A stretch of 28,724 nucleotides of DNA from a virus. Below are positions 1-28,724 of the stretch, piece after piece (within the stretch, counting starts at the first letter, position 1; every line of letters starts with the position of its first letter). Position numbers and translations under genes: made by a program. The notes under the pieces are model-generated. The model searched no databases, was not told the DNA's origin, and worked only from the letters and a program-made list of their open reading frames with translations. The DNA lies in the IMG/VR virus record IMGVR_UViG_3300018875_000064, positions 1 through 28,724 of that record, one strand, 5' to 3'.

Positions 1-672
1 CTCCGCGCTTCGATTTGGCATCTGACCGGCCTTTTTAACCCCGTCATCGTATCCGGATTGACCGACAAGTAGATACTGCGGATCCAGTACAGCATCGGCC
101 GTATCGACTACGGTAGACTTGCCAGCCACGCCGAACATGGTTACTCCGCTTCTGATGTTTTCGGAACGAAGCGTAGCCTCAGCTGCTTGCAACTGTGCTG
201 TGGTTACTTTGATCTCACCATCACCAGCGCCGCCTTTTTGATAGCCCTTCTCGGGATAGACGGCTAAGCCTCCATCAGGCCATTTAGCCGCGCCTGTAGC
301 CGTCCTGATACCGGTTAGGACGGGGATGGTGCCTGTAATCTTTCCGTTCGGGCCGTAAGCCGTTTTAGGTGCCAAGATGTCCCCAGCACCGGCCGTTGCG
401 TCACTCGTATCTGTTCCGGTAGGGATCGAGCGAATACCTGTATCCAACTCGGCAAAAGTTGCAACCTGCCCTTGCTTGGAAACCGTTCCTTCTTTGGCGA
501 TGATGGCGGTTTCCAGCAGGTTCTTCCCATCAACGCCAGATTGCTTTAAATTATCAACCTCAGTTTTAACAGCTGTATCCACCGCCTCGGCTAGTGCATT
601 GAGGTCCCGCGGCATATCATTCACCATATTTTCGTCTATCAATGGCAGATTCAAATTCGGCGTGGTTGCCAT
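1..672 (-). CDS. Tail fibre-like protein, partial (C-terminus beyond window)
   Basis: The first 224 codons of a tail fibre or receptor-binding type protein are visible; the gene runs off the left edge. The ATG shares one base with the TAA of the preceding XkdU-like gene (TAATG), and AAGGGG lies eight bases upstream. The N-terminus begins MATTPNLNLPL. After a short helical stretch come modules seen in many tail fibres of Gram-positive phages: AGDILAPKTAY...ITGTIP at about residues 95-117, and GVTMFGVAGK at about 178-187, followed by the start of another unit. Such modules are usually repeated, so a longer fibre is expected. Its place directly behind the baseplate genes fits a fibre attached to the baseplate. 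The receptor-binding end is not visible, so the ligand cannot be inferred. Confidence 0.8.
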   Translation of the reverse strand, partial: MATTPNLNLPLIDENMVNDMPRDLNALAEAVDTAVKTEVDNLKQSGVDGKNLLETAIIAKEGTVSKQGQVATFAELDTGIRSIPTGTDTSDATAGAGDILAPKTAYGPNGKITGTIPVLTGIRTATGAAKWPDGGLAVYPEKGYQKGGAGDGEIKVTTAQLQAAEATLRSENIRSGVTMFGVAGKSTVVDTADAVLDPQYLLVGQSGYDDGVKKAGQMPNRSAE

Positions 673-1220
673 TACATCAACCCCTTATTCTTGATTTCCT
701 TGTACGTCAAACCTGTGGCCTTGATCTCCGCATAGATCATGCCGGTAGCCTTCATTTCCCCGTAGGTATAAAACCGGAAGACGTAAGTTATCGTTAAATG
801 CGCCGGCGCAATTTCACGGACCATACGTTTCAGGTCTTCCACATTGGGAGGGATGCCGTAGGTACTGACAAACTCAATCCGAATGCCATGATCCAGGGTT
901 ACATCGACCTCTCCGTTAGAATAGGACTCTGCGACGATCTTGATCTGAGCCGCCCCGATCTTCCCCGTCCCACGCAGCTTACTTTTGATCACACTCCGGC
1001 GCTCATCCAGCGGTTTATTAAGATCCGTCCGGATTCCTAGTTCTTTCTCATAGACGCTGAGCGCCCACGTCGCCGTATCGATGTTCAGCTGATCAAGCAG
1101 CTCCTTCATTTCGTCCTGAAAGTTGTCCATGGATAGGCCGATCGATCCGTTAATTTCATTCGTCAACGGATCTTTCCGGACCACCCGATGGAGGTTGCGA
1201 TTCAGCTTGTCCTTAAACAA
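672..1220 (-). CDS. xkdU: XkdU/YmfQ-like baseplate protein (DUF2313)
   Basis: This 182-aa protein occupies the XkdU position directly after the baseplate J protein, overlapping it by 8 bases, and its length fits the DUF2313/YmfQ (Mu gp48-like) family. These proteins sit at the wedge of contractile-tail baseplates and probably join the J-type wedge protein to the fibres. Central sequence such as LDERRSVIKSKLRGTG followed by a strand-rich stretch is family-like. The last 30 residues are an internal repeat: YGEMKATGMI, YAEIKATGLT and YKEIKNKGLM, three units of ten residues. This repeat is an unusual tail that might dock the fibre encoded next. Assignment rests on sequence resemblance and gene order. 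Confidence 0.85.
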   Translation of the reverse strand: MFKDKLNRNLHRVVRKDPLTNEINGSIGLSMDNFQDEMKELLDQLNIDTATWALSVYEKELGIRTDLNKPLDERRSVIKSKLRGTGKIGAAQIKIVAESYSNGEVDVTLDHGIRIEFVSTYGIPPNVEDLKRMVREIAPAHLTITYVFRFYTYGEMKATGMIYAEIKATGLTYKEIKNKGLM

Positions 1221-2274
1221 GGGTTACCGCCCCCAATACTGCCACCTGCTTAGTTCCGACTTCCGGATTATCGACGGCACCGTTGACCAGGAGCCCCTCA
1301 TAATCCTCCACACCTGCACTCTCCAGGATGGCCTGTCCGATGCGGGCAAAAGAGACATAGTTTATCTGAAAAGCAATACTCTTCAGGTACTCGGCAATCG
1401 AATCGGCAATGTTCTCCCGCACCTCGTCGGCTGTGTAGCCGCCCATGATGGACACTGTTACGGAAATATTGAGAGTCAGCGGTTCGGCTGAGATCACATA
1501 ACATTTAGCGCCTATCGGCGCCTCTCCTTCTCCCAGGCCGGTACTGCCTGGATCGATATAATGCTGTACTCGGTCTATCAGCTCCGGTGCAGCCGGTTGC
1601 TTGTCTTGATCGATAATGACCACCTCGACTGTATTGGCCCCGCGTTCAACGGGGAAAACTTTGGCTCCTCCGACGCCGGAAACTTCTTTCGCCCATTGCA
1701 GATAATGATAGATATTCGCGCTGGTTGGCGGTGTCCGGACAGCAATATAATAGCGTTCGCGCAAACTATCATCGGATTCGGCAGCATACCCCCCTTCGGT
1801 CGGATGCGGATTGTTTACCGCCGTGATCCCCGGCAGCGTAACCGGCATCTGCGTGATTTGATCCGCCGGAACATTTCCGACCGGCCCGGACAGGACACTT
1901 TTCACCAGCAGCTCCCCCGAACCCGTGATGGTCTTCGGTTCGGCAGCCGCGAACTGCACGCCGGATGGTGTCTCAAAGAGATCCCCGACATTAATTGTTC
2001 CGTTCCCGGTTACCTGCAGGTGGCCCGTAGCGTGTGTGGCCGGGGTACGGATGATCCCTTTCCGTTGTCGAACGAATGCTTCCAGCATCGTCCCGGTCAG
2101 ATTATCTACGTCCAGCAGCCGCTTTATCACTTCAAGGTCGCCCTGTTGATCAGATAGCTCGATGGCTACGCTTTTCAGCATGTCATGGATCAGATAGCCC
2201 TCCGACTTGTCATATGAAGGGTCGATGTGACTCAACAGGCGCTCCAATATGACTGCAATCCGTTCCTCATCCAA
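1213..2274 (-). CDS. xkdT: Baseplate J/gp47 family protein (XkdT-like)
   Basis: This is a baseplate wedge protein of the J/gp47 family, about 353 aa. The N-terminus resembles XkdT: an LDEERIAVILERLL helix, then DKSEGYLIHD, which matches the family's DKREGS-like motif. The middle contains GDLFETPSGVQF and ESDDSLRERYYIAVRTPP, both typical of Baseplate_J. An in-frame ATG at 2301 would add nine residues, but the TTG at 2274 has GAGGTG seven bases upstream and overlaps the previous gene by only 8 bases, so I prefer it. In the tail, the protein would form the wedges that surround the hub made by the XkdQ-R-S-like proteins. Confidence 0.93.
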   Translation of the reverse strand: MDEERIAVILERLLSHIDPSYDKSEGYLIHDMLKSVAIELSDQQGDLEVIKRLLDVDNLTGTMLEAFVRQRKGIIRTPATHATGHLQVTGNGTINVGDLFETPSGVQFAAAEPKTITGSGELLVKSVLSGPVGNVPADQITQMPVTLPGITAVNNPHPTEGGYAAESDDSLRERYYIAVRTPPTSANIYHYLQWAKEVSGVGGAKVFPVERGANTVEVVIIDQDKQPAAPELIDRVQHYIDPGSTGLGEGEAPIGAKCYVISAEPLTLNISVTVSIMGGYTADEVRENIADSIAEYLKSIAFQINYVSFARIGQAILESAGVEDYEGLLVNGAVDNPEVGTKQVAVLGAVTLV

Positions 2275-2704
2275 TGTATCGCACCTCGCTTTCGAATCCA
2301 TCTATAATGCCTTGCCGGGTAATGATATTAAAAGACAAGACCGCAAACCCGTCGCCACGCTCCACATTCAACTCTTCAATGCCGGTCACTTCCGGATGCA
2401 GCATCATCGTCTCCGTGATCTGCCGCCCCACTTCGGAGGTAATCGTAGCCAAAGGAATATCCTTACGGCCAATAAACTTGGCAAGACCAATTCCGAATTC
2501 CGGACCATACACAGGATATTTGTCCGTCTCCGTAATCAGAACCATGGTCACCCATTGCTTGATGGCTTCCTCATACGTGGCTTCGACGGGCTTGCCGTCT
2601 TTCATGACATATTTCTGTTCGTTAAAGTCAAACAAAAAGACTTTACCCATTGAATATTCGGGCAAAGTCTCTTCGGCTCCATCAAATTCCAGATCAGGAA
2701 ACAC
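2267..2704 (-). CDS. xkdS: XkdS-like baseplate protein (DUF2634)
   Basis: This protein of about 145 aa matches the XkdS/DUF2634 family, the gp25-like lysozyme-fold component of contractile baseplates. Supporting motifs are EEAIKQWVTMVLITETDKYPVYGPEFGI in the middle (an acidic-aromatic YGPEFG signature) and a C-terminal RQITETMMLHPEV helix. I place the start at the GTG at 2704, two bases after the TAA of the previous gene, because the protein then begins FPDLEFDG. An ATG at 2770 would create a long overlap with the preceding gene and add unrelated residues. It is translated within the tail operon between XkdR-like and XkdT-like proteins. Confidence 0.9.
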   Translation of the reverse strand: MFPDLEFDGAEETLPEYSMGKVFLFDFNEQKYVMKDGKPVEATYEEAIKQWVTMVLITETDKYPVYGPEFGIGLAKFIGRKDIPLATITSEVGRQITETMMLHPEVTGIEELNVERGDGFAVLSFNIITRQGIIDGFESEVRYIG

Positions 2705-2705
2705 A

Positions 2706-2975
2706 TTATTCACCTGCCTTGTCGATTGCAAAATACGTCTGGCCATTGGAGGCGGGAACCAGGATAACATAATCCCCTGGATTTAGAGGGGACGGTAAAT
2801 GGTATAGACGATTAGCGATAACCAGATCCTCGGCATCGAGGATAATTTCATCCCCGAGTGCGACCGATAAGGCAGGCATTCCGGATATGACCTTTCCCAA
2901 GGTAGTGCCAGGTATTTTCGGATTATTCCGGGATTTAAACATTTGAGCCAGTTTCACGTCCCATTTATCCATCAT
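2706..2975 (-). CDS. xkdR: XkdR-like protein (DUF2577)
   Basis: This small protein of 88-89 aa is of the DUF2577 family, found next to XkdQ and XkdS in PBSX-type tails. The N-terminus DKWDVKLAQMFKSRNN and the central LGDEIILDAEDLVI are the family hallmarks. The upstream gene's TGA overlaps the first ATG (ATGA), and a second ATG follows immediately. The GGAGG lies seven bases before the second ATG, so that one may be the true start. The family has an OB-like beta-rich fold and probably forms part of the baseplate hub, but its exact role is not known. Confidence 0.88.
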   Translation of the reverse strand: MMDKWDVKLAQMFKSRNNPKIPGTTLGKVISGMPALSVALGDEIILDAEDLVIANRLYHLPSPLNPGDYVILVPASNGQTYFAIDKAGE

Positions 2976-3955
2976 ACCGCCTCCAGTTCAACGGAAACCT
3001 TATGAATCCCGTTGTTCAGGGTATGATTGGCCGTCTTGATCAGGTATTTTCCTACAATGCCGGTGACCGGCTCCTTCATGTTTATAATCCTTCCCGCCCG
3101 GATCTCATCATGGCCCATCATTTCGCAGGAGATCGTTTCCCCGACCCGGTTCTGCTGGCTCAGTGTATTAGCCGCAATGTTCCGGGCCTGGGAGGCGTTC
3201 TTTTTATCGACGGTCACCACGTCGGTTAGTTGGCCATACTTCGATATGCTGCCCTTATCGGATGCTTGCGCATAGACCTTGGTGGATTTCTCATCATCAG
3301 ACACGACAACAACGTTATTTTTCATCTCTTCAATGCTCAGTTCTCGGGTCGGATTGGCAATCGTATCCGTGACCGGATAGGCATACGTATTGTAGCTGAG
3401 CCGGGTCATCGGATTGATTACCAGATCGTACATCTTCCGGATGGTTAACGTCCCCTGTGTCATCTCCACCCGGTATTTCTGCTTGGTCTCTTTGTACACC
3501 TGATCCAAAATATCAGTAATGATATCACTAACCAGCTCTTCTTTGTAAATTTTTGTGATGAGCGTTGGCATGCTGGCGATTTGGTGTTTGACGCCGAATT
3601 TATCCAGCAGCTTGGCAATGGCCTGCGACGCTGCAGCCTTCTTAAACTGAATGATCGCCTCGTTTTTGTTCAGGTACCAAGCACGATCATAACAGGTGAA
3701 AGTTTTGGATGTCCGGCCATTGATGCTACAGGTGACGACCACATAGTAATTCAAAAACTTCCCGTCATTGAATAGGGCAACCTGATCACCAACCTCAATC
3801 AAGTCCCAAGGTTCGAAAAAACGGCTGTCATTATGAATGTAGTCAAAACTTAGTTCCTCGCCCAAGGCATCAATATCGCTCGACCAAGCTAAATTTCCAA
3901 CCAGCTGCGAGACATTATGCTTCTTCCCGTTTTTCATAAGCAAGATCTGATGCAT
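2972..3955 (-). CDS. xkdQ: XkdQ/YqbQ-like baseplate hub protein
   Basis: This 327-aa protein is in the position of XkdQ/YqbQ, the tail hub protein related to phage late-control gene D and T4 gp27. The N-terminal half is beta-rich, with SWSSDIDALGEELSF-like and FFEPWDLIEVGDQVALF segments typical of the hub barrel. The middle has the LLDKFGVKHQIA segment that resembles LysM-like modules of this family, and the C-terminus has GRIINMKEPVTGIVGKYLI. The ATG follows the upstream TAA directly (TAAATG). Some databases label this family a hydrolase, but I see no catalytic motif and read it as structural. Confidence 0.88.
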   Translation of the reverse strand: MHQILLMKNGKKHNVSQLVGNLAWSSDIDALGEELSFDYIHNDSRFFEPWDLIEVGDQVALFNDGKFLNYYVVVTCSINGRTSKTFTCYDRAWYLNKNEAIIQFKKAAASQAIAKLLDKFGVKHQIASMPTLITKIYKEELVSDIITDILDQVYKETKQKYRVEMTQGTLTIRKMYDLVINPMTRLSYNTYAYPVTDTIANPTRELSIEEMKNNVVVVSDDEKSTKVYAQASDKGSISKYGQLTDVVTVDKKNASQARNIAANTLSQQNRVGETISCEMMGHDEIRAGRIINMKEPVTGIVGKYLIKTANHTLNNGIHKVSVELEAV

Positions 3956-4369
3956 TTACGTCACCTTCACAAACTTGAATTCTTTCACAGCCAAGGAATA
4001 TTTGATATCCCCGCTACGATCCCACCCGAAGACAAAGTTATCAATCGTGCAAGGCATGTTTAATACCTCCTGCTCTTTGTTATTCGTAATGATCACCCGC
4101 AACGGAACGCGCTTCTCGCGCCACTTCCGGAAAAACTGGACATAGGACCAGCCTAGCCGCTTTTCCTTCATGAAAGGATATAAGCGCATCGGAAAGAATG
4201 ATTCAATGGTCAGCGAGCGAAGACCGGGCGTCCCAATCAGATTGATCGTTCCAAGGTTCATCGTCTGAAACTCTTCGTTATTCCATGGATGCTCAATATT
4301 CATTTCTGCCGGAAGGACCGGCAGCCGCCGGACCTCTTCGAAGCTGTTCGCTGCAAAAACAATATCCAT
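3956..4369 (-). CDS. XkdP-like tail protein lacking the LysM domain
   Basis: This 137-aa protein lies between the tape measure gene and the XkdQ-like hub gene, the slot of XkdP in PBSX. The start has AGGAGG upstream with good spacing. Sequence such as EEVRRLPVLPAEMNIEHPWNNEEFQ and RVPLRVIITN resembles the N-terminal domain of XkdP-type proteins, which act where tail tube meets hub. XkdP in PBSX is longer because it ends in a LysM peptidoglycan-binding module, and no such module is present here. It may be a minimal tail tube initiator. Assignment to the family rests on gene order plus moderate resemblance. Confidence 0.72.
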   Translation of the reverse strand: MDIVFAANSFEEVRRLPVLPAEMNIEHPWNNEEFQTMNLGTINLIGTPGLRSLTIESFFPMRLYPFMKEKRLGWSYVQFFRKWREKRVPLRVIITNNKEQEVLNMPCTIDNFVFGWDRSGDIKYSLAVKEFKFVKVT

Positions 4370-4383
4370 GGCTGCACTCCTCC

Positions 4384-6540
4384 TTATACATTGGCCAATG
4401 TCATTTCCAATTTGGAAACAACTTTGTTCATCAGTCGATTTACATATTCCTCTTCACCGATGACATTGCCCTGGATAATAATCTCGACTTTGATCGGTCC
4501 CCGGCTGGCATTGATCATCTTCTCGGACTTGTCGGCCGGGATCACCTGGCTTCCGTTTGGCAGGTTGACGATCTCCCCGCCGCGTTCGTTGATTTGAGCT
4601 AGACCGCCTTTGAAGTAGCTTGTACCAAGCGCAAATTTCGGAATTTTCGGGATGTTCACGCCAAACGTTCCGCCGCCCGCCCAGTCAGGAATATCTACGC
4701 TAATGCTGTTAACCTTATCGATCATGCCGTTAAGCAGATCAATAACCGCATTCAGGGGTGCTTTCGCTACCGTGGAGATTGATCCGAAGATGCCGCTAAA
4801 CGATTGAACAATCGCCGTCCAAGCACCGTCCCAATCCCCTTTAAAGATAGACGTAAAAAAGTTGATTATCCCGCTGAATGTCTGCTTTACGTTATCGACG
4901 ACGCTGCGAACCGTTGCTAAAAATTGCTGGCCCAGCGGAAATGAATTTAACCAGGTTCCTACACTGGTAACCGTGTTCATGATGAAGGTTTTAATATTTC
5001 CCCATACCGAAAGTACGCTGGCCCATAATTCCTGGGCCTTCAGCTTGACCTTATCCCAGTTTTTCCAAAGCGCAATACCGGCAGCCACTACTAAACCGAT
5101 AACCGTTGCAACAATCCCAAACGGATTGGCACGGGTGGCCACGTTCAATGCGATCTGTGCCACCGTCATGCCCTTTGTCACCGTTGTCCACGTTTTGTAC
5201 AGGTTGCTTACAATACCGACGACCTTTTGTCCCGCAATGGCTGCGGTTAGACCTCCAATGACTGGAATTAACCAGTTGGCGTTATCTCCGGCCCACTGCA
5301 GCGAGTCCTTGAAGCCATCAATGACTTTCGCGCCTTTGGAAAAGGCGTCCTGAATCGCGGCCTCAATCTCGGGTGAATGATCCTTGAACCATTGGCCAAA
5401 CTCGTTAAGCTTTGGCATCAGCTTGTCCGCAATCGGAATCAAGATCGACGTCTCGATCATCCTGCCAATCCCCTTCATCGCCTGCAGGGGATTATCATAT
5501 TTGACTTGGTTGATCCCGTCCATCGTGTTCTTGGTCATGTCGAACTGTTTTCGGGCCGATCCGAGCGCCGCTATAACATCCTTCTCCATGTCCTCTGCCT
5601 GGGTCCCGAAAAGGTTCACAGACGCTGCGCTTTTCTTGGCGGGGTCCTTCAGGTTCTCCATGGCTTTCATGACTTGATCAAATGCCTTTTGAGCTCTCGG
5701 CCCACCAGCCGCAAACTCGTCGGTCATTTTGGCCGCATCGAGTCCCAAAGCGCGGAATCCTTCGGCGGACGTCTTCGATCCATCTTTCGACCGGATACCG
5801 AATTCTTTCATGGCATCCCCGACTTTATCCAGGTTAAATGCCCCTTCATCCAAGCCAGCTGCAAAGATGTCGAACATCTCATTGGCTGAAAAGCCGAGAT
5901 TTTTGAAGTACACGCTGTACTCATTGGCGGTATCAATCAACTCGTCCGACTTGTTCAGGCCTTTTTGTGCGCCCTGGGCGAGCAGGTTATATGCCTCTGT
6001 GCTGGTAATACCGAAGTTTTTCATCATCGTATCGGCTGCCTTGATGGACTGGGTTACGTCCTCGCCGAAAACATCCCGGTACGTTATTGCATAGGCTGTG
6101 GTCTGCTTCAGCTCTTCACCGGTTTGTTTCGTTACCTGCTTGGCTGTCGTCATGGCGCTGGCCAGATCGGACCAGCTATCCCCCATATTGTTGCGGTACA
6201 AGTCCGTAAGCTCGCCTTTCATGACCGCCATTTCTTTAGCGGTTGCTCCCGTTGCTGCTTGCATGTTCGTCATCGAGGACTGATAATCATTGACAAAGTC
6301 AATAGCCCCGCCAATTCCAGCAGCAGCTGCAGCAATTCCGCCTAGGGCAACAGTAAAGCCAATCGCCGACGTAGCTGCACTTTTAAAGCCACCCATCGCG
6401 GTCTGTTTAAAGCCGTCTATATGGTTGTCAAGCAGCTTCATTTGCTTGCTGCTATCACGAGTATTGTCCGATACCTTTTTCAGCCTTGACGAAAACCTAT
6501 CCTTTAGGTTTAAGACGGTATTAATCGTTTTGGTCGCCAT
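4384..6540 (-). CDS. Tail tape measure protein, TP901 family
   Basis: This 718-aa protein is the tape measure that sets tail length and is ejected at infection. It begins with an amphipathic helical region (INTVLNLKDRFSSRLKKV). The TP901 core follows at about residues 85-300 with QSSMTNMQAATGATAKEMA and DLASAMTTAKQVTKQTGEE. Hydrophobic helices lie at about 425-500 (a glycine/alanine-rich pair), and the C-terminus carries the motif GGLAQINERGGEIVNLPNGSQV that tape measures of Gram-positive phages share. A GTG at 6552 is in frame, but the ATG at 6540 has AGGGGGTGG at proper distance. At about 0.15 nm per residue the tail would be near 105 nm; that is inference. Confidence 0.95.
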   Translation of the reverse strand: MATKTINTVLNLKDRFSSRLKKVSDNTRDSSKQMKLLDNHIDGFKQTAMGGFKSAATSAIGFTVALGGIAAAAAGIGGAIDFVNDYQSSMTNMQAATGATAKEMAVMKGELTDLYRNNMGDSWSDLASAMTTAKQVTKQTGEELKQTTAYAITYRDVFGEDVTQSIKAADTMMKNFGITSTEAYNLLAQGAQKGLNKSDELIDTANEYSVYFKNLGFSANEMFDIFAAGLDEGAFNLDKVGDAMKEFGIRSKDGSKTSAEGFRALGLDAAKMTDEFAAGGPRAQKAFDQVMKAMENLKDPAKKSAASVNLFGTQAEDMEKDVIAALGSARKQFDMTKNTMDGINQVKYDNPLQAMKGIGRMIETSILIPIADKLMPKLNEFGQWFKDHSPEIEAAIQDAFSKGAKVIDGFKDSLQWAGDNANWLIPVIGGLTAAIAGQKVVGIVSNLYKTWTTVTKGMTVAQIALNVATRANPFGIVATVIGLVVAAGIALWKNWDKVKLKAQELWASVLSVWGNIKTFIMNTVTSVGTWLNSFPLGQQFLATVRSVVDNVKQTFSGIINFFTSIFKGDWDGAWTAIVQSFSGIFGSISTVAKAPLNAVIDLLNGMIDKVNSISVDIPDWAGGGTFGVNIPKIPKFALGTSYFKGGLAQINERGGEIVNLPNGSQVIPADKSEKMINASRGPIKVEIIIQGNVIGEEEYVNRLMNKVVSKLEMTLANV

Positions 6541-6559
6541 TGCTTTGGCCACCCCCTAA

Positions 6560-6588
6560 AACGAAAATAAGAGGGCTATTTGCCCCCT
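6560..6588 (-). terminator. Candidate intrinsic terminator behind tail chaperone
   Basis: On the minus strand AGGGGGC, loop AAATA, GCCCTCT forms a seven-pair stem with one G-U pair, followed by TATTTTCGTTTT. The stop codon of the frameshifted chaperone extension lies in the loop and second arm, and the tape measure ribosome binding site follows. It is likely a leaky terminator, because tape measure is needed at much lower copy than tail tube. Confidence 0.5.
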
Positions 6589-6749
6589 ATCATTTGTCGT
6601 ATTTTCCTGGCTTCCTCCTCATAATAAAGCTCCATCCATGCAGCATAGGCTCTCTTCTCGATCTCGGAGAGCCTGAGCAGTTTATCATGATCCTGTCCCC
6701 GCATGACGTAGAAGCCAATCATCTGCAGTTCAGGATCATGTTTTATGAG
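6576..6749 (-). CDS. Frameshift extension of tail assembly chaperone (gpGT-like)
   Basis: This open frame of 57 sense codons has no start codon of its own with a ribosome binding site. It is joined to the XkdN-like gene by a -1 shift at A AAA AAC, giving a fusion of about 189 aa. The extension reads LIKHDPELQMIGFYVMRG and later RAYAAWMELYYEEEARK, a charged helical sequence like the T part of phage G/GT chaperone pairs. It is known from many long-tailed phages that the shorter G and longer GT products bind tape measure and tube subunits during tail assembly but are absent from the virion. Position before the tape measure gene is exactly as expected. Confidence 0.82.
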   Translation of the reverse strand, partial: LIKHDPELQMIGFYVMRGQDHDKLLRLSEIEKRAYAAWMELYYEEEARKIRQMIGGK

Positions 6750-7144
6750 TTTTTTACTTCTTCCCCCGCATCTTCAGGCTTCGAAAATCCACCGAGAACC
6801 AGGATTTCCTCCGCGACGACCTTAATTTCAGCTGGAGTAAGCAACCGGTCCACGATCTCCACATTGTCTACGATCTCATAGGCGTCTAGCAACTCCTGAT
6901 TCTGAAACAATCCGATCGCATTATAAATCAGGAACATGTTCGCATACATTTGACTCTCCACCGTATCGCCCGACATATCGAATGACTTGTAAAAGATGCT
7001 CCGTTTCGGAGCCGTCACCGTAATCATACCTTCAAGGCTATCGATATAGATGTCCTTGGACCGGTTTCGAGCCGCTTCTTTGTCGGCTTTCTTTGCGATC
7101 AATGCGCTAAGTGTCAATTTTACATCGCGGTCTTTGTTTGCCAT
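6743..7144 (-). CDS. xkdN: Tail assembly chaperone, XkdN family
   Basis: This 133-aa protein matches the XkdN family of tail assembly chaperones (the G product). AAGGAGG lies nine bases before the ATG. Sequence is typical for the family: a lysine-rich start, DIYIDSLEGMITVTAPKRS, and a central helix YANMFLIYNAIGLFQN. It is placed between tail tube and tape measure genes. Its last codons GTA AAA AAC contain the slippery site used to make the longer chaperone. In normal reading the protein ends KNS at the TAA at 6745-6743. Confidence 0.9.
   Translation of the reverse strand: MANKDRDVKLTLSALIAKKADKEAARNRSKDIYIDSLEGMITVTAPKRSIFYKSFDMSGDTVESQMYANMFLIYNAIGLFQNQELLDAYEIVDNVEIVDRLLTPAEIKVVAEEILVLGGFSKPEDAGEEVKNS
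6749..6755 (-). promoter_or_regulatory. Programmed -1 ribosomal frameshift site A AAA AAC
   Basis: The minus strand reads GTA AAA AAC TCA TAA in the chaperone frame, so the canonical heptamer A AAA AAC is positioned in phase, two codons before the stop. A -1 slip opens a 57-codon frame into the chaperone extension. The gene pair, position and heptamer agree with the frameshift conserved in tail chaperone genes of long-tailed phages. Confidence 0.88.
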
Positions 7145-7166
7145 TGTTTTTTTCCTCCTTAAAGTT

Positions 7167-7191
7167 AAAAAGGAAGCGCGGACGCGCTCCC
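7167..7191 (-). terminator. Intrinsic terminator behind tail tube gene
   Basis: The minus strand has GGGAGCGC, loop GTCC, GCGCTTCC and then TTTTTAA, an eight-pair G+C-rich stem with one G-U pair. It sits between the tail tube stop and the chaperone ribosome binding site, so it would reduce expression of all genes after the tube protein. Confidence 0.72.
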
Positions 7192-7209
7192 TATGTTGGT
7201 TTTATTGGA

Positions 7210-7638
7210 TTACATCGTTTCCAGGATCTCAAAATCTGAGCATGAGAAGGGAAGTTCTTCTTCACTAATGGCTTTTGCTTCGGTACTCGCGCCGAATTCG
7301 GAGAAGACAACCCCCAAAAGCGCCACACGTTCCGATTTATTGGTTGCTCGGTTGAAAATCTTCGTTACGATTTTAATTTCCGGCATGACACCAGTTTTAA
7401 AGGCTTTCCCCATGATGGAAGCCCCTCGGCTTCTGATCTTATTAAAGGTTAACGTACCTTCCACGTTGAATCCCATGTACTTTTTATGGGTTCTCGGATC
7501 TCCTAAAAAATTGATATCCTCAAATTCACCGGTGATTTTATATTCAATCGATTTTAAATCTGGCCAAACTTCATTATTCACCCAGACGGTAGAATCATTC
7601 CCGCTGACAACTTGATTCCCCATATACGGATTACTCAT
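7210..7638 (-). CDS. xkdM: Phage tail tube protein, XkdM family
   Basis: This 142-aa protein is the inner tail tube subunit of a contractile tail. It lies directly after the sheath gene, as in PBSX. The beta-rich sequence includes STVWVNNEVWPDLKSIEYK near the start and the GTLTFNKIRSRG strand, both typical of XkdM/DUF2001 proteins. A GGAGGGATATAC ribosome binding site precedes the ATG. A hairpin with a T-tract follows the stop, consistent with a protein made in high amounts relative to genes downstream. Confidence 0.92.
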   Translation of the reverse strand: MSNPYMGNQVVSGNDSTVWVNNEVWPDLKSIEYKITGEFEDINFLGDPRTHKKYMGFNVEGTLTFNKIRSRGASIMGKAFKTGVMPEIKIVTKIFNRATNKSERVALLGVVFSEFGASTEAKAISEEELPFSCSDFEILETM

Positions 7639-7658
7639 GTATATCCCTCCTATTTCAC

Positions 7659-7681
7659 AGCTTCAACTAATTATTGAAGCT
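7659..7681 (-). repeat. Hairpin at the sheath gene stop codon
   Basis: AGCTTCAA, a seven-base loop and TTGAAGCT form a perfect eight-pair stem that contains the sheath stop codon. No T-tract follows on the minus strand, so this is not a normal terminator. It might protect the 3' end of sheath mRNA after processing. Confidence 0.4.
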
Positions 7682-8747
7682 CAACATTAAATTTAAAGTC
7701 TTCCATGGCGTCCGTAATCTTGATGTTCCCGGCCAGATAAACATTGCTGCGGAACGTGTTATTCATGACGGTCTGATCATCCCAATCTTCCGCCTCGGTT
7801 TTTCCAATGGCCACCCAGGCAGCACGCTGGGCCTCAATATCGACGAAGCATCGATTATCGAAAGTGTTGTCCAGGATGTCATCACCGGCCAGTGCGGCAA
7901 AGTAGCTATTGATCGCCGTGATCAGGAGCACCTGGTAATCATATTTGTTTTTGAATTTCCCCAGGTAATCGTTTTTGAACGTGTTGCTGATGTCTTCCCG
8001 GATCAGGTCCATCGTTTCGACGATCAAGATTTTTTTGAAGTCCTCGGAAACCGTAGCCGATAAGGTTGTCAGGGAATTCACGCCGCGGGCAACCCGCACC
8101 GTTTCCTCGTCATTGAAGAGGACAAACTTCCCAGCCTCTACCGCAGCCTCCACATCGGCCGGCTCTTCGACGCTGATCACGTCAGCGAATGCATAGTAGG
8201 TACTCGAACGGGTCAGCGGCAAGCCTGCGAGCAGGCCCAGCAGGCGAGCAATAAACTTGTCCCCGGTAACGGTCCCATCTGTCGTCGTGATTGTCGGATT
8301 CACGAAGTTAACAATGTGCATGCAATCTGGATCGACGGCATTAAAGACAAGCGCTTTGATGTTTTTGCCCAGCTTTTCCTGTTCTTTGACATAGGCGACA
8401 AGATCCGTTTGCTCATCTTCGGTCCCTTCTGCCAGACCAATCCAGTTATATTTCCGGCTGCCGATCCGCTGCAATGCGTCTCCGACCACCGCAACGCTGC
8501 TTGTAGCTACCGGAGCGACAATGACTTTTGCCGCTCCGCCGCTCAGCACTTCCTTAATATATTTGACACTGGCCGCCGTGAACTTGGTTGCGTCGATCTG
8601 CAGCTGCGACTTATATTCCTTCACTTCATATGTCGGGTCGGTATCATCCTTGATGATCAGTGAAACGATTCCTCTGGCCGACCGCTGTATCAGCGTCGCT
8701 GCCAGTTTCTTAAAGGTGATATCGATGCTTGGCAATCCAATCGTCAT
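7671..8747 (-). CDS. xkdK: Phage tail sheath protein, XkdK family
   Basis: This 358-aa protein is the contractile sheath subunit. It starts MTIGLPSIDITFK, and the middle carries the sheath signature VNSLTTLSATVSEDFKKILIVETMD followed by a C-terminal domain ending ITDAMEDFKFNVELQ, which matches how XkdK-type sheaths end. It is shorter than the about 466-aa XkdK of PBSX because the variable outer domain is reduced. A GAGGGATTAAGG ribosome binding site precedes the start, three bases after the stop of the terminator-like protein. Presence of a sheath fixes the virion type as a myovirus. Confidence 0.94.
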   Translation of the reverse strand: MTIGLPSIDITFKKLAATLIQRSARGIVSLIIKDDTDPTYEVKEYKSQLQIDATKFTAASVKYIKEVLSGGAAKVIVAPVATSSVAVVGDALQRIGSRKYNWIGLAEGTEDEQTDLVAYVKEQEKLGKNIKALVFNAVDPDCMHIVNFVNPTITTTDGTVTGDKFIARLLGLLAGLPLTRSSTYYAFADVISVEEPADVEAAVEAGKFVLFNDEETVRVARGVNSLTTLSATVSEDFKKILIVETMDLIREDISNTFKNDYLGKFKNKYDYQVLLITAINSYFAALAGDDILDNTFDNRCFVDIEAQRAAWVAIGKTEAEDWDDQTVMNNTFRSNVYLAGNIKITDAMEDFKFNVELQ

Positions 8748-8750
8748 GCC

Positions 8751-9188
8751 TTAATCCCTCTTTTCTACGTTAAGATACAAATCCTTCATGTCGTCCCCGT
8801 CCTCGGTTACGTCATATTCCAGCGTGTACAGTTCAAAGGCGAACTGAAGCACACCATCTGTCGTTGTCGGCGTTAACTCCGTAGGAAAGACCGTAAACCC
8901 TTTCCGAATTTCGAAAGGCCGTATGAATCCCTGTTCCAGCGTTTCCTGCATCGTCAGTAGATCCATTTGCTTGTGATACCGATCAGGCGGGAAATAGTAA
9001 ATGATGATCGGTATGTTCCTCTCCCGCCCCCAGGCACCATATTGAGACAAACGTGGTGACTCGGCTTCAACAAAAAAAGAAGGGGTTTCATACCCCTCCT
9101 GGATGTCAGTGCTTTGAATGTTCACGTCTGGCGCAATTTGTTTCAACCTTTCATTAATGCCGGTAATAATTTCTTTCATCGTAATCAT
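8751..9188 (-). CDS. Tail terminator-like protein (DUF6838/XkdJ-like)
   Basis: This 145-aa protein lies between the HK97 gp10-like gene and the sheath gene, the tail terminator slot. The start MKEIITGINERLKQIAP and the segments EGYETPSFFVEAE and RNIPIIIYYFPPD are typical of the family that caps the tail tube before it joins the head. Its ATG directly follows the TAA of the preceding gene; a second ATG four codons in gives the start MKEIITG and may be the real one. Function is inferred from family resemblance and order. Confidence 0.78.
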   Translation of the reverse strand: MITMKEIITGINERLKQIAPDVNIQSTDIQEGYETPSFFVEAESPRLSQYGAWGRERNIPIIIYYFPPDRYHKQMDLLTMQETLEQGFIRPFEIRKGFTVFPTELTPTTTDGVLQFAFELYTLEYDVTEDGDDMKDLYLNVEKRD

Positions 9189-9617
9189 TTACTTCAGTCC
9201 TTTTTCCAGCAGCTCATCCACGAAGTCCATGCAGTCATTCAAAAACTCGGCCTCAAATGCCCGCTGAGCCTTCGCGAATACCCGTTTCCCACGAACAAAA
9301 CCGACCGACCGTCCGTCTCGGGTCACCTGCCGGTGTCCGTCCTCGATGAGGTGCGCATGTGGCGAAGAGTTGTATACTCGCACCGACAGGGTGTCCCCTT
9401 CGTAAACATAGACCTTCCCGCGCTTGATGCCCTTAATATAGGTGCCGGTCCGCTTTTTGGTCTCCCTCCGGGCGGTGGATACCGTCACCCGACGAAGTTT
9501 CGTGCCTTCAGTGCGCATAAACTTCCGGACTTCCCTCGGCATTTTCTGTTCCGCGAGCTCCAGCATTTGCGAAGTAAATTCGTCCAACTCGGATAAATCA
9601 AATCCATCGCTGCTCAT
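9189..9617 (-). CDS. HK97 gp10-like head-tail protein
   Basis: This 142-aa basic protein is of the HK97 gp10 type, a minor neck component between head and tail. The N-terminal helix FTSQMLELAEQKMPREVRK, the central TGTYIKGIKRGKVYVYE and the motif SSPHAHLIEDGHRQV are clear family signatures, the last being the most conserved. It overlaps the head closure gene by four bases (ATGA), showing coupled translation. Its position, adaptor before and tail terminator after, agrees with this role. Confidence 0.92.
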   Translation of the reverse strand: MSSDGFDLSELDEFTSQMLELAEQKMPREVRKFMRTEGTKLRRVTVSTARRETKKRTGTYIKGIKRGKVYVYEGDTLSVRVYNSSPHAHLIEDGHRQVTRDGRSVGFVRGKRVFAKAQRAFEAEFLNDCMDFVDELLEKGLK

Positions 9618-9943
9618 CGGGTCACTTCCTCGGCAAAAATCTCTAGCTTAGCGTCGCGGAAATACGGGTTCAGAATGAATTTGATATCAAACCGATGTTC
9701 CTTGTACGTGATCCACATGTCCTTTTTGATTTCCTTCCCGCTGCCGTACCTGATCAAGATTTTATGAGTCGTGTTGGTCAGGATCGTATCAGCCTGCGCC
9801 CGCTGCAGCGTCCCCGTTTGCGGAATGATCTCAGCCCACAGTTCTTTAAAAATCGCATCCCGGTAATCCGTCTGTTTCATCTCGTTCTCAAACTTTTCCT
9901 TATGCCAAACCGTGATTTTACCGCGCAGCTTCCCTGCATTCAT
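9614..9943 (-). CDS. Head closure / head-tail adaptor protein
   Basis: This 109-aa protein matches the phage head-tail joining family (SPP1 gp16-like head closure). The start MNAGKLRGKITVWHK, the middle ELWAEIIPQTGTLQRAQADT and the C-terminal MWITYKEHRFDIKFILNPYFRD are the expected family order. It overlaps both neighbours by four bases. It would close the portal channel after packaging and bind the tail terminator. Confidence 0.92.
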   Translation of the reverse strand: MNAGKLRGKITVWHKEKFENEMKQTDYRDAIFKELWAEIIPQTGTLQRAQADTILTNTTHKILIRYGSGKEIKKDMWITYKEHRFDIKFILNPYFRDAKLEIFAEEVTR

Positions 9944-10209
9944 GGCGTCACCCCGCTTCTGACACTCAGCTGAACGATGAAATTATGAACCACGCTAGGG
10001 ATTTTGATATCCTTGTCCGTGACCTCCCGGTTTTCATAAAACAAAGCGACGAGCATCAGAACCACGATGTTGTATAGCTCATCGTCCTGTCGCTCGGGAA
10101 CGCCTGCGCCATGAAGATAGTTTTTCGCTCCTGCTATAAATCCCTGGATCAGAGGATCGTCGTCATCATAATCCACCCGGAGATAGCCCTTTACATATTG
10201 AAGGTCCAT
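9940..10209 (-). CDS. Head-tail connector protein (gp6-like)
   Basis: This 89-aa protein is the adaptor that binds below the portal, of the HK97 gp6/SPP1 gp15 family. The N-terminus LQYVKGYLRVDYDDDDPLIQ matches the usual opening VKxYLRID with acidic residues, and helices with LYNIVVLMLVALFYENRE follow. AAGGAG lies before the ATG. It is the first of a chain of four-base overlaps that tie the connector, closure and gp10-like genes together. Confidence 0.92.
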   Translation of the reverse strand: MDLQYVKGYLRVDYDDDDPLIQGFIAGAKNYLHGAGVPERQDDELYNIVVLMLVALFYENREVTDKDIKIPSVVHNFIVQLSVRSGVTP

Positions 10210-10225
10210 AGCCCGTCTCCTTCAT

Positions 10226-10245
10226 AATCCCAAGCGCTTGGGATT
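10226..10245. repeat. Perfect 20-bp palindrome between head genes
   Basis: AATCCCAAGC followed by GCTTGGGATT is an uninterrupted inverted repeat, preceding the connector ribosome binding site. On the plus strand it is followed by TTATTT; on the minus strand there is only a weak T-tract. It may be an RNA processing or stability element, or a weak terminator for antisense transcripts. Confidence 0.55.
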
Positions 10246-10249
10246 TTAT

Positions 10250-10594
10250 TTACTTCTCATCTTCAGGGTCGTCGTCTTGCTTCGGAGAATCACCCGTTTC
10301 TGAACCATCCTCTGGAGGATTTCCGTCTGGTGACTCGCTAACAGGCTCTGTGGCCTTCTCTCCGCCCTCTGGATCGTCTTGCGCTGTTTGCTTGGCATCT
10401 ACGCCCCACTCAACGGAAAACGGCACCAGGACGATTCTAGCGCCGCTCTGCTCGGATTCATATCGAAGCTTTTCAGACAATTGTTCATGTTCAGCTTCAC
10501 TAAGTGGGCGCGTAGCCCTCCAGACGAGGACTGTTGTTTCCCCAATTTTTACTTCTTCCACTTTTTCGGCGTTTATTTTCTTTGTCCGTGCCAT
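10250..10594 (-). CDS. Acidic phage protein of unknown function
   Basis: This protein of about 114 aa lies between the major capsid and connector genes. I start it at the ATG at 10594, preceded by AAGGAGGAAGCC, rather than at an upstream ATG inside the capsid terminator. Two parts are visible: residues 1-65, a compact region with lysines and EEVKIGETTVLVWRATRP, and residues 70-114, a proline- and acid-rich tail (SPDGNPPEDGS, KQDDDPEDEK) likely to be disordered. I do not recognise a family. Position suggests a head-associated or head-tail completion role; a capsid decoration protein is possible but not shown. Confidence 0.75.
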   Translation of the reverse strand: MARTKKINAEKVEEVKIGETTVLVWRATRPLSEAEHEQLSEKLRYESEQSGARIVLVPFSVEWGVDAKQTAQDDPEGGEKATEPVSESPDGNPPEDGSETGDSPKQDDDPEDEK

Positions 10595-10608
10595 ATGGCT
10601 TCCTCCTT

Positions 10609-10635
10609 CAAAAAAAGAGGGCATCACGCCCTCTT
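10609..10635 (-). terminator. Strong intrinsic terminator behind major capsid gene
   Basis: AAGAGGGC, loop GTGAT, GCCCTCTT followed by TTTTTT on the minus strand forms an eight-pair perfect stem. It begins two bases after the capsid stop codon. It should limit expression of downstream head and tail genes compared with capsid. Confidence 0.88.
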
Positions 10636-10637
10636 GA

Positions 10638-11909
10638 TTATGTGGTTGTACCTTTTTTGACGATAACGACGCCGTTCGGGTCGATCAGCTTGCCATCGGC
10701 AATCAGGACCGCTTTATCCACCCATTCGTTGGTATCGTGATCGAAATAGCGGAACATCGTCATTTCGAGGTTTGAGTTAAAACCATAGTTTTTCAGGTTG
10801 CACAGAATGGCCACCACATCACCAGCTGCTGCGTCATCGTAGAACGGAAGCACATCATCCTCAACCTCGATGACTTCTTTCCCGCCGAAGCGACCTTGAG
10901 GTCCATCTGTGATGCCGTAGTTAGTACGTGCAATAGGCTGACCTTGATCATCCGTCATGCCGTCAATATATCCTTCATACGTCCCCGAGGACATCAAGAA
11001 TGTGGCCCCTGCTTTATAGGCGAGTGGAAGCTTCGCGAAAACTTTCTTCTTCCAAGCGGACCAGGAAGTAAACTCAGTATCCGTCAAGGTAACGATCTGC
11101 GCAGCAGGAACCCGGTCATCGTTGATAATCCCTTTCGGTTTACCCAAACCGTCTCCACGTACGACCGCTAGATCGATCGCCTGGATCATCGCTTCCACAA
11201 TCAAATCCGTAATTGTGGTTTCGAAACCTTCCAAGGTCGTTGTGTCCGCAAGCAGCGATATAGACACTTTACATTCCAATCCGTAATAGCTAAAGGATAC
11301 CTTCGTGTTTGCCTGTACCTTCTGCTTATCCGAGGACTTATCCTCCCCGATCCATGTAGCAACCGGCTTCAGGGAAGCAATAGGAACATCGACGCCGCCT
11401 TTAATGTTAAGCTGGCGAACCCGTTTAAATACTTGACCATATACCTTCAGTCTTTTAACGACTTCGTTCAGGATAGTCGTCGGGATGACGGCGGATACGT
11501 CGGCCGTCGTGGTCATTGCATTGGCTCGCAGCTCCGGCGTAATCTCCCCGGTCTTGGCGAACTTCATAAATGCGTTGCGATACTCCACGGTACTGTATGG
11601 ATCTGCTGTTTGATCCGACCTCTGATGCTGCTGCATCCCATACGAGCCAAGCACCTGACTTTGCGCCGAACTACCGGTCATTGGCACCTGACTTCTGCCT
11701 TCTGCTGGCGGCGTAGCGCCTCCTGCTGGTTCTTCTGGCGGAAGCTTGTCCAACTCACTGCGAATTTCGTTAATTTCTTTGTTGAGCCCTTCCAGATCTG
11801 TATTAATGCTGCGCAGTTCTTCAACGGTGGTCGCTTTGTCTGCCTGGATCCCCAGCTCCTTCTTGCGAGCTTCTTTCTGCTGAAGTAATTTCTCCAAAAA
11901 TTTTCTCAT
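10638..11909 (-). CDS. Major capsid protein, HK97 fold
   Basis: This 423-aa protein is an HK97-type major capsid precursor. Residues 1-60 are a charged coiled coil (LRSINTDLEGLNKEINEIRSEL), the scaffold-like delta domain. A flexible proline/glycine/glutamine stretch follows (about 58-100), within which or shortly after it the prohead protease is expected to cut. The mature domain shows MTTTADVSAVIPTTILNEVVK at about 131-152, then VDVPIASLKPVATWIGE and the E-loop and P-domain helices with TTITDLIVEAMIQAIDLAVVRGDG. The protease gene directly upstream supports cleavage. A terminator follows immediately. I see no basis to decide whether covalent cross-links form. Confidence 0.96.
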   Translation of the reverse strand: MRKFLEKLLQQKEARKKELGIQADKATTVEELRSINTDLEGLNKEINEIRSELDKLPPEEPAGGATPPAEGRSQVPMTGSSAQSQVLGSYGMQQHQRSDQTADPYSTVEYRNAFMKFAKTGEITPELRANAMTTTADVSAVIPTTILNEVVKRLKVYGQVFKRVRQLNIKGGVDVPIASLKPVATWIGEDKSSDKQKVQANTKVSFSYYGLECKVSISLLADTTTLEGFETTITDLIVEAMIQAIDLAVVRGDGLGKPKGIINDDRVPAAQIVTLTDTEFTSWSAWKKKVFAKLPLAYKAGATFLMSSGTYEGYIDGMTDDQGQPIARTNYGITDGPQGRFGGKEVIEVEDDVLPFYDDAAAGDVVAILCNLKNYGFNSNLEMTMFRYFDHDTNEWVDKAVLIADGKLIDPNGVVIVKKGTTT

Positions 11910-11915
11910 CGTTCA

Positions 11916-12563
11916 TCAACCTTTCAAGAGTATTTGACTTCGTAGGCGTAACATTTCCAGCTCGTTATTCGGACTCACCAGTCCGGACCGTGCACTCTCC
12001 AGTGCAGCGCGGGCGCTCTCCAGTGCCTGCTCGTCACGAGCGTTTATATCAGTTCCGGCATAGGCCGGAAAGGATACCGCAGATACTTCGATAACTCGGG
12101 CTATATCGGTAATCCGCCGAAGCGGCATATCCGTATCTAAGCCCTCCCATGCATGATCGCGAATAATAAAAATAAAGGACATTCCATTCACGTCCTGTCT
12201 CAAGATGGACGAATGTAATGCCCTGGCTTCGGTATTGTTTTCAATGTCGAGGTTTCCCCGGATGAACAGACCAGTATCATCCACGTTCAGCCGCAGCGTG
12301 GAATTCGCATTGTTGTTTCGGCTCCTGGCGAGGGGAATGCTCTGCAAATTGTGATTCACCGTCAGCACGACGTCCCGAAAATCGGTATTGTCGAACGCCT
12401 GACGTTCAATCACTTCTTCGAATAGCCCGGCGATGACGGTCCTTTGATCAAATACCGCCGCATGCCCTTCGATTACTCCACCTTCTCCATCAGCTCTAAG
12501 GTCCGGGAGGGTGTATGATCGTTTCTCCCGGATCATGAGTCCCGGTAAATTAGTCCGGCTCAT
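11916..12563 (-). CDS. HK97-family prohead protease
   Basis: This 215-aa protein is the capsid maturation serine protease (herpes assemblin-like fold). The N-terminal EGHAAVFDQRTVIAGLFEEVI strand region is typical. Likely catalytic residues are His71 in TVNHN and Ser129 in NGMSF, both in the family's usual setting. The family also has an acidic third residue in this region. The start overlaps the portal gene by 14 bases. The last 50 residues are helical (ALESARAALESARSG repeat) and may act as a self-removed assembly tail. Confidence 0.95.
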   Translation of the reverse strand: MSRTNLPGLMIREKRSYTLPDLRADGEGGVIEGHAAVFDQRTVIAGLFEEVIERQAFDNTDFRDVVLTVNHNLQSIPLARSRNNNANSTLRLNVDDTGLFIRGNLDIENNTEARALHSSILRQDVNGMSFIFIIRDHAWEGLDTDMPLRRITDIARVIEVSAVSFPAYAGTDINARDEQALESARAALESARSGLVSPNNELEMLRLRSQILLKG

Positions 12564-13794
12564 GCTCCACCGCCTTTCCTTTGTTTAGATTAGTCATCTG
12601 GTATTGATTGATCAGCGTAACATCAATGTAGTTCAGTGACTGTGTCCGGCGATCACCACCTTTCACGGGCGGATACCCGAGCAGTTTCAGCTTTTGGTTG
12701 TCACTGAGTAGGCCCTGCTCGCCGGTCACTTTGATCAAATTCAGCTTGGCCCCAGTGCTGAGATAGTTCATATCACGGTGATAGAAAATGATCTCATTTC
12801 CCACATCCAGCTCCCGCTCCGTGAACAGGATCTTCGAAAACTTCTGGCCAAAATAAATGACCAGCGGCTCCAGCGCTTTTTCATAAAACGCTTGGTACTG
12901 GTCATCGTTGAAATCGCCGGTTAAGATCGGCAGGGATACCCCGAACCAATTCAGCACATTCTGCTGCAGGAAGGCAAGTGTATCTTTATCGATAAACTTC
13001 ACATCCCCTTTTATCGGGATGTACTCCCCTTTCAGATCAATCGGCAATATCCCGCTTTCACCTGAAGCTATGAGTCGTTCGAATCTCGCCCGCTCTTGCC
13101 GACTAGCTTCATCGTCCATTAACGTGGCGACCTTGAGAACCGCCTGGACGGCTGCATTAATCTTGGCGGCCCGTGACAACCCTTGGGACAACGTATGGTT
13201 CGTTTCCAGCACTTTTAGCAATGCTGCATTATCCGGTTGTCCGTTGATCCCGCCGCCCATCATCTCGTTTACCGAGAACTTTTTGCGCAAATGGATTACG
13301 TCAGCATACGGGAAGGTGAAGTCTGTTCCGTTCGGAAAATAAAGCCGGATCAGCATCACGCCTTGCGGGTCCTGCAGGAATTCGACACGGCTTGGGTTAA
13401 TGGGATAGAAGGCTCGATATGTCCGCCGCTCGATCCCGCTGCTGGTATCCGATTCGAAGATCGGAATAATAAAGGCGTTGTAATTCATGAATAACAGCCA
13501 TATCGTTTTCTCGATAAATTCACTCGTCGTCATGAGTGGGTTTGGCCCGAACTTCAGCAGCCGGTTAATGTTGCCTTTCGGCGTATGTTCTTCGTCATTC
13601 GCGTGGCGAATATGCCTCGGCTGCAGCTTGCTCATCTCTGTTGCAATGACATTGATACAGTTCTGTACGATGTCGGAAGCATAGATATCCGTCCCGAATT
13701 GGCTGAAGATCGGCAGGCCGCCGCTCAGCATGCGCATGATTCTCGCGTCCTTCCGCTGGCTCGCCCAGTTTCGAAGCACGTCCAACAATGCCAT
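12550..13794 (-). CDS. Phage portal protein, HK97 family
   Basis: This 414-aa protein is the dodecameric portal at the packaging vertex. The sequence SDIVQNCINVIATEMSKLQPR near residue 40 and the later KGDVKFIDKDTLAFLQQNVLNWFGVSLPILTGD region (about 265-297) are strong HK97 portal signatures; the second includes the turn before the channel helix. GGAGGTTAACCC precedes the ATG at 13794. The order large terminase, portal, protease, capsid is the usual head module order. Confidence 0.96.
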   Translation of the reverse strand: MALLDVLRNWASQRKDARIMRMLSGGLPIFSQFGTDIYASDIVQNCINVIATEMSKLQPRHIRHANDEEHTPKGNINRLLKFGPNPLMTTSEFIEKTIWLLFMNYNAFIIPIFESDTSSGIERRTYRAFYPINPSRVEFLQDPQGVMLIRLYFPNGTDFTFPYADVIHLRKKFSVNEMMGGGINGQPDNAALLKVLETNHTLSQGLSRAAKINAAVQAVLKVATLMDDEASRQERARFERLIASGESGILPIDLKGEYIPIKGDVKFIDKDTLAFLQQNVLNWFGVSLPILTGDFNDDQYQAFYEKALEPLVIYFGQKFSKILFTERELDVGNEIIFYHRDMNYLSTGAKLNLIKVTGEQGLLSDNQKLKLLGYPPVKGGDRRTQSLNYIDVTLINQYQMTNLNKGKAVEHEPD

Positions 13795-13817
13795 GGGTTA
13801 ACCTCCTTTCTCCGAAA

Positions 13818-15527
13818 TTAGGCGGACAGCCGTAAAAAGTCGCTTCGGTTGTCCATATACACTCGGTAGCAAATAATGAGCGTCACCGCTCCGTCGATCT
13901 TTCTGTCCTCCTTCCCTTGGACTTTGATCGGCATCTGTTCCATTTTGGAGTTGACCGTAATGGCCGTGTTCTCCAAGCACCATTTGTCTAAACTATCGTC
14001 GTTATAATAGATCAGGTCGCTTCGAAGATCCGCTTCAACCAGCTTCATCGGCTCGGACATCGGCCCCCAATCCTGAGCAACCCGGACCATGTCGAAACCT
14101 AGTTCCTCCATTTCCTTCACCCAGTAGATGGCCGACCATTTATCGTAGCCGATTTTCAGAAAGCGAATGCCATACTCTTTTACCAGCTTCACGAACCAAG
14201 CGGTAACCAGCCGGAAATCGTTCTCGTTACCTTCGCTGATCGTGATGCGCCCTTGACGAATCCATTCCTTGTACTTCTCGCTATCTTCTTTCGATAGACG
14301 TTCAAGCTTGGATTCCGGTATGAAGTATTGGGATACGGTGTATTTCTTCCCGTCCTTCAGGAAGATCGCTCTTGCACATGACAGGTCCCCGGATTTCGAC
14401 AAGTCCACGCCGCCAATGGCTACACGCCCACGCATTTCTTCCAGATCAAACGAAACATCCTTGTTGTTTCGAATCTCTTCAGCCGTCAGCCATGCAGCCG
14501 CGTTATTTTGCTTGATGTTGAAGTCCTTGGCCAGAACGAAAATGCGAGTCGCTTTATTCGTTTTCGATTCTTCGACCATGGTTCGAAGGAAACTCCACTT
14601 CTTGATCGTACCCAGTCCCGGATTACTCTTCACCCAAGTCCGCTCGTCCTGCCACACTTCCTGCTCGCTATCCTGGGTATACATCCAGATAAGCCAGCGT
14701 GGGCGATGCAGCTCACGGTTTAGCACTTGACGGGCTTCGATCATCCGACCATCGAGGTAACCGTCATTGGTGAACCCTTCAGTCGTCAGCTCGTAATACA
14801 GCGGTTCGTCCTGCGTGGACAGCGATTGCCGGATCGGCATGACGCCGCTGTTATCTTTCATTTCATGCACTTCGTCCGCCGCGCCGACGGCAATATTCCG
14901 GCCTTCCTTTGCACCGGTCTTGGCCGATATCTTTTTGATATGCCCTTTGTTTCGGTAACTGAATTTCCCTTTCGCTTTCCGCTTCTTAGGATTTCCGAAG
15001 TAGATCCCCGTTAAATTCTTTCGAGTGACTTTGGCCAGGGACGGACTTTCTTCCCGCATCGCATTGATAGCGTCGAACATCAGCGCGGCCTGCTCATAAT
15101 CATTACTGGAGCAAAGGATCTTGATCCCTTCCGGTCCGCAAAAGAATTCGGCAAGGTTCATGGCTCCGATCAGTGGCGTCTTCCCGTTTTTTCGGCCAAC
15201 CAAAAAAAGCACGTCCTGGAATAGACGTACCCATCGCTGGATTTCTTGATCGTAAATCTTGAAGGAATGAAGAGCCGTGATAAACGCCTTTTGAAACAGT
15301 TCCAATTTAAACGGCTTTCCCGCATAAGGCGCTTCAAAGTGCCTGCATTTCTCTTCGATAAACTTGATACGCTTGTTGGCCCCGGTTGGATCAAATTGAA
15401 TGTCTGGATTTTGAAGGTGTTCCTCCAAAATGTCGAACATAAGCAGCAGCTCCTGGCCAACCAGGATTTCGCCACTCCGGCATAAAGCCATGTACTCATG
15501 TAGATACGAGGCATAGGGTGCACTCAT
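13818..15527 (-). CDS. terL: Terminase large subunit (Terminase_1 type)
   Basis: This 569-aa protein is the packaging motor ATPase and DNA-cutting nuclease. A Walker A variant GRKNGKT lies at 111-117, and the Walker B region is AVGAADEVHEM with Asp218 and Glu219. Coupling motif sequence LTTEGFTNDGYLDGR follows. The RNase H-like nuclease begins at about 370 with GGVDLSKSGDLS, giving the first metal-binding Asp, and continues with IGYDKWSA and a C-terminal KIDGAVTLIICYRV, giving a final acidic residue. Its ATG overlaps the P27-type small terminase stop by four bases, so the pair is probably cotranslated. HK97-like terminases with neighbouring HNH proteins usually cut at cos sites. Confidence 0.96.
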   Translation of the reverse strand: MSAPYASYLHEYMALCRSGEILVGQELLLMFDILEEHLQNPDIQFDPTGANKRIKFIEEKCRHFEAPYAGKPFKLELFQKAFITALHSFKIYDQEIQRWVRLFQDVLFLVGRKNGKTPLIGAMNLAEFFCGPEGIKILCSSNDYEQAALMFDAINAMREESPSLAKVTRKNLTGIYFGNPKKRKAKGKFSYRNKGHIKKISAKTGAKEGRNIAVGAADEVHEMKDNSGVMPIRQSLSTQDEPLYYELTTEGFTNDGYLDGRMIEARQVLNRELHRPRWLIWMYTQDSEQEVWQDERTWVKSNPGLGTIKKWSFLRTMVEESKTNKATRIFVLAKDFNIKQNNAAAWLTAEEIRNNKDVSFDLEEMRGRVAIGGVDLSKSGDLSCARAIFLKDGKKYTVSQYFIPESKLERLSKEDSEKYKEWIRQGRITISEGNENDFRLVTAWFVKLVKEYGIRFLKIGYDKWSAIYWVKEMEELGFDMVRVAQDWGPMSEPMKLVEADLRSDLIYYNDDSLDKWCLENTAITVNSKMEQMPIKVQGKEDRKIDGAVTLIICYRVYMDNRSDFLRLSA

Positions 15528-15871
15528 TCAAATTCACCCAGGTCATCGTCATCCTCTTCCAGTGCGCTCTTGCTTAAGATCGCATTTAACGTTTTGATGA
15601 TGACGGAATATGAATTAACGTTCTTTAAATACTGTTTGGCAGCTTCGACGGGCTTCTGCAAGGATGGATTATCCGGGTGAATTTTCACCATACCCGTCTT
15701 TTCCAGCACTTGTTTGAGTACATGGTTTTCTGCAAATAAAAAAGATGCGTCCTGGATCAGTCCCTCACAGAGCTGTGCAATAGCAGGTTCCACATCTTTA
15801 AATAACTCGCTCAGTTTCTCATACTCTTGCTTGAAAACGGCCTCTTTAGTCGAAATTTTCACCACCTCCAC
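15524..15871 (-). CDS. terS: P27-family terminase small subunit
   Basis: This protein of up to 115 aa is of the P27 (HK97-like) terminase small subunit family. Typical parts are LIQDASFLFAENHVLKQVLE, then the SLQKPVEAAKQYLKN motif, and an acidic C-terminus EEDDDDLGEFE. It is directly coupled to the large terminase. The start is uncertain: GTG codons at 15871, 15865 and 15862 all lie too close to or inside the GGAGG signal at about 15869-15865, while an ATT codon at about 15856 would have ideal spacing. It is a second small-terminase candidate besides the XtmA-like gene at 17507-18244. Confidence 0.85.
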   Translation of the reverse strand: MEVVKISTKEAVFKQEYEKLSELFKDVEPAIAQLCEGLIQDASFLFAENHVLKQVLEKTGMVKIHPDNPSLQKPVEAAKQYLKNVNSYSVIIKTLNAILSKSALEEDDDDLGEFE

Positions 15872-15963
15872 CGATTTTCAAAATTTTAGGTTTGCGCCAA
15901 AATTGGGTCCCCTATACGGTCCTGGACGGACCTCCATTTTTTTGTTACCGGGGGGGCTAGATT
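15872..15963. other. Gap before small terminase; candidate cos region
   Basis: These 92 bases hold no gene. They carry an unusual plus-strand run CCGGGGGGGC (seven G at 15950-15956), an A/T tract, and the inverted repeat GGTCC-TGGAC-GGACC at 15918-15932 with a further GGGTCCCC next to it. In cos-type phages with an HNH protein, the cohesive-end site often lies just before the small terminase gene and can be G+C-rich. The assignment is inference from position and composition. Confidence 0.35.
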
Positions 15964-16353
15964 TCAGAGAAATTTCCCAAAACCTTCAGCCATCCGCTCG
16001 CATATTTTACGAGCAATCTTATCAGCGTCATCAGTTGCCTTATCCATCCCAACAGTGACATGAATATCTGAATCGAAATCAGGTGAATGGTCATCTATTC
16101 CTAAATCCTTTTCAATGCTGTCACACACTTCATTCAATCTTTCGTCAACATGCTTTCCCTGGCTAGCAAGCAAACTGCACTTGCCTTCCTTCATCCGGAT
16201 CAGCCTATCCAGATATTCAATCTTTGCATGTATGTTTGCTCTTGGTTTGATATCGAACAATGGAGTAACCAGTTCAGGCTTACCATCCCGCAGCTCATCC
16301 GACGGGATTGGATTCTCAGACTTCCATTTCCTTTGGTCGTACCACTTAAACAT
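15964..16353 (-). CDS. Hypothetical phage protein (129 aa)
   Basis: This protein is unrecognised. I start it at the ATG at 16353, preceded by AAAGGGAGGACTCAAG; an upstream in-frame ATG at 16440 would overlap the neighbouring gene for nearly 100 bases. The N-terminus is polar and tryptophan-rich (MFKWYDQRKWKSENP). A middle helix follows with KIEYLDRLIRMKEGKCSLLA, and a C-terminal acidic-helical part contains SDIHVTVGMDKATDDADKIARKICERM. It overlaps the 81-aa gene by 8 bases. Its position between HNH nuclease and small terminase suggests a packaging accessory, but the sequence does not show it. Confidence 0.72.
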   Translation of the reverse strand: MFKWYDQRKWKSENPIPSDELRDGKPELVTPLFDIKPRANIHAKIEYLDRLIRMKEGKCSLLASQGKHVDERLNEVCDSIEKDLGIDDHSPDFDSDIHVTVGMDKATDDADKIARKICERMAEGFGKFL

Positions 16354-16591
16354 CTTGAGTCCTCCCTTTATCCAAGTGCGCAGTAAGCAGCCATCTTTCT
16401 TCTGGCTTGAAATCGCCAAGTAATCTGTCCTCACTGTCAACCCGAAGGCCGTCCTTCAATTGCCTTGTTGGATATCCGCAATATGCGTATGTCCATTCTC
16501 TTCTACGCAATCCGTTATCCTGGGCAATCTGTTCAGCTTCTGCAAGATTGGCAGCGGCAATGATGTATCTTTGAAATCCATTAGCATTCAA
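16346..16591 (-). CDS. Small hypothetical phage protein (81 aa)
   Basis: This 81-aa protein starts with TTG at 16591, with GTGAGGTGAG at proper distance. The sequence NGFQRYIIAAANLAEAEQIAQDNGLRR, with an alternating pattern of strand then helix, resembles small alpha/beta phage proteins in which AEAEQIA marks a helix. No function is known to me. It ends inside the next gene with an 8-base overlap, so both are probably translated together. It lies downstream of a terminator hairpin (16621-16647), which means readthrough, antitermination or its own promoter must supply it. Confidence 0.68.
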   Translation of the reverse strand: MNANGFQRYIIAAANLAEAEQIAQDNGLRRREWTYAYCGYPTRQLKDGLRVDSEDRLLGDFKPEERWLLTAHLDKGRTQDV

Positions 16592-16620
16592 TCTAGCTCA
16601 CCTCACGGTTAATATTGTTC

Positions 16621-16647
16621 AAAATAAAAAGCCGCCCATTGAGCGAC
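16621..16647 (-). terminator. Intrinsic terminator behind 47-aa gene
   Basis: GTCGCTC, loop AAT, GGGCGGC and TTTTTATTTT on the minus strand form a seven-pair stem with two G-U pairs. It begins right after the stop codon of the 47-aa gene. Confidence 0.75.
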
Positions 16648-16791
16648 TCAATCTATCCCTATGAACGTTTCCCCGTCTTCTGTCATCTGCTGAATCGACA
16701 GCACCTCATAATACGAACCGTCATATTCCAACTTCACCGGAAGGGTTTCATCATACTGGCTTAGCTTCTCGATCAGTTCTTTAATAGTCAA
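16648..16791 (-). CDS. Small phage protein (47 aa), TTG start
   Basis: A short open frame runs from TTG at 16791, with AAAGGAG nine bases before it, and encodes MTIKELIEKLSQYDETLPV followed by KLEYDGSYYEVLSIQQM. The pattern of an IKELIEKLSQYDE helix followed by V-x-L-x-Y strands is common in small phage proteins of this kind, often annotated hypothetical. A terminator starts immediately after its stop, which supports a real gene. Function is not known. Confidence 0.72.
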   Translation of the reverse strand: MTIKELIEKLSQYDETLPVKLEYDGSYYEVLSIQQMTEDGETFIGID

Positions 16792-16821
16792 ACCTCTCAG
16801 CTCCTTTGCCTGATTATCGCA

Positions 16822-17505
16822 TCACGGCTGATATTGTTCAAACCATTTATCGATGTATCCACGCCATTCATCCCGGCGATACTTCCGGTCCTCGTCCACT
16901 TCCAGACGCGCCAGGCATTCCTCCCGGCTGACATCGCAAAATATCAACTCGGCTCCCAAGTCATCTGCCAACCGTTCGCGCTTTCGCTTATCGGCATAGC
17001 CTCCGACAATCCAGGCGCTGCGCCACTTACCATAGCGCGTCTTGATGTTGTCAATCAGCATATTGTGAATGCCCCTAACGTTTGTCAGGAGGTTATCCGG
17101 CTTATCAAAGAAAGGAAGCATTGAGACAGCCGCATATAGCCGGTCCATATCGATGACGATATCTCCGCGCATCATGTGCTGCCGAACATACTCTTCATGT
17201 CCAGCCAGCGGCGGACCATAAACGATATAGACGCCCTTCTCAGTCTGATAACCGAATCGGCCGTGAATCTCATTGTGGCATTCGTGGTGAACAACTAAAA
17301 TGTTCTCGGGATTCAGTGCGATGTTTACGTCATGAACGTTCTCTGGCGTCAGTTCAATGATGTGATGTAGGGTCAGCTCGCTTGAGTTAATCACATATTT
17401 TCCACAGTGTTCACATCGAAGCCCACGCTCCCCGATCACAACCAGGCGAAACTTCTGCCATGCTTCACTGGCGTAAAAGCTCTTCAGGACTGCGTATTTA
17501 GCCAT
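16822..17505 (-). CDS. HNH endonuclease fused to degenerate P-loop domain
   Basis: This 227-aa protein has two parts. Residues 1-85 are an HNH nuclease: zinc cysteines C31-x2-C34, the LTLHHI motif (His47, His48), the NPENILVVHHECH motif (Asn69, His73, His74, Cys76) and His81. Residues 92-227 look like a nucleotide kinase-type P-loop fold: VYIVYGPPLAGH at 92-103, then GDIVIDMDRL at 114-123 and a C-terminal arginine-rich lid (DVSREECLARLEVDEDRKYRRDEW). The P-loop has His-Glu where Lys-Ser/Thr is expected, so ATP binding is doubtful. HNH proteins beside terminase genes are known to support cos cleavage by HK97-like terminases. It is separated from the XtmA-like gene by a single base. Confidence 0.88.
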   Translation of the reverse strand: MAKYAVLKSFYASEAWQKFRLVVIGERGLRCEHCGKYVINSSELTLHHIIELTPENVHDVNIALNPENILVVHHECHNEIHGRFGYQTEKGVYIVYGPPLAGHEEYVRQHMMRGDIVIDMDRLYAAVSMLPFFDKPDNLLTNVRGIHNMLIDNIKTRYGKWRSAWIVGGYADKRKRERLADDLGAELIFCDVSREECLARLEVDEDRKYRRDEWRGYIDKWFEQYQP

Positions 17506-17506
17506 A

Positions 17507-18244
17507 TCACCATTCCTTTGCTTGCATTTCCTTGACTCGTGCCTTCAGCAGGTCCATTTCAGCTCTACGCTTCTCGCTGATCTCTGAAGGGTCGGCTTGC
17601 CGAAGCATCTCATCATACTGGCGAATCAATGACCGTAATTCCCGCATCGCGCTGGCCTGGGATGTCAGTGCCTTGGCTTGCTTGTCCCATGCGTGCTGGA
17701 TATCGTATTCTTCTTCGATATACGTCGGAACAATATCGTATACCCTGTCCTCGCCATTGACTTTCTCTTTCACGACTTCCATTTGGCGCTTCTGCTTTTT
17801 TATCACCTTCGTTTCATCTTCCTTGCTTTGAACGAACATGATCTTTTGAGCACGCAAAATATTCGTGATCTTGATTTGTATCATCCCGACCATAATATCT
17901 AACGGACTCATCTCAGCTGCACCGTCGAAAATTTCTCTTGTTTCCTCATCATCCGGTAAAAACTTGCGGAATAGGCCATGCTTCACAGCATGATCATTTC
18001 CCTTTGGTCCGCCTGGACCGCCCTTATTTCCGACGGCATTTTTATTTCCTATCGGAGCGCCGACTTTACCCGGAAGCAATGGAGTCTTATCCCATTCATC
18101 GAGACACTTCCACTTGCGGACAAGGGCTGCCGAGATCCCTAACTGATCGGCAATCTCTTTAGGCTTCTTTTTCCGACCGCTGGCGAGCCATATTTTCTTA
18201 GCCTTTTTCCTTAATTCACTTGGCGGCCTCGACACTTCAAACAC
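17507..18244 (-). CDS. PBSX XtmA-like terminase small subunit
   Basis: This 245-aa protein carries the PBSX small-terminase N-terminal domain: a helix-turn-helix with KPKEIADQLGISAALVRKW at about 27-45, then GAPIGNKNAVGNKGGPGGPKGNDHA at about 62-87, a glycine/asparagine linker that marks this family. A helical centre with RAQKIMFVQSKED (about 132-144) and a coiled-coil C-terminus (RAEMDLLKARVKEMQAKEW) follow. In PBSX, XtmA and XtmB work together on DNA recognition and cutting. Here a P27-type small subunit is coupled to the large terminase instead, so this protein may be a second DNA-recognition subunit. The start GTG at 18244 follows AGGAGGTGGG. Confidence 0.85.
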   Translation of the reverse strand: MFEVSRPPSELRKKAKKIWLASGRKKKPKEIADQLGISAALVRKWKCLDEWDKTPLLPGKVGAPIGNKNAVGNKGGPGGPKGNDHAVKHGLFRKFLPDDEETREIFDGAAEMSPLDIMVGMIQIKITNILRAQKIMFVQSKEDETKVIKKQKRQMEVVKEKVNGEDRVYDIVPTYIEEEYDIQHAWDKQAKALTSQASAMRELRSLIRQYDEMLRQADPSEISEKRRAEMDLLKARVKEMQAKEW

Positions 18245-18495
18245 CCCACCTCCTGATAATTGAGTTGGTTTTCACACTATACAAAAGTAAGTGTTAGAAA
18301 TTGATCAAAATCAACTGGAAAAAAGGTTTTCTTCACGAGGGCCGAAATGCCCGTTTTTAACTAAAAAATGGCTTTTGAATTCTTTATAATATATATTCTC
18401 CGGAATTGAGGAAGCAGGGTTTCATTCACATGTCATAAGGACTTTTTTCGTTCCTCTATTTGTGAATTCACGATTACCATATTGAACGGAATTCA
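18245..18495. other. A+T-rich non-coding gap with GTGAAT repeats
   Basis: This 251-bp gap lies between the tyrosine recombinase and the XtmA-like gene. It holds the palindrome GTGAATTCAC (18462-18471), further copies of GTGAAT at 18424-18429 and 18491-18496 on the minus strand, an A+T-rich tract around 18375-18405 and a GGGC-GCCC hairpin at about 18340-18355. Candidate roles are a binding site for the small terminase, recombination site or promoter; the sequence does not decide between them. I see no convincing -35/-10 pair, only TATAGT near 18278 without a good partner. Confidence 0.4.
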
Positions 18496-19056
18496 CTACA
18501 GCTGGAAGCGGTCTAAGGCGTCGTCTAGGGTGTCCTGCTTGATCCCTAAGTACCTTAACGTGATGTTTTGATCACTGTGATTAAACAGGTCCATTAGTAA
18601 CGCTATATCCTTTTCTCGTTGATAGAAATGATACCCAAACGTTTTGCGAAGTGAATGCGTTCCAATCTCGGGAATTGATAGCTCGTTCGCAGCACCTTTC
18701 AGAATCTTATAGGCCATGCTTGTGTCAATCGGTTCGTTGGCATGTCCTGTCTTATGCTTCCGGCTGCGTCCTGTGAACAAGTATTCTGTATCGGGTTTTC
18801 CGCGAATGTAGTGATCCAGGGCTTCGCGCAAAGAAGGATTAATTTTGATCTTTTTCTGTTTGCCCGTCTTCTTCTCTACGATGTTGATGTAAGGTCCTCG
18901 TACATCTCCAACTTGCAAAGGCAATATATCCGAGATGCGGAGGCCTGTATTGATCCCTATCATCACGAACACATAATCGCGTTCGTTCTTCTGGTATAGA
19001 TAATTCTTTAAACGCTGCAGCTGCTTCGTATCACGGATCGGTTGTACAAATTTCAT
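18496..19056 (-). CDS. Tyrosine recombinase, catalytic domain only
   Basis: This 186-aa protein has the full tyrosine recombinase catalytic set: Arg40 in NTGLRISD, Lys66 near KKTGKQKK, His134 and Arg137 in THSLRKT, His160 in FNHSD and the nucleophile Tyr169 in LRYLGI. Only a short helical lead precedes Arg40, so the core-binding domain that holds DNA in full-size integrases is missing. Similar small recombinases occur beside terminase genes in phages of Bacillota, away from the integration locus. Since a serine integrase is present at the other end, this enzyme is probably not the main integrase. It may resolve dimers or cut at a site near the packaging region. GGGAGG precedes the ATG. Confidence 0.92.
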   Translation of the reverse strand: MKFVQPIRDTKQLQRLKNYLYQKNERDYVFVMIGINTGLRISDILPLQVGDVRGPYINIVEKKTGKQKKIKINPSLREALDHYIRGKPDTEYLFTGRSRKHKTGHANEPIDTSMAYKILKGAANELSIPEIGTHSLRKTFGYHFYQREKDIALLMDLFNHSDQNITLRYLGIKQDTLDDALDRFQL

Positions 19057-19075
19057 TCAAGCTATCACCTCCCTT

Positions 19076-19106
19076 GAAAAAGAAATACCGCCCCCGAAGG
19101 AGCGGC
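19076..19106 (-). terminator. Intrinsic terminator with TTCG loop before recombinase gene
   Basis: GCCGCTCC, loop TTCG, GGGGCGGT and ATTTCTTTTTC on the minus strand form a stem of eight pairs with two G-U pairs, closed by the stable TTCG loop. It ends the structured non-coding region between arpU and the tyrosine recombinase gene. Confidence 0.85.
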
Positions 19107-19362
19107 TATATAGGAGAAATGGTTATGAAACCCGTTGTCATTAGGCCTTGATAGGAATCGAACCTATCCAATCCATGAGGCCATGAAGAATCCGTATTTC
19201 TATCCCGCCCGGATGGAGCGGTTCGGGGCATCGAACCCCACCTCACACCGAACCCTTGACGATGAACGTCTAAGGATGAATCGCTTCATCCCACAGCGCG
19301 GCCGAGTTCCTACCGCGATAACGGGCAGTAGGCACACCGGAGAGGCGAATTCCTCTCTATGT
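19076..19362 (-). ncRNA. Candidate structured late leader RNA
   Basis: This region has no gene with a ribosome binding site, yet between the candidate late promoter and the TTCG-loop terminator it is dense in stems on the minus strand. A perfect hairpin GGATGAA-GCGA-TTCATCC with a GNRA loop lies at 19274-19291, and GACG-TTCAT-CGTC at 19258-19270. Two stems with TTCGAT loops lie at 19224-19240 and 19150-19168. The TTCGAT stems look like tRNA T-arms, 73 bases apart, but no complete tRNA can be folded. The transcript would be about 290 nt. It may be a free RNA or a leader whose terminator must be overcome for late genes; both are inference. Confidence 0.4.
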
Positions 19363-19370
19363 GCCTACTG
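19326..19370. repeat. 45-bp near-perfect inverted repeat
   Basis: CAGTAGGCACA pairs perfectly with TGTGCCTACTG, enclosing GAGAGG-AATTCG-CCTCTC with two or three unpaired bases between the arms. It is the largest hairpin in the window and overlaps the candidate late promoter start. As DNA it could be a protein or recombination site, and as RNA a 5' stem. Confidence 0.85.
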
Positions 19371-19433
19371 TATAACTGATCAACCGCCACTTTTGCGCCA
19401 AGTCACCGTCATAGTACCGTCATTTTACCGCCA
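19369..19433 (-). promoter_or_regulatory. Candidate ArpU-activated late promoter with 11-bp iterons
   Basis: On the minus strand five heptamers lie with exactly four bases between them, starting five bases behind the arpU stop: TGGCGGT, TGACGGT, TGACGGT, TGGCGCA and TGGCGGT (plus-strand positions 19427, 19416, 19405, 19394 and 19383 as left ends). Eight bases later is TATACA (19374-19369), a fair -10. No -35 matches at the right distance because the repeats occupy it. That suits a promoter that depends on an activator. ArpU/RinA-type late regulators are known to act on sites before the packaging genes. Confidence 0.65.
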
Positions 19434-19438
19434 CATTT

Positions 19439-19822
19439 TCATATGATTCCGCATAGCTTCAGATGTTCAGCAATGGTATCCACTCCTGTGGCGATTCGCC
19501 GGTCTATCGTTCGTTCACTTCTTTGCTCGGACCAAAATAGGTTAACCGTTCTTGCATACTTCTGTCCTTTCAAGTATCGATGCTCGAAAATTCGCTTTAC
19601 TTCATCATCTAAGATAAGGGCGAATGCTGTATTGATTTCCTCTACAATCTTTCCCCAGCTGGCATATACCTGTTGCTGCTTTTCCGTCAACTCTGATTTT
19701 TGCCCGAGTGCGTTTACCGTCACGCGCATTTTGGGATACCTTTTCAGTAAAGACTTAACGGCTTGGCGTTCGGCATCGGTAATACTCGGGAATAATTCCA
19801 TTTGCTCTACCGACTCCCCCAT
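19439..19822 (-). CDS. arpU: ArpU-family late transcription activator
   Basis: This 127-aa protein is of the ArpU/RinA/LtrC superfamily of activators that switch on packaging and lysis genes in phages of Gram-positive bacteria. The C-terminal half carries a sigma-factor-like helix-turn-helix: RIFEHRYLKGQKYARTVNLFW then SERTIDRRIATGVDTIAEHL, like ArpU. The N-terminus is a helical MELFPSITDAERQAVKSLLKRYPK with a central helical linker. AAAGGAG precedes the ATG with a seven-base gap. The gene ends five bases before a series of 11-bp repeats that are likely its binding site, so it would control the terminase and structural genes downstream. Confidence 0.9.
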   Translation of the reverse strand: MGESVEQMELFPSITDAERQAVKSLLKRYPKMRVTVNALGQKSELTEKQQQVYASWGKIVEEINTAFALILDDEVKRIFEHRYLKGQKYARTVNLFWSEQRSERTIDRRIATGVDTIAEHLKLCGII

Positions 19823-19836
19823 AGGCCGGCTCCTTT

Positions 19837-20157
19837 CTATTTATGGGATCCCATAATCTCGTTTTCATAAAGCTGATCTTTTATCAAATGATAAGCATCT
19901 GTCCGATCATACAACGGGATAAAGCGGTGTTTATTGTCATTGGTCCCGGTACCAGCAGCTGCAGAATATCGAAAAGCTGATGGGCTTTCCCGTCCACTTT
20001 CCAAAATTGGAACCCCTAATACTTTGCATCTTGTTTTCGAGAGCAGGACTGCGAAAGAGTATGGTTCATCTGTCCAACGGTCACTTCTTGGGATGTAATA
20101 AGGTAAACCCGTCTCTAAAACTTCCTGCTTAGTAAACCAACCTTTTTCATTAGGCAA
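19837..20157 (-). CDS. Hypothetical phage protein (106 aa)
   Basis: This protein is unrecognised. It starts with TTG at 20157 behind GGGGATGATC. The first half has aromatic residues in GWFTKQEVLETGLPYYIPRSDRWTDEPY, suggesting a compact fold, followed by KVLGVPILE and a polar stretch with ESPSAFRYSAAAGTGTNDN that reads like a flexible loop. The end is FIPLYDRTDAYHLIKDQL. It precedes arpU by 14 bases in the same operon. Confidence 0.7.
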   Translation of the reverse strand: MPNEKGWFTKQEVLETGLPYYIPRSDRWTDEPYSFAVLLSKTRCKVLGVPILESGRESPSAFRYSAAAGTGTNDNKHRFIPLYDRTDAYHLIKDQLYENEIMGSHK

Positions 20158-20173
20158 TTAGATCATCCCCGTT

Positions 20174-20374
20174 CTACGATATTGCTTCGCTGAGAACTTC
20201 GTTAGCAAAAGATTCAATCTTAATCCACCGCAAGGCGCCTTCATTACCCTTTCGATCGATCGGAACGTACCCGGCATGATATCTACCATCTTTTCTTTCT
20301 ATTTTTACAAGCCGACGCTGTCCTCCATTTTGCGTGACATAGGTCCGGCCAACTTTGATTAAATTGACTTTCAT
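20174..20374 (-). CDS. Small hypothetical phage protein (66 aa)
   Basis: This 66-aa basic protein starts MKVNLIKVGRTYVTQNGGQRRLVKIER, alternating hydrophobic and charged residues as in a small beta barrel, then GYVPIDRKGNEGALRWIKIESFANEV. The pattern ITVGRTYxxxGGxxRxVxxI is common in small phage proteins with SH3-like folds. AGGGAGGACGAAGG precedes the ATG. Function is not known. Confidence 0.72.
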   Translation of the reverse strand: MKVNLIKVGRTYVTQNGGQRRLVKIERKDGRYHAGYVPIDRKGNEGALRWIKIESFANEVLSEAIS

Positions 20375-20399
20375 CCTTCGTCCTCCCTGTATTTGATAA

Positions 20400-20416
20400 G
20401 GAGGGTTAACCCCTCC
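20400..20416. repeat. Inverted repeat between small early genes
   Basis: GGAGGG-TTAAC-CCCTCC forms a six-pair hairpin between the 83-aa and 66-aa genes. No T-tract follows on the minus strand. It may be an mRNA processing or stability element. Confidence 0.4.
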
Positions 20417-20428
20417 CTGATTTGTTCA

Positions 20429-20680
20429 TTATCTAGACACCCAGGCGAATCCCCGGCCGTTCCGCCCAGGATCTTCAATTACATACGCTAACCCCTTTCT
20501 GACGAATGGATCTGGATCGATTCGAAGCATGCCGAACCTTGTTGATATCATTCGGTACTTCGCAATCGGTGCATCTGCACACACGACCATTTTGAGACGT
20601 TCGATTCTGCATCCCTTATGGATCAGGAAATCAAGCGCGTCATGGATCATCTGCTCTGCTTTCGGAACCAAGGTACTCAT
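20429..20680 (-). CDS. Small hypothetical phage protein (83 aa)
   Basis: This 83-aa protein is unrecognised. It overlaps the DUF3102 gene stop by one base (TAATG). The N-terminal helix PKAEQMIHDALDFLIHKG, then a cysteine, RLKMVVCADAPIAKYRM and a C-terminal GLAYVIEDPGRNGRGF with glycines suggest a small alpha/beta fold. Nothing points to a function beyond coupling to the DUF3102 protein. Confidence 0.72.
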   Translation of the reverse strand: MSTLVPKAEQMIHDALDFLIHKGCRIERLKMVVCADAPIAKYRMISTRFGMLRIDPDPFVRKGLAYVIEDPGRNGRGFAWVSR

Positions 20681-21594
20681 TACAGTTTTTCCTTCATTCT
20701 TTCAAGAAGGCCGGTAACTGCATTTTGATATTTTTCATGTTCCTCTGGTGCCGTTGTTTTGATCTCGTAGAGAGCCCCTAGCAAATTGTCGAAATCCCTG
20801 ACCACCGTTTCGAAGCAGACGGCAAACTTTGCCATGGCCTTGTTTTCATTTCGCTTGATTTGTTCTTTGAGCTTGGCCAGCTCTTGCTCGACTTCTGCAG
20901 GAATCTTTTCGATCACCTGGACCTCTTTTTCCGGTACGTCGATAGGCTTGGCTTTAAGCAGCTTTTCCATTTCTTTAATTTTCTTTTTGGTGTCGACTAG
21001 TTCCGCCTCAGTTTGATTAAGCTTGATCTGGATCTCAGCTGCTTGTTCATCCTGCCCGTTTTTCATTGCCACCTCGATCTCGGCTTTATACCTTTCGGCC
21101 AACTCATGGTTCATGGCGTTCTGCTGCTGCATCTCTTGAAGGCTAGATTCAAGCTTCTCTCGTGCCAAACGTTCATACTCGGCTTTCTTGTTCGCCTTCT
21201 CGAGCTGTCTTTCTAGTTCCTTTTTCTCTTTGATGACCGCCTGCAGCTCTCGCGTCGATAATTCCGTTACATTGTTCTCTTGGACAAATGATTCTCGCTC
21301 CTCTGCCGGGACCGACAGTAGCGCGACCGCTTGGGTATAGCTTAAATTTGCAAGCGCTTGGGAATTTGCGTATTCCTCTGATATACGCATGAAGTTGTTA
21401 GCCGTTGACTGTTTGTAATTCACATTTTCTTGCAGCCAATTTCCCCATTCGCCATGAGCCACCAGTTCCTTGGCTTCCTTCAATTTCTTCCCGATCTCAA
21501 TTGCCGAATTTAAAACATACTGTCTTGCTTGCTGGTCAATGGACCGAATTTCAGCAGCTATCACATCTGGCGAACGCAACATGACCTGTGTCAT
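20680..21594 (-). CDS. DUF3102 protein with long coiled coil
   Basis: This 304-aa protein starts at ATGA overlapping the PcfJ-like gene, with GGAGG upstream. Residues 1-125 match the DUF3102 domain: a helical region with GKKLKEAKELVAHGEWGNW and STANNFMRISEEYANSQ, then a second helical motif with YTQAVALLSVPAEERESFV. This kind of domain resembles ParB/KorB-like DNA-binding helices. Residues 130-240 are a long charged coiled coil (KKELERQLEKANKKAEYERL and similar). A short helical end follows. Such proteins are frequent in phages and mobile elements near PcfJ. A DNA-binding or partition-like role is likely, but the exact one is not known. Confidence 0.85.
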   Translation of the reverse strand: MTQVMLRSPDVIAAEIRSIDQQARQYVLNSAIEIGKKLKEAKELVAHGEWGNWLQENVNYKQSTANNFMRISEEYANSQALANLSYTQAVALLSVPAEERESFVQENNVTELSTRELQAVIKEKKELERQLEKANKKAEYERLAREKLESSLQEMQQQNAMNHELAERYKAEIEVAMKNGQDEQAAEIQIKLNQTEAELVDTKKKIKEMEKLLKAKPIDVPEKEVQVIEKIPAEVEQELAKLKEQIKRNENKAMAKFAVCFETVVRDFDNLLGALYEIKTTAPEEHEKYQNAVTGLLERMKEKL

Positions 21595-23135
21595 ACAGCA
21601 ACCTCCTGGCGATTATGGATTTTTATTCTGGACTTCTTGGTTAACTTTTTAGAAATAAATTTTTCGACAAACTCCCGGACCTCTGGGGTCATCCCATTGT
21701 TTTTATGACCTCTGCATTGGGTGACTGTTCCTTTTCTTATTTCCATCGTGTAGAAAGGTTCGTCTGGTTTGGATGCTTTTCTAACCAAGCATATGTCCGT
21801 CTTACCATCCGCGTAATCCCGCGAATAACTCCCCACACAATGCTCAAGAACTCTGCCTTCCTCAAACAGCTCCATTGTTGATGTGGCTGGTCGAAGAATC
21901 ATCCCCTTATATTCGAACCGGTACTTTTCTAAGTCAGGTAGACGCTGAGCTATTTTCTCATTGATTCCTTGGTCCTTCTTCATTTTGATTCTCTTGGTCA
22001 ACTTGGTATGAGCCGTGAATAAATTGTTCGGAAACAGGTTCTTTTCTTCCCTCACATCAATTTTCAGTTCCAGACATTGTTTGTAATAATCTCGCCAATC
22101 TATAAGGACAGTAGATGCTACTTTATAGCGATTTCCTTCATGCCGGATCTGCTTCATGATATATTTATAGATTTCTTTTTCAGTGGTAATCTTCTTGAAC
22201 TCGTTCACATAATCCTTAAAAATGGGCATTTCCAAATCTGCCACTATCAATGATTCTGCGATCCCCATCCGAAGGCCGATTTTCCGCGCTTTTTGGTAGG
22301 TTCTTAAACCCTGCGGCGTCATCTTCAGCCCCGATTCCCGAATTTCTTTCAGCTCCGCCTTGCCGATCCGAAGAACGGAGAAGATCGTCTTACCATTCCA
22401 ATTAACAGCTCCATACGTTCTATCCTTCTCCAATTTGGCCCGAACAATGGATTCAAATCCTAGTTTGGTCAGATACTCAACACACGGGTACCGAGCTGCC
22501 AGTGCGAAAAACTCTGTCATGTCAGATACATAGTGAGGGTTTGTCCGTCCTGTGTACTGCTCCCAAGTTGAATACTGAAACGGAGTTCCTTTCACTGCCT
22601 CGCGAATGTTCTTCTCTGATACAAACTTCTTTATGCTGCCGTACCCAAAGGACCGGTCAAAGGCAGAATAGACTTCCTTTGTTTTGATATTCCGGCCTGT
22701 ATACTGTGTAGGCTCGCCAGGCCGAAACAAGTACATGTCGTGGCAGTTATACATGGTGGTTACATTTTTGAAGTCCCCGCTGTAATCACGATATACCCAC
22801 ATGATCCTGGCTGTTATGGCCTGAGGATCCTTCACTGACTTTTGGTACCAGATCAGAACTGCATTGTCCCTCATGTATTTCCTGCTTATACCTGCGGCCC
22901 GAACTTGGCACTTTGATTTACAGTGCGGGCATACGGCTCTATCCACCTGTTTGTGTTTTAGCCGCTTTGACGTACGATGTTTTTTGTTGCAATGTGTACA
23001 ATATGCGAACTGCTCTTTGGCGAGAGTTTTGATAAACAAATACCTACTTTCCAACAGCACCGTATCAGTCACATACATCTCTAATTCAGCACTGATCTTC
23101 TGCGGGAAGTGAGTTTTGAACTCGTTATATTTCAC
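21591..23135 (-). CDS. PcfJ-like protein with N-terminal zinc ribbon
   Basis: This protein of about 514 aa carries the PcfJ C-terminal motif HCVGSYSRDYADGKTDIC at about residue 432, followed by PFYTMEIRKGTVTQCRGHKNN, with the conserved HCVG-Y, I-x-R and Q-x-RG-x-N pattern. The N-terminal part has a zinc ribbon, C46-x2-C49 and C69-x2-C72 (CTHC, CPHC). A middle DNA-binding-like helical region is present (residues 200-340). PcfJ was named for the conjugative plasmid pCF10, but relatives occur in many phages and ICEs, and its biochemical role is unknown. An upstream ATG at 23162 would overlap the preceding gene; the GTG at 23135 has GAGG at 11 bases and starts KYNEFKTHFPQ. It is coupled to a PcfK/AcrIIA9-like gene, as PcfJ commonly is. 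Confidence 0.85.
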   Translation of the reverse strand: MKYNEFKTHFPQKISAELEMYVTDTVLLESRYLFIKTLAKEQFAYCTHCNKKHRTSKRLKHKQVDRAVCPHCKSKCQVRAAGISRKYMRDNAVLIWYQKSVKDPQAITARIMWVYRDYSGDFKNVTTMYNCHDMYLFRPGEPTQYTGRNIKTKEVYSAFDRSFGYGSIKKFVSEKNIREAVKGTPFQYSTWEQYTGRTNPHYVSDMTEFFALAARYPCVEYLTKLGFESIVRAKLEKDRTYGAVNWNGKTIFSVLRIGKAELKEIRESGLKMTPQGLRTYQKARKIGLRMGIAESLIVADLEMPIFKDYVNEFKKITTEKEIYKYIMKQIRHEGNRYKVASTVLIDWRDYYKQCLELKIDVREEKNLFPNNLFTAHTKLTKRIKMKKDQGINEKIAQRLPDLEKYRFEYKGMILRPATSTMELFEEGRVLEHCVGSYSRDYADGKTDICLVRKASKPDEPFYTMEIRKGTVTQCRGHKNNGMTPEVREFVEKFISKKLTKKSRIKIHNRQEVAV

Positions 23136-23148
23136 CTGGATCACCGCC

Positions 23149-23502
23149 TCACAAGAAATCATCTAGCTTCACGTCGAACCGTGAAGCTTCCGGTTCAGGC
23201 CGAACGTCTTGGACAGCTCGAACTGGTTGAATATGTTGACCGTCGATTCCGTAGTATTTCAACACAATCGCATAGCCTTCTTCATCCGTTAACATGGCCA
23301 TGCCATTTGATATCTTCTTTCGAGCCTCGTTTTTCATGGCTTCCAGGCTCTTCGCGATGCTCTTCCCGTTTTCTAGGATCTTCTCCGCCGTCCCTGGATT
23401 TGCTTGCACATGTTGAATCAAAAAATTACCGATCACCTGAATGTATGGGTTATTCTGGCTGCCTGCGATCTCGTCTTGCAGCTTCTTCACTGCTTGTTCC
23501 AT
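23149..23502 (-). CDS. PcfK/AcrIIA9-like protein, candidate Cas9 inhibitor
   Basis: This 117-aa protein looks like the PcfK-like family that includes the anti-CRISPR AcrIIA9, a Cas9 inhibitor found in many mobile elements of Bacillota. Similarity seen by eye: NPYIQVIGNFLIQHVQANPG at 18-37, then EKILENGKSIAKSLEAMKNEARKK and LTDEEGYAIVLKYYGID at 71-87; the TDEEGYAI pattern is the core of the family. The end (SRFDVKLDDFL) is a short acidic tail. A PcfJ-like gene directly follows, the usual pcfK-pcfJ order. Membership in the family is fairly likely; actual Cas9 inhibition is inferred and not visible in the sequence. Confidence 0.7.
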   Translation of the reverse strand: MEQAVKKLQDEIAGSQNNPYIQVIGNFLIQHVQANPGTAEKILENGKSIAKSLEAMKNEARKKISNGMAMLTDEEGYAIVLKYYGIDGQHIQPVRAVQDVRPEPEASRFDVKLDDFL

Positions 23503-23508
23503 CTCAGC

Positions 23509-23868
23509 TCACCCTTTCGATTTATCTCGCACACCATCGCCTCGCCGGCGACTTAGAACACGTATTTCCAGCTCATTGGCTTTACTAATGTCGATCTGCT
23601 CGGCAAACCTCGCCCAAAGGGGCACATACCGGTAGCTGCTTATTTCTCGGTTGTTGTATACGTAGGCAGCTGGCTTTTCCTTCTCTCCTACTGGGCAGCC
23701 AAGTAATGCACAGCGCCTATACGTCAGCAAAATGTCAGCCACCGGTTCAGGGGCGCCTGCCCATATGCCATCCCAAACCCATTCGCCATTAATCTCGATC
23801 TGTCGCGGGATTAGGCAGGGCATCCGGGATGCTTTCGCTTGGTATTTGTTTAGCCACAGCTTACGCAT
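23509..23868 (-). CDS. Hypothetical phage protein (119 aa)
   Basis: This 119-aa protein overlaps the replication initiator stop by eight bases. It begins MRKLWLNKYQAKASRMPCLIPRQIEINGEWVWD. The central AYVYNNREISSYRYVPLWARFAE and the cysteines at about 55-60 (CALLGC) are visible. It is probably a small nucleic acid-associated protein because it is basic. I cannot assign it to a family. Its position suggests a role connected to replication, without direct evidence. Confidence 0.75.
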   Translation of the reverse strand: MRKLWLNKYQAKASRMPCLIPRQIEINGEWVWDGIWAGAPEPVADILLTYRRCALLGCPVGEKEKPAAYVYNNREISSYRYVPLWARFAEQIDISKANELEIRVLSRRRGDGVRDKSKG

Positions 23869-24769
23869 CGGTATCCTCTTTCATTTGCCGAGCGAATTCC
23901 ATCATTTTAGCCATTTCATCATCCGATACTTTCCGATCTGGTGGTGGTTCGCTCGAAGCAATAGGGATTGATTTCTTCCCAGTTTTACTAGAATAACTTG
24001 CACCTTTTCTTGGCTGCTCTTTATTCCAAGGCTCGTCGATACCCTCAGCCTTCCAGTTCTTCAAGATTCCATCTACATACGACACTTTGCGTTTTCCAGC
24101 AACTACAGACCTTTTCATTGCCTCACAGACCCAGCGGCTGCCGTATGTTTGAACCATGTCATCTATTTGATCCTTGATAATCGGGCTAATGGTTCCAAAT
24201 CCCTCCTGTTCAAACACTCGAAAAGGATTGTACTCGTAATCAGGACGACTACCTGAAGGATCTTGACCGGGTTGTGTTGGTTGTGGTTCGGTTTGGTTTG
24301 GTTGGTACGGTTCGGTTGGGTTGTGTTGGTTGTGTTGGTTTGGTAGCCCCGTGACTTCTTTGTTCGTCACATGACCGTCACGCGTGACAGGTGCGTGACG
24401 GTCTTCGGATTGCTTCAGCTTTTCCCGTGACTTCCGTTTCCGTTGAGTATTCTGTTCTCGTTTTTCAATGAGTCGTCCAGCATAATCAAACCAGTCGTGA
24501 ATAAGTAATTGCCCATTGTCCAGGTCAATGAATCTGGCGTCTATAAGTACAGATACTAATTGATCAGCATCGCCATCCCATTGCATGGCATCTGCGATAT
24601 CATCATGTTCAAACTTTGTTAAATCACCATCCTGGGCATAGTCCATAGCCCAATACCAAAGCATGTGCAGAAGTCCGACCATAGTCGGAACAGACACCCC
24701 TAATTTACGTGCGCACCTTTTTGTTTTAGGGTGTCCGGGTAAGGATTGGTGACTTTCAATCCACGCCAA
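23861..24769 (-). CDS. Phage replication initiator, DnaD-like
   Basis: This 302-aa protein fits a phage replisome organiser. I start it at TTG 24769, preceded by AAGGGAGG eight bases upstream, giving MAWIESHQSLPGHPKTKR, which matches the typical start of such proteins; an upstream ATG at 24820 lacks this. Residues 1-100 form a winged-helix domain with KLGVSVPTMVGLLHMLWYWA. Residues 120-180 are a polar linker rich in Gln/Asn/Pro/Thr (QHNQHNPTEP, repeats). Residues 180-245 hold a DnaD-like domain (FEQEGFGTISPIIKDQIDDM then KVSYVDGILKNWKAEGI). It would bind the origin and recruit the host helicase. The origin may lie within and just upstream of this gene, where GTGAC repeats cluster. No DnaC-like helicase loader gene follows. 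Confidence 0.9.
   Translation of the reverse strand: MAWIESHQSLPGHPKTKRCARKLGVSVPTMVGLLHMLWYWAMDYAQDGDLTKFEHDDIADAMQWDGDADQLVSVLIDARFIDLDNGQLLIHDWFDYAGRLIEKREQNTQRKRKSREKLKQSEDRHAPVTRDGHVTNKEVTGLPNQHNQHNPTEPYQPNQTEPQPTQPGQDPSGSRPDYEYNPFRVFEQEGFGTISPIIKDQIDDMVQTYGSRWVCEAMKRSVVAGKRKVSYVDGILKNWKAEGIDEPWNKEQPRKGASYSSKTGKKSIPIASSEPPPDRKVSDDEMAKMMEFARQMKEDTDA
24269..24343. repeat. G/T-only strand-biased repeats inside initiator gene
   Basis: The plus strand contains almost only G and T for 75 bases, with four exceptions, and holds the 17-base direct repeat GGGTTGTGTTGGTTGTG at 24269-24285 and 24318-24334. It encodes the Gln/Asn/Pro/Thr linker of the initiator on the other strand. It may be a melting or pausing element next to the GTGAC cluster, or simply a low-complexity linker. 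Confidence 0.6.
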
Positions 24770-24857
24770 ATTTGTGACCTCCCTTCGGCTTGTGTGGATG
24801 TACCAAGGACGTTTTGCCACGTCTCGCCGATGTCACGCGCATGTCACGCGTGACATG
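24351..24857. other. Candidate replication origin with GTGAC iterons
   Basis: Eleven copies of GTGAC or its complement lie in two clusters, where about one copy would be expected by chance. Six are at 24351-24431 within the initiator gene and five at 24749-24854 around its start. Two clusters contain GTCACGCGTGAC; at 24840-24857 it is part of an 18-bp perfect palindrome CATGTCACGCGTGACATG. At 24375-24401, CCGTCAC is inverted to GTGACGG. As in phage lambda O, origin iterons often lie in or beside the initiator gene. A nearby T-rich stretch at 24929-24938 could help melting. The identity is inferred from repetition and location. Confidence 0.5.
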
Positions 24858-24887
24858 CTATACATTGATGCACAAACCCGTTTCGTA

Positions 24888-24916
24888 TTGTTCTGATGAA
24901 GTATTTTTGATATAAT
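24888..24916 (+). promoter_or_regulatory. Candidate plus-strand promoter upstream of initiator
   Basis: TTGTTC at 24888-24893 and a perfect TATAAT at 24911-24916 are separated by 17 bases. It points rightward, against the early operon. Only half of the -35 bases match consensus. A hairpin with a T-rich tail follows about 35 bases later, so a very short RNA is predicted. Confidence 0.5.
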
Positions 24917-24922
24917 CGAGCA

Positions 24923-24986
24923 AACAAATATTTTTTTTAGTTCCGACTTAGATCACGTTTCCCAGACGTGATCTTTGTTCATTTTT
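24923..24986 (+). ncRNA. Candidate oop-like antisense RNA
   Basis: A short plus-strand transcript of about 64 nt would run from the promoter to the hairpin AGATCACGT-TTCCCAG-ACGTGATCT (24950-24974) followed by TTGTTCATTTTT. The stem contains nine perfect pairs. It overlaps the 3' end and stop codon of the 80-aa early gene on the other strand. In phage lambda, oop RNA is antisense to the end of cII and ends in a terminator just before gene O; this arrangement is the same. The comparison is positional and no sequence homology is claimed. Confidence 0.42.
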
Positions 24987-25190
24987 AGGCAGCCTGTTGC
25001 ATGGTTCTGGAACTTCTATTGGATCAATCCGTAATAATGTTCCTTTGAGCATCCTGATTCTTTTATCTAAAGCAATCATGCGATCAAGATCGTTAACGGA
25101 ATCCGCCTCCATAAACTTACGGTAAAGAGAGTTCAGTTCGGTCCTAATCAAACGGCGCTGCTTGTCCCTCCGAGCAAAAACGTCTTTCAT
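24948..25190 (-). CDS. Small hypothetical early protein (80 aa)
   Basis: This 80-aa protein is basic and helical: ARRDKQRRLIRTELNSLYRKFMEAD, then NDLDRMIALDKRIRMLKGTLLRID. A lysine/arginine-rich first half suggests nucleic acid binding. The ATG overlaps the previous gene's TGA (ATGA), with GGAGGGGG upstream, so expression is coupled. The gene's stop codon lies in the hairpin of the antisense RNA candidate. I do not recognise a family. Confidence 0.75.
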   Translation of the reverse strand: MKDVFARRDKQRRLIRTELNSLYRKFMEADSVNDLDRMIALDKRIRMLKGTLLRIDPIEVPEPCNRLPKNEQRSRLGNVI

Positions 25191-25354
25191 GCTCCCCCCT
25201 CCTTTCTTCGAAGTTCAGCTTCGAGTCTTGCGGCTTCATTATGCATAAAGTCGTATCCGGCATCATCCATATGTTCGCCACGACTTAGGAATCTTTGAAT
25301 CATATTAAGCCTTGCTGTTGCTTCGCGGCGCTGCTCCAATCGTTCCGGTGACAT
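25187..25354 (-). CDS. Small early phage protein (55 aa)
   Basis: A 56-codon open frame including the stop begins at ATG 25354, with GGGAGG seven bases upstream, and ends in ATGA overlap with the 80-aa gene. It reads MSPERLEQRREATARLNMIQ and ends AARLEAELRRKEGG, a mostly helical, charged protein. Overlapping coupling on both sides and a strong ribosome binding site support it. The function is not known. Confidence 0.72.
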   Translation of the reverse strand: MSPERLEQRREATARLNMIQRFLSRGEHMDDAGYDFMHNEAARLEAELRRKEGGA

Positions 25355-25366
25355 TTTCCAACCTCC

Positions 25367-25666
25367 CTAACTAGCAAACCGCATCTGGATTGCCTTGATG
25401 GCGATTTGTGTATTATAAGAATCCAACAAATCCATATCAGACAAGTTAACTTTGTTCCGTTCGTTGAAGAGATGAAGCGCCAATGCTAACATGAATTTTT
25501 CAGATGAGGACCACCCTCTCGAAACACGTTTCAGCCCCTCGATGTCAATCGAGCATTCCTCAAAATCAAAATGAGTCATTAGAAATTTTTGCAACTTATG
25601 TTGGTTTAAAAAAATGTACAGAGTGCCTTTCCAATAACGGTCTTGTTTCAGTTCTTGTGGGATCAC
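25367..25666 (-). CDS. Hypothetical early phage protein (99 aa)
   Basis: This 99-aa protein starts with GTG at 25666, preceded by AAGAAGGAGG. Residues 55-80 (GWSSSEKFMLALALHLFNERN) match a pattern common in small phage and plasmid proteins, in which WS-SE-x-L-x-ALAL-LFN helices occur with a downstream DLLDSYNTQIAIKAIQMR helix. No function is established for this type as far as I know. It sits third in the leftward early operon. Confidence 0.76.
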   Translation of the reverse strand: MIPQELKQDRYWKGTLYIFLNQHKLQKFLMTHFDFEECSIDIEGLKRVSRGWSSSEKFMLALALHLFNERNKVNLSDMDLLDSYNTQIAIKAIQMRFAS

Positions 25667-25683
25667 TCGTTGTTCCTCCTTCT

Positions 25684-25842
25684 TTAGACAACCTTATAAT
25701 TCTGACCTGTTTCTAAATACGTGATCAATTCCTTGCTCTTGTTGGCGAGCATCGGGAACTGTGTAGGATCGTCCCCGATGACATTGCCGTTACGGTCAAC
25801 AACACGCTCAGACACAATTTGGAGCTTGTTCTTTGCTTTCAC
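25684..25842 (-). CDS. Small early phage protein (52 aa)
   Basis: A short open frame starts at GTG 25842, with AAAGGAG nine bases upstream. It encodes MKAKNKLQIVSERVVDRNG followed by DPTQFPMLANKSKELITYLE. The pattern of two strands and a helix with FPMLANKSKELI suggests a small structured protein. It sits between the Cro-like gene and the 99-aa gene, with gaps of only 17 bases on each side. Function is not known. Confidence 0.72.
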   Translation of the reverse strand: MKAKNKLQIVSERVVDRNGNVIGDDPTQFPMLANKSKELITYLETGQNYKVV

Positions 25843-25859
25843 GGTCTGTTGCTCCTTTC

Positions 25860-26114
25860 TCACGAAGCTTTTCTTTTACGTTTTGCACTTCCTTTCGGAG
25901 GAGATCCGATAAAAACGGATTCGACACCACAATAAACCATATCTTCGGGTACCTTGTACAACGTTACCAGAGACAAAAATAAATCTCTTGGTATGGAAGT
26001 TGAGTCACTCTCATATTTAGCTATAGTCTTGGGGGTACGATCCACTAGGCGCGCCACTTCATCAAGGGTAAATCCTCTATTGGTTCTGGCCGCACGAAGT
26101 GTAATTTGGAACAT
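25860..26114 (-). CDS. Cro-like HTH regulator
   Basis: This 84-aa protein has an XRE-type helix-turn-helix: TLDEVARLVDRTPKTIAKYE at about 16-35, a typical HTH_3. It is the first gene of the leftward early operon, divergent to the LexA-like repressor, which is the position of Cro in lambdoid and PBSX-like phages. The C-terminus is basic (PPKGSAKRKRKAS). It would repress the repressor promoter or tune early transcription through the operators in the gap. GAAAGGAGTTGATCG precedes the ATG. Confidence 0.88.
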   Translation of the reverse strand: MFQITLRAARTNRGFTLDEVARLVDRTPKTIAKYESDSTSIPRDLFLSLVTLYKVPEDMVYCGVESVFIGSPPKGSAKRKRKAS

Positions 26115-26146
26115 TCGATCAACTCCTTTCTGCGTGGTGTGATTTT

Positions 26147-26175
26147 ATGGTAGTACGTTATTATCGGATTGTCAA
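26147..26175 (-). promoter_or_regulatory. Early (Cro-like) promoter
   Basis: On the minus strand a perfect TTGACA (26175-26170) and TACCAT (26152-26147) are 17 bases apart. It would transcribe the whole leftward early operon. The TACGTT operator half site lies in the spacer, between -35 and -10. Confidence 0.7.
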
Positions 26176-26199
26176 TACGTTTTTAACGTAAGATTTTAC

Positions 26200-26228
26200 T
26201 TGAAAAATGTATTCAATTAGTTTATAAC
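26200..26228 (+). promoter_or_regulatory. Repressor promoter
   Basis: TTGAAA at 26200-26205 and TATAAC at 26223-26228 are 17 bases apart, both five of six matches to consensus. The start of transcription would be near 26235, about 30 bases before the repressor GTG codon. The inverted repeat at 26176-26190 lies just upstream of the -35. Confidence 0.75.
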
Positions 26229-26264
26229 GGATATAGAGTAAATTTAAATAGGAGGAATTATACC

Positions 26265-26918
26265 GTGGCAAGAAAGAAATATACCGAAGTAGAAAGAGAA
26301 TTGATTAAAGGCATTGCTAAAAACTTACGGTCAATCATTACAAGAAAAGGATTGACTCAAAAGGAGCTTGCTGAAGGTACAAATTTATCCACGAGTGTAA
26401 TTTCTGACTACCTTAACGAGAAGACCCTTGCCACTCCTGGAAGCATTCAAAAGATGGCCGATTTTTTGAAAGTAAGTAAATCTGAGATCGACCCGACATT
26501 TCAACCAAAGTTTAATTCAAACAATAATTTGATCCCATTGATCGGGACAATCTGTGCCGGTGATGGCATTTTAGCAGAACAGAATATAGAGGATTATGTT
26601 CTATACCCATTCCCAGGAAAAAAACAACCTGATTATGCCCTTCGTGTTAAAGGTGACAGCATGATAAATGCAGGAATCGAAAATGGGGATATTGTTTACA
26701 TGAAGAAAGCAAGTTGGGCAGATTATAACGGTCAGATCGTGGCTGCCGTTATCGATGAATCTTCAGAGGGAATGCTGAAGCGTATACGATGGACTGAAGG
26801 ATCAGCAACAATGCAGCTGATCCCTGAAAACGACAATTATGAGGTTAGGGAATTACGTCCCAACGAATTTTCAATTTGCGGGATTTATATGGGACATTTT
26901 AAGCCAGTAGAAGATTAA
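26265..26918 (+). CDS. LexA/CI-like self-cleaving repressor
   Basis: This 217-aa protein has an N-terminal XRE helix-turn-helix (TQKELAEGTNLSTSVISDYL at 31-50) and a C-terminal S24 (LexA-like) peptidase domain. The likely cleavage site is Ala98-Gly99 in TICAGDG. Catalytic Ser132 is in KGDSM, and Lys172 is in GMLKRI. Such repressors keep the prophage silent and cleave themselves when activated RecA is present, giving SOS induction. GTG at 26265 follows GGAGG by nine bases. It is the first gene of the rightward lysogeny module. Confidence 0.95.
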   Translation: MARKKYTEVERELIKGIAKNLRSIITRKGLTQKELAEGTNLSTSVISDYLNEKTLATPGSIQKMADFLKVSKSEIDPTFQPKFNSNNNLIPLIGTICAGDGILAEQNIEDYVLYPFPGKKQPDYALRVKGDSMINAGIENGDIVYMKKASWADYNGQIVAAVIDESSEGMLKRIRWTEGSATMQLIPENDNYEVRELRPNEFSICGIYMGHFKPVED

Positions 26919-26970
26919 AATGCTTCTGGGAAATCTTATGAAACCCAATTAATTACAGGGGGAGTCTCAA

Positions 26971-27249
26971 ATGGATTTACATTATATCGGTGTCAATAGT
27001 CGTGGTCGTAAAGAATGGGCAGAACGCGATTTAGCACGTTCTAGTTGTCCAGATGGATTGGTCATGGAAGAATGGCAAGTAGAACAATATGTGCCGTTTG
27101 TTGAAGGGATACGCAAATACACAGGGCGCGATTTAACAACGGAGGAACTCGGCACTATTGCATGGTTGGCCGGATACACACAAGATACGATTGACAGTAT
27201 CATGAGTCTTATTAAATCCGCCAATCTCTATGGGAAAGAAAACAATTAA
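26971..27249 (+). CDS. Hypothetical lysogeny module protein (92 aa)
   Basis: This 92-aa protein lies between repressor and serine integrase, with GGGGGAG before its ATG, and is probably transcribed with both. The sequence begins with YIGVNSRGRKEWAERD, and includes VPFVEGIRKYTGRDL then EELGTIAWLAGYTQDTIDSIMSLIK. The last segment looks like a helix-turn-helix-like helical pair. I do not recognise it. It could be an integration accessory factor, an immunity modifier, or a moron gene; none is shown by sequence. Confidence 0.78.
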   Translation: MDLHYIGVNSRGRKEWAERDLARSSCPDGLVMEEWQVEQYVPFVEGIRKYTGRDLTTEELGTIAWLAGYTQDTIDSIMSLIKSANLYGKENN

Positions 27250-27266
27250 TAAGGGAGTAGTCTAAG

Positions 27267-28724
27267 ATGGTTGTACTTGCATACATAAGAGTTAGTACAG
27301 ATGAACAAGTCGAAAAGGGAAACTCTTTAACTGAACAGAAGGAAAGGATTGAGGCATACTGTAAGGCAATGGGTTGGGATGATCCTATTTTTTTCATTGA
27401 AGATGGTTATAGTGCAAAATCAATGAACAGACCCGAGTTAACATCTATGTTGGAAGTGGTCAAGGAAAACAAGGGTGGAAGAGTTATCACAACTAAACTG
27501 GATCGATTATCCCGCAAATTATTCGATATTCTAAGCTTGAATAACTTTTTTGCAAAATATAAATTTCATTATGTATCAGCAACTGAGGGGTTTGATACAT
27601 CAACACCTGCCGGCATGCTTGTTTTACAAATGCTTGGTATGGTTGCTGAATTCGAAAGGGAGCGTAACTCTGAACGTGTAAGGGAGAATATGTATTCAAT
27701 AGCAAAAAATAAGCCAGGAAAGATTATTACTCGCCCCTGCTTTGGTTATGATATTGTCGATGGAAAATTGATTATAAATCTTGATGAAGCCTTGCCCATT
27801 AGACGAGCAGCCATGGACCTCCTAGCTGGCACTCCCAGCAGAAGTATTATTGGTGAATGGAATGCGCAAGGCATTCTTACAAAGGAAGGAAATGAATGGC
27901 AGGACAAGACTTTTAGGGAACTTTTCCAGAGGGAAACGCTTGTTGGAGATTTTGTTTATAATAAAACATCTAGACAAGGCGATAAGGTGATTAAGAACGA
28001 TCCTTCTTTGTGGGTCGTGGAAAAAAATACCCATGATGCAATCCTTGACAGAGAAACTTTCTCAAAATTACAAGAGTTATTCCGAGGCCGCAAAAGTGTG
28101 GGGAAACATATGAGCAACGATACTTATTTGCTGTCCGGGCTTGTTTACTGCGGACATTGCGCATCGAAAATGAACGGGAAAAAGAACATAAGTTACTCAA
28201 AGAAATTTGATCGGCAAAACATCCACTATCAATACTTATGCGATGGTTATCTAAAAAAAAGCAAGTGTTTTCATCATTACGTTAAACGTGATGAGATCGA
28301 AGAATTAGTAATTAACCGAATAAAAGAAGTATCCGAGGCAGCGCCAGGAACACTAAAATTGGTCATCGCTAAACCACAAGTACAGAAAATCGACAAAGAG
28401 AGCATTGAAAGCAAACTGGCCAAATTAGACAAGAAAATGCAGAAACAAATCGATGCATACAATGACGATTTGATTACTGCAGAAGATTTAAAAGCAGCTA
28501 CTCAAAGAGTGACTAAAGAAAGGGAAACGCTGAAAAAACTACTTGAAAGTTCCCAGGAAGAACAAGTTTCAAAACAAAAAGAAGAATTGAAAAGGAAGAC
28601 AAGGAGTGCCATAAAAGACATTTTGACAGGGGATCGGATCACCGCTAAACAATCTATTCGGCAGTTGATTGATAGAATCGAAATAAAAGACAGCAGCCAA
28701 GTGTCGATAGTTTGGCGCGCTTAA
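27267..28724 (+). CDS. int: Large serine recombinase (integrase)
   Basis: This 485-aa protein is a large serine integrase. The catalytic N-terminal domain has YIRVSTDEQ with the nucleophile Ser10 and Arg8, then the LDRLSRKLFD motif (Arg80, Arg83) and GMVAEFERERNSERVREN linker helix at about 124-141. A recombinase domain follows (150-270), then a zinc ribbon with C295-x2-C298 and C325...C334, and a charged coiled coil at about 385-455 (with ITAEDLKAATQRVTKERET). All parts of the family are in the right order. It integrates the phage at attP/attB. The gene ends exactly at the last base of the window, so the attachment site is expected just beyond or on the other end of the prophage. GGGAG precedes the ATG. 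Confidence 0.95.
   Translation: MVVLAYIRVSTDEQVEKGNSLTEQKERIEAYCKAMGWDDPIFFIEDGYSAKSMNRPELTSMLEVVKENKGGRVITTKLDRLSRKLFDILSLNNFFAKYKFHYVSATEGFDTSTPAGMLVLQMLGMVAEFERERNSERVRENMYSIAKNKPGKIITRPCFGYDIVDGKLIINLDEALPIRRAAMDLLAGTPSRSIIGEWNAQGILTKEGNEWQDKTFRELFQRETLVGDFVYNKTSRQGDKVIKNDPSLWVVEKNTHDAILDRETFSKLQELFRGRKSVGKHMSNDTYLLSGLVYCGHCASKMNGKKNISYSKKFDRQNIHYQYLCDGYLKKSKCFHHYVKRDEIEELVINRIKEVSEAAPGTLKLVIAKPQVQKIDKESIESKLAKLDKKMQKQIDAYNDDLITAEDLKAATQRVTKERETLKKLLESSQEEQVSKQKEELKRKTRSAIKDILTGDRITAKQSIRQLIDRIEIKDSSQVSIVWRA

Follow-up and report, generated by a model that had tools for sequence, protein, structure and literature searches.

An EAR-type antiterminator RNA in the late leader of a Paenibacillus-type phage and a putative promoter-encoded strand that pairs with it

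The late operon of a Paenibacillus-type phage is headed by a leader RNA whose core, judging from its sequence, is almost certainly an EAR (epsC) element, and by analogy with the eps operon this RNA very probably acts as an antiterminator of the late genes. In addition, the late promoter encodes the 5' arm of a hairpin (P0) that pairs with the 5' strand of the EAR, which is what is new here, and covariation and folding somewhat favour a promoter-of-origin lock built on this pairing. For the whole model, an EAR antiterminator of the late operon combined with a phage-specific lock, we estimate a probability of about 0.68.

The window, that is, the whole stretch of DNA that was analysed, covers positions 1-28,724 of the IMG/VR record IMGVR_UViG_3300018875_000064, and the leader region studied covers positions 19076-19370 (295 nt). 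The features, all on the minus (late) strand, are as follows, with their basis in brackets:

19439..19822, minus: gene for an ArpU-like late transcription activator, 127 aa (PHROG 21810, PHROG 248)
19383..19433, minus: five direct repeats, likely activator sites (sequence and TG conservation)
19367..19372, minus: predicted late promoter -10 element TACAGT, shared with the P0 5' arm (TAnAnT in 49/50 phage loci)
19360, minus: predicted transcription start, A (spacing and pyrimidine-A context)
19326..19370, minus: P0 hairpin, 45 bases (arm-swap test, folds with and without the arm)
19225..19339, minus: EAR (epsC) antiterminator RNA, by family match (RF01735, 91 bits against a gathering score of 42)
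19190..19214, minus: hairpin P6 (ATCCG...CGGAT) with a conserved loop (compensatory changes)
19144..19182, minus: tRNA-minihelix-like element (compensatory changes in both helices)
19077..19106, minus: leader intrinsic terminator, TTCG loop and U tract (sequence scan)
18496..19056, minus: tyrosine recombinase, first late gene (PF00589, E 1e-24)
16649-16629, 10635-10615, 7192-7171 and 6588-6570, minus: late-strand terminator-like sites (pattern scan)

The ArpU-like protein matches PHROG 21810 with an E value of 2e-31 and PHROG 248 ('transcriptional activator') with one of 1e-4. Behind the leader the late genes follow in the order tyrosine recombinase, TerS, HNH, TerL, portal, protease, capsid, sheath, tape measure and baseplate, which confirms that the terminator precedes the recombinase, terminase and structural genes, as the preliminary description had it. 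A large serine recombinase, likely the integrase, is encoded at 27267-28724 besides the tyrosine recombinase of the late operon. The hairpins, T-arm-like stems and TTCG-closed terminator described earlier are all present on the minus strand, in a leader that indeed codes for nothing recognisable: the sole ORF of at least 60 aa across 19076-19370 is a 103-aa TTG ORF on the opposite strand. The 295-nt region has a folding energy of -121.5 kcal/mol, and shuffled sequences have one of -99.2 +/- 5.3 (z -4.25, 0/200).

The Rfam match to epsC/EAR spans 19339-19225 and the full model (1-117; E 1.6e-14), and no other family reaches its gathering score in the leader. The GNRA hairpin GGATGAA-GCGA-TTCATCC (19291-19274) and the small hairpin GACG..CGTC (19270-19258) are internal EAR helices, and the T-arm-like stem at 19239-19225 is the last EAR hairpin; of the pseudoknot strands, the 5' GGU is present and its partner in the P1 loop would be GCC here, not ACC. 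The preliminary description knew of no element with this layout, a claim that falls with the identification of the core, whose relatives antiterminate exopolysaccharide operons. The EAR antiterminates several intrinsic terminators of the B. subtilis eps operon as well as heterologous terminators (PMC7858274), and the motif also appears in PMC2864571. The phage element is like the EAR of Bacillales exopolysaccharide operons in sequence and structure, in heading a long operon with terminators and in that a dedicated protein was not found, but it lies in a late operon behind an ArpU-like activator, its promoter arm pairs with the EAR 5' strand (an arm absent from the host EARs examined), and the window leader has P6 and the minihelix in addition. 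A search for PF02357 (NusG paralogue) found no match in 13 phage records, the window phage among them, and antitermination of the LoaP type was rejected for lack of a phage-encoded NusG-like protein in these records. Readings of the leader as a tRNA or tmRNA, which ARAGORN and Rfam do not call, and as a T-box, which has no Rfam support, were also rejected.

Viral contigs and genomes that encode an ArpU homologue were gathered and then searched with the EAR family; loose DNA patterns gave mostly noise, and EARs were filtered by profile. Among the 36 viral records that carry an ArpU homologue, 24 have an Rfam-detectable EAR (23 above the cut-off), and the other 12 comprise seven with an EAR-like variant, four with a different RNA and one (L153) with nothing. 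On inspection, the seven variant records (L125/L150, L145-L149 and L165) keep the same 5' part and have altered P2/P3. The variant that follows arpU in L125, L130, L145-L149 and L165, below Rfam detection, shares P1 and ACTCG. An ArpU match lies upstream of the EAR in nearly all of the roughly 50 non-redundant phage EAR loci, at a distance of up to 560 nt, or up to 2.5 kb with inserted sequence; in most phage records the EAR lies about 80-150 bp past the arpU stop, and in most loci a recombinase, HNH, TerS or TerL gene lies downstream. EARs also occur in 130 of 199 host-family genomes and 62 of 399 host-class genomes, many more than those of phage type, and the non-phage EARs examined have neither the arm nor an ArpU gene. 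In a tree of EARs the phage and host labels are mostly separate (6 changes, shuffled mean 37), and the direction of transfer is unreadable because the alignment has only 112 nt. A tblastn search of an annotated phage collection gave zero matches to the window ArpU or to two of its relatives, literature searches for EARs in phages found no report, and one on ArpU and the late operon was empty. It is most improbable that the EAR is an inactive relic of a host eps operon: scores are low for some phage EARs (47.5 bits in L126, 33.8 bits in the record of L167), but that of the window scores high, and both the synteny across divergent phages and the covariation argue for function.

In the window the EAR stands 5' of a long operon with a leader terminator and at least four late-strand terminator-like sites, which are pattern matches, one of them (10635-10615) just past the capsid gene. 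The hairpin of the leader terminator, GCCGCTCCTTCGGGGGCGGT-ATTTCTTTTT, lies at 19106-19087. Terminator-like sites on both strands of the window number 31, against 16.6 +/- 4.0 in shuffles. Of 50 phage EAR loci, 36 have a terminator candidate in the 420 nt that follow, by a scan that also finds candidates in one fifth of shuffles (31/150), and by the same scan about a quarter of the phages have none between the EAR and the first gene. Two relatives were scanned as well: L260 shows a strong terminator in its leader and several terminator-like sites on the late strand, and in L091 the scan finds little internal termination beyond the leader terminator.

P6 and the minihelix are present in about a dozen leaders. 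The minihelix-like element at 19144-19182 joins an acceptor-like GGCCT/AGGCC stem to a canonical T-arm, of which the T-arm-like stem at 19168-19150 is part. Compensating base changes among relatives, proposed earlier as a check, were found in P6 (two pairs among 9 phages) and in both minihelix helices: across the alignment of P6 and minihelix 96.7% of cells pair, with 6 compensatory pairs against 2.9 in shuffles and a covariation score of 0.35 against 0.20, a signal that is destroyed by sliding the partners one to three columns. RNase P accepts such minihelices as minimal substrates, so cleavage of the leader may occur at this point, and 19144-19182 is a possible RNase P/Z site. The strong terminator at the end of the leader and the tRNA-like minihelix would also suit a late RNA that ends at 19106-19087 and acts free of the late genes, such as a decoy or sRNA, with the virion genes transcribed from another promoter. 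This option, raised in the preliminary description, is the weaker one and improbable: where they are known, EARs act in cis, the position before the late genes is conserved, and from 19076 to the terminase genes there are no promoter-like sites above shuffled expectation. The other option offered there, that of a leader RNA which works in cis as an antiterminator and is made from an ArpU-dependent promoter, is backed by the EAR match, the conserved synteny and the repeats.

These repeats follow the consensus TGNCGGT with an exact 11-bp period (starts at 19433, 19422, 19411, 19400 and 19389 on the minus strand), the fourth being degenerate (TGGCGCA). The promoter search pattern required TAnAnT, six bases and then A, so the hexamer, present in 49 of 50 phage loci (the remaining contig is too short), and the A at +1 were imposed by it. 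Outside that pattern, TG pairs at -40/-39 and -29/-28, 11 bp apart, are kept across 49 phage loci, -1 is a pyrimidine in 49 of 49 (C in 46, T in 3) and -5 is G in 44 of 49. This conserved spacing and pyrimidine-A context would place the window start at A19360, the seventh base past the -10 TACAGT, and the conserved upstream pattern is best read as a late promoter with its predicted start inside P0. The ArpU-like protein, if acting at all, would be a promoter activator, and nothing points to an antiterminator role for it.

The 5' arm of P0 coincides with the late promoter (the TACAGT -10 plus the bases to -1), with the predicted start inside it, and the EAR 5' strand serves as the 3' arm, so that P0 excludes EAR helix P1. 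The 45-base hairpin seen earlier is therefore present at 19370-19326, but the late transcript probably contains only part of it, given that the predicted start at 19360 falls inside its 5' arm; P0 is predicted to form only in read-through RNA from upstream. Bases -17 to +2 are the complement of the EAR's first ~20 nt, and arm/EAR duplex energies range from -10 to -32 in phages and from -4 to -19 in hosts. Swapping arms between loci costs 5.4 kcal/mol (native mean -20.6, swapped -15.2 kcal/mol, sd 0.55; 0/10000 permutations as low as the native mean). Relatedness among loci may inflate this test, which gives 0/10000 inside the main group, 46/10000 inside the window-like group, 0/10000 on 13 divergent representatives (>8 differences) and, on these 13, 2/10000 for the discriminator part -6..+2 without the -10. 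Arm and EAR thus appear to coevolve, as in L262, with AGTT/AACT against AATC/GATC in others; pairing is weak in one group (L287, L156, L158-L160, L212).

The window RNA from the predicted start folds into the canonical Rfam EAR structure, and adding the upstream sequence makes P0 form and rearranges the EAR. In read-through RNA the shared strand has 10.1 pairs with the arm across 47 loci, and the expected pairs of P1 drop from 1.8 to 0.2. Even from the late start, ViennaRNA does not predict P1 in most phage loci (mean 1.8 expected pairs, hosts 4.0), and since it also ignores the EAR pseudoknot, folding alone is weak support; the whole 285-nt leader folds to another minimum, which makes global minimum folds indecisive. 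No hairpin of the leader segment is stronger than P0, and nearly all phage EARs conserve it, which would fit a start upstream of the arm, with P0 in every late transcript as a P0/P1 switch worked by a trans factor or as a 5' stabiliser, the EAR still antiterminating. This is unlikely: no alternative -10 is conserved upstream, the fixed-distance activator repeats occupy the site, and by the folds the EAR would be blocked in all transcripts.

In the preferred model, the ArpU-like activator would bind the tandem 11-bp repeats and transcription would start at 19360, giving an RNA that lacks the P0 5' arm, so that the EAR could fold. By analogy with the eps-operon EAR, the folded element would make RNA polymerase terminator-resistant, and the polymerase would pass both the leader terminator and those inside the virion operon. 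RNA begun further upstream, at early or spurious promoters, would contain the arm, and in it P0 would form first and capture the EAR 5' strand; the EAR could then not fold and transcription would halt at the leader terminator. As the hairpin would exist only in read-through RNA, resistance would be granted only to polymerases from the phage's own late promoter. That promoter bases -10 to -1 encode the 5' hairpin half in this sense, read-through RNA losing its EAR (or terminating) and own polymerases being spared, we hold at slightly better than even odds.

A conserved RNA of ~102 nt (AUAGGUCGUGUGAAA...GGUUCAGAUUCCUC...AGCGACU), absent from Rfam, occupies the EAR slot in L169-L172 and five genome loci, with sequences that are partly identical:

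L170:3498-3598, L172:2268-2371, L169:1132-1233, L171:5556-5656, also L392-L396: second RNA (position behind ArpU)

It is a candidate second class of antiterminator. In five of these phages (L170, L394, L395, L396 and L172) the -10 and start are embedded in a hairpin (-24 to -30 kcal/mol) with T6-7 after it in four of them and ATTTT in L172, and this hairpin would be an intrinsic terminator that only read-through RNA can form. These phages are an independent precedent for a promoter-embedded arm. It is very improbable that the inverted repeat acts instead as a DNA operator for a repressor or activator, the RNA pairing being incidental: one arm is the promoter and the repeats adjoin it, but the arm spacing varies (predicted start to EAR, 16-33 nt among phage loci), the 3' arm is an EAR strand retained in host EARs without P0, and the hairpin ends in a U tract in the second-RNA phages.

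External transcription of IS10 and IS50 is countered by a hairpin that exists only in read-through RNA, its 5' arm lying upstream of the start; that hairpin hides a ribosome site, whereas the phage hairpin would put an antiterminator out of action or itself act as a terminator. Processive antitermination by RNA only is known from few systems, put and EAR (PMC8955417). The put RNA of HK022, which serves the early genes of a lambdoid phage (PMC9378689), is likewise a phage cis RNA, and the EAR would be expected to make polymerase terminator-resistant as put does; kinship is not claimed. Leader RNAs also head long mobile-element operons in conAn of pLS20-type plasmids, which requires a protein as well (PMC8955417), and canT of Tn916, a separate element (PMC11658703). 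The EAR has so far been tied to polysaccharide operons, and if EARs lead the late genes in many Paenibacillus-type phages, antitermination by RNA would be a regular strategy of phages in Gram-positives; with the disabling strand encoded in the promoter, it would be clear how a cis RNA separates its own transcripts from read-through.

The interval between arpU and the late promoter is an apparent insertion spot for cargo. Extra sequence is found there in L122 (6308-7710, with two ORFs), L166, L168, L171, L244 and L245. One non-phage locus (L357) carries two EARs, at 2117 and 2766, ~650 nt apart. An insert resembling tRNA-Leu, called by neither ARAGORN nor Rfam, is present in L127, and a genuine tRNA gene (68.9 bits) lies within the late leader at L145:3629-3701.
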